Below, piece by piece: positions 1 to 61,887 of a DNA stretch of 61,887 nt; the stretch's first letter is position 1; the number at the start of each line of letters is the position of its first letter. The position numbers and the translations under genes were made by a program. The stretch is from Gammaproteobacteria bacterium. Lineage in GTDB: Bacteria; Pseudomonadota; Gammaproteobacteria; SZUA-229. The DNA lies in the NCBI GenBank assembly GCA_029881795.1, contig JAOULX010000018.1:1-61887 (forward strand), written 5' to 3'. The notes under the pieces are model-generated. The model saw only the letters and a list, made by a program, of their open reading frames with translations, was not told the DNA's origin and ran no database searches.

Positions 1-1094
1 TTATTGCGCTCACCGACATTAACAAATAACGAGTCGGCAGAAATATTCTGTGGCTCTAAACCGGATAAGCGACATTGAACCGGAATCTCAGGAATTTGGC
101 GCGGTTTGATTTCAATCACCGCATCACGAATGGCTTTGATATGTGCCGGTGAAGTACCACAACAGCCACCGACAATATTCAAGAAGCCGCTTTCGGCAAA
201 CTCTTTTATTGTTGCCGCCATTTGCTCAGGTGTTTCATCGTACTCGCCAAACTCATTGGGCAAACCGGCATTGGGGTGTGCAGAAACATGGGTGTTAGCG
301 ATGCGGCTCAGCTCTTCGACATAGGGCCGCATTTCAATTGCACCTAAGGCGCAGTTCAAACCAAATGAAATCGGCCGAGCGTGGTTCAGTGAATTCCAGA
401 AGGCTTCTGTGGTCTGGCCCGATAAGGTACGACCAGATGCATCGGTAATAGTACCGGAAATCATGATCGGCAGATGACAGCCATCTTCTGCGTAAACGGT
501 TTCAATCGCAAACAGTGCTGCCTTTGCATTCAAGGTATCAAATATGGTTTCGACCAGCAGGAAGTCGGCACCGCCTTCAATCAGTCCGCGCGCTGATTCG
601 CTGTAGGCTTCAACTAGCTGGTCAAAGGTGACATTTCTAAAGCCAGGGTCGTTAACATCGGGTGAAATGGTGGCAGTTCGGTTAGTTGGGCCTAACACGC
701 CGGCCACGTATCTCGGGCAACCACTGGCGCTAGCTACTTCATCGGCGGCTTCTCGCGCCAGCCGTGCCGATTCAAGGTTCATTTCATACGAGAGTGACTC
801 CATCTCGTAATCGGCCATGGCAATTCGCGTGGCATTGAAGGTGTTGGTTTCAAGAATGTCGGCACCGGCTTCGAGGTATTCTTTATGGATGGCTTTGATA
901 ATTTGCGGCTGGGTCAGTGATAACAGGTCATTATTGCCTTTGAGATCACTTTCCCAGTCGACGAAGCGCTGACCACGGTAATCGTCTTCGCCTAATTTAT
1001 AACCTTGAATCATTGTACCCATCGCACCATCGAGGATGACGATGCGTTGCGTTAATAGTTGGCGGAATTCTTCAAGACGCTGCTGACGGGTCAT
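1..1094 (-). CDS. metH: methionine synthase, N-terminal part (cut by window edge)
   Basis: Cobalamin-dependent methionine synthase; the homocysteine S-methyltransferase domain transfers the methyl group from methylcobalamin to homocysteine in the cytoplasm. 364 codons are visible from an ATG whose complement ends at 1094. The product begins [14 protein letters not shown] and soon shows ILDGAMGTM, the family's N-terminal signature. The zinc-binding cysteines are present in GLNCALGA and [11 protein letters not shown]. The folate, cobalamin and reactivation domains lie beyond the left edge, so integrity cannot be judged. It is divergent from bpt across about 140 bp, in which I saw no cobalamin riboswitch. 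Family assignment is firm. Confidence 0.96.
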
Positions 1095-1234
1095 TTAGCC
1101 TATCCATTATTCAAGATATAAAACACAGTAGTATAGCATCAGACACTAATATTGACCCAGATATTGGCCCTGTTACTTGAAAAGAGCGGCAGCTGCGTCG
1201 ATACTGCTGTTTTTTATTCTACAGACGATACACC

Positions 1235-1945
1235 ATGTCTTTTCAGGACCGTGATTTTTATCTCACCGTTGAACACAGCTGCGCTTATTTCGCAGACCGA
1301 ATCTGCCAGAATGTGATCCCTGACCCTAATATCGCGATGCAGGCTGAGTTTTATGAACAGCTCGGCATGGTCGGCTTCCGGCGCAGTGGCGATCATATCT
1401 ACCGGCCACACTGCCCGCAATGCAGTGCCTGTGTGCCGGTGCGTATCAAAGTAGCGGATTTTTTACCTAACCGCAGCCAGCGCCGCTGCTTAAAGCAAAA
1501 CAGCGACATTTCTGTGAAACCGGTGGCTGCTGAATATAATGATGAATTTTTTGCCCTGTATAAAAAATACCTGAACCAGCGACACGGTGACGGCGAGATG
1601 AAAAACCCGTCGGCTGATGATTTTAAACACTTTTTAATCTGTGACTGGAGCCATACGCATTTTCTGGAATTTCGCGAAAATGAACAGCTGCTGGCAGTGG
1701 CTGTTATCGACAAAATACACAATGGCCTGTCGGCTGTTTACACTTTTTATGACCCGGAGCACGCCCGCCGCGGCTTGGGGACTTATGCCATTTTGCAGCA
1801 GATCCGGCATTGCAAGAATCACCGAGCGCCATACCTGTATCTCGGCTACTGGATCGAGCAGCATCCGAAGATGCAATATAAGATCAACTTCGATGCCATC
1901 GAAGCCTTTCAGTCCAACCACTGGCACACGCTGCAGAAAAGTTGA
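1235..1945 (+). CDS. bpt: aspartate/glutamate leucyltransferase (Bpt)
   Basis: Transfers leucine from Leu-tRNA to proteins with N-terminal Asp or Glu, marking them for ClpS/ClpAP degradation in the N-degron pathway. The 236 residues match the usual length. The N-terminal ATE domain carries the cysteine-rich segment CPQCSACVPVRIKV followed by FLPNRSQRR. The C-terminal half has the GNAT-like stretch with YTFYDPEH, GLGTYAIL and YLYLGYWI. Unlike many gammaproteobacteria, bpt is not beside aat or clpA here; it stands alone between metH (divergent) and bolA, and is followed by a strong terminator. Confidence 0.95.
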   Translation: MSFQDRDFYLTVEHSCAYFADRICQNVIPDPNIAMQAEFYEQLGMVGFRRSGDHIYRPHCPQCSACVPVRIKVADFLPNRSQRRCLKQNSDISVKPVAAEYNDEFFALYKKYLNQRHGDGEMKNPSADDFKHFLICDWSHTHFLEFRENEQLLAVAVIDKIHNGLSAVYTFYDPEHARRGLGTYAILQQIRHCKNHRAPYLYLGYWIEQHPKMQYKINFDAIEAFQSNHWHTLQKS

Positions 1946-2078
1946 CTGTGTGTGTATTAGTTGATCTGTCTCAATTTACCCGGCCGATGTCTGCTGTAAC
2001 CTTCTAACCGTGCCTCATGCACACCTGCCAACTGTCTTCTAAGCGAAGCAGTTCGCATGGTCTCCTGGGGGGGAGCGA

Positions 2079-2121
2079 GAGCCGAGAAGTTTAGCCAAGT
2101 GGACTTCTCGGCTCTTTTTTT
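2079..2121 (+). terminator. Rho-independent terminator after bpt
   Basis: A perfect 11-bp stem (GAGCCGAGAAG at 2079-2089, CTTCTCGGCTC at 2104-2114) with a 14-nt loop is followed by seven T residues. It lies about 130 bp past the bpt stop, so the transcript has a long 3' leader or the terminator ends a separate short RNA. On the sequence alone it most simply terminates bpt. Confidence 0.88.
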
Positions 2122-2228
2122 GTCTGCGTTTTTTTACTGCCTGTTTCGCCCTTAATATCTTAATGGTTAATATTTGCCTCGCTCACTGATAAAATGGTCG
2201 ACTTCACCGCATTCAAAGAGATAAGCAG

Positions 2229-2534
2229 ATGACCATGCAAGCCCTGATCACTGATAAAATTCAGCAAGCCCTTAATCCACTGCACCTGGAAGTCGTGAAT
2301 GAAAGCCATATGCATAATGTGCCACAAGGCTCAGAGTCGCACTTTAAAATTCTGGTTGTCAGTGATGAGTTTGAAGGCCAGATGCTGATAAAACGGCACC
2401 GTCTGATCAATCAAATTCTGAATCAGGAATTACAGCAGATTCATGCGATGGCACTGCACACCATGAGCCCCGACGAATGGGCCGAAAAAGGGGTGGCACC
2501 GGCATCCCCACCCTGTCAGGGCGCTGTCAAATAA
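2229..2534 (+). CDS. bolA: BolA family protein
   Basis: BolA-family regulator and iron-sulfur trafficking partner that usually works with monothiol glutaredoxins. The 101 residues match the family. The conserved SHMHNVPQGSESHFKILVVS segment (residues about 26-45) and the C-terminal RHRLINQIL...IHAMALHTMSPDEW are typical. The ATG at 2229 is preceded by AAAGAG with 8-nt spacing; the ATG two codons later is less well placed. It stands alone with its own upstream region and is followed, after about 110 bp, by fnr. Confidence 0.93.
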   Translation: MTMQALITDKIQQALNPLHLEVVNESHMHNVPQGSESHFKILVVSDEFEGQMLIKRHRLINQILNQELQQIHAMALHTMSPDEWAEKGVAPASPPCQGAVK

Positions 2535-2644
2535 TGCCGATGCCAACAAAACCTGCTGGAAAACACAATAAATACATTATAGAGGCTTGGCAAAACACTC
2601 GTTTCACCCTATCCTATTGTTATTAAATACGCGGATTAATAATA

Positions 2645-3400
2645 ATGACTCCCCCAACCGTTAAATTATCGACTCTTAAGACTGCCTGTAAAAATTGTAA
2701 ACTGCACCAACTGTGTCTGCCTCTGGGCCTTGAAAATAACGACATGGAAGAGCTGGATAAGATTATAAAACGCGCCAAGCCCTATCAAAAAGGCGAATAT
2801 CTGTTTCAACATGGGGATAACTTTGATGCGCTTTATGCTGTTCGTTCCGGTTCTGTAAAAACCTATTCACAGGATGATAACGGCGACGAACAAATCACCG
2901 GTTTTTATCTGGCCGGTGAAATCATGGGGCTGGATGCAGTACACCAGGGCTCACACCCCTGCTCTGCGATTGCTCTGGAAACCACCAGTATCTGCAAGAT
3001 TCCCTTTGACCACCTGGAAAATCTCAGTACTCAGCTACCCAGTTTGCAGCATCAGTTGCTGAGAATCATGAGTAAAGAAATTACCGAAGATCAGGCTCTG
3101 CTGATTTTACTGGGCCAAAAATCTGCCGAAGAACGGGTTGCGGCTTATCTGGTCAATATGTCTGACCGCATGGAAAAACGCGGGTTTTCACCGCTCGAAT
3201 TTAACCTGAGTATGTCGAGAAAAGATATCGGTAACTATCTGGGGCTAACCATAGAAACCATTAGCCGCACCTTCAGTCACTTGCAGCAGATTGGTTTAAT
3301 AAACCCGCAACGAAAACATATTGAAATTGTTGACTCCGTTGAGCTGAGAAGGCTTGCCGGGCTGCCAAAAATTGCATGCGGCATGAGATCAACAGCTTAA
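2645..3400 (+). CDS. fnr: FNR-type oxygen-sensing transcriptional regulator
   Basis: Global anaerobic regulator of the Crp/Fnr family; a [4Fe-4S] cluster drives dimerisation and DNA binding when oxygen is absent. The 251 residues match FNR. The N-terminal ACKNCKLHQLC gives cluster ligands C15, C18 and C24, and the fourth cysteine is C106 in HPCSA. A cyclic-nucleotide-fold sensor domain follows, and the C-terminal winged helix has LGLTIETISRTFS, retaining the E..SR residues that read the TTGAT half-site. So it is a true oxygen-responsive FNR/ANR, not a cysteine-free Crp relative. I saw no convincing FNR box in the 110 bp upstream. The next gene encodes only a cNMP-binding fold. Confidence 0.95.
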   Translation: MTPPTVKLSTLKTACKNCKLHQLCLPLGLENNDMEELDKIIKRAKPYQKGEYLFQHGDNFDALYAVRSGSVKTYSQDDNGDEQITGFYLAGEIMGLDAVHQGSHPCSAIALETTSICKIPFDHLENLSTQLPSLQHQLLRIMSKEITEDQALLILLGQKSAEERVAAYLVNMSDRMEKRGFSPLEFNLSMSRKDIGNYLGLTIETISRTFSHLQQIGLINPQRKHIEIVDSVELRRLAGLPKIACGMRSTA

Positions 3401-3430
3401 AAATAATAACAGTTTGAAGTAGAACGTTTG

Positions 3431-3889
3431 ATGGCTAACAAGAATGAGCAAATAATCCGCGCCTTAAGAAAAATCCCGCTTTGGGACAACTTAAGCGACA
3501 AAGAACTGGAGTCGGTTTACCTTCGCTGCAAACCGCAGAAAACCGCAGTTAATCAGGTAATTTTTAGGGAAGGCGATCCGAGTCACGATCTCTATGTTTT
3601 ACTGTCTGGTCGGGTCAATATCATGACGCAAAAAAAAGGTCAGATACACACGGTAACTGAAAACGAAACCTTTGGTGAGATTGGTCTAGTGACCAAAAAC
3701 GTTCGTTCAGCCACCGCGATCAGTACCTCACCGTGCAATATGCTGAGAATGACCTTGTTTGATTTTAACGACCTGCTGGAAAACGATCCCAGAATCAGCG
3801 CGCTGATGATGCGTAACATTACCACCTCGCTGTCTCAGCATATTATCCGCATGAATCACTCGGACCCTGAATACATTTCAGATAACTAA
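3431..3889 (+). CDS. orphan cyclic nucleotide-binding domain protein
   Basis: 152-residue cytoplasmic protein made of one Crp-like cyclic-nucleotide-binding beta-roll: FREGDPSHDLYVLLSGRVNI, then NETFGEIGLVTKNVRSATAIS containing the phosphate-binding-cassette region (FGEIGL...RSATA), and a C-terminal helix. No helix-turn-helix or enzymatic domain follows, so it may act through protein partners. ATG at 3431 is chosen; the TTG one codon earlier lacks a reason. It starts 30 bp after fnr on the same strand and is probably cotranscribed. Whether it binds cAMP, c-di-GMP or nothing cannot be told. Confidence 0.8.
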   Translation: MANKNEQIIRALRKIPLWDNLSDKELESVYLRCKPQKTAVNQVIFREGDPSHDLYVLLSGRVNIMTQKKGQIHTVTENETFGEIGLVTKNVRSATAISTSPCNMLRMTLFDFNDLLENDPRISALMMRNITTSLSQHIIRMNHSDPEYISDN

Positions 3890-3905
3890 AGCCGTCGCTT
3901 TAGTT
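3884..3905. terminator. bidirectional hairpin containing both stop codons of convergent genes
   Basis: AACTAAAGC (3884-3892), loop CGTC, GCTTTAGTT (3897-3905) is a perfect 9-bp stem. The TAA of the upstream plus-strand gene (3887-3889) and the TAA of the minus-strand gene (3900-3902) both sit in its arms. There is no long T run, so termination may be weak or Rho-assisted. Confidence 0.5.
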
Positions 3906-4136
3906 GCTTTCTGATCTGGCCCAGCTCAGTTTTAATATCAGCAACATCACCGGTGTACCGTGCATAAACAAATCGAAAATATCGATCGGTTTTACCAGCT
4001 CACCGGCAACCAGCATTTTCAGTTTTTCAAAAAGATGCGGCTCAGGCACAAACGGAGCCAGTCCCAGCATCAGCGAAATCAGCGCTAATTGAAAAACCGG
4101 TATCTTGATCAGTATCGTTTTAAATTTGTTTAACAT
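3900..4136 (-). CDS. small inner-membrane protein, RND-transporter-like annotation group
   Basis: 78 residues with two predicted hydrophobic segments (about residues 8-28, IKIPVFQLALISLMLGLAPF, and 57-72) separated by a polar stretch with PEPHLFEKL. Similar short proteins of gammaproteobacteria are often annotated simply as RND transporter, but nothing here shows transport activity. The start overlaps the ytoQ stop by one base (TAATG), indicating translational coupling in a ytoQ operon. Function unknown; existence is supported by the overlap and conserved shape. Confidence 0.62.
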   Translation of the reverse strand: MLNKFKTILIKIPVFQLALISLMLGLAPFVPEPHLFEKLKMLVAGELVKPIDIFDLFMHGTPVMLLILKLSWARSESN

Positions 4137-4579
4137 TATTCGGTTACCATTGTATAAGCCAATATGTCGACGACTTGCTCCGGCGTCTGAGCCGTTGCCA
4201 GCGCAGCGGCATCCACTTCTTTTAGCGCGTGTGTTAGATCTTCATCATGCAATGTAATAATTGATTTACCCAGTGCCGCTGCATAACCGGCATCAAACGC
4301 GGCATTCCACTGCCGGTATTTATCACCAAAGCGGACCACTACGACATCTGCCTGTTCAATTAATTTTCGGCTGCGTATCGCATTAATCTTGGCCGCTTTA
4401 TGATCTTTCCAGAAGGCCTGTTCTTCCTTGCCCAGCAGAACATCGCCGCAGTCATCACTGGCGGCATGGTCAGTTACCGGTGAGGACACGGTAACTTCCA
4501 GTGCTTTGGCTTTTATCCCGTCACGAATTCGCTGACGCCAGTCAGAGTGGATTTCACCCGATAAATACAGCTGCCACAT
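4136..4579 (-). CDS. ytoQ: YtoQ family protein
   Basis: 147-residue cytoplasmic protein of the YtoQ family, related in fold to nucleoside 2-deoxyribosyltransferase-like proteins, with no established reaction. Visible marks are the N-terminal MWQLYLSGEIHSDWRQ, the SSPVTDHAASDDCGD loop, and ADVVVVRFGDKYRQWNAAFDAGYA near the middle. It lies 2 bp after the phosphatase gene and overlaps the following small membrane gene, so the three form one minus-strand unit. Family assignment is good; biological role is unknown. Confidence 0.85.
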   Translation of the reverse strand: MWQLYLSGEIHSDWRQRIRDGIKAKALEVTVSSPVTDHAASDDCGDVLLGKEEQAFWKDHKAAKINAIRSRKLIEQADVVVVRFGDKYRQWNAAFDAGYAAALGKSIITLHDEDLTHALKEVDAAALATAQTPEQVVDILAYTMVTE

Positions 4580-4581
4580 CG

Positions 4582-5352
4582 CTATACTCCCAGTTTTTTT
4601 GCAACGATTTGATGCATTGCGGTGCTGTTACATGCCAGCACGGTTGTCGTATCCAGATCCAGCGCCTTGCCATTGAGGTCGCTAAAACAACCGCCAGCTT
4701 CGTTAACAATGACGCTAAGAGCAGCAATATCCAGAATATTCACATCCGACTCAACAACCATGTCGATTTTGCCGGCTGCCAGTAAATGGTAGTGATAAAA
4801 ATCGCCATAACCACGGGTACGGTGCACCGACTGGATCAGTTCGGCCAGATTACTCCATTGCGGCATGGCCGCCAGGGTTGCAATATTACCAATCGACAGC
4901 GTCGATTTTTTCAGCTCGGTCATATCACTGACATGAATCGGCTGATCATTTAAAAACGCCCCCAGGCCTTTTTCTGCATACGCCATTTCACCAAACATCG
5001 GCGCATTTGAGACCCCCATTATCAGCTCATCGCCTTTCATCAGCGCAATCTGGGTGGAAAAGAAGGGGTACTGGCGTACAAAACTTTTGGTGCCGTCGAT
5101 TGGATCAATCAACCAGTTATATTCGGCATCTGGGTTGGTTTTACCGGTTTCTTCACCAAAGAATCCGTGATCCGGAAAGGCACCAAGAATAATCTCTTTG
5201 ATGGTTTTTTCAGTTTCTACATCGGCAATCGTCACCGGGCTTTCATCGGCTTTAATTTCAATATCAAACTCACCCAGATAGTATTTACGGATGACTTCTT
5301 CGCCCGCTCTGGCTGCTTTGATTGCTGTTTCCAGAAATGCGCTTTTTTGCAT
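4582..5352 (-). CDS. inositol monophosphatase family phosphatase (HisN/CysQ-like)
   Basis: 256-residue Mg2+-dependent, Li+-sensitive-type phosphatase. The metal-site motifs are present: GEETG, WLIDPIDGTKSF, and the C-terminal NILDIAAL in place of the usual WDxAA. The family includes histidinol-phosphatase, inositol-phosphatase and 3'-phosphoadenosine-5'-phosphate phosphatase; the GDFYHYHLLAAGKIDMV segment looks most like histidinol-phosphatase-type members, but no his genes are nearby, so the substrate is left open. First gene of a three-gene minus-strand unit with ytoQ. Confidence 0.85.
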   Translation of the reverse strand: MQKSAFLETAIKAARAGEEVIRKYYLGEFDIEIKADESPVTIADVETEKTIKEIILGAFPDHGFFGEETGKTNPDAEYNWLIDPIDGTKSFVRQYPFFSTQIALMKGDELIMGVSNAPMFGEMAYAEKGLGAFLNDQPIHVSDMTELKKSTLSIGNIATLAAMPQWSNLAELIQSVHRTRGYGDFYHYHLLAAGKIDMVVESDVNILDIAALSVIVNEAGGCFSDLNGKALDLDTTTVLACNSTAMHQIVAKKLGV

Positions 5353-5458
5353 GGTAGCCCCACAGATATTCTGATTGCTTTAATTGCGGCGTATTCTACC
5401 TTATTAAGCCGACCACTAGCACCCTTATGCGGCTGACATCTGTGAAAACCACGGATTG

Positions 5459-5467
5459 TGATATAAT
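5459..5467 (+). promoter_or_regulatory. extended -10 promoter for trhP
   Basis: TGA followed by TATAAT (5462-5467) is a consensus extended -10 box, 34 bp upstream of the trhP ATG. No good -35 at 17 bp was found, as is usual for extended -10 promoters. Confidence 0.5.
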
Positions 5468-5501
5468 TAAACGCTGATATTCATCAACACCCCAGAGAAC
5501 C

Positions 5502-6827
5502 ATGAAAAACATCGAACTGCTTTCACCAGCCGGTACTATCAAGAATATGCGCTATGCCTTTGCTTATGGGGCCGATGCGGTTTATGCCGGTCAGCCTCGC
5601 TACAGCCTGCGGGTGCGTAATAATGATTTTATGGGTGACAATCTGGCGATTGGCATTAATGAAGCCCACCAGCTTGGTAAAAAGTTTTTTGTGGCCTCCA
5701 ACATCATGCCGCATAACAGCAAGATCAAGACTTACCTTGATGACATGGCACCGGTCATCGAGATGGGGCCCGACGCACTGATTATGGCTGACCCCGGGCT
5801 GATTATGATGGTTCGTGAAACATGGCCAGATATGCCGGTTCACCTGTCTGTTCAGGCCAATACAGTTAACTACGCTGCGGTTAAATTCTGGAAAAAAATG
5901 GGCGTCGAGCGAGTCATCCTGTCACGCGAATTATCGCTGGATGAAATCAAAGAAATCCGTCAGGAATGCCCGGATATGGAGCTTGAAGTATTTGTTCACG
6001 GCGCTTTATGTATCGCCTATTCCGGCCGCTGTTTACTGTCCGGTTATTTTAATCACCGCGATCCAAATCAGGGCACCTGCACCAACGCCTGCCGCTGGGA
6101 TTATAAAACCAGTGCCGCGACTGAAAATGCAGAAGGCGTCTACAAACCTGTCGAATCTGAGGCGACTGAAAACACAGCCGGCACAGCAGTACGCCATGAA
6201 AAAGCCCAGGATGTTTATTTTTTAGAAGAAAAAAACCGTCCCGGCGAACAGATGCCTATCATCGAAGATGAGCACGGCACTTACATCATGAACTCGAAAG
6301 ACCTGCGGGCGATCGAGCACGTGCAAAAGCTGGTTGAGATTGGCGTTGACAGTTTAAAAATAGAAGGCCGTACCAAATCACATTATTACGTGGCACGCAC
6401 TGCGCAAACCTACCGACAGGCGATTGATGATGCACTGCGTGGCGATCAATTTAATCCTGAATTATTAGGAGTGCTTGAAAATCTCGCCAACCGCGGTTAC
6501 ACCGACGGTTTTTACGAACGCCACCACACTCAGGATTATCAAAATTATATGCAGGGTAATTCGGTTGGTCATCAGCAACAGTTTTGTGGCCAGGTTACGC
6601 ATTACGATGCCGCGACTGGACTTGCTGAAATTGATGTGAAAAATAAATTTGCCGTCGGCGACAAAATTGAAATCATTACACCGGACGGCAACACCGATGT
6701 TACCTTGGAACAAATGCAGAATTTAAAAGGCGAACAAATGGATGTCGCACCCGGTGGTGGTCACGTGGTAAAAATCCCGCTACCAGAAAACACCACCGAA
6801 CAATGCATGATCGCGAGGTACCTGTAA
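5502..6827 (+). CDS. trhP: prephenate-dependent tRNA uridine(34) hydroxylase TrhP (YegQ, U32 family)
   Basis: U32-peptidase-like protein of the YegQ/TrhP group, which makes 5-hydroxyuridine at the wobble base of tRNA. The 441 residues match. The N-terminus ELLSPAGTIKNMRYAFAYGA and the U32 signature EVFVHGALCIAYSGRCLLSG are clear, as are the downstream cysteines in GTCTNACRW that belong to the iron-sulfur site of this group. Residues about 205-235 hold a variable Glu/Ala-rich insertion. The start is ATG 5502, shortly after CAGAGAAC. It is monocistronic. The old peptidase label should not be taken as function. Confidence 0.9.
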   Translation: MKNIELLSPAGTIKNMRYAFAYGADAVYAGQPRYSLRVRNNDFMGDNLAIGINEAHQLGKKFFVASNIMPHNSKIKTYLDDMAPVIEMGPDALIMADPGLIMMVRETWPDMPVHLSVQANTVNYAAVKFWKKMGVERVILSRELSLDEIKEIRQECPDMELEVFVHGALCIAYSGRCLLSGYFNHRDPNQGTCTNACRWDYKTSAATENAEGVYKPVESEATENTAGTAVRHEKAQDVYFLEEKNRPGEQMPIIEDEHGTYIMNSKDLRAIEHVQKLVEIGVDSLKIEGRTKSHYYVARTAQTYRQAIDDALRGDQFNPELLGVLENLANRGYTDGFYERHHTQDYQNYMQGNSVGHQQQFCGQVTHYDAATGLAEIDVKNKFAVGDKIEIITPDGNTDVTLEQMQNLKGEQMDVAPGGGHVVKIPLPENTTEQCMIARYL

Positions 6828-6901
6828 CTGCAGTCATAAATCAAAACGAACAAGACACTATACAAACCAATTAACAGCATTGCTATCAACTGACGACTTA
6901 A

Positions 6902-7687
6902 TTATAGATTACCCGCAAATAGCCAGCTCGCTCCGAGCGCTATCATCCAGTAGTCATTCTGGTTTACCAGCGGACTGTCGACAAAAACGCCATTGTCTAT
7001 ATTTTGATAACGCAGATACAGCCCCAACCAGTAAGATTTCATGCGCCGTGTTAACGATAGATTTAAACGATAGCCAGCAAAACCTTCTTTTGCCTGATAT
7101 GCCGTTCGACTGATATTCACCTGATCACTGTCAACACTATAATAATATTGATGAAAATCCTCCGATCCATAAACTGGCCCAAACGATGCGCTTATATCAA
7201 AGGGTATGTCTGATTTTTCAGCCTGACTGTTGAAATAAATTCGTGGATTCAATACCCGACCAGCTGAACTTGCATTCAGATTATCAAATGAATAAGCATA
7301 AGTAAGCGGCAACTGAAGCTGCCACTGCTTGCTTCCGGGAAACCGATAGATAAGTAATGGCCCAATCTGAGCGACAGGATCTAAGTCCGGCATTCCGGCC
7401 CTTAATTCATTCTCGCTACTGTCTACTGGCAGCCCGAGATCAAAACTAAAATCCAGACGAAAATTTGTATTTTCAAACCAGTTTGTATGCAGACCTTCAC
7501 GATCCAGGTCAAACCATTCGGTTTTGATTTTTAAATAAGGAATCGGTGAAGTGACAGACACGGTCTGATCTGACCCCGGGTAACTATTAGCTGTTATATT
7601 ACCGAGACCTGCACCTAGCTGCCAGAAAACTTCTGACGACGCGGAGTTCGATACTATAAAAATAAAAAAGAGAAGTATGTGCCTCAT
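6902..7687 (-). CDS. MipA/OmpV-like outer-membrane protein
   Basis: 261 residues with an N-terminal signal peptide (MRHILLFFIFIVSNSASS) and alternating hydrophobic beta-strands. The YPGSDQ motif followed by IPYLKIKTEWFDLDREG, and the C-terminal aromatic-rich LGASWLFAGNL, fit the MipA/OmpV barrel family; MipA members scaffold murein synthases or act as small porins. It stands alone, convergent with trhP, with 70 bp between the stops. The role here is not determined; the barrel assignment is fairly secure, the family name less so. Confidence 0.7.
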   Translation of the reverse strand: MRHILLFFIFIVSNSASSEVFWQLGAGLGNITANSYPGSDQTVSVTSPIPYLKIKTEWFDLDREGLHTNWFENTNFRLDFSFDLGLPVDSSENELRAGMPDLDPVAQIGPLLIYRFPGSKQWQLQLPLTYAYSFDNLNASSAGRVLNPRIYFNSQAEKSDIPFDISASFGPVYGSEDFHQYYYSVDSDQVNISRTAYQAKEGFAGYRLNLSLTRRMKSYWLGLYLRYQNIDNGVFVDSPLVNQNDYWMIALGASWLFAGNL

Positions 7688-7951
7688 ACAAATAACAATA
7701 ACCTAAATTAGCAAACAACATAAAGAGGTATCGACTTACTCGTCATCATTGACTAACTACTGCAGGTAATACCTGCATACACTTCTCACTATAAGACCAG
7801 AAATAAACACAAAACATATAAAAACCTACCTTAAAAGATCAGGCTTTCATTACAGATGGTGCTCATAAAACATCACAACTGCGATGACAGGAAGGTGAAT
7901 AAATATCCCGCAGCACAACTTTACATCAAAGTATCTTCACATATTACAGAC
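7688..7951. other. intergenic region upstream of the OmpV-like gene
   Basis: AT-rich non-coding stretch between the OmpV-like gene and the groEL terminator. I see no convincing gene, RNA or operator; it presumably holds the promoter of the OmpV-like gene. Confidence 0.5.
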
Positions 7952-7982
7952 AAAAAAAAGCCCCATCAAAGGGGATTTTTTT
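7952..7982 (-). terminator. groEL terminator
   Basis: Short GC stem CCCC/GGGG with a 6-nt loop, flanked by eight A on the left and seven T on the right, so it can work in both directions. On the minus strand it ends the groES-groEL transcript, about 140 bp past the groEL stop. Confidence 0.7.
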
Positions 7983-8013
7983 GTAATACGAACGAAGAGT
8001 CCAAGGCGATGGA

Positions 8014-8114
8014 TTTTTTCGTGAGTACAAGGCGCGGGAATAGTTTGGGCGCGGAGCGCACACCTAGTACGTGAGCACCCAAACTATTTCCGCAACGCCG
8101 TAATCGCGGAAAAA
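8014..8114. repeat. imperfect palindromic repeat element downstream of groEL
   Basis: About 100 bp with long inverted arms. GCGGGAATAGTTTGGG (8034-8049) pairs with 8078-8093 at 15 of 16 positions, and weaker pairing extends outwards to about 8014 and 8114. The centre (8054-8075) holds a second small hairpin-like segment with GAGCGCACACCTAGTACGTGAGC-type symmetry, broken here for brevity at its ends. The architecture resembles the element after purH (20839-20981), though the sequences differ. Confidence 0.7.
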
Positions 8115-8124
8115 GGCAAGCCTC

Positions 8125-9795
<1,671 letters not shown>

Positions 9796-9827
9796 TTAAA
9801 TGTTGATGTTGAAAGCACTGGATAAAC

Positions 9828-10118
9828 TTAGGCTTCAAATACACCAATGATGTCGTCTTCGCGCATGATCAGCAGCTCTTCGCCATCAATTTTAATTTCT
9901 GTTCCGGCAAACTTGCCAAATAATACCTGGTCACCGACTTTTACATCCATAGCACGAACTTCACCGCTGTCAGTTACTTTACCGCCACCAGCAGCCAGAA
10001 CCGTTCCGCGAGATGGTTTTTCAGTCGCTGAATCAGGGATAACAATACCAGACGCTGTGGTACGTTCTTCTTCTGTACGTTTTACAACAACACGATCATG
10101 TAGTGGGCGGATATTCAT
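9828..10118 (-). CDS. groS: co-chaperonin GroES
   Basis: 96-residue heptameric lid of the GroEL chamber. [14 protein letters not shown] at the start, the mobile loop with [13 protein letters not shown], and the [11 protein letters not shown] end are all typical. A strong AGAGGAAA ribosome site precedes the ATG. First gene of groSL, with a CIRCE operator 19 bp upstream of its start codon. Confidence 0.99.
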
Positions 10119-10136
10119 GGCAGTAGATTTCCTCTA

Positions 10137-10163
10137 TTAGCACTCTAGTTAGATGAGTGCTAA
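10137..10163. promoter_or_regulatory. CIRCE operator (HrcA binding site)
   Basis: TTAGCACTC (10137-10145), 9-bp spacer, GAGTGCTAA (10155-10163): a perfect match to the CIRCE consensus. It sits between the groESL -10 box and the groES start, overlapping the last base of the -10. HrcA repressor bound here would block transcription until heat shock. This predicts an hrcA gene elsewhere in the genome. Confidence 0.96.
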
Positions 10164-10190
10164 TGATAGGGTCGAATTTAACAGAGTCAA
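10163..10190 (-). promoter_or_regulatory. groESL promoter, sigma-70 type with sigma-32-like features
   Basis: On the minus strand TTGACT (10185-10190) and TATCAT (10163-10168) are separated by 16 bp. The same bases read as CTTGACT, 13 bp, CCCTATCAT, close to the sigma-32 pattern CTTGAAA-N13-CCCCATNT. Both readings place the start inside CIRCE. Confidence 0.65.
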
Positions 10191-10275
10191 GGTGGCTATA
10201 TGAAATAAAAGACTAAAAAACACGATTTTTTGTAACAGCTAGCGAATCAGCCATACAGATAGCTACAAAGCAGGC

Positions 10276-10755
10276 TTACTCCTCGCGCTTATAGTCGCCT
10301 TCAATAGTACGACTACCAGAAGGTTGATTGCTGTCACTGTGCTGATAAGACGCTGAACCATGAGTACTCGAAACACTGGCGGACTGCATCACCAGATTCT
10401 TTAATAGGGTCTGTAATAGCAGCTTGCGCACTGCCGGCAGCAACAACAAAAAACCGACTGCATCGGTAAAGAAACCGGGTGTCACCAGCAGCACGCCAAC
10501 CAGCGCCAGCAAAAAGCCATCGAACATTTCCTGCGCCGGCATCTGCCCGGACTGCATTGCCTGATTTGCTTTCAGCAGGGTTCTCATACCCTGCTGCCTG
10601 AGCAGGCTAACCCCAATAACAGCGGTAATAAAGACCAGCAATATCGTCATCCAGGCACCAATTTCTTCACCGACCTGTACCAGAAAATAAATCTCAACGA
10701 GAGGGATAACAAAAAACAGTAATGGCCAGATACGTAACATTTGAAATAAATCCAC
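10276..10755 (-). CDS. fxsA: FxsA family membrane protein
   Basis: 159-residue inner-membrane protein of the FxsA family (named for suppression of phage T7 exclusion by F plasmid when overproduced). Membrane segments lie at about residues 8-28, 33-52 and 78-108, with the family marks VEIYFLVQVGEEIGAW, GMRTLL and LVTPGFFTDAVGFLLLLP. The Ser/His-rich cytoplasmic tail from about residue 124 is variable. It is next to groESL, as in many proteobacteria, but separated by the groESL promoter, so it has its own transcript. Confidence 0.9.
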   Translation of the reverse strand: MDLFQMLRIWPLLFFVIPLVEIYFLVQVGEEIGAWMTILLVFITAVIGVSLLRQQGMRTLLKANQAMQSGQMPAQEMFDGFLLALVGVLLVTPGFFTDAVGFLLLLPAVRKLLLQTLLKNLVMQSASVSSTHGSASYQHSDSNQPSGSRTIEGDYKREE

Positions 10756-10853
10756 TTATTTGGAAGAAAATAACCTCATAACTCATCATAATAATTAATG
10801 ACCATGAACTTGAATCTGATAATATGGTCTATTAGGACATTATCAACCGCAAC

Positions 10854-12734
10854 ATGAAAAGAATAACTATTATGAAACAGATTGTATCGGTATTTATATT
10901 GCTTGGCGCTCTATTAAGTGGTGTTTTTAGTCACAATGCAATGGCAGCTCCGCTCGCACTCTCTGCGCTGGCAGGCTTAGACCTTGGTCTTAACAGTGGC
11001 GAAGATGAAATACTTGCCCCTGACCAGGCCTTTAAGCTGACTACTGATGTTGCAGGCAACAAGCTGCTGGCCAGCTGGGAAATTGCTGACGGACATTATC
11101 TGTACCGCGACAAATTCAAACTGAGCCTGACTGATGCTAACGGCGTTGAAAGCGGCAGCCTTGATATTCCTGCCGGTGAACTGAAAAACGACGAGTTCTT
11201 CGGCAAGATTTATGTCTTTCACCACAGCGCCAAAGCCACTTTGGGTTTTAGCAATAGTACTGGCCAGTCACAGACTGCAACCTTTAAGGTTCGTTATCAG
11301 GGCTGCTCTGAACTATCGGGTATCTGTTATCCACCGATTACAAAAAAAATAACGCTCGAATTACCGGCCACTAACGGCAATACTGAAGTCAAGGCATCGG
11401 CTCCAGCTCCAGCCAGTTCCGACGAGTATATCTCGGAGCAGGACCAAATCGCCTCAACATTAAGCTCTGGCAGTACTTGGATTATACTGATCTCGTTTTT
11501 CGGCTTTGGTTTATTGCTGGCGTTCACCCCCTGTGTATTTCCGATGATTCCGATTTTATCCAGTATCATCATCGGTCACGGTGATCAGATCACTACCCGC
11601 AAAGCCTTCACCATGTCATCTGTCTATGTTCTGGCCATGGCATTAACCTATACCGCTGCCGGCGTGTTTGCCGGCCTGTTTGGTGAAAATCTGCAAGCGG
11701 CTTTCCAGAACCCGTGGATTCTTGGCTCCTTTGCAGTGGTCTTTGTTGGCTTATCTTTCTCGATGTTTGGTTTTTATGATTTGCAGCTGCCCAGCAGCTG
11801 GCAGAGCAAACTCACCAATATCAGCAATAACCAAAAAGGCGGCACACTTAGCGGTGTTGCGGTGATGGGATTTTTATCCGCACTGATTGTCGGTCCCTGT
11901 GTTGCCGCGCCGCTGGCCGGTGCGTTAATTTACATCGGCCAGACCGGTGATGCGGTGCTGGGCGGACTGGCACTGTTTGCACTGAGCATGGGCATGGGCG
12001 CACCGCTGATTGCCATCGGCACCTCGGCTGGTAAATTGCTGCCACGTGCAGGCGCCTGGATGGATGCCGTTAAAGCGGTTTTCGGCGTGATGTTACTGGC
12101 GGTTGCTATCTGGATGCTGGAACGTATTCTTCCCGCCGCAGCCAGCATGACCTTATGGGCATTGTTACTGATTATCTCTGCCATTTACATGGGCGCGATG
12201 GAATCACTTGATCACGGCATTTCTGGCTGGAGACGACTCTGGAAGGGTATCGGCATCTTTTTATTGACCTACGGCATCGTCATTTTAATCGGTGTCGCCT
12301 CAGGCGGAAACGATGTCTTACAGCCTTTAAAAGGGGTCGCTTTTGCATCCACTAAAGGCACTCCACAGACTGCTCACCTTGAATTCAAACAGATCAAGGG
12401 TCTCGATGGATTAAATGCTGCGCTGGCCCAAGCCAAGGCCGAGGGCAAACCGGTGATGCTTGATTTTTATGCTGACTGGTGTGTCTCCTGCAAGGAAATG
12501 GAAAAACTGACTTTCGTTGACCACGAAGTACAGAAAAAATTAGCCGGCTTTGTTTTATTACAAGCCGACGTCACACCCAATGACGAAAAAGATCAGTCTC
12601 TTTATCAACATTTTAAAATTATCGGCCCGCCTGCGATTGTCTTCTATGACAGCGAAGGCAAAGAAAGACGCAATCTCAGGGTTGTTGGCTATATGCCAGC
12701 AGCTGAATTTGCCGGTGTTATTGATCGCGTATAA
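10854..12734 (+). CDS. dsbD: thiol:disulfide interchange protein DsbD
   Basis: Inner-membrane reductase that carries electrons from cytoplasmic thioredoxin to periplasmic thiol proteins. Order: signal peptide (to about residue 31), periplasmic alpha domain with C151 and C158 (GCSELSGICYPP), eight-helix beta domain with C227 (FTPCVFPMIP) and C349 (VGPCVAAP), and a C-terminal thioredoxin-like gamma domain with DWCVSCKEME (C543, C546). All six redox cysteines are present in 626 residues. The ATG at 10872 would give a tidier signal peptide. A TlpA-like partner follows 51 bp downstream. Confidence 0.95.
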   Translation: MKRITIMKQIVSVFILLGALLSGVFSHNAMAAPLALSALAGLDLGLNSGEDEILAPDQAFKLTTDVAGNKLLASWEIADGHYLYRDKFKLSLTDANGVESGSLDIPAGELKNDEFFGKIYVFHHSAKATLGFSNSTGQSQTATFKVRYQGCSELSGICYPPITKKITLELPATNGNTEVKASAPAPASSDEYISEQDQIASTLSSGSTWIILISFFGFGLLLAFTPCVFPMIPILSSIIIGHGDQITTRKAFTMSSVYVLAMALTYTAAGVFAGLFGENLQAAFQNPWILGSFAVVFVGLSFSMFGFYDLQLPSSWQSKLTNISNNQKGGTLSGVAVMGFLSALIVGPCVAAPLAGALIYIGQTGDAVLGGLALFALSMGMGAPLIAIGTSAGKLLPRAGAWMDAVKAVFGVMLLAVAIWMLERILPAAASMTLWALLLIISAIYMGAMESLDHGISGWRRLWKGIGIFLLTYGIVILIGVASGGNDVLQPLKGVAFASTKGTPQTAHLEFKQIKGLDGLNAALAQAKAEGKPVMLDFYADWCVSCKEMEKLTFVDHEVQKKLAGFVLLQADVTPNDEKDQSLYQHFKIIGPPAIVFYDSEGKERRNLRVVGYMPAAEFAGVIDRV

Positions 12735-12785
12735 AAAAATACCGGCTCACCTGCCCCAAAAACAAAAACTATAAAACTATTGATT

Positions 12786-13346
12786 ATGAAAAAAATTATT
12801 ATTGCTCTTATTATTATTGCAGCCGCGGCTGCCGGTTTTTATTTCCAGCAAAATCAGTCCAAGCCCCCGTTGAACAGCGCTGCCAAAACCAGCGCTAAAG
12901 CCAGCTCAGCCATTTCTGTGATCGGCCAACTGCGGCCTGAATTTATTTTGCCCGACCTGGAAGACAAACCCAGAAACATCAGTGAATGGGATGGCAAAAT
13001 CAGACTGGTAAATTTCTGGGCCACCTGGTGCCCGCCCTGCCTTCGTGAAATGCCGGCTTTCATTGCCATGCAGGAAGAATATGCCGATAAAAACTTTGTC
13101 GTGTTGGGTATTGCGATTGACCGGAAAGACACGGTACAGGACTTTGTCGATTCCATGGGAGTTAACTACCCTATTTTATACGGCGAAATGGCTGCTCTCG
13201 ATCTGACCACAGTTTACGGTAATCGTCTCGGTGTGCTGCCATTCAGCGTTTTTGTCGGCGCAGATAACAAAATCATCTCGATTCACAACGGAGAAATAAC
13301 CGCTGAAACCATAAAAAGCATCCTGTCATCGCAAAATATCAAATAA
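12786..13346 (+). CDS. TlpA-like membrane-anchored periplasmic thioredoxin
   Basis: 187 residues with one N-terminal hydrophobic helix (MKKIIIALIIIAAAAAGFYF, residues 1-20) and a thioredoxin fold of the AhpC-TSA/TlpA type. The active site is WATWCPPCLREMP (C82, C85), with a cis-proline later in LGVLPFSVFVG. Such proteins reduce disulfides in the periplasm, for example in cytochrome c maturation, and are fed by DsbD; placement right after dsbD supports that. The ATG at 12786 is preferred over the TTG two codons earlier. The exact client is unknown. Confidence 0.85.
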   Translation: MKKIIIALIIIAAAAAGFYFQQNQSKPPLNSAAKTSAKASSAISVIGQLRPEFILPDLEDKPRNISEWDGKIRLVNFWATWCPPCLREMPAFIAMQEEYADKNFVVLGIAIDRKDTVQDFVDSMGVNYPILYGEMAALDLTTVYGNRLGVLPFSVFVGADNKIISIHNGEITAETIKSILSSQNIK

Positions 13347-13501
13347 TTTACCTCTCGGCTCACAAAATATTTGAAGCCGATCACAAAATCCCGAGTATTT
13401 GCTGCTAACTTCAGTAAATAGTCGGGATCTTCCGAGAAAGTGGACATAACCTAAATATTGGTGCAGAATACCCTCTATTGCTGTTCTCTGGAAAATAATC
13501 A

Positions 13502-13942
13502 ATGTCTCGCATTCTTGTTCTCAATGGCCCTAATCTAAATTTACTGGGTAGTCGTGAGCCGGAACATTACGGATCAGACAGTCTTGCAGATATCAATCTG
13601 CAACTGACAAAACGCGCAACGGAATTAGCGTGCGACATCGAATTTTTTCAGTCTAATCACGAGGGAGAACTGGTAGAGCGAATTCATCAGGGCGCAACTG
13701 AAGGGGTTAACTTTATTATCATAAACCCTGCTGCCTACACGCACACCAGTGTCGCCATTCGTGACGCCATCAGCGGGGTTAAAATCCCTTTTATCGAGTT
13801 GCATTTATCCAACGTGCATGCACGTGAAGAATTCAGGCAACATTCTTATTTTTCCGATCTGGCTGTTGGTGTTATCAGCGGCCTGGGTCCTCAGGGATAC
13901 GATCTCGCACTGCAAGCTGCAGTCCGGTATTGTTCCCAATAA
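13502..13942 (+). CDS. aroQ: type II 3-dehydroquinate dehydratase
   Basis: Shikimate-pathway enzyme converting 3-dehydroquinate to 3-dehydroshikimate, dodecameric. 146 residues; [20 protein letters not shown] at the start, the flexible-lid Arg/Tyr region, [10 protein letters not shown], and EVHLSN-type [15 protein letters not shown] are diagnostic. It begins the aroQ-accB-accC operon, an order common in gammaproteobacteria, with 24 bp to accB. Confidence 0.97.
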
Positions 13943-13966
13943 CATTCATAAGCAGGTTTATTATCA

Positions 13967-14410
13967 ATGGATATTCGTAAAATAAAAAAATTGATTGAAC
14001 TACTGGACGAGTCCGGTGTTGCAGAAATCGAAATTAAAGAGGGTGAGGAGTCGGTACGTATCTCGCGCCAGCAAAATGTTATTGCGGCAGCTCCTGTTGC
14101 GGCACCTGCACCGGTTGCCGCCGCACCTGTCGCCGCAGAAGCTCCGGCAGCCCCGGCTGAAAATGCATTACCCAGCGGACACAAGGTCGAATCACCTATG
14201 GTGGGTTCTTTCTACCGCTCTTCTGCTCCTGGTTCAGCACCTTTCACTGATGTAGGTCAGACGGTTAATGTCGGCGATACACTCTGTATCATCGAAGCCA
14301 TGAAAATACTCAATCCGATTGAAGCCGATAAAGCTGGTACTGTGAAAGCAATACTGGTAGAAAACGGTCAGCCGGTTGAATTCGGCGAAGCATTATTCAT
14401 CATTGAATAA
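13967..14410 (+). CDS. accB: biotin carboxyl carrier protein of acetyl-CoA carboxylase
   Basis: Carries the biotin used by acetyl-CoA carboxylase in the first committed step of fatty-acid synthesis. 147 residues: an N-terminal helix region ([20 protein letters not shown]), an Ala/Pro linker at about residues 42-65, and the biotinyl domain with EAMKILN, in which the lysine is biotinylated. Spaced 24 bp from aroQ and 39 bp from accC, in one operon. Confidence 0.98.
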
Positions 14411-14449
14411 ATCATCCTCTCTGACATTAAAGAAGATTAAGTAATCGTT

Positions 14450-15790
14450 ATGCTCGATAAAGTCGTTATTGCCAATCGGGGCGAGATTGCCCTGCGTATA
14501 TTGCGTGCCTGCCGCGAGTTAGGTATTAAAACCGTAGCCGTACATTCTGATGCTGACCGCGAACTGAAACACGTTCGTCTCGCCGATGAATCCGTATGTA
14601 TAGGCCCTGCACGCTCCGATCAAAGTTATTTAAATGTGCCTGCTATTATCAGCGCCGCAGAAGTCACCGATGCCGTTGGTATTCACCCGGGCTACGGCTT
14701 CCTTTCTGAAAACGCTGAATTTGCCGAGCGTGTTGAAGACAGTGGTTTTGTTTTCATTGGTCCCAGAGCTGATTCAATCCGCACCATGGGCGACAAAGTG
14801 GCCGCGATTGAGGCCATGAAAAAAGCCGGCGTTCCCTGTGTACCAGGTTCTGATGGCGCACTAGGCAACAATGATGAAGAAAACATGCGACTGGCTCGTG
14901 AAATTGGTTATCCCATCATCATTAAAGCTGCTGGTGGTGGTGGTGGCCGAGGTATGCGTGTTGTGCATGCCGAGGGCTCATTATTAAACTCCATCTCGCT
15001 GACTAAAAATGAAGCCGGTCAGTTCTTTGGTAATGACATGGTGTACATGGAAAAATTCCTGGAAACACCGCGTCACATTGAAATTCAGGTTTTATCTGAT
15101 GGCCAGGGCCATGCGGTTCATCTGGGCGAACGCGACTGTTCAATGCAACGACGTCATCAAAAAGTTGTTGAAGAAGCGCCAGCGCCCGGTATTACCGAAG
15201 AACTGCGTAATCAAATCGGTATGCGTTGTGTCGAGGCCTGTATTCAGATGAATTACCGAGGTGCTGGCACCTTCGAATTTTTATATGAAAACGGCAGTTT
15301 CTATTTCATCGAGATGAATACCCGTGTTCAGGTAGAACACCCGGTTACAGAAATGATCACCGGCATCGATATCGTCAAAGAACAACTTTATATCGCTTCT
15401 GGCGAACCCTTGCGTATGAAGCAAAGCGATATCAAGATTACCGGCCACGCTATTGAATGCCGACTGAATGCTGAAGACTCTAAAACCTTCATACCATCTC
15501 CCGGTAAAATCAAAGCCTATCATGCACCAGGTGGGCCAGGTATCCGTGTTGAATCGCATATTTATGCCGGTTATACCGTACCGCCTCATTACGATTCAAT
15601 GATTGGCAAACTGATCGCTTACGGTGAAAACCGCGATGTTGCTATCGCCCGTATGTTAGGTGCGCTGGACGAGGTTATCATTGACGGCATCAATACCAAT
15701 ATCGATTTGCAGCGCAATATTATCAGCGATGCGGCCTTCAAGGTCGGTGAAACCAATATTCACTACCTCGAAAAGAAACTAGGCCTGTAA
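14450..15790 (+). CDS. accC: biotin carboxylase subunit of acetyl-CoA carboxylase
   Basis: ATP-grasp enzyme that carboxylates biotin on AccB with bicarbonate. 446 residues: [21 protein letters not shown] at the start, the glycine-rich ATP loop [26 protein letters not shown] and [14 protein letters not shown] near the metal site. A strong terminator directly follows, closing the aroQ-accBC operon. Confidence 0.99.
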
Positions 15791-15792
15791 TT

Positions 15793-15820
15793 AAAAAGCC
15801 CGCTATCTGCGGGCTTTTTT
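15793..15820 (+). terminator. terminator of the aroQ-accBC operon
   Basis: AAAAAGCCCGC, loop TATCT, GCGGGCTTTTTT: an 11-bp stem with a T run, 3 bp after the accC stop. The A/T symmetry makes it potentially bidirectional. Confidence 0.9.
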
Positions 15821-15892
15821 AATAGTCGTTAGTCTAAAGCGCTAAGTCTTTATGCTAACGCTTTTTGACTTCCGACGACCGACTCAGCACTC

Positions 15893-16771
15893 ATGACCGA
15901 TTCCTGGCAACAAGTACACATCACCATTGCGAAAGATCAACTCAACGAAATCGAAGACTTTCTTCTCAGTATCGGTGCACTTTCGGTAACTTATAAAGAT
16001 GCCGGTGATAATCCAGTACTTGAGCCCTTACCCGGTGAAACACCGCTCTGGCCCGAACTGATTATTAGCGCTTTATTTGCACAGAAAAAAAACATCAACA
16101 CAGTGATGAATATTCTGCAGCGACATTATCCCGAATTACCGCTGCGTCAGGATGAACTGCAGGACCAGGACTGGGAACGCAGCTGGATGCAAGACTATCA
16201 GCCGATGTCATTCGGTGAACGCCTCTGGGTTGTGCCCACTGAAATGCAAGCCCCTGATGAAAATGCCATTAACCTGCGGCTTGATCCCGGACTGGCTTTT
16301 GGCACCGGCACCCATCCGACCACCGCCTTATGTCTGCAATGGCTGGACCAGCACTCACTAGAACAGCAAACACTGCTGGATTATGGCTGCGGCTCCGGTA
16401 TTCTGGCCGTCGCCGGTTTATTGCTCGGTGCCTCAGCAGCAGATGCGGTCGATATTGACCCACAGGCTGTTACCGCAACAAAAGCCAATGCCGCAAATAA
16501 CCGGGTTGATCATAAAATTAATGTCTATCTGGTAGCCGATTATAAACCGCGCCAGTACGATCTGGTGATGGCCAATATTTTATCCGGTCCATTGACTGAA
16601 CTCGGGCCCAGTTTAAGCGCTTACACCAGAGCAGCCGGAACGATTATTTTATCCGGCATTCTTGACCAACAAGCCGAAGCGGTACGAACTGTTTATCAGC
16701 AATGGTTTGATATGGATGAGATCATCAGCAACGATGGCTGGGCATTGTTAACTGGCACAAAGAAAACATAA
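15893..16771 (+). CDS. prmA: ribosomal protein L11 methyltransferase
   Basis: SAM-dependent enzyme that trimethylates lysines and the N-terminus of ribosomal protein L11. 292 residues: an N-terminal substrate domain with DQDWERSWMQDYQPM, then a Rossmann methyltransferase domain with LDPGLAFGTGTHPTTALCLQWL, LLDYGCGSGILAVAGLLLGA (motif I) and VMANILSGPL, which contains the NI(L) catalytic-region motif. Likely cotranscribed with the downstream DUF3426 gene, an arrangement common in this class. Confidence 0.96.
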   Translation: MTDSWQQVHITIAKDQLNEIEDFLLSIGALSVTYKDAGDNPVLEPLPGETPLWPELIISALFAQKKNINTVMNILQRHYPELPLRQDELQDQDWERSWMQDYQPMSFGERLWVVPTEMQAPDENAINLRLDPGLAFGTGTHPTTALCLQWLDQHSLEQQTLLDYGCGSGILAVAGLLLGASAADAVDIDPQAVTATKANAANNRVDHKINVYLVADYKPRQYDLVMANILSGPLTELGPSLSAYTRAAGTIILSGILDQQAEAVRTVYQQWFDMDEIISNDGWALLTGTKKT

Positions 16772-16813
16772 ATACTAAACTAGGATTCTTCTGATCTACG
16801 GAACAAAAAACAG

Positions 16814-17650
16814 ATGCAAACACGCTGTCCCGAATGCCATACCTTATTCAAAGTAAATGATTCTGATCTGACGATTGCGGCAGGACAGGTACAGTGCGGT
16901 CATTGCTTTCTGGTATTTACAGCCGAGCCGCAGCAGATAAAGCCGGCTCTCGATGATGAGATTGATACCAGTGATATCGATATCAACACATTTGCCGACA
17001 GCATCAATGATATCACCGAAGATTTCACAGTAAAAAACTCTGAGCAATTATCAACTGGCAGACAAAGTACCCTAGCAGCTGACGAGCAGGACAGCGTTCC
17101 GCTGTTTATTCAGAACCCGATGATAGATGATCTGGTACCTGCTGAATTGCGTCACCAGAAGCTGCCGCGTCGTACCAGCCCACTACTTAAAACACTGTGG
17201 TCGCTCGCCATTATCAGTTTGTTACTGAGTAGTGCGGCACAGCTGATCTATTTCAAACGCACCGAACTTGCCAGCCATACAGAACTACGACCTTACCTGA
17301 TCAGTTTATGCAAACTGGCAAACTGTGACATTCCCGACTTACGCGACCTGCAACGACTAGAGCTGTCGAGCAAAAACATTTATTCACACCCCAATGTTGA
17401 ACATGCCTTGATGATCACCGCCGTGCTCGTTAATCAGGCATCTTTCACCCAGCAATTCCCGGTATTGCAGATCAGCTTTACCAATCTGGTTGGCGATATC
17501 ATTATGGCCAGACGCTTCAGCCCGAGTGAATATTTGCATACCAGCGTCGAGAAACTCGGCGAGATGCAACCCGGTTTACCGATTCAGATCACACTGGAAG
17601 TGCTCGACCCCGGCAAAAGCGCGACAGCCTATGAGTTTAGTTTTATATAA
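16814..17650 (+). CDS. zinc-ribbon and DUF3426 membrane protein
   Basis: 278 residues of unknown function. The N-terminus has an MJ0042-type zinc ribbon, CPECHTLFKVNDSDL...VQCGHCFLVF (four cysteines). An acidic low-complexity linker follows (about residues 45-95), then one transmembrane helix (about 128-147, SLAIISLLLSSAAQLIYFK) and a C-terminal DUF3426 domain, probably periplasmic, with LVGDIIMARRFSPSEYL. The family regularly sits between prmA and dusB-fis in gammaproteobacteria, as here. Confidence 0.85.
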   Translation: MQTRCPECHTLFKVNDSDLTIAAGQVQCGHCFLVFTAEPQQIKPALDDEIDTSDIDINTFADSINDITEDFTVKNSEQLSTGRQSTLAADEQDSVPLFIQNPMIDDLVPAELRHQKLPRRTSPLLKTLWSLAIISLLLSSAAQLIYFKRTELASHTELRPYLISLCKLANCDIPDLRDLQRLELSSKNIYSHPNVEHALMITAVLVNQASFTQQFPVLQISFTNLVGDIIMARRFSPSEYLHTSVEKLGEMQPGLPIQITLEVLDPGKSATAYEFSFI

Positions 17651-17804
17651 GCAAGAAGTAAGATACTCATATAACGGTCTGATCAGGCTTGCCAAGCCAA
17701 TCGAAAATGCCCCGGATTTTGTTTTAAAAATCTCACACTTTAACCTTTAACCGCCGCCCAAATAAGCGTATTATTCTCGCCCCGTTTAAGGAGTGTTTCT
17801 TGCC

Positions 17805-18788
17805 GTGCAAATTGGACCATATCAACTAGAGAATCAGCTGATTTTGGCACCCATGGCCGGTGTGACTGATCGACCGTTCAGACAGCTTTGTCGTCAGTTT
17901 GGTGCTGCAATGACGGTATCAGAAATGATATCTAGCAGACCGGAATTACGGCAGACCAGAAAAACCCGCTTACGCATGCAACACGACGGCGAGAATCAGC
18001 CACGCAGTATACAAATAGCAGGCACCGATCCACTGATGATGGCAGAAGCCGCGCGCTTTAATGTGCAGCAAGGCGCTCAAATCATTGACATCAACATGGG
18101 TTGTCCGGCAAAAAAAGTATGCAGCGTACTGGCAGGCTCAGCCTTAATGAAAAACGAGTCACTGGTTGCAGATATTTTGCACAGTGTCGTCAGTGCTGTC
18201 GATGTTCCGGTCACATTAAAAATGCGTACCGGCTGGGACAGCAACAATCGAAACGTTCTGAGCATAGCAAAGATCGCTGAAAGCGCAGGGATCCAGGCGC
18301 TGGCTATCCATGGCAGAACTCGGGCAGACAAATATAACGGCGACGCCGAGTATGAACATATCGCCCTCGTTAAGGATCAAGTATCAATACCGGTTATCGC
18401 AAACGGCGATATTGATACTCCCGAAAAAGCGGCTTTTGTGTTAAAACATACACACGCGGATGGCCTAATGATTGGTCGCGCTGCCCAGGGCAACCCTTGG
18501 ATTTTTCAGGAAATCAATTATTTTCTGAGACATGGAAAAAGAATGGATGCACCCGATAAAAACCATGTCCGTGACGTTATGCTCAAACATTTGATGAACT
18601 TGTACGACTTCTACGGCGAATACATGGGGCTTCGCATTGCACGAAAGCACCTTGGTTGGTACTGCAAAACCCGACCAAACGGAGAAGCATTCAGACGTTT
18701 TTTCAATACGCTTGAAACAACTGATTTACAACAAGAACAGATTCGACTTTATTTTGAAGACGAACACAGGGCTATGAAAGCAGCATGA
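17805..18788 (+). CDS. dusB: tRNA-dihydrouridine synthase B
   Basis: FMN-dependent reductase that makes dihydrouridine in tRNA. The GTG at 17805 is chosen because its product begins VQIGPYQLENQLILAPMAGV, matching DusB starts, and AAGGAG lies 11 bp upstream; the GTG at 17793 would overlap that ribosome site. Visible: APMAGVTDRPFR, INMGCPAKKV (catalytic Cys), AIHGRTRADKY, IGRAAQGNPWIF. 327 residues. The stop overlaps the fis start, giving the classic dusB-fis operon. Confidence 0.96.
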   Translation: MQIGPYQLENQLILAPMAGVTDRPFRQLCRQFGAAMTVSEMISSRPELRQTRKTRLRMQHDGENQPRSIQIAGTDPLMMAEAARFNVQQGAQIIDINMGCPAKKVCSVLAGSALMKNESLVADILHSVVSAVDVPVTLKMRTGWDSNNRNVLSIAKIAESAGIQALAIHGRTRADKYNGDAEYEHIALVKDQVSIPVIANGDIDTPEKAAFVLKHTHADGLMIGRAAQGNPWIFQEINYFLRHGKRMDAPDKNHVRDVMLKHLMNLYDFYGEYMGLRIARKHLGWYCKTRPNGEAFRRFFNTLETTDLQQEQIRLYFEDEHRAMKAA

Positions 18789-19087
18789 ACTTACAAACGA
18801 CAGAAACCATCGAAACAAGCACACTAATGACCGATAATTCAGCTGATAAATATTCTGCAACACTGACAGATACGGTAAAACACACACTGATCACCTACTT
18901 CAATCAGCTTGAAAATGCCGAACCCAATGATATCTATAATATGGTATTAAAACAGGTTGAAGCACCCTTGCTGGAAGTTGTTATGCAACAGGTTGATGGC
19001 AACCAGACCAAAGCAGCCGCTTGCCTGGGCCTAAACCGTGGCACCCTGCGCAAAAAATTACGCATCTACGGACTGGATAACAGCTAA
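18785..19087 (+). CDS. fis: DNA-bending protein Fis
   Basis: Nucleoid-associated factor for inversion. 100 residues; the C-terminal helix-turn-helix reads GNQTKAAACLGLNRGTLRKKL, nearly canonical Fis. The ATG at 18785 overlaps the dusB TGA by four bases (ATGA), so translation is coupled; an internal ATG 14 codons in (MTDNSADKY) is a possible alternative. Translation after dusB is the standard arrangement. Confidence 0.97.
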   Translation: MNLQTTETIETSTLMTDNSADKYSATLTDTVKHTLITYFNQLENAEPNDIYNMVLKQVEAPLLEVVMQQVDGNQTKAAACLGLNRGTLRKKLRIYGLDNS

Positions 19088-19200
19088 GTTACACCCTGTT
19101 CTGCCAGCCACTTTCATCAACCATCGCTTGCTTGAAAGTGGCAACAGACAAAAATCCTATTAAAAGCCTCAATTTAGCCGAGACTCACCGTCTAAAAAAT

Positions 19201-19209
19201 TGTTATAAT
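19201..19209 (+). promoter_or_regulatory. extended -10 promoter for purH
   Basis: TGT followed by TATAAT (19204-19209), 35 bp before the purH ATG. No strong -35 and no PurR-type palindrome were seen. Confidence 0.45.
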
Positions 19210-19243
19210 TTGCAGCTACATTCATCAGGGGGTTTCTCACTCA

Positions 19244-20821
19244 ATGGCTGCCAGCAACACTCGTCCCATTCTTCGTGCTTTGATCAGCGTCTCAGATAAA
19301 ACCGGTATTGTCGAATTTGCCCGCTCTCTGCATCAGGCTGGCGTCGCTATTCTTTCCACCGGAGGCACCGCAACCCTCTTAAGCAATGAAAAAATTCCGG
19401 TTACCGAAGTATCAGAGCACACCGGTTTCCCTGAAATGATGGATGGTCGAGTTAAGACACTGCACCCTAAAATTCACGGCGGCATCCTGGGGCGTCGTGG
19501 TACCGATGATGACGTCATGTCAGAGCACGGCATCGCCCCCATCGATTTAATCGTTGTTAACCTCTACCCGTTTGCTGAAACCGTCGCCCGCCCCGACTGC
19601 AGCTTAACCGATGCGATCGAAAATATTGATATTGGTGGCCCAACCATGGTACGTGCTGCAGCAAAGAATCATGCGCATGTGGCGATTGTGGTCAATCCTT
19701 CTGATTACGACCGCGTCGTTGCAGAAATGCGTACCGACAACAACACACTGACCAATGCCACACGTTTTGATCTAGCCGTTAAAGCCTTCGAACACACAGC
19801 ACACTATGACGGCATGATTGCTAACTATTTAGGTAAAATCAGCGCCGACAGCGAACACTCTTTATTCCCGCGCACCTTCAACACCCAATACATAAAAACC
19901 CAGGATATGCGTTACGGTGAAAATCCGCATCAGAATGCGGCATTTTATAAAGAACACAATATTGAAGAGGCCTGTATTGCCACAGCCACACAGATTCAGG
20001 GTAAAGAATTATCATTTAATAACATCGGTGATACCGATGCTGCACTGGAATGCGTCAAACAATTTACTGATAGCCCGGCCTGTGTAATTGTAAAACACGC
20101 CAACCCTTGCGGTGTTGCAACCGGCTCAACTTTATTAGAGGCTTACGATCGCGCCTATAGCACTGACCCTGAATCAGCCTTTGGCGGCATTATTGCGTTT
20201 AATCAGGAACTCGATGCAGCAACCGCCAGTGCCATTGTTGAGCGCCAGTTTGTTGAAGTGATTATTGCCCCCTCTGTCAGTGCTGCCGCTAAAGCTGCTG
20301 TTGCTGAGAAAAAGAATATTCGTTTACTCGAATGTGGCCAGTGGTCAACAGATGTTGCTCATCGTTACGATTACAAACGCGTTAACGGCGGACTACTGGT
20401 ACAAGATGCCGACCTGCTATTAAGCAACGAAATTAAAGTTGTGAGCAAACGTGTGCCCACTGAAGAAGAAATGCGCGATCTGTTATTTAGCTGGAAAGTG
20501 GCTAAATTTGTCAAATCAAACGCTATTGTTTATGGCAAAAATGACATGACGATTGGTGTCGGCGCAGGCCAGATGAGCCGTGTTAACTCAGCCCGTATTG
20601 CCGGTATTAAAGCCGAACACGCCGGCCTCGAAGTACCCGGCTCAGTGATGGCATCAGATGCCTTCTTCCCGTTTCGCGATGGCATAGATGCAGCGCACCA
20701 GGCCGGTATTAAAGCCGTTATTCAGCCCGGTGGCTCAATGCGTGACAATGAAGTCATCGATGCCGCTGACGAACATGGCATGGCGATGGTGTTTACCAGC
20801 ATGCGCCACTTCAAACATTAA
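19244..20821 (+). CDS. purH: bifunctional AICAR formyltransferase / IMP cyclohydrolase
   Basis: Catalyses the last two steps of IMP synthesis. 525 residues: N-terminal cyclohydrolase (MGS-like) domain with [26 protein letters not shown] and [15 protein letters not shown]-terminal transformylase domain with [10 protein letters not shown] and the late [17 protein letters not shown]. The ATG at 19244 follows CAGGGGG with suitable spacing. purD follows after a 217-bp gap that contains a palindromic element. Confidence 0.98.
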
Positions 20822-20838
20822 CATACGTTTTATCTTTT

Positions 20839-20981
20839 GCGTTCTGACTGCGTTATGAATCATTTTAAAAATACTCACTTATGACGAACAGGAAGTTCTA
20901 ATGTCGCGAAGCACAAGGAAGTGCTAGAGCGACCTATTGTAAGCTCCGTTTTTTAAAATGATTCATGCCTTGTTAGAATAC
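20839..20981. repeat. palindromic repeat element between purH and purD
   Basis: Outer inverted arms contain a perfect 16-bp match, ATGAATCATTTTAAAA at 20855-20870 against 20951-20966, with weaker pairing on the outside to about 20841 and 20979. Inside are two small hairpins with a shared GGAA(G) loop: GAAC-AGGAA-GTTC (20886-20898) and AGCAC-AAGGAA-GTGCT (20910-20925), each followed by a similar short tail. The layout suggests a non-autonomous palindromic repeat of the kind present in many copies in marine gammaproteobacteria. Confidence 0.75.
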
Positions 20982-21038
20982 AAAATCTTTCTCGTATGCA
21001 TTCTCTTTTAAGCCTTTAAGAATTATCGGATTAATTTT

Positions 21039-22325
21039 ATGAAAGTTTTGGTTATTGGTAACGGTGGTCGTGAACATGCACTGGCATGGAAAGCGGCTCA
21101 GTCAGCAGATGTTGAAACAGTTTTTGTGGCGCCGGGTAATGCCGGCACTGCGAGCGAAGCGAAACTGGAAAATGTAAATATCGGTGTTACTGATATCGAC
21201 GAGCTGATTGCTTTTGCCAAAGATAATGAGATTGGTTTAACTATAGTCGGCCCCGAAGCGCCGCTAGTGATTGGTATTGTCGATCAGTTTCAGGCTGCTG
21301 GATTACGTATATTTGGCCCCAGCCAAGGCGCAGCACAACTCGAAGGCTCAAAAGCCTTTACCAAAGACTTTTTACAGCGCCACAAGATCCCGACTGCCGC
21401 TTACGGCAATTTTACCGATGTTGATGAAGCCGTGGCTTATATTGAACAGCAAGGCGCTCCTATTGTCGTTAAAGCTGATGGTCTGGCTGCCGGTAAAGGC
21501 GTTATTCTGGCACAGACCAATGCAGAAGCCATCGCTGCGGTTAAAGATATGTTATCCGGTAATGCCTTTGGTGATGCCGGTGCCCGCGTGGTGATCGAAG
21601 AAATGCTAATCGGTGAAGAAGCCAGCTTCATCTGCATGGTCGATGGCGAGCATGTACTGGCAATGGCCACATCACAAGACCATAAAGCCCGTGATAACGG
21701 CGACCTGGGTCCGAATACTGGCGGCATGGGCGCCTACTCTCCGGCTCCTGTCGTCACACCGGAAATGCATCAGCGCATTATGGATGAAGTAATCTGGCCA
21801 ACGGTTAAAGGCATGGCCGCCGAAGGCAACGATTACACCGGTTTTTTATACGCAGGAGTAATGATAGACGCGGCTGGCACACCCAAAGTGCTGGAATACA
21901 ATGTGCGCTTTGGCGATCCCGAAACACAGCCGATTATGATGCGCCTGCAATCCGACCTGGTGGCCTTATGCAATGCCGCGGTTGATAAACAGCTGGATCA
22001 GGTCAGCGCGCAATGGGATACACGCAACGCATTGGGTGTGGTACTGGCAGCCGGTGGCTATCCAGCCAGTTATCATTCGGCTGACATCATCTCCGGGCTT
22101 GAAACCAATACCGCAACCGATCGCAAAATCTTCCATGCCGGTACCGCAGAAAAAGACGGCAACATCGTCACTGCCGGCGGCCGGGTGTTATGCGCTGTGG
22201 CCTTGGGTGACAGTGTCAGCGAGGCCCAGAGTAAAGCCTATGAGCTGGTCAAACAGATCGACTGGGACAAGGTATATTACCGCACCGATATAGGCTACCG
22301 TGCGGTACAAAGAGAGAACGCTTAA
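21039..22325 (+). CDS. purD: phosphoribosylamine--glycine ligase
   Basis: ATP-grasp enzyme joining phosphoribosylamine to glycine in purine synthesis. 428 residues: MKVLVIGNGGREHALAWK, then IVGPEAPLVIG, VKADGLAAGKGVILA (ATP loop), DHKARDNGDLGPNTGGMGAYSP and the metal-site VLEYNVRFGDPETQ. Ordinary in length. Ends before a bidirectional terminator. Confidence 0.98.
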   Translation: MKVLVIGNGGREHALAWKAAQSADVETVFVAPGNAGTASEAKLENVNIGVTDIDELIAFAKDNEIGLTIVGPEAPLVIGIVDQFQAAGLRIFGPSQGAAQLEGSKAFTKDFLQRHKIPTAAYGNFTDVDEAVAYIEQQGAPIVVKADGLAAGKGVILAQTNAEAIAAVKDMLSGNAFGDAGARVVIEEMLIGEEASFICMVDGEHVLAMATSQDHKARDNGDLGPNTGGMGAYSPAPVVTPEMHQRIMDEVIWPTVKGMAAEGNDYTGFLYAGVMIDAAGTPKVLEYNVRFGDPETQPIMMRLQSDLVALCNAAVDKQLDQVSAQWDTRNALGVVLAAGGYPASYHSADIISGLETNTATDRKIFHAGTAEKDGNIVTAGGRVLCAVALGDSVSEAQSKAYELVKQIDWDKVYYRTDIGYRAVQRENA

Positions 22326-22351
22326 ATCTTGGATTAAAAAAACACAGGCAT

Positions 22352-22380
22352 AAAAAAACCGGCGTTAGCCGGTTTTTTTA
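22352..22380. terminator. bidirectional terminator between purD and the TraF-like gene
   Basis: AAAAAAACCGGC, loop GTTA, GCCGGTTTTTTT: an 8-bp GC-rich stem extended by A-T pairs with T runs in both directions. It serves the convergent purD and the TraF-like gene. Confidence 0.9.
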
Positions 22381-22395
22381 TCGGTATAGTGCGTG

Positions 22396-23736
22396 TTACC
22401 AGCGCATGCCTAACTGAACAATTCCTTCAGCACTATTTTCACTGGCAGCAACGGCCAGATCCAGCGTAAACAGGAAGTGGAAACCGATACCCGCTGTAAT
22501 CACGTCGGCTGAATTACCGGTCGCGTCAGTACGCAAACCGGCACGCAGCTGTATCAATGCCAGATCCATTTCCAGACCCACAGAGGTGTATTGTGATTCC
22601 TGCAGTGAATTCAGCACAGGGTCATCGGTATTCACCAGGCCCTTGTTAACTGACATATCCTGATCCATCGTCAGTGTTGCCCAGCCTGCATCAAATGCAA
22701 TACCGGCGCGTAACTGCGGCTCGACAACCACGCGGCTGCCCGGAATAACTGAATTAACCATGGCGTATTCCTGTGGAATCATATTTTTAACCACAGCGCC
22801 CAGCTTGAACACACCCAAATCCATTGCCAGGCCTACATCAAAGTTCGCATCGCTAAAGCTTTCACCGGTATTATCCAGTGCTGTATCGGTATCCGCCACG
22901 TCGATACCCTGGATAAATTCGATGGTATCAATACGCAGCTGCTTAGGAGTCACACCAATCGCAATACCAGCAATTTTAGTTGCCATCGCCAGGCCGACTT
23001 CGGTTACCGCACCACCGGTCATCACCAGACTTGATTGTAAACTGGTACCGGCAAACGGATCACTAATGGCCTGAAGATCAGAAATACTGGTAGGTGACGT
23101 AATAGTAGTAGCGACATCTGTGATGATAGTGGTATCTTGATCAATATCCGTCACATAACCGGAACCGATAATCCGCGAGTTAACAAATAACGAAATACCT
23201 AAACTTTCACTCGGTATGGTCATATTAAAACCAACCGTTGCACCCAGATCAATCGGCTTATCAGCGAAATCATTTAATGCTGTTTGTAAAGCTACTGCAT
23301 CATTATTCAGCGTAGTAGCTGCGCCAGATACTGAAGGTAATGCCTGAAAAGCGGTAAAATCATCATCTATTATCAATTGTAAATTAGCCGGATCATTAAC
23401 TGCAGCCGTTACCGCAGTCTGATACGCTGAAGTACTGTTACTGAAATTACCCACCAGATCCGGGCCGTTCTGGAAGCTATCCAGCGTATCGATCATTCCC
23501 TGCTCATCACGGGCGATAAAGCCAAATGACAATGACAGGTTAAAATCTTCGTCTTCACGGTAAGCTGCCAGTAAAGCCGGGTTAAAGGTGCTGGCATTAA
23601 CAACAGAACCTGCCGCAACACCGGTGCCGCCCATTGCCAGTGAACGTGCATCTGTGCCAGAAAAGGGTAACGCAAGGGCCTGATAAGAGCCTAAGACCAA
23701 TGCACTGCTTAACAGTGCTTGCTGGATTTTTTTCAT
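22396..23736 (-). CDS. TraF-like outer-membrane protein (PF13729-type)
   Basis: 446 residues with a signal peptide (MKKIQQALLSSALVLGSYQALALPF) and beta-strand-rich body. The start SGTDARSLAMGGTGVAAGSV, with NPALLAAYREDEDF, is the signature of proteins annotated as conjugal transfer protein TraF, PF13729; it resembles the FadL-type N-terminal barrel segment. The ATG at 23736 has GAGG 10 bp upstream and is preferred over TTG 15 bp earlier. No conjugation gene is near, so a role in conjugation is unlikely. Probably an outer-membrane barrel of unknown function. Confidence 0.75.
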   Translation of the reverse strand: MKKIQQALLSSALVLGSYQALALPFSGTDARSLAMGGTGVAAGSVVNASTFNPALLAAYREDEDFNLSLSFGFIARDEQGMIDTLDSFQNGPDLVGNFSNSTSAYQTAVTAAVNDPANLQLIIDDDFTAFQALPSVSGAATTLNNDAVALQTALNDFADKPIDLGATVGFNMTIPSESLGISLFVNSRIIGSGYVTDIDQDTTIITDVATTITSPTSISDLQAISDPFAGTSLQSSLVMTGGAVTEVGLAMATKIAGIAIGVTPKQLRIDTIEFIQGIDVADTDTALDNTGESFSDANFDVGLAMDLGVFKLGAVVKNMIPQEYAMVNSVIPGSRVVVEPQLRAGIAFDAGWATLTMDQDMSVNKGLVNTDDPVLNSLQESQYTSVGLEMDLALIQLRAGLRTDATGNSADVITAGIGFHFLFTLDLAVAASENSAEGIVQLGMRW

Positions 23737-23839
23737 TATATTAAACCTCAAACCTTAATTAGTGATCTAATAATAGACCATTTTTTCTCTATTGGTATGT
23801 CGACTTGCTCACAAATAACAGCCGGCTTTCAATTCCCCC

Positions 23840-23862
23840 CCCACTGTTATCAGTGGGTTTTT
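23840..23862 (+). terminator. orphan terminator-like hairpin on the plus strand
   Basis: CCCACTG, loop TTAT, CAGTGGG (23840-23857) then TTTTT. It reads as a terminator on the plus strand, where no gene lies upstream for 1.5 kb. See findings. Confidence 0.5.
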
Positions 23863-23867
23863 CTCGT

Positions 23868-23896
23868 TAAAAAAAAACAGAGGCCTAAGCCTCTGT
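23868..23896 (-). terminator. rho terminator
   Basis: ACAGAGGC, loop CTAA, GCCTCTGT (23877-23896); on the minus strand the stem is followed by at least eight T residues (complement of the A run at 23868-23877). It ends the rho transcript 30 bp past the stop codon. Confidence 0.9.
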
Positions 23897-23927
23897 TTTT
23901 TAAGGTGTAAAATAACGAGCCAGGGCT

Positions 23928-25184
23928 TTAGCCTTTCATCGATTCGAAGAACTCGTCATTGGTTTTGGTTGCCTGCATTCGGGTTAGCAGGAATTCCATG
24001 CCTTCAACTTCATCCATACTGTGAATCACTTTACGCAGTATCCAGACCTTTTGCAGTTCATCGTCGGGTGTCATTAATTCTTCACGACGGGTACCCGAAC
24101 GGTTGATATTAATGGCCGGGTAAATCCGTTTTTCAGCAATTCGGCGATCCAGATGGATTTCCATATTACCGGTACCTTTAAATTCTTCAAAGATGACCTC
24201 ATCCATTTTTGAACCGGTATCAACCAGTGCGGTCGCCAGAATAGTCAAACTGCCGCCTTCTTCAATATTACGGGCTGCGCCAAAGAATCGTTTAGGGCGG
24301 TGTAGCGCATGCGCATCAACACCACCGGTCAGTACTTTACCTGATGACGGAATCACGGTGTTATAGGCACGTGCCAGACGGGTTATTGAATCAAGCAGGA
24401 TAACCACGTCTTTTTTATGCTCAACCAGTCGTTTGGCTTTTTCAATAACCATTTCGGCAACCTGTACATGACGGCTGGCCGGTTCATCAAAGGTACTGGA
24501 AACGACTTCACCGCGAACACTTCGCTGCATTTCGGTCACTTCTTCCGGACGCTCGTCAATCAGTAACACGATCAGGTAACATTCCGGATGGTTGGCTGCT
24601 ATCGACTGCGCGATGTTTGACAACATCATGGTTTTACCGGCCTTGGGTGGTGATACGATCAAACCACGCTGACCTTTACCAACCGGTGATGCCAGATCAA
24701 TAACCCTAGCAGTAATATCTTCTGAACTACCGTTACCCATTTCCATGCGCAGGCGCTCTTGCGCATGTAACGGTGTCAGGTTTTCAAAAGCGACTTTATT
24801 TTTTGCATTTTCTGGCGGCTCATAGTTAATCGTGTCAACTTTGAGCATGGCGAAATAGCGCTCACCGTCTTTAGGCGGCCTGATTTTTCCTGACAGGGTA
24901 TCACCGGTGCGTAAGCTAAAGCGGCGAATCTGACTCGGTGATACATAAATATCATCAGGGCCAGCCAGATATGAGCAATCGGCTGAACGCAAGAAACCAA
25001 AACCATCCTGCAGGATTTCCAGCACACCCTGTCCAAAAATATCTTCTCCACTTTTAGCATGCGCTTTAAGTATGGCAAAAATAACATCTTGCTTACGGGA
25101 CCGAGCCATGTTCTCGAGCCCCATTTCCTGAGCAATTTCAATTAAGTCTGAGGGGGTTTTTTGTTTTAATTCTGTAAGATTCAT
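23928..25184 (-). CDS. rho: transcription termination factor Rho
   Basis: Hexameric RNA-dependent ATPase that terminates transcription. 418 residues: [21 protein letters not shown] at the start, the cold-shock-like RNA-binding domain with [29 protein letters not shown] (split: [20 protein letters not shown]), Walker [10 protein letters not shown], Walker [17 protein letters not shown] and the R-loop [16 protein letters not shown]. Its 245-bp gap from trxA probably holds the autoregulated rho leader. trxA-rho order is standard. Confidence 0.98.
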
Positions 25185-25389
25185 AGGTAGTGGAATATCC
25201 AGGATGGGTTGATTTGATATTTTGACAGGTTACTTTTTTAAGTAAGGTTGGTTTTTTTAAAAATTTTATATAAATTTATTTTATTGCGTAGCGTTCGTTT
25301 CGATTATTATTTTCTGTTTGAAAGTATGGCGAATTGAATTTACGCAGGGGTATTTCGAACAACTTGAAGATCACAGACTAGCACGCTTT

Positions 25390-25421
25390 TTTTATGCCGT
25401 CCAGCTCTGGACGGCATAAAA
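25390..25421. repeat. perfect 15-bp palindrome 3' of trxA
   Basis: TTTTATGCCGTCCAG (25390-25404), loop CT, CTGGACGGCATAAAA (25407-25421). Neither strand has a T run after the stem; on the trxA strand an A run follows. So it is not a standard terminator, but it sits 9 bp past the trxA stop and could stabilise the 3' end or bind a protein. Confidence 0.7.
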
Positions 25422-25429
25422 GCCGGAAT

Positions 25430-25756
25430 TTAAAGATTACTGTCAATAAATGCCGTTAACTGTGATTTTGATAATGCGCCAACTTTAGTGGCTTCAACAT
25501 CGCCACCCTTAAACATCATCAGTGTCGGAATACCACGAATACCGTATTTTGGTGGTGTGCCCGGATTGTCATCAATATTAAGTTTCGCGATTTTTAACTT
25601 GCCTTCATAATCGGCACTGATTTCGTCTAAAATCGGCGCTATCATTTTGCAAGGACCACACCATTCAGCCCAGTAGTCAACCAGTACCGGCACATCTGAC
25701 TTTATGACTTCTTCCTCAAAACTATCATCTGTCACGTAGACAATTTGATCGCTCAC
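25430..25756 (-). CDS. trxA: thioredoxin 1
   Basis: Cytoplasmic disulfide reductase, 108 residues. [15 protein letters not shown] (C33, C36) is the active site and [11 protein letters not shown] carries the cis-proline. It is divergent from rhlB and upstream of rho, the same neighbourhood as in Escherichia coli. It is the likely electron source for DsbD in this window. The segment [12 protein letters not shown] has a proline where most have alanine. Confidence 0.98.
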
Positions 25757-25965
25757 AGTATAAAACCTCCGGGTTTTAATAATGCCATCAACTCAACCGG
25801 AACTTATCACAAGAAAAAGGAACAGGGAGTTTAAAACGGCGGGTAAATGTTATTGAAACTTGATTGTATCCGATTTACACAGCAAAGCGAATACTGAATA
25901 ACTACAGATAATACAATAACTGCTTTTTTTGATTAAATCTACAGCGAAAAAGTGCTTTTTACGTT

Positions 25966-27405
25966 ATGCTACGCGCCATGAATGATAACCAACACCTTAC
26001 AGCCACAGCCTATAGCCATTTTAATTTACCTGAAAGCATTCTTCGCGGGCTCGACGAAGCCGGTTTTGAATACTGCACTCCGATTCAGGCAGAAACCTTA
26101 CCGATCACACTTAAAGGCATAGACATTGCCGGTGAGGCGCAAACCGGTACCGGTAAAACAGCCGCTTTTCTGGTCGCCCTGTTTAACCGGCTGGTCACAC
26201 AAGCGGCTCCCGCTGAACGCAAAAAAAATCAGATCCGCGCCATTATTATTGCCCCAACCCGCGAACTGGCTATACAAATCCATAAAGATGCCAAATTACT
26301 CGGTCAGTACACCGATTTAACGATGGGCCTTGCCTATGGTGGCACTGATTATCAGAAACAACGTGATCAGCTTGAGGCCGGTGTCGATATTTTAATCGGT
26401 ACCCCCGGTCGTATCATCGACTTTTTTAAACAGGGCGTTTTCAAGCTGAATGCTGTCGAGTCTGTGGTACTCGATGAAGCTGACCGGATGTTTGATCTGG
26501 GTTTTATCGATGATATTCGTTATCTTCTGAATGCCTGCCCGGAGCCATCTAAACGCTTAAGTATGCTGTTTTCAGCCACGCTTTCTCTGCGTATTAGTGA
26601 ACTGGCTTATGTGCATATGAACGAACCGGAAAGCATTAAAATAGAATCAGAAACAAAGACGGCTGACAATATTGATCAGGTGGTTTACTACCCGGCAAAT
26701 GATGAGAAAATCCCGTTATTGCTGGGTTTGATGCAACGCGACAAACCGTCCCGTTCTATTGTCTTTATTAATACAAAGCGTATGGCAGAAAAAATTTATG
26801 CTTTTCTTAAAGGTAATGAGATTTCTGCTTCAGTGCTGTCTGGCGATGTACCGCAAAAGAAACGCGAAGCTCTGTTGAAAAGCTTCCAGAACGGTGAGGC
26901 CAGCGTACTGGTAGCGACTGATGTGGCAGCTCGTGGACTACATATCCCGGAAGTCAGCCATGTCTTTAATTTCGATCTGCCACAGTCATCTGAAGATTAT
27001 GTACACCGTATTGGCCGTACCGGACGCGCTGGTGCCAGTGGCCATGCGATCAGCTTTGCCTGCGAAGATTATGCCCATTACTTACCTGAAATTGAAGATT
27101 ATATTGGCCATTCTATTGCCAGCCAATCGGTTACAGCCGAGCTACTGATCAAACCTAAACCAGCAGCAAAAATTGATCGGCCCGCTAAAACCATAACGCC
27201 TTATAAAAGAGAACAAACCTCGGCTAAAAGAGAACAAACCTCAGCGAAACCGGCAGCGGCGAAAAAGCCTAATAATGTCAGATCACATAACGATATAAGC
27301 CAAGCGGAAAAAGCACCGCTAGCGGCGACAAAACCGACGCAGCCATTTCCTGCCGCTAATCAGGAAAATATTTTTATCCGTATGTTACGTTTTATGTTTT
27401 CTTAA
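25966..27405 (+). CDS. rhlB: ATP-dependent RNA helicase RhlB
   Basis: DEAD-box helicase that unwinds RNA for the degradosome. 479 residues: AQTGTGKT, PTRELA, GTPGR, DEAD, SAT in the first RecA domain and VLATDVAARGLHIP (VATDVAARG), HRIGRTGRAGASG in the second. It matches RhlB rather than DeaD or RhlE in the region after motif VI (AISFACEDYAHYLPEIEDYIGHSI). The basic tail (about residues 395-465) includes a tandem 21-bp duplication (27204-27245) giving REQTSAK twice. ATG 25966 or 25978 may be the start. Divergent from trxA. Confidence 0.94.
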   Translation: MLRAMNDNQHLTATAYSHFNLPESILRGLDEAGFEYCTPIQAETLPITLKGIDIAGEAQTGTGKTAAFLVALFNRLVTQAAPAERKKNQIRAIIIAPTRELAIQIHKDAKLLGQYTDLTMGLAYGGTDYQKQRDQLEAGVDILIGTPGRIIDFFKQGVFKLNAVESVVLDEADRMFDLGFIDDIRYLLNACPEPSKRLSMLFSATLSLRISELAYVHMNEPESIKIESETKTADNIDQVVYYPANDEKIPLLLGLMQRDKPSRSIVFINTKRMAEKIYAFLKGNEISASVLSGDVPQKKREALLKSFQNGEASVLVATDVAARGLHIPEVSHVFNFDLPQSSEDYVHRIGRTGRAGASGHAISFACEDYAHYLPEIEDYIGHSIASQSVTAELLIKPKPAAKIDRPAKTITPYKREQTSAKREQTSAKPAAAKKPNNVRSHNDISQAEKAPLAATKPTQPFPAANQENIFIRMLRFMFS

Positions 27406-27550
27406 AAATGTGCAGTTAATCACTGCACTGGCAAAAAATGTCTCTAAACTGTAAAACTTAGTGACAAATTGCACCAGATGAGGAAAAAGTCATGGACTTT
27501 TACCTGTATTTATTTTATTACATAATTGTCGCACCATTTAGGGAAAGAAG

Positions 27551-27745
27551 ATGACAAATACTGACCAGTTCACCGAAGGTAGCCGCGTTAAAATAGCGTC
27601 GACAGGACACGTTGTCACTATCCAGAAAATCAGTGGCCACGGTATCGTAATAGTCGAGTATGATTTTGGCTATCGCCGGATGCTGATGATTGATCAGCTG
27701 ATTAAAGAAACCAGCTCTCAACCCAAACTAAGCGTAGCTTCATAA
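27551..27745 (+). CDS. small conserved-looking protein, paralogue A
   Basis: 64 residues, function unknown, no signal peptide or membrane segment. Pattern: an N-terminal polar strand, GxxV, then TGHVVTIQKISGHGIVIVEY and GYRRMLMIDQL. It aligns with the product of 28636-28833 at 17 of 41 identical core positions by eye. The alternating hydrophobics suggest a small beta-barrel (SH3/KOW-like), which is only an inference. The ATG at 27551 follows AGGGAAAGAAG. It is convergent with the membrane protein at 27794. Confidence 0.6.
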   Translation: MTNTDQFTEGSRVKIASTGHVVTIQKISGHGIVIVEYDFGYRRMLMIDQLIKETSSQPKLSVAS

Positions 27746-27793
27746 ACAGCTAATCGCTGCGCTTGAAGCCACTAACAAGTGCACGCCTAAAAA

Positions 27794-28354
27794 TCAGGCG
27801 TCGGGATTCTTTTCCTCTGTTAAACCTATAGCTGCCGCCACGCCAGCTGCCAATAAGCCCGCCAAAACACAGACCGGACCGATTCCCGTCTGCAATAATG
27901 TTTCAGCCCAGGCAAAACCAAAAACGTTTGCCAGATAAAGCATGCCAGAGTGCATCACCGTACCCACGATAAATAACCAGCTTACTAATTGTTTAAGCCA
28001 GACAGCTACCGCCAACATCCCAATGACCAGACCAACCACAATATTTAATAAAGCTTCAAGATTACCGTGGGCATGTGGCCCGCCCTTAATACCATCAATT
28101 GGCATTTCGGCGTTCATCAGTTTATTTATCGACAAAATCCCTGCTGTGTTAGCTTTCGCGATCTGTTCTGCTTTTAAGACTTCTAAATCTTCTTCAAATT
28201 CATTTTCCTGCAGTGCCTGTAAGCGCCCCACTGATTGCTGCTTTTCGACCATCGCACTGCCAAAGTCTGCGTACATATTGACCATGAGTGGCCCCAGTGC
28301 CGCTGTCAGTACCAGATATAAAAAACCAAAAACGATGTTTTTCTTACCGACCAT
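27794..28354 (-). CDS. membrane protein of unknown function
   Basis: 186 residues with four probable transmembrane segments (about 8-28, 101-122, 127-148, 158-178). After the first comes a Glu/Lys-rich coiled-coil-like stretch (about 35-68, EKQQSVGRLQALQENEFEEDLEVLK) and a glycine/histidine motif GGPHAHGN (residues about 90-97) at the start of the second hydrophobic block. I do not recognise the family with confidence. It lies between the two small paralogues, convergent with one and divergent from the other. Confidence 0.6.
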   Translation of the reverse strand: MVGKKNIVFGFLYLVLTAALGPLMVNMYADFGSAMVEKQQSVGRLQALQENEFEEDLEVLKAEQIAKANTAGILSINKLMNAEMPIDGIKGGPHAHGNLEALLNIVVGLVIGMLAVAVWLKQLVSWLFIVGTVMHSGMLYLANVFGFAWAETLLQTGIGPVCVLAGLLAAGVAAAIGLTEEKNPDA

Positions 28355-28552
28355 ATCGTGCCTCGCTCCGTTTACTACGTCTATTTGACGCCATTTGCGT
28401 TTAACTTCGAGACACTACACTACCTCTCAAGCTTCAAATCCACAACATAAATATTTCTTTATAATCAATGACTTATAAACAAAGCAGTAATATAGTTATA
28501 TTGTAAAAACCAGCTTTCTTTACAGAAAAACCCATTAAAAACAATAAGATAT

Positions 28553-28579
28553 TTGACATACATGATAACCTGATATAAC
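28553..28579 (+). promoter_or_regulatory. candidate promoter for the second small paralogue
   Basis: TTGACA (28553-28558), 15-bp spacer, TATAAC (28574-28579), 57 bp before the ATG at 28636. The spacer is short for sigma-70 but the hexamers are strong. Confidence 0.4.
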
Positions 28580-28635
28580 TTTGCATCGTAACATCACATA
28601 TCTGTGATTAAACGACATCCATTAAGGGGATCGAT

Positions 28636-28833
28636 ATGACACAATCTGAATATAATGTAGGTGACACTGCACTGGTCAAAGCTACAGGTATAGAGGTCAG
28701 AATCAGTCAGATCAGTAAGCATGGCTTTGCGATCGTTCGCTTCGAATGTGGTTACGAGCGCATGATGTTGCTTAATCAGCTGCAGGCCGGTTCTGCCATA
28801 GCCCCGGTTATTCTAGCCACCCGGGCCGCATAA
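28636..28833 (+). CDS. small conserved-looking protein, paralogue B
   Basis: 65 residues, preceded by AAGGGGA. Core TGIEVRISQISKHGFAIVRF and GYERMMLLNQL is paralogous to the protein at 27551-27745 and has the same length, so both are real genes under similar constraint. Divergent from the membrane protein at 27794-28354 across 281 bp. It has one cysteine. Cytoplasmic and of unknown function; no DNA-binding or enzymatic motif is visible. See findings for the pair. Confidence 0.65.
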   Translation: MTQSEYNVGDTALVKATGIEVRISQISKHGFAIVRFECGYERMMLLNQLQAGSAIAPVILATRAA

Positions 28834-28967
28834 AAAACTCACTGCAGCCTGCTAACGCGCGCTGCAGCTGCACCAACAGAAGCTAACATCAGTTTTCCTG
28901 TGTTTTATTGAGGAACTCTCTGAGAAATTAATCTGTTTTTTGCTTCGTTATCAATCAGGACATCGCG

Positions 28968-29243
28968 ATGAGTAAACCTACTGACGAAGAGCTAAAAACC
29001 GCATTAAGAACAGCTATGCTAATGAAAGAACACGGTAATGACTCTGACTTTTTAGCAAAAACTTTGCTCAATCATCATTACCGGCTGCCTTATCTGCTGG
29101 ATGTATTATTTGCTGCGGACCGCTACCTGAATCATGGAATGGCTGAGCGCGAGCACACACAATTATTACGACTGATTGAAAAGGCCAAGGAAGCCGAAGA
29201 ACATATTTCAAAAATCGAGCATTATAATTTTGGACTTGAGTAA
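28968..29243 (+). CDS. small conserved helical protein
   Basis: 91 residues, mostly helical and charged. The N-terminus reads PTDEELKTALRTAMLMKEHGN, followed by SDFLAKTLLNHHYRLPYLLDVL and FAADRYLNHGM. This resembles a conserved family of uncharacterised gammaproteobacterial proteins in which similar LYLxxRxxYLExV and AAxRYLxxG blocks occur; I recall no function. CAGGA sits 9 bp before the ATG. It ends 9 bp before the convergent GGDEF-EAL gene. Confidence 0.7.
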   Translation: MSKPTDEELKTALRTAMLMKEHGNDSDFLAKTLLNHHYRLPYLLDVLFAADRYLNHGMAEREHTQLLRLIEKAKEAEEHISKIEHYNFGLE

Positions 29244-29252
29244 TATCCGTTA

Positions 29253-31112
29253 TTATTTATTATTATTTTTTAAGTAGAAATCAACGAATGGTTGCTCAGC
29301 TAGCGGCACAGAAAAATAATAGCCCTGATAACAATCACACTTATTAGCCTTAAGATAAGCAAATTGCTGCTCAGTCTCTACGCCTTCAGCTACAACTGAC
29401 AGACTAAACTGATTCGCCATATTAAGAATACTATTAACCATAATCTGGTCACTGCTCTCCTGATTCAGGTCGGCAATAAACGAACGGTCAATTTTAATCT
29501 CATCTATAGGTAATCTTTTTAAATAACTTAACGAACTATAACCGGTTCCAAAGTCATCCATTGAAAAGCGGATACCCAGCTGCTTAATGCTCTTCATTAT
29601 ACTAATTACTTTATCAACATCTTCTGCAATGATACTTTCAGTCACTTCGAATACAATTTTATTGCGCATTTCCTGAGTCAGGTATTCCTCGCATAATAAC
29701 TTCACATCATCTACAAAATCATTATAAAAGAGCTGCCGCATACTGACATTAATTGAAAACTGATCAAGTGAAATGCCCTGCTTGTCCCAGCTGCCGAGTG
29801 CACGAAATGCTGACTCCAGAATATAGCGCCCCAGCTCGATGATAAAACCCGTTTGTTCCGCGATCGCAATGAATGTTTCAGGAGATATTGCACCCAGTTT
29901 TTTATTTTCCCAGCGCGTCAGCGTTTCGGCTCCAATCACTTGCTGCCGGATATCAAGCTGCGGCTGAAATACCAGACTAATTTCATCATTTTCAATAGAG
30001 AAATGCAGTAATCTCTCTATTTCAAGGTTACGTTCAATGCGTTGCGCCATATCATCATCAAACACGATAACACCATCGCGACCTTTTTCTTTGGCTTCAT
30101 ACATGGCGATGTCAGCTTCTTTAATCAAACGACTGGCATCATTGTATTCTTCTACTAGCAGGCTAACACCAATACTGGCACTGATATAAAGATTATGTAG
30201 CTCTACGGTATAGCTTTCTTTGAGTCCCTGTAGAATTTTGTTTGCCACTGCCTGCGCGTCTTCTCTGCAGCTTTCTTTATTACTATATTCCGACCCAAGT
30301 ATGACGAACTCATCGCCGCCTAACCTTGCCAGCAAAGTATTTTCTTGCTGATATTCTTTGATCCTATTGGATACATCTTGCAGTAAGTGATCACCAATAT
30401 CGTGGCCTAATGAATCATTAATGGTTTTAAAATGATCAAGGTCAATCAACAACAGATAGGTATAGGATTTACCAGCCTGCAAGGATGACAAGGCACTCTG
30501 AAGATAGTTAATGAAGTAAAATCGATTCTTAAGTCCAGTCAGGTAATCATGATTAGCCTGATAATTTGTTTGCATCAATAGCTTATGGCTGCTTCCTGCT
30601 GAATATATCAAGACCCATGCCAGAGTGGCAGAAAACACAGCCAGCACATAGCCATGCCAGTCACCCAAAATGACAAAGTAAATCATCAAAGGCACCATCA
30701 GCATAATGATATTGGGTTTAAAAAGTTTTTTATCAGGAATTAACAAAATAGAGGCCACAACAGAAGCACCTATCTCGGTAAAGATGGCGATATAATGCAG
30801 GTTATATTGCTTTTCTGAAATAAACAGCAGAAATACTAATAACCAGAGTGCAAATATAACGTAGTAAAACCAGCTGAGTTTTCTATACCATATTTTTAAC
30901 TGCTTACTATTCCGGTCATTCGCAAGGTATTCTTTATAAATGCTGTAGCCCCACAGGGAAACAACGACAACCAGCGCATACCAGATAAATCCTTTAAACT
31001 GAATATCGTGCAACCATGCCAGCAATACATAAGCCAACCCTGGAAAAAGAGACAGCACCATCATTACCGGTATTTGCTTATGCAGATATGAGTAAAAGCT
31101 ATTATCGTTCAT
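29253..31112 (-). CDS. membrane GGDEF-EAL protein (c-di-GMP turnover)
   Basis: 619 residues with about six N-terminal transmembrane segments (17-35, 41-58, 82-99, 107-125, 135-150, 153-171), a GGDEF domain (LGGDEF, 265-269) and an EAL domain. The cyclase motif is intact but the RxxD inhibitory site is absent (QENT at that place). The EAL signature reads ETL (396-398), a tolerated variant, and the metal-site segments FEVTES, SMDDFGTGYSS, IKIDRSF and VAEGVET are present. So both activities are possible and phosphodiesterase activity is likely. The sensor region is of unknown ligand. Confidence 0.93.
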   Translation of the reverse strand: MNDNSFYSYLHKQIPVMMVLSLFPGLAYVLLAWLHDIQFKGFIWYALVVVVSLWGYSIYKEYLANDRNSKQLKIWYRKLSWFYYVIFALWLLVFLLFISEKQYNLHYIAIFTEIGASVVASILLIPDKKLFKPNIIMLMVPLMIYFVILGDWHGYVLAVFSATLAWVLIYSAGSSHKLLMQTNYQANHDYLTGLKNRFYFINYLQSALSSLQAGKSYTYLLLIDLDHFKTINDSLGHDIGDHLLQDVSNRIKEYQQENTLLARLGGDEFVILGSEYSNKESCREDAQAVANKILQGLKESYTVELHNLYISASIGVSLLVEEYNDASRLIKEADIAMYEAKEKGRDGVIVFDDDMAQRIERNLEIERLLHFSIENDEISLVFQPQLDIRQQVIGAETLTRWENKKLGAISPETFIAIAEQTGFIIELGRYILESAFRALGSWDKQGISLDQFSINVSMRQLFYNDFVDDVKLLCEEYLTQEMRNKIVFEVTESIIAEDVDKVISIMKSIKQLGIRFSMDDFGTGYSSLSYLKRLPIDEIKIDRSFIADLNQESSDQIMVNSILNMANQFSLSVVAEGVETEQQFAYLKANKCDCYQGYYFSVPLAEQPFVDFYLKNNNK

Positions 31113-31316
31113 TTATTGAAGTAGTCCGCAGCACATTCATCAGGCCATAACTGATGGCATAATACACGTTTATATCCTTAGTGAAAGCCGTTAAATACAA
31201 ACATTATCACCAGTGTATAATAAAAGTCTGCTGGACAGAGCTATAAACACGAATATTAACCCAGCCGACGCCAAAATAACGTATTTTTTAGATAAGTTTC
31301 AAGCACTTTACCGCCT

Positions 31317-31985
31317 ATGAAAAAGTACCTACCACTCATCATCTATTTACTTTTATTGCTCTCATCGCCAGTATCCGCCTTTACTGATGATGAGGAACGC
31401 TGGTTAAATTCAGAAAATGACACAGATCATAGCCAGGTCAACGAAGGCATCCTTGAATTTATTAACCACTCACTGAAACCGTCTGTTTTACACACAGTCA
31501 ACCGATTGAAAATCAGCCCAAGCAGTATTGATAACGGCTGGGTGTATATGGAGCAGTGCTACCGGCATATCGACAAATTACCGGAACTTGATATCATTTT
31601 TCAGTACCGCCATATCAATAACTTGTCCGTTCTGTCAAAACAGAACATTGAGTCGGTGCGCATTAATAAGCAACGCATTACACTAACAAACGTTGGCCAT
31701 AATTCAGAACTGTGTGTCAGCGCTAATGTAAGAATTTTTTATCAGAATCTGGACTTGTCATTCAGCCTGATCAACGGGCCTTACCATCGACGCTTTCTTG
31801 ATGGTTATTACCCGTTCCGTGTAAGCCTCAGCGTTGCATACCCAGAAACCCTGCTGTTAGTTAAAAAGATAATCCCGGAAAAACAGCTAGGATTTAGTGT
31901 AAATCACGCGGCCGGAACAATAGCAATAGACACGCTCTTCAAAGGGATATTGAAAACAGAAATAATCTTTGAGCTGCTTAAATAA
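31317..31985 (+). CDS. secreted conserved protein with two cysteines
   Basis: 222 residues with a signal peptide (MKKYLPLIIYLLLLLSSPVSAF), so probably periplasmic. The mature part is beta-rich; YMEQCYRHIDKLPELDI and HNSELCVSANVRIF each hold one cysteine, which may pair. The segment NGPYHRRFLDGYYPFRVSL is the most conserved-looking block and recalls an uncharacterised family in sulfur-oxidising and related gammaproteobacteria. Divergent from the GGDEF-EAL gene upstream. Function unknown. Confidence 0.7.
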   Translation: MKKYLPLIIYLLLLLSSPVSAFTDDEERWLNSENDTDHSQVNEGILEFINHSLKPSVLHTVNRLKISPSSIDNGWVYMEQCYRHIDKLPELDIIFQYRHINNLSVLSKQNIESVRINKQRITLTNVGHNSELCVSANVRIFYQNLDLSFSLINGPYHRRFLDGYYPFRVSLSVAYPETLLLVKKIIPEKQLGFSVNHAAGTIAIDTLFKGILKTEIIFELLK

Positions 31986-32366
31986 ACTGACAAGTAAACC
32001 ATCATTAATAAATGACAGCATCGACGTATTTTATCGATTAGATTAGCGGTCGCGTACCAGCCCTCACGTTACAGTATTAGCAATACATAGTCATTTTAGC
32101 CGAGGCCATTTTATATAGGCTTCCCACAATACCCGACAAACATTGCGGTTAAACAGTGAAGTTGATAATGACTTTTTTAGTATCAGCGTTAGCCATCTGC
32201 TCAGTTTTATCGGTTTTAGCGATGGCACTTTGTAAACACTTTGTAAACACTTTGTATCAATTTACCAATGCCCTTTAACAGCATCACGCTATACCCTATA
32301 AACATAAGTGCCGGTCCAGTTTTACCCGATTAATACCAAATTTAAACCAGCTGAGGAACAAATATT
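31986..32366. other. intergenic region upstream of the second GGDEF-EAL gene
   Basis: About 380 bp without a gene. Its notable content is the triple 11-bp direct repeat at 32226-32257. The rest is AT-rich with no RNA or operator I can name. Confidence 0.5.
32226..32257. repeat. three tandem 11-bp repeats
   Basis: CACTTTGTAAA occurs at 32226-32236 and 32237-32247, and a third copy, CACTTTGTAT, at 32248-32257. A period of 11 bp puts the copies on one face of the helix, as for a regulator binding site. It is about 240 bp upstream of the GGDEF-EAL gene. Confidence 0.75.
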
Positions 32367-32483
32367 GTGGGAAAAGTGGGTTTATTTCATAGCCAGTTTT
32401 CAACAAAACGTCTAGCAAAAACATTTGCTGTGACAAACAATACTATTTCATTTATTGCTGTCATACCCATAGTTTCCGCCTGA
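32367..32483 (+). CDS. possible small ORF before the GGDEF-EAL gene
   Basis: 38 codons from GTG at 32367, preceded by GAGGA with 9-bp spacing, ending TGA 14 bp before the next ATG. The product ends in a hydrophobic stretch (ISFIAVIPIVSA). The placement fits a leader peptide or a tiny membrane protein; chance cannot be excluded. Confidence 0.3.
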   Translation: MGKVGLFHSQFSTKRLAKTFAVTNNTISFIAVIPIVSA

Positions 32484-32497
32484 ACCGCCAAGCCACC

Positions 32498-34738
32498 ATG
32501 AATAATAAAACGCATCGTAAAAAAACATCACTGAAGACTGTCATCATCGTCTATGCAGTAATTACCTTAATTGCGCTGCTCAGTCAATACAGCTTATATA
32601 CAAGCCATTCAGAAAATATCATAAATGAACAAGATAGAGATGCCCGTCTTATTGATAAAAAAAGCAAAGACCTAAGCAATGTTTTGAACAATACAATTCC
32701 GCTGATTACTCTGCTAGAGGAACTTAAGTCTGTTACAACATTGATGCGTATTGAAATGCAAACTCTTAAAATTCAGAAAAATGAAACCAGCAATGCTTTC
32801 AGGCAACACAGTGAAGAGCTGAAAAATATTCAGCAACAACTTTATTCAATTAACACTTCTCATATTACCGAGTTTTCCAAACTCAATACTACCGCATTAG
32901 TGCTTTCACAAATTTCCGAGAAGACTAGCGGCAATCGCACCAATATGGATGTGAAAATATTACATAATGATTTTGACAGAATCGCATCCGAGCTAATCAG
33001 GACAATTAGTGCCGTAAAACAATCTATAAACAGCTCGATAACATCAAGCTCAGCAAGCATCAAGGATGATTTCTACCTGCAAAAAAATCATATCGAAAAA
33101 AGAAAACAGCAAGAATCTCGCCATAAGCTTCTTTATTTAATCCAGACGACCACAATTACACTGTTACCACTGATCGTCATATACTATTTGATTTCACATC
33201 TATACAGACGTATAGCAATGATAAGAAAATATGCAGACAATATCGCCAGAGAGAAATATTCATTGCCGCCGTTTACATCCACCGACCCAACCGGCAGGCT
33301 CGCATTAACACTGTGCTTGATTGGCCGAAAAATCAGATCATCATTGCAACAAAGCCGCCAGCAAACAGCGCGAACCAGAAATGTTCAGCGTGATACAAAA
33401 CAAATTGATTCATTCGACACCCTTACTGGCCTGGTAAACAGGCGCTACTTCAAAAAGATTTTACATACTGCGATCCAGTCTGACAATAACAGTAATTACC
33501 TGCTATTTCTTGATCTTGATAACTTCAAAGACATCAATGACGTTATGGGACATGATTTAGGTGACCAGCTTTTAAAAAACATCAGCCATAGGATCCAAGA
33601 TGCTTTACGGCCTGATGACGTAGTCTGCCGAATGGGTGGTGATGAATTCTCTATACTTCTTTATGCATGTCATAACAATATCAAACAGGTTCTTGAGCGA
33701 TTACTAAGTAATATTAACTTACCATTTATCATTAATAACGAAACGATACGAGCCACTATCAGTATCGGTGTGGTTAAAATCAAATCAGACCTTAATGTTG
33801 AAACTTTAATGAAGCACGCTGACCTGGCAATGTACAATGCCAAGCATAGCGGTAAAAACACCTATCGCTTCTTCACCGATAAGCTTGAAGAAACCGTTGT
33901 TCGCAAACAGGAAATGCTGCATGAATTACGAGTTTCACTTGCAAACCAGGAATTCGAGCTATTTTATCAGCCCAAGATCTCCCTTTCAACAAACTGCATC
34001 AATGGATACGAAGCATTAATTCGCTGGCGACATCCTGAAAAAGGCCTTATCCCACCTGATGATTTCATTCCAGTCGTTGAAGATAGTGAAATCATTCACC
34101 CATTGGGTATGTGGATACTAGAAGAGGCTTGTACGCAATCAATGACGCTACAGAATCATGGCATTATGATCCCGGTCTCCGTTAATGTTTCGCCCAAACA
34201 GTTCTTTGCTAAAAACTTTTTATTGATGATTGAAACTATTCTTACACAGACAAAAATGCCTCCTGAGCTACTGGAACTTGAAATTACTGAATCAATTCTA
34301 ATGGACAACTTGGATACTGCTATTACGCACCTGAATATACTCAGATCTAAGGGCATAAGAATTTCTATTGACGATTTTGGAACAGGTTACTCATCGATGA
34401 AATATCTGCGTGACCTGCCAGTCGACACGATGAAAATTGATAAAAGTTTTCTGTCCAATATTCACAATGACACCAAAGACAAGGAGATTATCAAGGCCAT
34501 GGCAGGACTGGGTAACACACTTAGTATGGAAGTTATTGCCGAAGGTATAGAAACTCTGCAACAGATGAATTTTCTGAAAGAAATTGGCTGCGATACAGGA
34601 CAAGGCTATCTGTTTTCTAAACCCCTACCTTTTGAAGAGCTAAAGCTGTACATTGAAAACATAAAGAACAACAAACTGTCACCAAGCATCACTGAAGATA
34701 GTAGCCCGGCGCTATACATTATAAAACCCATGACTTAG
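32498..34738 (+). CDS. membrane GGDEF-EAL protein with periplasmic coiled-coil sensor
   Basis: 746 residues. Two transmembrane helices (about 13-33 and 211-233) bracket a ~175-residue periplasmic helical, coiled-coil-like domain, followed by a short HAMP-like linker. The GGDEF domain has GGDEF at 380-384 with an intact inhibitory site RPDD (371-374). The EAL domain has EAL (505-507), EITESI, SIDDFGTGYSS, MKIDKSF and IAEGIET, all the catalytic marks. So it could make c-di-GMP with product inhibition and also degrade it. It is followed by a 611-bp gap and an Hpt/REC gene. Confidence 0.93.
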   Translation: MNNKTHRKKTSLKTVIIVYAVITLIALLSQYSLYTSHSENIINEQDRDARLIDKKSKDLSNVLNNTIPLITLLEELKSVTTLMRIEMQTLKIQKNETSNAFRQHSEELKNIQQQLYSINTSHITEFSKLNTTALVLSQISEKTSGNRTNMDVKILHNDFDRIASELIRTISAVKQSINSSITSSSASIKDDFYLQKNHIEKRKQQESRHKLLYLIQTTTITLLPLIVIYYLISHLYRRIAMIRKYADNIAREKYSLPPFTSTDPTGRLALTLCLIGRKIRSSLQQSRQQTARTRNVQRDTKQIDSFDTLTGLVNRRYFKKILHTAIQSDNNSNYLLFLDLDNFKDINDVMGHDLGDQLLKNISHRIQDALRPDDVVCRMGGDEFSILLYACHNNIKQVLERLLSNINLPFIINNETIRATISIGVVKIKSDLNVETLMKHADLAMYNAKHSGKNTYRFFTDKLEETVVRKQEMLHELRVSLANQEFELFYQPKISLSTNCINGYEALIRWRHPEKGLIPPDDFIPVVEDSEIIHPLGMWILEEACTQSMTLQNHGIMIPVSVNVSPKQFFAKNFLLMIETILTQTKMPPELLELEITESILMDNLDTAITHLNILRSKGIRISIDDFGTGYSSMKYLRDLPVDTMKIDKSFLSNIHNDTKDKEIIKAMAGLGNTLSMEVIAEGIETLQQMNFLKEIGCDTGQGYLFSKPLPFEELKLYIENIKNNKLSPSITEDSSPALYIIKPMT

Positions 34739-35349
34739 CTTAAAAGACCATGCATGCATCACACAAGCATTAAAGCACTAGTCGCTCATACTTAGGTCAC
34801 GAATACCTCTTTAGCATCTAGCACTCCACAAAGAGCAGACTCAAGATCAATCTGAGCTGGGTTCTCATTTAATTGCTGCTTGATCAATCCTACTTCGCTG
34901 CTTTATCACCAAACTGATGCTACTGTGCTCGTAGTTCTCAAAGGTTAGCCAAAGCAGTTCCCTTCACTAGACTTTATGAAAGCACTCACTCTTAACACTA
35001 AACTCAAGTGTGATCTTACTATTATCGACAAATCAGTTTCTAAGTTAGCTGCCTACATCACTTTTTCGCAGCACAATACCCCCACCATCACACTTGTCCA
35101 GATTTAATTCATAAAACTTTTTAAGGAAAATAGTATATCAGCATGGATTTATTAATTAATCTGCTAATCAACCTTATATCCCGTCCTAGCCCTAGTATAA
35201 GTAACATTCTCAGCACCCTGTTATTTGCGAAAACAGCATCAAAATAGTAACCACTAGATATGACATTGTTTTGAGGCTGCAACCACTCAACCCCATACAG
35301 AATGATAATATATTTTATCTGGCTGATTAATCCTAAAAAATGATCTACT
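34739..35349. other. 611-bp intergenic region
   Basis: No convincing gene. One 43-codon plus-strand frame (ATG 34976) lacks a ribosome site; on the minus strand there are only fragmentary frames. It may be decayed coding sequence, and I cannot identify a parent. No terminator stands out after the GGDEF-EAL gene. Confidence 0.5.
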
Positions 35350-36156
35350 ATGAACATTCATTTTGTAAAAACCCCTGCTACAATACACTGTATGGAAGAT
35401 TTCAAAAAAATACTGAAAGAGCTTGCGGACAACTACCTGGAAGCTTTGCCGGATACATTACATAATGTTGAGCTATTGTTAGTCAATTTTAAACAGCACG
35501 TATCAATTGAAAACTACCAGACACTGTTTCGTGAAATACACAGCATTAAAGGTTCCGCTGGTACACATAACTTTAGTTTTCTGTCGGCCATCTGCCACCA
35601 GTTTGAAGACGAGCTATCAGAACTATCTCCTTCCACTGGTGATATATCAGATCAGCAAGTCAATAACTGGCTCGCCTACATCGACCTGTTGATAGTAACC
35701 ACCGAGCTATACCAGCAACAAGAAGATAATTTCTCCAACTTAGAAGACAAACTCAACTTACTCAGAAGTCAGCACGGCAAGCACCATTACTCTTGCTTAC
35801 TGGTCGAGTCGGAAAGTAGCAGCACCAATATCGTTAAAAGCGCACTAGAAGCTCATTCATTTCAAGTGAGCCTTATGAATGACGGTTATCAGTCACTTGG
35901 TCGCTTGTTAACTGATAAATATGACTTGCTAATTACCGGTATGCATGTTGAAACATTAAATGGAGTCGGTCTTATTGGTGCTATTCGCTCTTCAACCTCA
36001 GTTAATAAAAAGATTCCTGCAATTTTGCTGACCTCAGGAAAATTCAATCGCAATATAAGGCAATCCGACCCTGACTATATCGTATATAAAGATAAAGACT
36101 TAATTGCGAATCTTGATGCGGCTATCAGTTCAGTTAAAGAAAACCACAAAAATTAA
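35350..36156 (+). CDS. Hpt domain protein with pseudo-receiver domain
   Basis: 268 residues, cytoplasmic. An N-terminal histidine-phosphotransfer domain carries IHSIKGSAG (phospho-His H64 when counted from this ATG). A C-terminal receiver-like domain (about residues 145-260) has lost the phospho-acceptor: LLITGMHVETLNG has Gly where Asp is expected, and only one acidic residue is left in LLVESESS. So it can receive a phosphate on His but the receiver is likely an unphosphorylated adaptor. Start is uncertain; ATG 35392 (MEDFKKIL) is close to the domain edge and neither has a clear ribosome site. A truncated paralogue lies downstream. Confidence 0.8.
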   Translation: MNIHFVKTPATIHCMEDFKKILKELADNYLEALPDTLHNVELLLVNFKQHVSIENYQTLFREIHSIKGSAGTHNFSFLSAICHQFEDELSELSPSTGDISDQQVNNWLAYIDLLIVTTELYQQQEDNFSNLEDKLNLLRSQHGKHHYSCLLVESESSSTNIVKSALEAHSFQVSLMNDGYQSLGRLLTDKYDLLITGMHVETLNGVGLIGAIRSSTSVNKKIPAILLTSGKFNRNIRQSDPDYIVYKDKDLIANLDAAISSVKENHKN

Positions 36157-36243
36157 TATTCTATAAAGAGATATATTTTGTTAGTTTTTTAGAATTTATC
36201 ATTTCTATATTTTATTAAATCAAAGTCAAAGTCATAGGTGATC
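36058..36243 (+). repeat. copy 1 of a duplicated 3' gene end plus downstream DNA
   Basis: The last 33 codons of the Hpt/pseudo-receiver gene and about 87 bp after it are repeated in diverged form at 37370-37556. Synonymous and conservative changes dominate in the coding part. Confidence 0.8.
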
Positions 36244-36633
36244 ATCCATTGTCTTTTTCTGGATTTCGTATCTCAAACCAACTTACGTGCTTACATGCTA
36301 TAACAAGGTGTCATAAACTTGCTCCGCTTAAGCATTCCGGTAGTCGCACCGGCGGGTGAGGCACTTTTTCCTACAGTTGAAGCTTCCGCATCCTGCTCAC
36401 GCCCCTTACCTACATCCATGTAGGCAAAAAAGTACCGTACTTGCATGTGTAGGAGACACGTTAATTAATTACGCGATAGCGCATATACTATCTATAAAAA
36501 CCGCCCTAACACAGCTTGCCCTGCGGATACCCTGCATCGTATTTTCAAACCTCTTTCTATATTAAATTCTTGAATTGTTTTAACCTCGCTAACGGGTCTT
36601 TTTTATTCGCTTCCCTGCTTAGCAAAACTAAAT
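36244..36633. other. non-coding region left of the inverted repeat element
   Basis: No convincing gene. A 69-codon frame at 36356-36565 has no ribosome site or family likeness. It contains a short palindromic patch around CATCCATGTAGG at about 36413-36424, but no terminator or RNA. Confidence 0.45.
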
Positions 36634-37310
36634 ACGCTTTTGACTTCGATCTTAATGTTTAACGGCTGTTCTAGTAAATTAAAATTAAAATAAAAGTCAA
36701 AAGCGTGGGTTCCCGCACCCACCGGCGTGTTCATTTTCTTTAGACGGATAAAGAAAACGAACCAAAAGAAATCCACCCAATTCACAAGCCTGTATATAAA
36801 GCATACAGGTTCCCTCATCTCTCCCTAAAAACAGGGCTGCTGCGGAACTCGCATAAACAGCATGCTCAGACAGCCACAGCAGAAAACTCCCTGCTTTTAA
36901 CTCGTTCTTCGGCTTGCTCAAATGGGAGGGGTAAATCAAAACCGATAAGGTCTGATATTTTTTGTCTTTTAATTTTAACTTACGACTTACGGCTTACGGC
37001 TTACGGCTTACGACTTACGACTTACGACTTACGACTTTTCTTTTGACTTTGACCCACCCTCCCATCTGAGCAAGCAGAGGAAGAAGTAATATTATCGGGG
37101 CTTTCTGCGAGGATGTCTGAGCGAGTGCTTTTCTCGCGAGTTCCGCAGCAGCCGAAAATATTGCGACTGACGAAGGTACCCTCATGCCTTATATGAGGGC
37201 TTGTTTAGCGGGGCGGCTTTCTTTTCGTTAGTTTTCTGTAGCTGTTGACAGAAAAGTGACCTGCTGTCGGTCAGCCACCGACGCCTTTGACTTTGATCTT
37301 AACATTTAAA
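36634..37310. repeat. long imperfect inverted repeat with central tandem array
   Basis: Left arm about 36690-36940 and right arm about 37050-37292 are imperfect reverse complements. Exact or near-exact blocks: 36835-36852 against 37136-37153 (18 bp identical) and 36905-36930 against 37057-37082. The end segment GCTTTTGACTTCGATCTTAA (36636 on) also recurs as a direct repeat at about 37284. Between the arms is the 7-bp array at 36979-37034. The arms hold no credible gene. This resembles high-copy repeats containing GCTGCGGAACTCGC seen in many beta- and gammaproteobacteria. Confidence 0.75.
36979..37034. repeat. eight-copy 7-bp tandem array
   Basis: Eight head-to-tail units of CTTACGA or CTTACGG (A, G, G, G, A, A, A, A in the last position) fill 56 bp exactly at the centre of the inverted repeat element. 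A two-state last base suggests local slippage after an initial variant. Confidence 0.95.
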
Positions 37311-37369
37311 AACCGTTGGACTTCGTTCCTCAGTCCAACCTACGAGCTGGAAAGTTTACCCGAAAAATA

Positions 37370-37468
37370 AGGCAATCGGACCCGGATTATATCGTACATA
37401 AAGACAAAGAATTAATTGCGAATCTTGAAACGGCTATTAGTTCAGTTAAAGAAAGTTACAATAATTAA
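37370..37468 (+). pseudogene. truncated paralogue of the Hpt/pseudo-receiver gene
   Basis: 32 codons plus stop read RQSDPDYIVHKDKELIANL and then ETAISSVKESYNN, matching the C-terminus of the gene at 35350-36156 with conservative changes only (Y/H, D/E, D/E, A/T, N/S, H/Y, K/N). The 5' part is absent; upstream sequence is the right end of the inverted repeat element. The similarity continues past the stop to about 37556. So a second paralogue once stood here and lost its front. Confidence 0.85.
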
Positions 37469-37608
37469 TATTTTATAAAGAGCGATATTCCCCTTAGCTT
37501 TTATAATTTATCATTACTATATTTTATTAAATCAAGGTCAATATGCAGGTGATTAATTTCAGAAACACGCCGCTCCTTGGCCCCGCGACATATGTATATG
37601 CCTACACA

Positions 37609-37631
37609 TAAAAAAGCCCGCATCAGCGGGC
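37609..37631 (-). terminator. thiC terminator
   Basis: GCCCGC, loop ATCA, GCGGGC (37616-37631) with an A run at 37609-37615 that is a T run on the minus strand. 10 bp past the thiC stop. It could also act on the plus strand. Confidence 0.9.
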
Positions 37632-37641
37632 CTTTTTAAAA

Positions 37642-39690
<2,049 letters not shown>

Positions 39691-39745
39691 CTAAATCAAG
39701 CTATTGATTCTACCGTTTTTAAGGTCAGAAACACACCCTATCGTG

Positions 39746-39758
39746 GTATAAGTTATAC
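39746..39758. promoter_or_regulatory. 13-bp palindrome between thiC and the methyltransferase gene
   Basis: GTATAA-G-TTATAC, perfect about a central base, upstream of both divergent genes. It may be a regulator site or an AT-rich promoter part. Confidence 0.35.
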
Positions 39759-39828
39759 AACTACCCAAAATTTCATCGTCTGTGTACAATGCTGTGATAA
39801 AAAAAATTAGATCGACTGGATGGACATT

Positions 39829-40482
39829 ATGAATTTCAAACAAGCCCGCTTTAATATGGTTGAACAACAGGTGCGCCCCTGGAATGTACTCGACCCTGCG
39901 GCGTTAGCCGTTATGTCAGAAGTACCCCGTGAAAACTTTGTCGCCCCGGCTTATAAAACACTGGCTTACGGCGATTATGGTGTGCCTATCGGCAACAATC
40001 AGGAAATGCTGAAACCGGTTCTGGTTGGTCGTTTGCTGCAGGCCCTGAGCATCCAACCAGATGAAATCGTGCTTGAAGTGGGCACCGGCACCGGTTATTT
40101 AACGGCTTGCCTAGCGAAACTGTCCGCGTATGTCTACAGCGTTGATATCAATGCCGATTTTCTGCCCGAGGCCAAGAAAAACCTGACCTCACTGCAAATC
40201 GACAATGTTTCTCTGCAGACCGGTGATGCCTCTGCCGGCTGGGCTGAAAGACCACTATATGATGTCATTGTCATTACCGCTTCAATGCCCGAAGTGCCTG
40301 ATTGCTATAAAACATCATTAGAAATTGGCGGCCGTCTGTTTGTTGTCACCGGCGCATCACCGGTCATGCATGCCAAATTAATCACCCGGGTCGCAGAAGA
40401 TGTCTGGTCAGACGAAAATATTTTCGAAACTGATTTACCTGCCTTAGAGAACACCCGCTTAAAAGCCAGCTTCTCATTCTAA
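39829..40482 (+). CDS. protein-L-isoaspartate O-methyltransferase family protein
   Basis: 217-residue SAM-dependent methyltransferase of the Pcm family. The start MNFKQARFNMVEQQVRPWNVLD is the usual N-terminus of the group found beside rhodanese and tolC; ATG 39829 follows GGATGGA and is preferred over the ATG three codons upstream. Motif I is VLEVGTGTGYLTACLAKL, and YDVIVITASMPEVP follows. Classical Pcm repairs isoaspartyl residues; the role of this group is not proven. Next is a rhodanese 4 bp downstream. Confidence 0.88.
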   Translation: MNFKQARFNMVEQQVRPWNVLDPAALAVMSEVPRENFVAPAYKTLAYGDYGVPIGNNQEMLKPVLVGRLLQALSIQPDEIVLEVGTGTGYLTACLAKLSAYVYSVDINADFLPEAKKNLTSLQIDNVSLQTGDASAGWAERPLYDVIVITASMPEVPDCYKTSLEIGGRLFVVTGASPVMHAKLITRVAEDVWSDENIFETDLPALENTRLKASFSF

Positions 40483-40486
40483 ACTG

Positions 40487-40807
40487 ATGCAACAATTCAG
40501 CCCGGCCGAGCTCAGGAATTATCTTGAGCAGGCCACTATTCAGCCGCTGTTACTGGATGTCAGGGAACCCTGGGAATTTGATATCTGCGCAATAAAAGGC
40601 AGCCAGTTACTGCCGATGGCTGAAATAACGTCTAAACTAGATACACTGAACCCTGAGCAGGAGATCGTCGTGATTTGCCACCATGGCATCCGCAGTGCGC
40701 ATGTCTGCCGTTATCTCGAACACCAGGGGTTTACAAAAATGATCAACTTAGCGGGCGGAGTCGATGGCTGGGCACGTGACGTTGATTTGAATATGAGTGT
40801 TTACTAA
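40487..40807 (+). CDS. single-domain rhodanese-like sulfurtransferase
   Basis: 106 residues, one rhodanese domain. The active-site loop is ICHHGIRSAHVCRYL, with the catalytic cysteine first in CHHGIRS, followed by INLAGGVDGWARDVD. LLLDVREPWEFDI is the N-terminal substrate-binding part. Cytoplasmic. It follows the Pcm-like gene by 4 bp and precedes tolC by 53 bp, an order common in gammaproteobacteria; function in the operon is unknown. Confidence 0.93.
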   Translation: MQQFSPAELRNYLEQATIQPLLLDVREPWEFDICAIKGSQLLPMAEITSKLDTLNPEQEIVVICHHGIRSAHVCRYLEHQGFTKMINLAGGVDGWARDVDLNMSVY

Positions 40808-40860
40808 TATACGTTTATAGGCTATATTAGAAATCTCTAATATTTGATGGAGCGAACTAC

Positions 40861-42192
40861 ATGAGATTATCCAGATTCATCGCATTACCTCTGACTATCA
40901 CAGGCATCCTCAGTTTCAATAGTCACGCACTCACCTTACAACAAAGCTTTGAACTGGCTCAACAAAGAGATCCCCAGATATTAGCAGCCCGAGCTGAATT
41001 TGATGCGGCTATAGAAAGCATCCCTCAGGCACGTGCGGCTTTATTTCCTAACCTGCGACTGGACGCCTTCAGTGGCAACCGCGAACAAACAAGCTCTGAT
41101 ATTGTAGGCACTGATTTCAGCCCCAGCAGCAGTGATATCGACAATCAGGGTTATCAGCTGACCCTGACCCAGACTATTTATAACCACCAGATTTATAAAC
41201 AGCTTGAGCAGGCCAAAGCCTCGGTAGCCCAGGCTGCGGCATACTATTCAGTACAGCAGCAAGCACTGTTAATCAGAGTTGCCGACCACTACTTTAAAGT
41301 GCTGGCAGCCGACGATAATCTGCATTTTGCCAGTGCCGAGAAAAAAGCCGTGGCCAAACAGTTACAGCAAACACAAAAACGCTTTGAAGTCGGCCTCATA
41401 GCGATCACCGATGTAAAAGAAGCTCAGGCTCAATACGACATCACCGTAGCGCAAGAAATTGCCGCTATTAATCAGGCTGAAACCAGCAGAGAAGCGCTTC
41501 AGGTTATTATTAATCAGACCGTCGATAAGCTTTCTGCGTTGCCTGAAAGCATACCGCTGGAAGTACCTGCTCCCAACGATATCTCGCAGTGGGCAGAAAC
41601 TGCGCAACAACAGAATCTGGCGATCAAGGCCGCAAGCTATGCGCTGGAAGCAGCACAGGCTGCACGCAGCGCCAGTCGTGCCGGACACTATCCCAGCCTC
41701 AGCCTGCAGGCAACACAAACCAACACGGCTCTGGAAACCAGCAGCTCCAGCGCAGACACCGAGGACACGACGATCAGTCTTAATCTGAGTATTCCGCTCT
41801 TCAGTGGTGGCCTGACCTCATCACAAAGCCGCCAGGCCGGTTTCAAACTGAGTCAGGCAAGCGCCGAGCTGAGCTTACAGAAACGACTAGCAAGACAGCA
41901 AACACGCAGCGCTTTCCTCGGGCTAAAAGCCGCTATCGCCAGTGTTAACGCACTGAAACAGGCGCTGGTATCGAGTCAGAGCGCTGTTGAAGCCACCCAG
42001 GCTGGTTTTGAAGTGGGTACACGCACCTCGGTCGATGTGTTAAATGCACTGCGCAACCAGTACCGTTCTGAAAAAGACTACGCCCAGACCCGTTATGATT
42101 ATTTGCTTAATATGCTCAAGCTCAAACAAGCAGCAGGCACCCTGAGCGCTAACGATATCACCACTATTAACCAGTGGCTCAGCAAACACTAA
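40861..42192 (+). CDS. tolC: TolC family outer-membrane efflux protein
   Basis: 443 residues with a signal peptide (MRLSRFIALPLTITGILSFNSHAL). Two internally similar halves of long helices and beta-strands are seen: LTLQQSFELAQQRDPQILAAR and AARAEFDAA, GYQLTLTQTIYN, then SLNLSIPLFSGGLTSSQSRQA, VGTRTSVDVLNALRNQYR and RYDYLLNMLKLKQAAG. It forms the outer-membrane channel of tripartite efflux or type I secretion. Which pump uses it is not shown by the neighbours. Confidence 0.92.
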   Translation: MRLSRFIALPLTITGILSFNSHALTLQQSFELAQQRDPQILAARAEFDAAIESIPQARAALFPNLRLDAFSGNREQTSSDIVGTDFSPSSSDIDNQGYQLTLTQTIYNHQIYKQLEQAKASVAQAAAYYSVQQQALLIRVADHYFKVLAADDNLHFASAEKKAVAKQLQQTQKRFEVGLIAITDVKEAQAQYDITVAQEIAAINQAETSREALQVIINQTVDKLSALPESIPLEVPAPNDISQWAETAQQQNLAIKAASYALEAAQAARSASRAGHYPSLSLQATQTNTALETSSSSADTEDTTISLNLSIPLFSGGLTSSQSRQAGFKLSQASAELSLQKRLARQQTRSAFLGLKAAIASVNALKQALVSSQSAVEATQAGFEVGTRTSVDVLNALRNQYRSEKDYAQTRYDYLLNMLKLKQAAGTLSANDITTINQWLSKH

Positions 42193-42332
42193 AACACCAG
42201 TACTGCCTCTGCCGTGTTAGCGCTGCCCCGCCGGTAGCGTTAATACGCGGTCAAATCATGACTTCAGATTTTTAATCCAAAACTATTTCAAGCCTGCTAA
42301 AATAGCTGACACTTTAGTCACGGCCTGTCACA

Positions 42333-43256
42333 GTGAAACAAATTGCTTTAAAACAACTCATACTGAATCCGTTAAACTGGCCGAGCTGGTTTTTTCTGGG
42401 CCTGTTAAAACTGATGGTAATGCTACCACTGCGCTGGCTTGAATATTTTGGTATCGCTTTTGGCATGCTGGTTTATTATCTGCGCCCCTCGCGTGTTGAA
42501 GTGGCAAAAATAAATTTACGTATCGCTTTTCCAGACAAAAACGAGCAACAGATTCAGCAATTATGTAAAACAAATTTCAAACAACTTGGGATGGGTGTAT
42601 TTGAAGTCGGTCTGGCCTGGTGGCAACAGCGCCGATTAATTAAAACTGCGAAAATTAACGGTCTTCAGCATCTTACTCAGGCACTCGACAAGGGCAAAGG
42701 CGTTATATTATTAACCTCACATTTTACCTGTCTGGAAATCGGCGCACATATTCTCAGTGACAAAGTAGCTTTAGAGGCAGTTTATAAGCCGGCCAGAAAC
42801 AAAGTCTTTGATTACCTGATGGTGAAAAAACGCAGACAACATTTTCAGCACCTGATCAGCAATGACAGCCCGCGAAAAATGATCGCTGCCTTAAAACAAA
42901 ATCATGTACTGTGGTATGCACCGGACCAGAACCTGCGCGGCAAAGATATGGTGTTTGCGCCTTTTTTTAACCAGATGGCAACCGCCATTACTGCGCCATC
43001 GCGGCTGGCTAAATTAAGCGCTGCGGCACTGGTGCCTTATTATATAAAACGCCATAAAGATGCCGACAGCGACAGGCTTATTTATGAAATATTTATCCAA
43101 CCTGCTGTCAAAGATTTTCCCAGCGATGATATTGAACACGATGCCGCGACAATCAATCGGATAAATGAAGATTTAGTTCGCCATAACCCTGAGCAATATC
43201 TGTGGGTTCATAAACGCTACAAAACTCGCCCCGAAGGTGAAAAGCCGATTTATTAA
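42333..43256 (+). CDS. lpxL: lipid A biosynthesis acyltransferase (LpxL/HtrB type)
   Basis: Adds a secondary acyl chain to Kdo2-lipid IVA at the inner membrane. 307 residues, one N-terminal membrane helix, catalytic HX4E motif as SHFTCLEIG (H-FTCL-E), then YAPDQNLRGKDMVFAPFF. GTG start at 42333. It sits immediately before waaA (6 bp gap), the enzyme making its substrate, which supports the call. LpxL against LpxM cannot be settled. Confidence 0.88.
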   Translation: MKQIALKQLILNPLNWPSWFFLGLLKLMVMLPLRWLEYFGIAFGMLVYYLRPSRVEVAKINLRIAFPDKNEQQIQQLCKTNFKQLGMGVFEVGLAWWQQRRLIKTAKINGLQHLTQALDKGKGVILLTSHFTCLEIGAHILSDKVALEAVYKPARNKVFDYLMVKKRRQHFQHLISNDSPRKMIAALKQNHVLWYAPDQNLRGKDMVFAPFFNQMATAITAPSRLAKLSAAALVPYYIKRHKDADSDRLIYEIFIQPAVKDFPSDDIEHDAATINRINEDLVRHNPEQYLWVHKRYKTRPEGEKPIY

Positions 43257-43262
43257 GGCTTA

Positions 43263-44489
43263 ATGATTATGATATTAAGCTACCAGTTACTTTTATTTAT
43301 ATTGCTGCCGGTTTTTGCAGGCATCACGATCAGGCATTATCTGAACAACAAAGATGCTTTATATCTGTGGCAGCGCTGTGCTTTAAAATTACCCGGCATT
43401 TCTAAACCTGTCTGGTTTCACTGCGCCTCGGTCGGTGAAATCAATGCCGCCATTCCGCTGATTACACTGCAGCAGAAAAAATACCCGCAGCAAAAAATAC
43501 TGGTCACAACGAATACGGTAACTGCTGCACGCATCTGTCAGCAGCGCCTGAGTTTTGTCAGCCATTGTTATTTGCCGCTGGACTACCGGCTGTCTATCAG
43601 GCACTTCCTGAAGAAAATACAACCACAAAAACTCATCGTTCTGGAAACTGAAATCTGGCCTAACCTGTTTCAGTTATGCCACCAGCAAAAGATTGCAGTG
43701 GCGATTGTCAATGGCCGGCTTTCAGAAAAAACACTGAACACAAACTCATGGATCAGAAAAATTTATAAAACCAGCCTGAGCTATATCAGCAAAATCTACT
43801 GCCGATCTGAGGCTGACGCTGAGGGTTTTGAATTTTTACAGGCTGCGGCCGAGAAAATAGAATGCATCGGTAATTTAAAGTTTTCACTGGTCACACAAAG
43901 CACCGAGTCTGAAGCTAACCTGATCGGTCGTCAGTATGTACTGGCGGCGTCTACCAGAGAAGATGAAGAACTGGAAATCGTCACTATCTGGCAGCAGAGC
44001 GAACACCGTGATTTATTACTGGTTATTGCACCGCGACATCCACAGCGTAAAGACGATATTATTAATACACTTAAACCACTGGCTGCTGAAATAACCGTCA
44101 GAAGCCAGCATCAGCAGATCAGCGAACACACCGATATTTATCTGGCCGATACCATCGGTGAGATGGGCGCATTATTTCAGCACGCAGAATTTGTCATTAT
44201 GGGCGGCTCCTTTGTTAAAAAAGGCGGCCACAATATTTTAGAACCGGCCGCTTATTCCAAAGCCATTATTTACGGCCCGCATATGGAAAACTTTGCTGCG
44301 GAAAATATTCTTTTCCTCGAAAATGAAGCCGCGATTCAGGCTAACGACAGAGACAGTGCTGTCCGCTCGATCAGCCAGCTGATTTCGGATCAGCCTTTAC
44401 GCCAGCGACTTGGTAAAAACGCCAAACAACTGATGATAAAAAACCGCAATATAGCAGAACTTTATCTGCAAAAAATATCCCGTTTGTAA
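43263..44489 (+). CDS. waaA: 3-deoxy-D-manno-octulosonic acid transferase
   Basis: Transfers Kdo from CMP-Kdo to lipid IVA. 408 residues: an N-terminal membrane anchor (LSYQLLLFILLPVFAGITIR), then WFHCASVGEINAAIPLI with the catalytic Glu of ASVGE, LETEIWPNLFQLC, and the C-terminal GGSFVKKGGHNILEPAAYSKAIIYGP. ATG 43263 or 43269. Convergent with the Kdo kinase gene; the stops are 7 bp apart. Confidence 0.95.
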   Translation: MIMILSYQLLLFILLPVFAGITIRHYLNNKDALYLWQRCALKLPGISKPVWFHCASVGEINAAIPLITLQQKKYPQQKILVTTNTVTAARICQQRLSFVSHCYLPLDYRLSIRHFLKKIQPQKLIVLETEIWPNLFQLCHQQKIAVAIVNGRLSEKTLNTNSWIRKIYKTSLSYISKIYCRSEADAEGFEFLQAAAEKIECIGNLKFSLVTQSTESEANLIGRQYVLAASTREDEELEIVTIWQQSEHRDLLLVIAPRHPQRKDDIINTLKPLAAEITVRSQHQQISEHTDIYLADTIGEMGALFQHAEFVIMGGSFVKKGGHNILEPAAYSKAIIYGPHMENFAAENILFLENEAAIQANDRDSAVRSISQLISDQPLRQRLGKNAKQLMIKNRNIAELYLQKISRL

Positions 44490-44496
44490 CGCTATC

Positions 44497-45222
44497 TCAG
44501 GCTTTACCATCATAGCCAGCCAGTAAATCCTGCCAGGCCTGCTCGTTAAAATTAAAAACCTTCAGCTTATGCTGAAACTTATCCAGTGATCTTTTCAGGC
44601 GCAACAGGTTTTTAATTTTCCAATTATCCCTTGACCTGAATTCACACTGATCAAAATCAATCAGGTATACTTTTTGCTGCTGGTCGAGCATGATATTTTT
44701 TGCATTAAGGTCTGAATGATAGACTTTATTGTCGTGAAACTGACGGATACAATGCCCGATGTTATGCCAGAGTTCTGCAGGCAATGCATCTGCCTGCAGT
44801 ATCTCAGCCAGTGTTTTTGTCTGCTCTATGTATTCGGTAAGCAGATCTGCACGATAAAATAAAAAGGTTTTTGACACACTGGCTGCAACCGGCCTTGGCA
44901 CCGGCAGCCTGAGCGCAACCATCTGTCGCAGTAAATGCCATTCTTTCCAGGCCCGGGTGTTTTTTAAGCGCAAGCCAAAATACTGATCTGACAGCAATTT
45001 AGCAACCAGTCCGCCTCGTAAATAATGCCGTAAGGCCCAGATACTGTTTTCTGCCCGATAGAAACAGGTTTCACCACGGCCACCAGCACTGCCTGTTAGC
45101 GCATTTTTTTGTTTCATCGCGGCGCAGCTGAAATATTCCTCACAGGGATTTTTCATTAAAGCCGGATCAAATAGCAGCCAGCGTTTATTCAGTTTTTTAA
45201 TTTCAAACTCTTTCATATTCAT
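44497..45222 (-). CDS. kdkA: 3-deoxy-D-manno-octulosonic acid kinase
   Basis: 241-residue Kdo kinase that phosphorylates the single Kdo of lipid A, making the inner core negative. Protein-kinase-like motifs: HYLRGGLVAKLLSDQYFGLRL, VYHSDLNAKNIMLD (catalytic loop with Asp) and VYLIDFDQCEF (DFD metal site). Next to waaA. Presence suggests a WaaA that adds one Kdo, or a heptose-core route as in Haemophilus. Start overlaps the preceding gene's stop (TAATG), so the two are coupled. Confidence 0.9.
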   Translation of the reverse strand: MNMKEFEIKKLNKRWLLFDPALMKNPCEEYFSCAAMKQKNALTGSAGGRGETCFYRAENSIWALRHYLRGGLVAKLLSDQYFGLRLKNTRAWKEWHLLRQMVALRLPVPRPVAASVSKTFLFYRADLLTEYIEQTKTLAEILQADALPAELWHNIGHCIRQFHDNKVYHSDLNAKNIMLDQQQKVYLIDFDQCEFRSRDNWKIKNLLRLKRSLDKFQHKLKVFNFNEQAWQDLLAGYDGKA

Positions 45223-46625
45223 TATTCACACGTGTTTTTTTTCGACGTATTTTTTGACCTGTCTGTTACTTTATTTATCTCAAACTGATCCGCGACAACT
45301 GCCTGCTCATCGATAAATCGTGCCGTCAGTTTATCACCGTCAATATCCACAATCATTGATCCCGTTTTCGCTATCGACTGCGCCATAACCGGATGGTCAA
45401 AACTGCCGCTTAGCGCCTCAGCCGAAGAACCTATCACGGTATAGATACTGCCCTGATGAGGTGCCCTGCTCCGATTTTTATAAAACACCGGACCTTTTTG
45501 CAAAATTGATTCTGTGCGAAAAGTTGAACTGATTCCGTAATGACAGTCCACCAAATAACTGCGCTCATAGGAATGACTGTAACCGGATACCACCAGATCA
45601 ACACTGGCCTGCTCTAGTACGGGCAGCACGCGTTTACGCATATTAAACATTCTATTAGCGCTGTCTCTGGGGTCATTGGAGTTATGCGAACCGCGACTAT
45701 ACGGCGGGTGGTGCATGAATGCCAGCAACCACTTCTGTCGGCTCTGCTTTAAGTCGGCTTTTAACCAGCGAATCATCGCATCATCACTGCTATAAGCACC
45801 ATCATGACTGTCCAGAAAAATAAGATGTGCAGCACCGTAATCGACCGAGTAGTAACGCTCTGTGCCAGATGCCAGCCCGCCAGATTCTGCAGCCTGCGGC
45901 AGGCTGAAAATTTTAAAAAATGACCAGCCTCTGGCGTCATACTCACCATAAACAGGCCAGTACACATAATTTTTTAACAACGCCTGATAAGGCGAAAACA
46001 AGCCTTTCTGATAGCCTGAATTAGTACCCCGCTGGTCACCATTATCACCGCTACTGACGATCATATTAAGTGCACTCTGAGCCTGTCGGGGATGCTGTCT
46101 CAGCCAAGTTGTGATTGACTGACTGACGCTTTCTAGATTTTTGCCGGTTTGCCCGGAATTCCCCAGCAACCAGATCCGCAGAGGCTGGGGGCTATTGTTT
46201 TCGCTCGCCGTTTCAAACCAATAGCCGTCACCCTGACGATAGGGTTGCTGGTCCTGATAGATACTGTAATAGTAGCGGGTTGCAGGTTCTAACTGACTGA
46301 ACTGCATACTGTGAGCGTTTTTTGCGAAAGTCTCAGTCAATTCATAAAGCTGGTTATTGCGGCTGTTTCTTAGAACCACTCGGGCCTGTGAGCGGTGATC
46401 TGTCTGCCAGCGTATCGTTACATTTTTTGTACCGAGTGACTGAATATAGGGCTCACGGCTAGCCGTATATTGACTCCCCATATATAACACAGCCAGGTGT
46501 ATCACCAGCCCGACACAGGCTGCGAAAGCGGCAATAAACAACAATACCGCAGCACTATTAAAGTGCTGCTTTTTGGGCTTTAAAATCGCTGCAGCCTGAC
46601 CCCAAACTTTGTATTTCATCGCCAA
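45222..46625 (-). CDS. membrane-anchored purple-acid-phosphatase-fold protein with altered metal ligands
   Basis: 467 residues. One transmembrane helix (about 25-48), a fibronectin-III-like N-terminal domain (about 55-140) and a calcineurin-like phosphoesterase domain. The five metal motifs are changed: GNSG (155-158; Asp to Asn), GD (193-194, intact), GEYD where GNHE/GNHD is usual (227-230), MHHPPYS (intact His), and GYSHSYERS where GHxHAYERS is usual (first His to Tyr). So it is likely weakly active or catalytically different. It is coupled to kdkA. Periplasmic location is inferred from the helix. Confidence 0.75.
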   Translation of the reverse strand: MAMKYKVWGQAAAILKPKKQHFNSAAVLLFIAAFAACVGLVIHLAVLYMGSQYTASREPYIQSLGTKNVTIRWQTDHRSQARVVLRNSRNNQLYELTETFAKNAHSMQFSQLEPATRYYYSIYQDQQPYRQGDGYWFETASENNSPQPLRIWLLGNSGQTGKNLESVSQSITTWLRQHPRQAQSALNMIVSSGDNGDQRGTNSGYQKGLFSPYQALLKNYVYWPVYGEYDARGWSFFKIFSLPQAAESGGLASGTERYYSVDYGAAHLIFLDSHDGAYSSDDAMIRWLKADLKQSRQKWLLAFMHHPPYSRGSHNSNDPRDSANRMFNMRKRVLPVLEQASVDLVVSGYSHSYERSYLVDCHYGISSTFRTESILQKGPVFYKNRSRAPHQGSIYTVIGSSAEALSGSFDHPVMAQSIAKTGSMIVDIDGDKLTARFIDEQAVVADQFEINKVTDRSKNTSKKNTCE

Positions 46626-46749
46626 CCGTATTCAGATTTTTATCATTATTATGGTGTTAAATAGCCGACCAATCGCACTCACCCCAGCATATTTAGTGTG
46701 TTAATATACATCAATTCAAACACTTAATGTTGCTTCAATAAAATACGCT

Positions 46750-47802
46750 ATGTCTTTTATCTCCTCTCCGCCTGCCAGCCTGTGCATATTACGACTATCA
46801 GCCATTGGTGATGTAACGCATGTTTTACCGGCTCTTAACTGCATCCGTCAACAATGGCCAGATTGCAAAATCAGCTGGATTATCGGTAAGCTGGAACATC
46901 AGCTGGTGCATGATATTGCCGGGGTTGAGTTTATTATTTACGACAAATCAGCTGGCCGAGAGGCCAATAAAACCCTTAAACAAACTCTTAAAGGTCGCCG
47001 CTTTGATATTTTACTGCATATGCAAATTTCGCTGCGTGCCAGTCTTGCCAGCCGCCATATCCAGGCAACCTATAAAATAGGTTTTGATTTTAAGCGCGGC
47101 AGGAATTTTCAGTGGTTGTTCAGCAATAAAAAAATACCTTATGTTCCGCACCAGCATGTACTCGACAGTTTCCTTGAGTTCCCTAAGCTGCTCGGGCTGA
47201 ATACAGAGACTATCGAATGGCATATTCCGGTTCCTGAAAGCGATCGGTTATTCATCCAGAAAGCCACCCACAACAAGCGCTATGTGGTCATCAATCCCAG
47301 CGCCAGTAACGCTGTCAGAAACTGGGGGGCAGACCATTACGCCACGATCATTGATTATTTGTCGGAGCGCTATGGCTTGATCTGTGTGCTAAGCGGCGGT
47401 CCGTCTGATAATGAAATACGCCTCAGTCAGACCATTGCCGAAGAAACCAAAAACAAACCGCTGCTGCTGACAGGTCAGACCACACTTAAACAACTGGCCG
47501 CTCTTTTGCAGCAGGCCCAGTTGGTTATTGCTCCCGACACCGGACCGGCGCATATTGCGAATGCACTGGGAACCCCAGTCATCGGCTTATACGCCAATTC
47601 CAACCCATACCGGACCGGGCCTTATTCATGGCTCGATCTGTGTGTCAATTTATACCCAGAAGCCTTACTTGAAACCTATAACAAAACGGTCGAGCAGGTA
47701 CGCTGGGGGCGGCGGGTACGGCGTGATGACATTATGGAGTTCATAACAAAGGATCATGTTATCGACAAAATCGATCTGTTTTTAGAGCAGTGGCAGGACT
47801 GA
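46750..47802 (+). CDS. heptosyltransferase (glycosyltransferase family 9)
   Basis: 350 residues; adds heptose from ADP-heptose to the LPS inner core. ILRLSAIGDVTHVLPAL is the GT9 start with the GDVxHxLP motif, and VIAPDTGPAHIANALGTPVIGLY is the sugar-nucleotide site. WaaC (first heptose) is the likelier member because of the nearby waaA and kdkA, but WaaF or a third transferase is not excluded. Upstream it is divergent from the phosphoesterase gene. Confidence 0.88.
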   Translation: MSFISSPPASLCILRLSAIGDVTHVLPALNCIRQQWPDCKISWIIGKLEHQLVHDIAGVEFIIYDKSAGREANKTLKQTLKGRRFDILLHMQISLRASLASRHIQATYKIGFDFKRGRNFQWLFSNKKIPYVPHQHVLDSFLEFPKLLGLNTETIEWHIPVPESDRLFIQKATHNKRYVVINPSASNAVRNWGADHYATIIDYLSERYGLICVLSGGPSDNEIRLSQTIAEETKNKPLLLTGQTTLKQLAALLQQAQLVIAPDTGPAHIANALGTPVIGLYANSNPYRTGPYSWLDLCVNLYPEALLETYNKTVEQVRWGRRVRRDDIMEFITKDHVIDKIDLFLEQWQD

Positions 47803-47856
47803 ATTTCGCGCCTTAAACAGCGCGATATTTTAATCAAACTGTGCCGTTAATGACGG

Positions 47857-49290
47857 TTATTTTTCAATCTGTGCCGAGCGAATAATCTGACTGGTTGAAC
47901 AGCCATCTCTTAACGACAATATTTCAACACTGCCACCATGGCTGAGCACACACTCTGCACCAGCTATCTCCTCGACCTTATAATCACCGCCCTTGACTAA
48001 TAAATCCGGTAGCAGCTGACAAATTAAATGCTCTGGGGTGTCTTCTGAAAATGATACCACCCAATCGACAGCAGCGAGCGCAGCCAGTACCTCCATGCGC
48101 TGATGCAGGCTGTTAATCGGTCGCGAATCACCTTTTAAACGCTTAACTGAATCATCATCATTCACCGCGACAATCAGCCGGTCACCTCGGGCCACCGCTT
48201 CTGACAAGTACTGCACATGACCGGCGTGCAAAATATCAAAACAGCCATTGGTCATGACCACTCGCTGGCCATTGTTTTTACTGAATATTACTTCGCGTTT
48301 GAGTTCTTCCAGACTGACAATTTTCTGATGAAAATCGAGCTGAAATGAATCACTGGCAGCGCGTTTAAGTTCATCAGAATTGACACAGGCAGCACCCAGC
48401 CGGCCGACCACAATACCGGCTGCGATATTTGACAACAACGCCGCAGATGCAAAATCGGCTCCTGCCGCAATCGCCGCAGCCAGTACCCCAATAACCGTAT
48501 CACCGGCACCGGTCACGTCATACACTTCTCTGGCTTTGGTCGGCAAGGTTACGCTGGCTTTATTATTTTGCAACAGCGTCATGCCCCGTTCACTGCGGGT
48601 AACTAGCAGGGCCTGAAGCTTCAGTTGCTTTAACAAACCCTCGGCCTTTAACTGCAGATCATCATCATCACTACAGTGGCCAACAATCGCTTCGAATTCT
48701 GACAGATTGGGTGTCAGTAAACTGGCACCGGCGTATTTCTCGAAATTATGACCTTTAGGGTCAACCAAAACAAAGACACCGGCTTCGTTTGCCGCCTGTA
48801 TCAGTGGCTGCACATCTTGCAGACAGCCTTTATTGTAATCAGACAGCACCAGCACATCATATTGATTGATGTTTTTTATAATGGACTGATAGAAATCGGC
48901 AATATCCAGATCCGCCTGTGGGTCTTCAAAATCCAGCCGGATCAGTTGCTGGTGCCGACTCAGTACACGCAGTTTGGTAATGGTTTTGTAATTGTCCTGG
49001 GTGACGAATTGCTGGCTGATACCTTTCTCTGCCAGCAACGCCGACAAGATAGCCGCGGCTTCATCATCACCGACTATTCCTGCCAGTGTCACATTAGCCC
49101 CTAGTGAGGCGACATTCAGAGCCACATTAGCGGCACCGCCTGCACGGTCGACAGCAGTATTGATATTAACTACCGGCACCGGTGCTTCCGGTGAGACTCG
49201 GTTAGAATCACCACTCCAGTAGCGGTCCAGCATCACATCGCCGGCAACCAATACACGTGCTTTTGAAAAATCAGGGATTGTAACTGACAT
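47857..49290 (-). CDS. hldE: bifunctional heptose 7-phosphate kinase / heptose 1-phosphate adenyltransferase
   Basis: Two steps in ADP-heptose synthesis. 477 residues: an N-terminal ribokinase-fold kinase with VLVAGDVMLDRYW and YDVTGAGDTVIGVLA (catalytic Asp), and a C-terminal cytidylyltransferase-like domain with VMTNGCFDILHAGHVQYL (HxGH) and LRDGCSTSQI. It supplies the substrate for the heptosyltransferase 55 bp away on the other strand. Confidence 0.97.
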   Translation of the reverse strand: MSVTIPDFSKARVLVAGDVMLDRYWSGDSNRVSPEAPVPVVNINTAVDRAGGAANVALNVASLGANVTLAGIVGDDEAAAILSALLAEKGISQQFVTQDNYKTITKLRVLSRHQQLIRLDFEDPQADLDIADFYQSIIKNINQYDVLVLSDYNKGCLQDVQPLIQAANEAGVFVLVDPKGHNFEKYAGASLLTPNLSEFEAIVGHCSDDDDLQLKAEGLLKQLKLQALLVTRSERGMTLLQNNKASVTLPTKAREVYDVTGAGDTVIGVLAAAIAAGADFASAALLSNIAAGIVVGRLGAACVNSDELKRAASDSFQLDFHQKIVSLEELKREVIFSKNNGQRVVMTNGCFDILHAGHVQYLSEAVARGDRLIVAVNDDDSVKRLKGDSRPINSLHQRMEVLAALAAVDWVVSFSEDTPEHLICQLLPDLLVKGGDYKVEEIAGAECVLSHGGSVEILSLRDGCSTSQIIRSAQIEK

Positions 49291-49369
49291 TGTTTTATCC
49301 GGTCTCTGTTGAGATTATTTGTATTCTTTCTGTTGCTGGAAATATTGGTCGGTATTGACTGACTGCAAA

Positions 49370-51436
49370 CTACTGCAAGCTATCCGTCTCCGTGCTGCGA
49401 TCAGCGCGCTTTTGCTGTTCCAGCGTCCACAGTACGGCGTATTTATTAAATGTATATAGCGCAATATGAGTCGCCAAGATCAGACCTCTGAAGCCATCCA
49501 GAAAACCGAGCTTTAATAGATAGCCCACCAAAAAACTCCAGCTACTGTTTATGATCGCTTTACGCCACGATGCTTTCTTGCCGTTTTCGAAACGTTCAAC
49601 ACCCCATAACCAGGCATAGTCAGTGTATTTTTCCATCGCGTGTTTTAAATTGCGGTGGGTATAATGCAGCAAGCGTTCATTCAACAGACCAATATGCCCG
49701 GACGCAAGCAGAACTTTTTCATGCACTGCCACTTCGCTAAATCTGGCCAGCTCGCGTCTGAACAGACGTAACGGTGCGCGACCATTATGGCCAAAATCAA
49801 TCCGTTTATTGTAAATCATAACCTGCCATGGAATACAGAACCCGGTCTCTACCGGATCAGAATCAATCAGTTTATCAATCTCATTTTTTAAGGCTGGTGT
49901 TACCTGTTCATCTGCATCAATGGATAATACCCATTCGTATTGCGCCTGCTCCAATGCTCTTTGTTTCTGTTTACCATAACCTGGCCAGTCGGTTATCGAC
50001 ACTTTATCGGTATATTTTTTTGCCAGCTCTGGCGTCCCGTCATTGCTGCCATTATCCAGCACAATAATTTCATCCGCCCAGCCGGCTACTGAGGATAAAC
50101 AGGCATCGATACGATCAGCCTCATTGTAGGCAATTAAAATAACCGACAACTTCTGCTGACGGCTGATGCTTTGTTTGCTGTTTTCTTCTTTACTGCGGTA
50201 CATCAGTGCAAAAAACATCGCCAGATAAAAGGCATAAAACCCGCTTGAAAGTGAGCGCTCAAAAATCGCTTCACTGACTCCAAAGCCGATAAAGCTCACC
50301 ACCAGCACCAGACCGGCCAACGCATAAGCCTGTACGTCTTTATCCGGAAAAAAAACGAAACGCCGGAACATATCCAGCGGTATCAGAAAAAAATACAGCA
50401 AAGCCAGCAGCATAATCAAGCCACCACTGGCTATTGCCGAAAAATATTGATTATGCGGATGATTCCATGACACCGCGCTGCTCTCGAGCTGATTCTGATC
50501 AACAAAGTGTTGCGCCGCCTCGATATAATGTCCCCAGCCTGCACCGGCTAGCGGCTGTTCTTTAAATATCAGCCAGGTAGCCTGCAACATTTCTAATCGA
50601 GTTTCTACCGATACGGTTTTATCGCGCCCGTCCGGGTATTTTTCAGACTGCGCTACAGCACTCTGTTCACTATTAATAAGATATGCTGAACTGAAATATA
50701 CAAACGCCGGCACGGTGATAATAAAAACCGCAAACAACATTAAAATTTTCCGCGGCATATGACTTTTATAGCGCCAGAACATCAGCAGCATTAATACCGG
50801 CACCACCACCCAGACACCCTGAAACTTTGACAGGCTGACTGCACTTAAGCCCAGTAGAAATATTATAAAAAAAGCCGCGATATGTTTACTGTTCCAGCTA
50901 TCCAGCGTGGAACCAACCACCAGCAACATAAATGACATGGTAAGGGCAATATCGGCAAACAGTATCGGGTGTGTAGCACCGCTTGCTCTGCCGTTCCATT
51001 CTTCGAACAAACTGCCCCAGTAGCTTTCATAAATTGCGATAACACCGCACAACACTACCCCGATGAACAGCCCCCACCAGATCAGCCGGGGATTTAACAA
51101 ATAACGTTTGAACAAAAAATAAATCGGCACAATCATTAACAGGGTTAAAAAATTATTAATTTTTTGCCAGCCAAGCTGATTAAAGCCGCCCAGCCATGCG
51201 GTTAATATAGCCGCGATAAAAATCAGAAAGCTGCAGAAAAAGAGCAGTTTTTCTTCCCGGATACTCTGACTTTTTGGAAACAGGACGATAAACACCAGCA
51301 AGGACAGCAACGCCAGCGCACCAAACAAATTCGGTCCAGCATCCGGTAACGTGACAACGACGATGGGATATAAAAAAACAATAAAATGGACCAGATGACT
51401 GATAAACGATGATGCAGTCGCCGCAGATTTATTCAT
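49370..51436 (-). CDS. O-antigen-ligase-like (WaaL) and GT2 glycosyltransferase fusion
   Basis: 688 residues in one frame. Residues 1-415 form about 11-12 membrane segments with the Wzy_C/WaaL-type periplasmic loop containing WNHPHNQYF (H326, H328) and ARGATHPI-like upstream. Residues about 428-670 are a family-2 glycosyltransferase of the WaaE/KdtX type: LSVILIAYNEADRIDACL, IIVLDNGSNDGT, LSIDADEQVTP (DAD 507-509) and RKAIINSSWSFLVGYLLKLGFLDG. The join is at about 415-430, a Lys/Ser/Gln-rich linker. Fusion of a ligase and a core transferase is unusual. Weak ribosome site. Confidence 0.85.
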   Translation of the reverse strand: MNKSAATASSFISHLVHFIVFLYPIVVVTLPDAGPNLFGALALLSLLVFIVLFPKSQSIREEKLLFFCSFLIFIAAILTAWLGGFNQLGWQKINNFLTLLMIVPIYFLFKRYLLNPRLIWWGLFIGVVLCGVIAIYESYWGSLFEEWNGRASGATHPILFADIALTMSFMLLVVGSTLDSWNSKHIAAFFIIFLLGLSAVSLSKFQGVWVVVPVLMLLMFWRYKSHMPRKILMLFAVFIITVPAFVYFSSAYLINSEQSAVAQSEKYPDGRDKTVSVETRLEMLQATWLIFKEQPLAGAGWGHYIEAAQHFVDQNQLESSAVSWNHPHNQYFSAIASGGLIMLLALLYFFLIPLDMFRRFVFFPDKDVQAYALAGLVLVVSFIGFGVSEAIFERSLSSGFYAFYLAMFFALMYRSKEENSKQSISRQQKLSVILIAYNEADRIDACLSSVAGWADEIIVLDNGSNDGTPELAKKYTDKVSITDWPGYGKQKQRALEQAQYEWVLSIDADEQVTPALKNEIDKLIDSDPVETGFCIPWQVMIYNKRIDFGHNGRAPLRLFRRELARFSEVAVHEKVLLASGHIGLLNERLLHYTHRNLKHAMEKYTDYAWLWGVERFENGKKASWRKAIINSSWSFLVGYLLKLGFLDGFRGLILATHIALYTFNKYAVLWTLEQQKRADRSTETDSLQ

Positions 51437-51457
51437 AAAAATATCTTAAAACCAATA

Positions 51458-51664
51458 CTACTTAACGCGCTTATAAAGCGTTCCACAATACGGACATTTT
51501 GCTTCTGTTGCATTATCCAGTGCGATATAAACTCTGGGATGCGAGTTCCAGAGACTGGTACCGGGCAACGGGCAGTGTATCGGCAGCTCTGCTTCGGTCA
51601 CTTCATAAACCGCTTGTGAACAGGAATTTTTAAGATTTTCTGCGGCCGTATTTGGACTTGGCAT
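51458..51664 (-). CDS. zinc-finger domain protein (zf-CHCC)
   Basis: 68 residues; C-terminal IALDNATEAKCPYCGTLYKRV has CX2C, with an upstream HCPLPGTSLWNSHPRVYI supplying Cys/His ligands, as in the NDUFS6-like zf-CHCC family. AGGGGAAG precedes the ATG. It lies directly between the LPS gene and ilvE, as in many proteobacteria. Function unknown. Confidence 0.85.
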   Translation of the reverse strand: MPSPNTAAENLKNSCSQAVYEVTEAELPIHCPLPGTSLWNSHPRVYIALDNATEAKCPYCGTLYKRVK

Positions 51665-51740
51665 TTTCTTCCCCTTTAGTGTTTAAGCTAATTATTTTTA
51701 CCAAAAAAGAACGGGGCACATATTTATGCACCCCGTATTT

Positions 51741-52667
51741 TTATTTAACTGCGGTTAACCAGTCTTTATGTTTTTCTAGTCGTCCGTGCACCGCATCAAA
51801 ATACAAGCTCTGTAATTTTTCAGTGACCGGACCACGGCAGCCCGCACCTATCAGTCGTCCATCAAGTTCACGAATTGGTGTGACTTCGGCTGCAGTACCG
51901 GTAAAGAAGGCCTCATCGGCAATATACACTTCATCACGGGTAATGCGTTTTTCTACCACTGGTATACCTATTTCAGCAGCCAGCGTAAAAATCGTATTTC
52001 GGGTGATACCGTTAAGTGCCGAGGTTAAATCCGGTGTATAAATCACATTGTCATGCACCAGAAATATATTTTCGCCACTGCCTTCTGCCACGTAACCTTC
52101 ATTATCCAGTAACAAGGCCTCATCACAACCGCATGCCATGGCTTCCTGCAGCGCCAGCATGGAATTGATGTAATGACCATTAGCCTTGGCTTTACACATG
52201 CTGATATTGACATGGTGACGGGTATAAGACGAGGTGCGGATTTTAATACCTTTCTCAAGTGCATCAGCACCCAGATAAGCGCCCCATTCCCAGGCCGCTA
52301 TCATGACGTGAGTTTTTAAATTATCGGCACGCAGTCCCATGCCTTCTGAACCATAAAAAACCATCGGCCTTAAATACGCGGTATCCAGATTGTTCTGGCT
52401 GACCACATCGAGCTGAGCCTGATTGACTGTTTCTTTATCAAACGGCATCGGCATATTCATAATATGCGCTGAGTCGAATAAACGACGGGTATGTGCATCA
52501 AGGCGGAAAATGGCCGCACCCTGATCTGTCTGGTAGGCGCGGACACCTTCAAAAACACCCATGCCATAATGCAGGGTGTGCGTCAGCACATGAACCTTGG
52601 CTTCACGCCACGGTACCATTTCGCCATCTAACCAGATAACACCATCGCGATCAGCCATGGTCGACAT
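51741..52667 (-). CDS. ilvE: branched-chain amino acid aminotransferase
   Basis: PLP enzyme of fold type IV making Val, Leu and Ile from keto acids. 308 residues from ATG 52667, chosen because GGAG lies 8 bp upstream (an upstream in-frame ATG is at 52685). Marks: VHVLTHTLHYGMGVFEGVRAY, the PLP lysine segment CKANGHYINSMLA (K in KAK-type CKAKANG), EGYVAEGSGENIF, VEKRITRDEVYIADEAFFTGTAAEVTPI (split: RDEVYIADEAFFTGTAAEV). Downstream is the zinc-finger gene. Confidence 0.96.
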   Translation of the reverse strand: MSTMADRDGVIWLDGEMVPWREAKVHVLTHTLHYGMGVFEGVRAYQTDQGAAIFRLDAHTRRLFDSAHIMNMPMPFDKETVNQAQLDVVSQNNLDTAYLRPMVFYGSEGMGLRADNLKTHVMIAAWEWGAYLGADALEKGIKIRTSSYTRHHVNISMCKAKANGHYINSMLALQEAMACGCDEALLLDNEGYVAEGSGENIFLVHDNVIYTPDLTSALNGITRNTIFTLAAEIGIPVVEKRITRDEVYIADEAFFTGTAAEVTPIRELDGRLIGAGCRGPVTEKLQSLYFDAVHGRLEKHKDWLTAVK

Positions 52668-52732
52668 ATTGCTTACTCCAATCATTTCTATTATTTGTAA
52701 TACCGGCCGTGCTGATATCAGCCTCGCCGGGT

Positions 52733-55624
52733 CTATAATTCTTCGTTCAATACTTCAAGCCAAATGCGCTTGATTTTATCCCTGCATTGGGCGATTTCTG
52801 CTTCATCAAACAGCAGATTTTCTTCATCCAGAGCTCTCTGGTGAGACAGATCGCGGTAATGCCGGTAACAGGCTATCAGTGTATCTGCCCTGTCCTGCTG
52901 CCAACAAGAAAAATCCGCCAAAAGCCCGATTAATTCTATGGTAGAACAACGCTCTAGCAGATTCGGCTGACTGGCTGCCACGGATAACACCGCGTACTGC
53001 ACAATAAACTCGATATCGACCAGTCCGCCCCGGTCCTGTTTCAGCTGAAACTGGCCGGATTCAGCAGCACTTCCCAGATGTTGCTGCATTTTTGTCCGCA
53101 TTTCACGCACATCATCCAGCAGTTTATCCTGCTCTCTGGGCTGCGATAAAACTGAACGTCTGATTCTACCAAACTCAGAGCTAATTTGGGTATTTGTAAC
53201 GACGATTCTTGCCCTTAATAAAGCCTGATGTTCCCAGGTCCAGGCCTGATTTTCTTGATATTGTTCAAACGCCTTCAGACTGCTGACCAATAAGCCTTTG
53301 GCACCATCCGGTCTGAGCCGGGTATCCACTTCATAAAGCCGGCCAGCATGGGTGTATGAGGATAAGATATGGATAATACGCTGGGTCATTTTGGCAAAAA
53401 ACACACTGTTATCAACCGAACGCTGACCGTCTGTCATGGCGCCGTTACCGACACTGTCATGCAGAAAAACTATATCCAGATCGGAGTTATAACCCAGCTC
53501 CTGGCCGCCGAGTTTGCCATAGGCAACTATCGCCAGTTGCGGATAGTAAACGCCGTTATCGGTTTGACAAAGCGGGCGGCCGAATTTCTCACTGGTATCC
53601 AGCCAGGCCATCTGATAAACCCGGTGCAGGATTAATTCGGCTAGTTGCGTGAGCTGGGAACTGATTTCAAAAACAGTCAGATCACCGGCAATATCCAGTG
53701 CGGCAATCCGTAATATCTGGCTGTGTTTAAAATGCCGCAGCACATCCATTTGCTGCTCCAGATCTTCTTCCTCATAGCGGCTGGCAGCTATATCCAGCTG
53801 CTGCTCCATCTCCATACTGGTTGGCAAATGGTAGAGCTGCGACGGGTCCAGCAAATCGTCCAGCAGCAACGGATAGCGTGTCAGTAATTTGGTTACCAGC
53901 ACACTGCAAGCACAAAGCCGAATCAGCTGTGACAAAGCCATCGGGTATTCAATCAGCAAGGCCAGATATACACTGCGCTTTAATACCGCATTAACTACTT
54001 CCAGCACCCGTGCCAGCACCTGTTCGGGTTGTTTTTGCTGCTCCACAGATGCCAGTATCATTGGAATTAACTGATCCAGACGCTTTCTTGCGGCATCACC
54101 AATATGGTGTATGACTTTTAATTCAGAAAATTCACTGATCTGTTGCCAGATTTGCTTGGCCTGATAAAAGCCTTTTGCCGTCAGTTGCTCGAGTGCCGAA
54201 TCCTGATCCAGCTGACCGACCCAGAGCGCATGATAAAAATCATCCTCTGTTGTCTCATCATCCGCACTCAGCTGTGGCGATTCAAATACCAGTTCAAAGT
54301 AACCATGCACGCGTTTTCTGTGATGCCAGGTCAGCTCGGATAAACTCGCCCAGTCATTAATCTGCATCGCAGCGCATATTCTGGCTCGTGAGATTTCATC
54401 TGACGGTAATAAGTGCGTCTGCTCATCAGCCAGCATTTGCAGACGGTTTTCAAGCCGTCGCAAGTAATCGTAACTTTCCAGCAAATGAGCAACCGTTTTC
54501 GCTGGCAAGTCATTGTGTTCAACCAGCAGTTTCAGTACCGCAACAATACCCCTAATTTGCAGCTCCGGCTCACGACCACCGCGTATTAGCTGAAAGGTCT
54601 GACCAATAAATTCTATTTCCCGGATACCGCCTTCACCCAGTTTTATATTATGCTGCAGTCCCTTACGGTTAATTTCGTTTTCAATCAGCACTTTCATTTT
54701 TCTAATCGATGAAAATGCACCAAAATCAAGATAACGACGAAACACAAAAGGCTTGAGGATGTCGGTTAATTCACGGATATCGTTTTCATCGCCATAAATA
54801 ACCCGGGCCTTGATCATGGCATAGCGTTCCCAGCTGCGACCCTGTGTCTGATAATAATTTTCCAGCCCGGCAAAACTCATTGCCAGCGGCCCACTGTCAC
54901 CAAAGGGACGCAATCGCGTATCCACCCGGAAGACAAAACCATCGGCGGTGGTTTTGTTTAGCATGGTGATAAAACGCTGCAATAGACGGGTAAAAAACTC
55001 GCTGTTTTCAAGCGTGCGAATACCCCGGGTCTGGCCCTGTTCGGAATAGGCAAAAATAAGATCGATATCAGAAGAAAAATTCAGTTCATAAGCACCGAGC
55101 TTCCCCATACCAATAACCAGCGGACGAATGGCAAGCCCGCGACTGTTTTCAGGTACTCCGATTTTTTCACAACTATCGCGATATAAAAACTCGAGTGTCA
55201 CACTAATACAGGCATCGGCTAACCAGCTCAGATCCTTTAATGTTTGTTCGGTGCTTGCCAGCGCCTCCAGATCGCGCCAGGCAATGCGGATCATTTCATA
55301 CTGTCGAAAGCGTCGCAGCACCGACATCAGCTGATTGTCATCGATAATTTGATCAAGCTGTTGTTCTAAACGCTGGTGATAATCTGCTGCTGTGCGCGTT
55401 GTCTGCAGGTCGTTTTTGGCAAACAGGTCTTTTACAATCAGCGGTCGCTGAATAATGTGGCGTGCAATAAAGTCACTGCAACTAAAGATGTACAGCAGTC
55501 GCTCAGCACTGACAAATTCTTCGCTTTGGTAGCCGTCACGCTGACAGACATCCTGCCAGCGTGAACAGTAAACCTTTAATTGCTGATGCAGTATCTGTGG
55601 GTATTTTTCGAGTGTTTGTATCAT
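52733..55624 (-). CDS. glnE: glutamine synthetase adenylyltransferase / deadenylylase
   Basis: Controls glutamine synthetase by adenylylation. 963 residues from ATG 55624; the TTG at 55639 is a weaker candidate. Two nucleotidyltransferase domains are seen: N-terminal LGAYELNFSSDIDLIFAYSE (deadenylylation) and C-terminal LGGQELGYNSDLDIVFLHDS (adenylylation), each with the GX11DxD pattern. DTRLRPFGDSG and DTRLRPDGAKG confirm both. Between lies the regulatory helical region. It may be monocistronic. Confidence 0.96.
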   Translation of the reverse strand: MIQTLEKYPQILHQQLKVYCSRWQDVCQRDGYQSEEFVSAERLLYIFSCSDFIARHIIQRPLIVKDLFAKNDLQTTRTAADYHQRLEQQLDQIIDDNQLMSVLRRFRQYEMIRIAWRDLEALASTEQTLKDLSWLADACISVTLEFLYRDSCEKIGVPENSRGLAIRPLVIGMGKLGAYELNFSSDIDLIFAYSEQGQTRGIRTLENSEFFTRLLQRFITMLNKTTADGFVFRVDTRLRPFGDSGPLAMSFAGLENYYQTQGRSWERYAMIKARVIYGDENDIRELTDILKPFVFRRYLDFGAFSSIRKMKVLIENEINRKGLQHNIKLGEGGIREIEFIGQTFQLIRGGREPELQIRGIVAVLKLLVEHNDLPAKTVAHLLESYDYLRRLENRLQMLADEQTHLLPSDEISRARICAAMQINDWASLSELTWHHRKRVHGYFELVFESPQLSADDETTEDDFYHALWVGQLDQDSALEQLTAKGFYQAKQIWQQISEFSELKVIHHIGDAARKRLDQLIPMILASVEQQKQPEQVLARVLEVVNAVLKRSVYLALLIEYPMALSQLIRLCACSVLVTKLLTRYPLLLDDLLDPSQLYHLPTSMEMEQQLDIAASRYEEEDLEQQMDVLRHFKHSQILRIAALDIAGDLTVFEISSQLTQLAELILHRVYQMAWLDTSEKFGRPLCQTDNGVYYPQLAIVAYGKLGGQELGYNSDLDIVFLHDSVGNGAMTDGQRSVDNSVFFAKMTQRIIHILSSYTHAGRLYEVDTRLRPDGAKGLLVSSLKAFEQYQENQAWTWEHQALLRARIVVTNTQISSEFGRIRRSVLSQPREQDKLLDDVREMRTKMQQHLGSAAESGQFQLKQDRGGLVDIEFIVQYAVLSVAASQPNLLERCSTIELIGLLADFSCWQQDRADTLIACYRHYRDLSHQRALDEENLLFDEAEIAQCRDKIKRIWLEVLNEEL

Positions 55625-55688
55625 CTGTTTAACGAACAACGAACCGACCAGGCGTTACTACTTTCATCAAAAAAAGAACACCCGGATA

Positions 55689-56276
55689 CTAAAACAGTTC
55701 TATATCTTCCTCGGTGGCAGCAGCAGTATGCTTCTTGGTTACCATCTCATGCAGCACATCGATTATGGGCTTACCCGAGAGGATTGCATCAAACATTTCT
55801 TTATCTTCTTCCATAGTATAAGCATTTCTAACATCGGCTTGTAATTTCTTCCAGGCCTCGGCTGAATTCAATGTTTGCTCATCGCCGATCAGATCAGTCA
55901 GACTAGTCATGCTGTTACGAACGTGACTCAGGCGCTGCACCAGCTTATCGTAAAACTGAAAGGCAATGATTGATTTTTGTATCTCACCACTGAGCTGATC
56001 ACAATGTTCGGTGACTTCTTTGTGCAGTATGGGGTCGATATTGCTGTATCGCGCAAACGACTGAACCGCTTTGCTGATGGCTCCAATGCCTTCGGACATT
56101 GAGGTAAAAGACTCAGCCAGCACATCAATTGATTCATCGCCATCACTCATACTGTATTCAATCTGCGCTGTTGCCAGATTTAACATGACGATGGTTTCTC
56201 TGACCTGACTCCAGTCGTCATCTGATAGTTTTGATGGGATCTGATTGGATATTTTCTGAATCGGTTTTTCCGTCAT
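55689..56276 (-). CDS. short helical protein with CheZ-like D-x3-Q motif
   Basis: 195 residues, all helical, acidic, no signal peptide. Residues about 100-120 read QKSIIAFQFYDKLVQRLSHVR; D110 and Q114 match the D-x3-Q phosphatase signature of CheZ, within a similar FQ(x)D context. The C-terminus ends EEDIELF, recalling the acidic-hydrophobic CheY-binding tail of CheZ. So a CheZ-like response-regulator phosphatase is a reasonable but unproven reading. It sits between glnE and purT with no chemotaxis genes nearby. Confidence 0.65.
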   Translation of the reverse strand: MTEKPIQKISNQIPSKLSDDDWSQVRETIVMLNLATAQIEYSMSDGDESIDVLAESFTSMSEGIGAISKAVQSFARYSNIDPILHKEVTEHCDQLSGEIQKSIIAFQFYDKLVQRLSHVRNSMTSLTDLIGDEQTLNSAEAWKKLQADVRNAYTMEEDKEMFDAILSGKPIIDVLHEMVTKKHTAAATEEDIELF

Positions 56277-56335
56277 GAGTAACGTTTCCTAAATAATATA
56301 TTCAATGACTGTTACTCAGGAGTATAGTATTTTTT

Positions 56336-57541
56336 TTATGATTTCGCCGACACAGGCTTGACCAAATCAGCGGCCTTTTTTGCCTTCTTACGTGCCAGCA
56401 TGATATCGTCATCGACCGCCAAAGCCACTCCCATACGCCGGCGTATGAATGACTCCGGTTTACCAAACAATCGTAGTTCTGTTTTTGTATCGGCCAATGC
56501 CAGCTCAAGCTGCTCAAAGGCTATGGCTTTTTCATCAAGCCCGCCATAAATAACCGCACTGGCTCCACTGTCACGCAACGAGGTATCAACCGGCAAGCCG
56601 AGAATAGCTCTGGCATGCAGCGCAAACTCACTTTGCCACTGAGTCATCAGAGTCACCAGCCCGGTATCATGTGGCCGCGGACTGACTTCACTGAAATAAA
56701 CCTCGTCGCCTTTGATAAACAATTCGACCCCAAAAATACCACGGCCGCCGAGACTTGCTGTGACTTTCTCTGCCATCTTCTGGGCTTTTTTCAGCAGCGG
56801 CTCTGTCATCGGCTGCGGTTGCCAGCTTTCCACATAATCGCCTTTTTCCTGCCGGTGGCCGATAGGCTGGCAGAAGCTGGTTACAATATCACCATCGATA
56901 TTAACGGAACGAACCGTTAATAGAGTGATTTCATAATCAAACTCAACCACCGCTTCAACAATGATTCGGCCACTGTTTACACGGCCTCCACTCATCGCAT
57001 AATTCCAGGCACTATCGACATCATCCGCGGTGTTAATACGGGACTGACCTTTGCCGGATGACGACATCACCGGTTTGATGATGCAGGGATAACCAACATG
57101 CTGATCAATAGCGGCTTGTAACTCATCCTGACTGCTGGCAAATGCGTAAGCCGAACACAGTATTCCCAGCTCTTCTGCAGCAAGCCGCCGGATACCTTCC
57201 CGGTTCATTGTTAACTGAGTAGCCCGTGCCGTCGGAATCACTTCGGTAATGCCCTCGGCTTCAATCTCTGCCAGCGTATCAGTTGCAATAGCCTCGATTT
57301 CCGGCACCACCAGATCCGGTTTAACAGACTCGATCAGTTTTCTTAACTCGACTCCGTCTGCCATATCAATGGTATACGAGCGCTGGGCAACCTGCTGACC
57401 GGGCGCGTTGTCATAACGGTCTACCGCGATCACTTCAACACCCAGACGCTGTAATGCAATGATGACTTCTTTGCCCAGTTCACCACTGCCTAGCAACATC
57501 ACTTTACTGGCAGACGGGCTTAATGGCGTACCAATTTTCAC
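56336..57541 (-). CDS. purT: formate-dependent phosphoribosylglycinamide formyltransferase
   Basis: ATP-grasp enzyme using formate to formylate GAR in purine synthesis. 401 residues from GTG 57541, whose product [23 protein letters not shown] matches PurT; no closer ATG fits. ATP site [37 protein letters not shown]. Third gene of the DUF47-pit-purT unit; its GTG follows the pit stop directly. Confidence 0.96.
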
Positions 57542-58807
57542 TTAGCTAAAAATCCCTTTTAGTACATAGAAGAAAATAATGGCCAGAATCGCACCGGCTG
57601 GTAAAGTAATAATCCACGACATAAAAATATTTCTGATCACAGTCAGATTCAGTGCCGCCATACCACGTGCCAGACCGACACCTAATACCGCGCCCACCAG
57701 AGTATGCGTGGTAGAAATAGGTAAGCCCGTACCGGATGCCAGCACCACCGTGGTGGCCGCAGCCAGTGTTGCCGCAAAACCCCGGCTCGGTGTCAGCTCG
57801 GTAATGTTATTACCGACTGTTGCCATTACCTTATGACCATACATCATCAGGCCAATAACGATGCCAACACCACCGATCAGCAAAACCCAGATCGACAATG
57901 TAGACTTCTGGGCAATTTCACCACCACTTTGCACAATACCAACAATCGCAGCAACCGGACCAATCGCATTCGCCACATCATTCGAGCCGTGGGCAAATGC
58001 CATTGCACAGGCTGTTACAACCATTAACACCCCAAACACTTTTTCAACACTGGCGTAGTGAAAGTCTTTATTCAATGATTCATTCATTTTTATTTTACGA
58101 ATGACTGAAATGCCAAAGCCCATAATAACCAGACCGACAATCACCGCATAAAAATAATTTTCAGCGGTAGAAAGATGCAGGCCTACATGCTTCAGACCTT
58201 TTACCAGAGTTACCAGTGAAATAATAAAACCAACAATGAAAATATAAAACGGCACATAACGTTTGGCATTATCAAACGGGGTATCTGTATCAAGAATCAG
58301 TTTCTGCACACTGCGAAACAGGGCATAAGCAATTACACCGGCAAGCACTGGTGAGACCACCCAGCTAGCAACAATAAAACCGACCTTGCCCCAGCTGACC
58401 GCTTCAATACCAATACCGACCATCGCAAAGCCGACTATTGCACCGACTATTGAATGCGTGGTTGAAACCGGCCAGCCTTTGCGTGATGCAATTAATAGCC
58501 AGCAACCGGCTGCCAATAATGCCGCCAGCATGCCATAAACCAGCAACTCGGGAGACGACTCCAGAACTTTTGCATCAATAATACCTTTACGAATGGTTTT
58601 GGTAACCTGACCACCTGCTAAAATAGCGCCTGCAAATTCAAAAACGGCAGCAATTAAAATCGCCTGTTTTATGGTTAACGCCCGTGAGCCCACCGATGTT
58701 GCCATCGCATTGGCGACATCATTCGCACCTATACCCCATGCCATAAACAGACCAAAAATACCGGCCAGCACTAAAAACAGGGTTGCATTTTCAATAATAA
58801 TATTCAC
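57542..58807 (-). CDS. pitA: low-affinity inorganic phosphate transporter (Pit family)
   Basis: Inner-membrane phosphate/metal symporter. 421 residues with about 10-11 membrane segments. The two Pit signatures are IGANDVANAMATSVGSRAL near the start and FAHGSNDVANAIGP in the second half, each with the GANDxANA-type core. It follows the DUF47 gene by 6 bp, the known Pit accessory pairing. PitA or PitB cannot be told. Confidence 0.9.
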   Translation of the reverse strand: MNIIIENATLFLVLAGIFGLFMAWGIGANDVANAMATSVGSRALTIKQAILIAAVFEFAGAILAGGQVTKTIRKGIIDAKVLESSPELLVYGMLAALLAAGCWLLIASRKGWPVSTTHSIVGAIVGFAMVGIGIEAVSWGKVGFIVASWVVSPVLAGVIAYALFRSVQKLILDTDTPFDNAKRYVPFYIFIVGFIISLVTLVKGLKHVGLHLSTAENYFYAVIVGLVIMGFGISVIRKIKMNESLNKDFHYASVEKVFGVLMVVTACAMAFAHGSNDVANAIGPVAAIVGIVQSGGEIAQKSTLSIWVLLIGGVGIVIGLMMYGHKVMATVGNNITELTPSRGFAATLAAATTVVLASGTGLPISTTHTLVGAVLGVGLARGMAALNLTVIRNIFMSWIITLPAGAILAIIFFYVLKGIFS

Positions 58808-58813
58808 CGTCGC

Positions 58814-59494
58814 TTACCTCGCCAGTAATAATTGTAAGCGACTTCCCACGCGCTGTGACTGATCAGCTACATCTCCGGTAGCCTCTATGACCTTGTACAT
58901 AAACATTGCCTCTAATGGCGGCATATCATTTTCTATTTCAAATAATTTTGCCCGAATCTTGCGCTGAATTTTATCGGTATCGGCTTCAATTTTGTCCAGC
59001 GTCTTGATCATTTTCTGAACCAGTTTTACCTCGGTTCCACGAAACCCCGTTTCAACCAGTTCGTCGAGCTCATTAATCGTCATTTTTGCCTGTGCACTTG
59101 CGTCCACGCAACGCTGCACAAACTTTAAATAATCATTAGCGATTTGCTTGGGTAAAACCATCTTCCGGCCTTTGATAATCCCGGCAACATCTTTTGCTTT
59201 ATTCGCAACGCTGTCCTGAATGGTTAATATTTCCAGTAAATCACGTCTTGAAACCTGCATAAAAAGTCCTTTTGGAAGATTCAGGCGAAGTTCTTTTTTC
59301 ATCACATCCGCTTCATTCTCCAGCAAAGAAATTTTTTTCTGATGCTTTTCAACGCTTTTCCAGTCTTCAGCGACTACCGCTTCAAAAAACGGCATCAATA
59401 ATGATACGCAGTCATGTACTTTTTCCATGTGTATCTGCATCGGTTTAACGGGAGAGTTTCCGAAAATACCGGACATATAATTACTAACAGCCAT
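58814..59494 (-). CDS. DUF47/PhoU-like Pit accessory protein (TIGR00153)
   Basis: 226-residue helical protein of the DUF47 family, distantly like PhoU, thought to regulate or assist the Pit transporter. MQIHMEKVHDCVSLLMPFFEAV, DLLEILTIQDSVANKAKDVAG and TGDVADQSQRVGSRLQLLL are typical. AGAGAGG precedes the ATG. First gene of the DUF47-pit-purT unit. Confidence 0.9.
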   Translation of the reverse strand: MAVSNYMSGIFGNSPVKPMQIHMEKVHDCVSLLMPFFEAVVAEDWKSVEKHQKKISLLENEADVMKKELRLNLPKGLFMQVSRRDLLEILTIQDSVANKAKDVAGIIKGRKMVLPKQIANDYLKFVQRCVDASAQAKMTINELDELVETGFRGTEVKLVQKMIKTLDKIEADTDKIQRKIRAKLFEIENDMPPLEAMFMYKVIEATGDVADQSQRVGSRLQLLLAR

Positions 59495-59533
59495 AACAGC
59501 CTCTCTGGTTTTTAAAATTCAATATTTGTGTGT

Positions 59534-59562
59534 AAAAAAAAAGCCTGAGATTTGTCTCAGGC
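59534..59562 (-). terminator. ilvD terminator
   Basis: GCCTGAGA, loop TTTG, TCTCAGGC (59543-59562) with at least nine A at 59534-59542, a T run on the minus strand. 9 bp past the ilvD stop and before DUF47, so it separates the two units. Confidence 0.9.
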
Positions 59563-59570
59563 CTGATTAA

Positions 59571-61421
59571 TTATTTTTCCAGTTGAGAGACATCTCTCAC
59601 TGCGCCTCGAGAGGCACTGGTCGTCATCGCTGCATAAGCTTTTAAGGCATTGCTGACGATACGATCACGATTAACAGGTTTCCAGCCGGCGGAGCCTTGC
59701 GCATCCATCGCATCACGACGTTTTTGCAGATCCGCTTCACTGATCAACAGATTAATTGAGCGGCTTGGAATATCAATTTCAATACTATCGCCTTCGATAA
59801 TCAAACCAATGGCACCGCCCTCGGCCGCCTCAGGTGAAGCGTGACCGATTGATAAGCCGGAGGTGCCGCCTGAAAAGCGCCCGTCGGTAATTAATGCACA
59901 GGCTTTACCCAGACCTTTTGATTTAAGATAAGTCGTCGGATACAGCATTTCCTGCATACCCGGTCCGCCACGTGGTCCCTCATATCGAATCACGACTACA
60001 TCACCGGCTTTTATTTGGTCACCTAAAATGGCTGCAACTGCCGCATCCTGGCTTTCAAATATCCGCGCCGGGCCGGTGAATTTCAGGATACTTTGATCAA
60101 CACCGGCAGTTTTTACGACGCAGCCATCCAGCGCTATATTGCCGTATAAAACCGCGAGGCCACCGTCTTTGCTGTAAGCATGTTCGATATCACGGATACA
60201 GCCATTATCAACACTGTCATCCAGACTCGGCCAGCGTTTGCTCTGACTGAAGGCTGTTTGAGTAGGTACATTGCCAGGGCCCGCCATAAAAAATGTTTTT
60301 ACCGCGTCATCGTCAGTACGACGAATATCATATTGTTGCAGTGCCGCCATTACCGAGGGGCTGTGAATCATCGGGATCTCGGTATTGATTAAACCACCGC
60401 GTTCCAGTTCGCCCAGTAAGCGCATCACGCCACCGGCGCGATGTACATCTTCCATATGGTATTGCTGAGTGGATGGTGCCACTTTACTTAGGTGCGGTAC
60501 TTTGCGTGACAGACGATCGATATCATCCATATCAAATTTAACATCGCCTTCCTGGGCTGCGGCCAGCAAATGCAAAATAGTATTGGTGGAGCCCCCCATC
60601 GCAATATCCACACACATGGCGTTTTCAAAGGCTTCAAAGGTGGCGATGTTGCGCGGCAGAACAGACTCATCATCCTGTTCATAATAACGTCTGGCCAGAT
60701 CAACAATACGACGACCTGCAGATAAAAATAACTCTTCACGGTCGGCATGTGTTGCCAGCATTGATCCGTTGCCCGGTAATGATAGGCCCAGCGCCTCGGT
60801 CAGGCAGTTCATTGAATTAGCGGTGAACATACCCGAGCATGAACCACAGGTTGGGCATGCAGAGCGCTCCATGGTCATCACATTTTCATCACTGGCGGCA
60901 GGGTCAGCCGCAGAGACCATCGCATCCACCAGATCAAGATGCACCTCAACACCATCAATTACCGATTTGCCGGACTCCATCGGGCCTCCGGATACAAAAA
61001 TAACCGGAATGTTTAAACGCATCGCGGCATTCAGCATGCCCGGTGTGATTTTATCGCAGTTGGATATGCACACCAGTGCATCGGCACAATGCGCATTGAC
61101 CATGTATTCAACGGCATCCGAAATAATTTCTCGCGATGGCAATGAGTACAGCATTCCGCCATGTCCCATTGCGATACCGTCATCCACCGCGATGGTATTA
61201 AATTCTTTTGCCACGCCACCGGCCTTTTCTATCTCACGTGCGACCAGCTGCCCCATGTCCTTTAAATGCACATGGCCGGGCACAAACTGAGTAAAGGAGT
61301 TGGCGACAGCTATAATTGGCTTGTCAAAATCACCGTCTTTCATTCCGGTGGCACGCCATAAGGCACGGGCTCCAGCCATGTTACGACCATGAGTCGTGGT
61401 ACGTGAACGGTATTCGGGCAT
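59571..61421 (-). CDS. ilvD: dihydroxy-acid dehydratase
   Basis: Fe-S enzyme that makes 2-keto acids for Val, Leu and Ile. 616 residues from ATG 61421, preceded by GAGGAA with 5-bp spacing; the in-frame ATG at 61478 adds 19 residues with no ribosome site and is rejected. Cluster and active-site marks: [54 protein letters not shown]. Works with ilvE in this window. Divergent from the oxyR-like gene. Confidence 0.97.
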
Positions 61422-61513
61422 GTTGTTCCTCGGTGACACTTTAAAGACAGATTCGATATTGTAGGGTTTAGCTGGCAAATCACAAAACTTTTCCCGTAAA
61501 AAATATAAATTTA

Positions 61514-61542
61514 TTAACCTCGACCTAAAAGCTGCTTATAAT
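61514..61542 (+). promoter_or_regulatory. candidate promoter for the oxyR-like gene
   Basis: TTAACC (61514-61519), 17-bp spacer, TATAAT (61537-61542), 74 bp before the ATG. Fits sigma-70 except for the -35. Confidence 0.45.
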
Positions 61543-61615
61543 ATCCCTATCGAAGATCTATCTTTAATTGAATTAATCTATTTATATTGCATCCAATCCG
61601 GCGGAACTAACAACC

Positions 61616-61887
61616 ATGACCTTAACCGAATTACGCTATATCGTTGCCGTAGCACGCGAAAAACATTTTGGCCGTGCCGCTAAAAGCTGCTTCGTCACAC
61701 AGCCCACATTAAGCCTTGGCATAAAAAAATTAGAAGAGGAACTCGGCAGCAGCTTGTTTGAACGCGGCGCTAAAAATGAAGTACGGGCCACCGCGATTGG
61801 CGAAAGGGTCATCAATCAGGCACAAAAAGTACTGGAAGAGGCCGATGCGATCAAAACGATCGCGGAATTCAACTCAGATCCGCTGGC
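61616..61887 (+). CDS. oxyR: OxyR-like LysR regulator, N-terminal part (cut by window edge)
   Basis: The first 90 codons are visible. MTLTELRYIVAVAREKHFGRAAKSCFVTQPTLSLGIKKLEEELGSSLFERG is the LysR helix-turn-helix typical of OxyR (shown by HFGRAAKSCFVTQPTLS), the peroxide-sensing activator. The redox cysteines lie beyond the right edge, so they could not be checked. It is divergent from ilvD across about 190 bp. Confidence 0.88.
   Translation, partial: MTLTELRYIVAVAREKHFGRAAKSCFVTQPTLSLGIKKLEEELGSSLFERGAKNEVRATAIGERVINQAQKVLEEADAIKTIAEFNSDPL

Follow-up and report, generated by a model that had tools for sequence, protein, structure and literature searches.

A mosaic dispersed repeat of divergently paired structured units, related to TwoAYGGAY RNAs and possibly linked to CsrA, in gammaproteobacterial genomes

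Introduction

A large imperfect inverted repeat lies between the 3' ends of a Hpt/receiver gene and thiC in a gammaproteobacterial contig of 61,887 nucleotides, the whole of which is referred to here as the window. The first-pass annotation described two inverted arms of about 250 bp around a tandem array and suggested a non-autonomous mobile unit, a recombination hot spot or a long structured RNA. Does the repeat act as one giant hairpin, or is it put together from smaller parts, and what might these do? On balance, and with moderate confidence, the locus is read here as a REP/BIME-like repeat of mosaic make-up, whose divergent units are structured RNAs that titrate CsrA.

Architecture of the repeat

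The two inverted arms are present, with refined unit limits of 36691-36941 and 37047-37296. BLAST aligned 36685-36930 with 37057-37302 (69.9% over 249 columns). In the sequence itself the 18-bp block GGCTGCTGCGGAACTCGC (36835-36852) recurs without a mismatch, as reverse complement, at 37136-37153. Inner blocks noted earlier as near-identical were recovered as arms 36879-36930 and 37057-37108, 73% complementary over 52 nt, and the outer arms, 36685-36710 and 37277-37302, are 85% complementary over 26 nt. Between the 5' ends of the arms is a spacer, or apex, at 36942-37046, in which a repeat search found exactly eight plus-strand CTTACGA/G heptamers (CTTACGR) at 36979-37034, the number first reported. 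Folded as one DNA strand, 36676-37310 reached -121.6 kcal/mol against -70.4 +/- 4.9 for 20 dinucleotide shuffles (z -10.4). The interior is free of genes as had been stated; its sole open reading frame of at least 80 aa (36697-36939, minus strand, TTG start) has no Pfam match, and a coding reading of it was rejected on that ground. With the pieces outside the arms, the whole feature extends from about 36304 to 37343.

By sequence comparison each arm is one copy of a dispersed unit of about 250 bp, designated C, which in 41 aligned copies runs from TTTTGAYTTACCC to GCCTTTGACTTTGA. A covariance model of the C core (R1), trained on 27 copies with both window arms among them, matched the left unit (36691-36941, sense strand minus) at core 36776-36926 with 142.3 bits (E 1.2e-28) and the right unit (37047-37296, sense strand plus) at core 37061-37212 with 165.5 bits (E 6.4e-34). 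Both units are placed by the 27-copy alignment A1, the right one also by its fold. Toward the 3' end each unit has two hairpins. In the right unit P6 (37227-37260, plus) is helix 8 of A1 and belongs to a widely shared 3' module, and P7 (37265-37283, plus), also an A1 helix, is terminator-like in the sense direction. In the left unit P6 (36729-36762, minus) was located by inverted-repeat search and P7 (36705-36722, minus) is again terminator-like in sense. The P6 region of the right unit has matches of 46-59 bp at 83-91% identity in eight genomes from other genera of the same family (G012, G014, G015, G017, G019, G022, G023 and G024).

The expectation of a dispersed and likely structured RNA element, part of it widely spread, was upheld by genome searches and by the fold of C. 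A 677-bp query gave 26 matches in its own 2.93-Mb genome, where both arms' matches to one copy are counted separately, and matched 20 of the 40 genomes searched, its own included. With R1, C copies number 11 in the window's genome; over the 40 genomes there are 102 matches, spread over 15 genomes that again include its own. An exact C-core pattern recovered 26 stretches among named records, all of them gammaproteobacterial metagenome bins, and none in viral contigs; the plasmid search returned, besides one thiC match, just short P6 or S matches. A literal P6 pattern matched 7 of 369 genomes, the pattern being too strict. No Rfam family was matched by the whole window at gathering level or by unit C, and at E up to 5 the stretch 36200-37400 gave six rows, all far under gathering scores.

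When the query took in 5 kb around the locus, two more dispersed pieces, A and B, appeared left of the arms. Together they make up a broken second unit, AB, at 36304-36640. Piece A (36304-36381, minus), delimited by the wider locus search and the composites, is the outer 3' part of AB, with one P6 arm and P7. Piece B (36496-36640, minus) is an AB remnant that keeps CAGGGAAG at 36617; at one end B has given way to the left C unit, and the first GGA hairpin is absent where C abuts. The order A-B-spacer-C recurs in 14 composites from G000 (the window's genome), G001, G002 and G003, and on the minus strand A-B forms a further type of unit, with a 3' module of the same kind as that of C, P6 followed by P7. 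Seven of these 14 also have, at the AB side, the C end (P7 side) in inverted form. Several composites are at orthologous sites (L045, L068 and L076). At one such site (L045 in G000, L068 in G002) the element is oppositely oriented in the two genomes, through inversion or independent insertion.

Two smaller modules complete the mosaic. S (36380-36434, minus) is inserted in the P6 loop of AB and carries a UACAUGGAUGUA hairpin, with CANGGANG at 36420, and GCAGGAUGC at 36395. It occupies the P6 loop of A-B in the window and that of C at L060, L063 and L077, and in all four placements it is GGA-sense relative to its host unit. D (37315-37343, minus), a GTAG-type REP-like hairpin, adjoins the outer end of the right C unit and is of the same type as REPs tabulated in the available text of PMC2817692. 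Beside P6 of AB (36436-36495) there is also an insertion, some 60 bp long, in which a palindrome resembles GCGCTATCGCG; the AB unit at L045 in the same genome has a similar one.

Conserved fold of the units

The consensus fold of C, from the 27 copies of A1, has 65 pairs, of which 28 show compensatory double changes. In this fold 97.2% of cells are paired, compared with 86.3% in shuffles and 39.2-42.1% when the structure is slid along the alignment. Covariation is 0.320 against 0.119 in shuffles and at most 0.063 when slid, and none of 500 shuffles reached it. A1 folds at -69.2, the mean of 30 column-shuffled alignments being -6.9. The 27 copies were chosen by hand from the 41 aligned units (same genus, without S or large insertions), a choice that favours a clean fold. 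A single right C unit as RNA is barely more stable than shuffles (z -1.7 plus, -1.5 minus), and the case for structure therefore rests on covariation.

The plus-sense fold of C is the stronger (-69.2 vs -44.5), and among 31 pairs predicted on both strands 13 are G-U and 3 A-C, a strand test that is only modest because alifold itself favours G-U. Folding of single-stranded DNA would likewise give strand-specific pairs. The local fold of C is evolutionarily conserved, probably in the form of RNA. An internal loop, UGUYUGA/GAG, is also conserved, for which a kink-turn was considered as a possible reading.

The consensus fold of AB was computed from 13 of the 14 composites, L068 being left out since its end is missing. 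It reaches -69.5, compared with -22.8 for column shuffles. The strands of AB are poorly separated, in folding (-69.5 vs -59.1), in G-U:A-C pairs (73:6 vs 68:8) and in pairs with double changes (8 of 66 sense, 9 of 62 antisense).

Relation to TwoAYGGAY and to CsrA

AB is related to TwoAYGGAY, Rfam family RF01731. An intact AB copy (L048, G000:C7:134631-134744), the single RF01731 match of the window's genome, covers model positions 1-168, with two AUGGAY loops, at 43.1 bits, just over the gathering score of 43. Six AB copies of G002 and G003 score 35.6-37.8 bits, under the cut-off. The broken AB of the window gave no RF01731 row at E up to 5 in 36200-37400 and thus lies under the 43-bit gathering score. 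For comparison with the AYGGAY loops, S in the window carries AUGGAU and AGGAU, and B carries AGGGAA; the right C unit has none. cmscan found RF01731 at L087 as a divergent pair, and at none of the eight other loci searched alongside it. Matches at E up to 0.001 occur in 16 of the 40 genomes, and nine pass the cut-off; none of 14 control genomes passes. P6 follows the TwoAYGGAY match in the same sense in 10 of the 20 loci returned and precedes it in none of the 20. In the available text of PMC4333381, TwoAYGGAY is proposed to bind CsrA, and tandem G-A pairs are reported. In a table in the accessible part of PMC2864571 it is entered as a probable RNA, with human gut, gammaproteobacteria and Clostridiales given for its occurrence. 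The Rfam clan of TwoAYGGAY also contains RsmV.

The motif CANGGANG is taken here to be the consensus of a CsrA-type site. It was counted in units found through P6 alone, replacing an earlier loop count on 12 units (13 GGA loops vs 1 TCC). In such related units the motif is in clear excess on the sense strand: sense to antisense, 18:1 in 28 distant units and 10:0 in 28 family units. L133 enters the same two sites twice in the distant count, which leaves 16 distinct sites, 13 of them in loops whose stem has three or more pairs. The carriers are 10 of the 28 distant and 7 of the 28 family units, the remaining 18 and 21 being without the motif. The reversed motif occurs 2 and 3 times, respectively. 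Among 60 letter orders CANGGANG ranks first in the distant set and third in the family set, where two other orders stand above it. The minus strand of the window has two such sites, 36420 in S and 36617 in B; a long stem forms only at 36420. The same strand also has GCAGGATGC, a shorter version, at 36395. Unit C has no CANGGANG site.

The gene csrA was found in 28 of the 40 genomes, that of the window included. It was not found in 12, among them G001, G002, G005, G014, G015 and G016. Of these 12, G001 has 10 C matches, and G015, which is 94% complete, has 24 TwoAYGGAY matches. Fragmentary assemblies may be the cause, though G005 is listed as 100% complete.

Age and means of spread

Units occupy the same place in several species (L045/L076, L044/L066, L048/L075, L052/L072 and others). 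Units are present at thiC in G002, where the closest to the gene is 90% identical to the left arm of the window and oppositely oriented; the thiC locus of G003 has none in the stretch examined. One G003 element of about 780 bp is absent from G002, where 57 bp stand in its place. These shared sites, together with the one presence/absence difference, indicate that units are inserted or lost, but slowly. Plain insertion was considered and found unsupported: neither a target duplication, at the single empty site examined, nor a cognate transposase was found, and several copies are at the same place across species. RAYT (PF01797) appears an unlikely mobiliser, no link with copy number having been seen. 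It has four matches in G000, one of them under the cut-off, and none in G001 or G002 despite their many copies (G002 is 68% complete).

Two side observations concern other genomes. In a Pseudoalteromonas record (L195, NZ_CP142031.1) an ISAs1-family element bounded by 34-bp inverted ends carries an S-like module at 1501-1553, placed between one of these ends and the transposase gene; cmscan reported no RF01731 on this record. The S-like stretch occurs in four Pseudoalteromonas plasmid records, of which L195 alone was examined closely, and the ISAs1-family element is a possible vehicle. At L170 (G072) two P6 hairpins about 1.6 kb apart enclose a 317-aa SH3_3 and SNase gene (1164-2117), as if it were captured cargo.

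Could the repeat be MITE- or REP-like non-autonomous mobile DNA, with hairpins that serve single-strand recognition by an HUH-type or other transposase and GGA loops that have no RNA role? The copies are dispersed and mosaic, half of the composites have the inverted C end at the AB side, and one site free of the element is known in G002. The S-like sequence inside the ISAs1-family element, the REP D beside several copies and the SH3/SNase gene between unit halves are in line with the same idea. Against it, the copies are old, with several sites common to species, and a search for RAYT gave nothing in the copy-rich G001 or in G002, likewise copy-rich but incomplete. No target duplication was visible at the sole empty site examined, that in G002, where the intergenic DNA is too diverged. 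Finally, the bias of GGA over TCC tracks the sense strand. This explanation is regarded as possible though rather doubtful.

Divergent pairing at gene ends

Neighbouring C matches within 600 bp form divergent pairs in 14 of 15 cases, the sole convergent case falling between two pairs at thiC in G002. The 24 TwoAYGGAY matches in G015 make eight neighbour pairs, all eight divergent. In distant gammaproteobacteria, four pairs with P6 outward at both ends (G149, G033 and G136) span about 420-600 bp. The literature listings searched showed no publication on this divergent-pair repeat arrangement.

Flanking genes were scored mechanically, as open reading frames of at least 90 aa, at 27 of the 29 sites on the list; L067 and L073 have a flank on one side only. 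The flanks are convergent at 12 sites, tandem at 15 and divergent at none, with orthologues among the sites (L043/L058, L045/L076, L048/L075, L052/L072 and L044/L066). In the stretch 36150-37650 of the window there are two sigma-70-like promoter matches, outside the spacer 36942-37046 and not above chance, and seven terminator-like sites vs 1.4 +/- 1.1 expected, P7 of both arms in sense included. On the far side of the element, at about 37349-37541, lies a duplicate of about 36035-36229, which takes in the 3' end of the Hpt/receiver gene (gene limits 35350-36156) with the DNA downstream of it; the element is thus situated between the gene end and a truncated second copy of it.

The absence of divergent flanks among the 27 sites and the excess of terminator-like sites would also fit an element of transcription termination, bulky gene-end hairpins that halt or shield transcripts in the manner of REPs, with no binding of CsrA. 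A conserved structure that far exceeds the needs of a terminator, internal loops that are conserved as well, and the GGA bias make this unlikely.

CsrA titration by divergent structured RNA units, the reading preferred here, would work as follows. The building blocks are structured units of about 250-330 nt in divergent pairs, their 5' ends meeting at a variable spacer and their 3' ends outermost, where P6 and P7, the hairpins common to them, and a TTTGACTTTGAT end are found. In the window AB, S and the left C have their sense on the minus strand and the right C on the plus strand. The units are proposed to act as RNA. Transcription would enter from a neighbouring gene, and from either side the far unit would be read in sense, ending at P7. 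The AB and S hairpins would bind CsrA, and would either titrate it or tie these 3' ends to CsrA, with C, which has no CANGGANG site, as a structured partner. Insertion sequences may have carried the activity by which copies spread, and recombination around P6 and P7 would have reshuffled them.

With the pairs located at the 3' ends of genes, transcripts entering from either flank would yield one sense unit, and tens of loci would then amount to a distributed CsrA sponge. Tentatively, this repeat class may spread divergent-pair RNA units, the CsrA-binding TwoAYGGAY type and the unnamed C, through many gammaproteobacterial genomes as such a sponge. If true, the sponge would evolve by insertion and module exchange.

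The giant hairpin and the heptamer array

The first reading of the arms had them form one very long arm, as RNA or as extruded DNA. Arm identity does not support this as the form that functions. Among five C/C pairs from the same genus, the two arms of one locus are on average 0.771 identical, vs 0.809 when a left arm is compared with the right arm of another locus, and 112 of 120 permutations reach the observed within-locus mean. L044 and L082 (unusable alignments of 12 and 1 columns) and L084 (other genus) were dropped from this test. An earlier version, in which eight pairs were listed and six permuted (L044 included), gave 0.782 within, 0.819 between and 676 of 720. Arms of the same locus are no more alike than those of different loci; there is thus no sign that the giant hairpin was selected. 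An RNA with both arms prefers the long hairpin (-240.3 vs -191.4 kcal/mol for a fold with pairs limited to 280 nt), and in this model it would mask the local folds.

A giant hairpin or cruciform acting as a recombination hot spot or as one long RNA is very improbable: the whole repeat folds strongly as a single DNA strand, a full-length RNA favours the long hairpin and several relatives' contigs end in or near such repeats, but the arms are no better matched at their own locus, the compensatory changes are local, and AB/C composites join two unlike types of unit. However striking an inverted repeat is, selection need not act on it as a single hairpin; here it acts on the local units.

The heptamer array had been taken as part of the element, which it appears not to be. 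CTTACGA arrays stand alone at two other places in the same genome and also in relatives. Only two of 23 other spacers (L065 and L078) have three or more exact tandem 7-mers, of other sequence. The array between the arms thus has the look of an independent embellishment. Some C copies start with TTTTGACTTACC, which contains GACTTAC, and slippage at the C start is on this ground a plausible origin of the array. Free-standing arrays of GACTTAC, GACTTTG or GACCTAA units, several copies per genome, were seen at L080 (G002:C52), L079, L081, L049 and L050.

Comparison with known systems

CsrB/RsmZ-type sRNAs sequester CsrA. The likeness to the units described here is that of GGA sites in hairpin loops, and the claim is limited to working alike. 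In contrast to CsrB/RsmZ, there are many scattered copies in divergent pairs with few sites per copy, and no promoter was found.

REP/BIME elements with RAYT, as described in the available text of PMC2817692, share with this repeat the dispersal, the intergenic inverted doublets with a spacer, the mosaic make-up and the compensatory changes. The C unit differs from them as a structure of about 250 nt with several helices, several times longer than the tagged palindrome of 20-40 nt, and the GTAG/CGTC tag is absent from the unit itself; D alone has GTAG. Scattered intergenic arrays of a single 7-mer are likewise found among the TAACTGA heptamer repeats of Beggiatoaceae, according to the accessible part of PMC4679880; here the 7-mer is another one (GACTTAC), and in the window it lies inside the spacer of a pair.

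The closest known system is TwoAYGGAY. RF01731 and AB have in common two hairpins with AYGGAY loops; its matches in G015 are in divergent pairs, and P6 comes after 10 of 20. C in contrast lacks AYGGAY loops and any Rfam match, and the AB of the window is cut by S and the left C. A divergent-pair repeat architecture is not mentioned in the available parts of PMC4333381 and PMC2864571. TwoAYGGAY RNAs have been listed as orphan candidates since 2010, the CsrA hypothesis being added later. The divergent-pair repeat gives them a genomic context, with a repeat family, a 3' module, a partner RNA, C, and a location at gene ends, and it makes the idea of a CsrA sponge testable at many loci.
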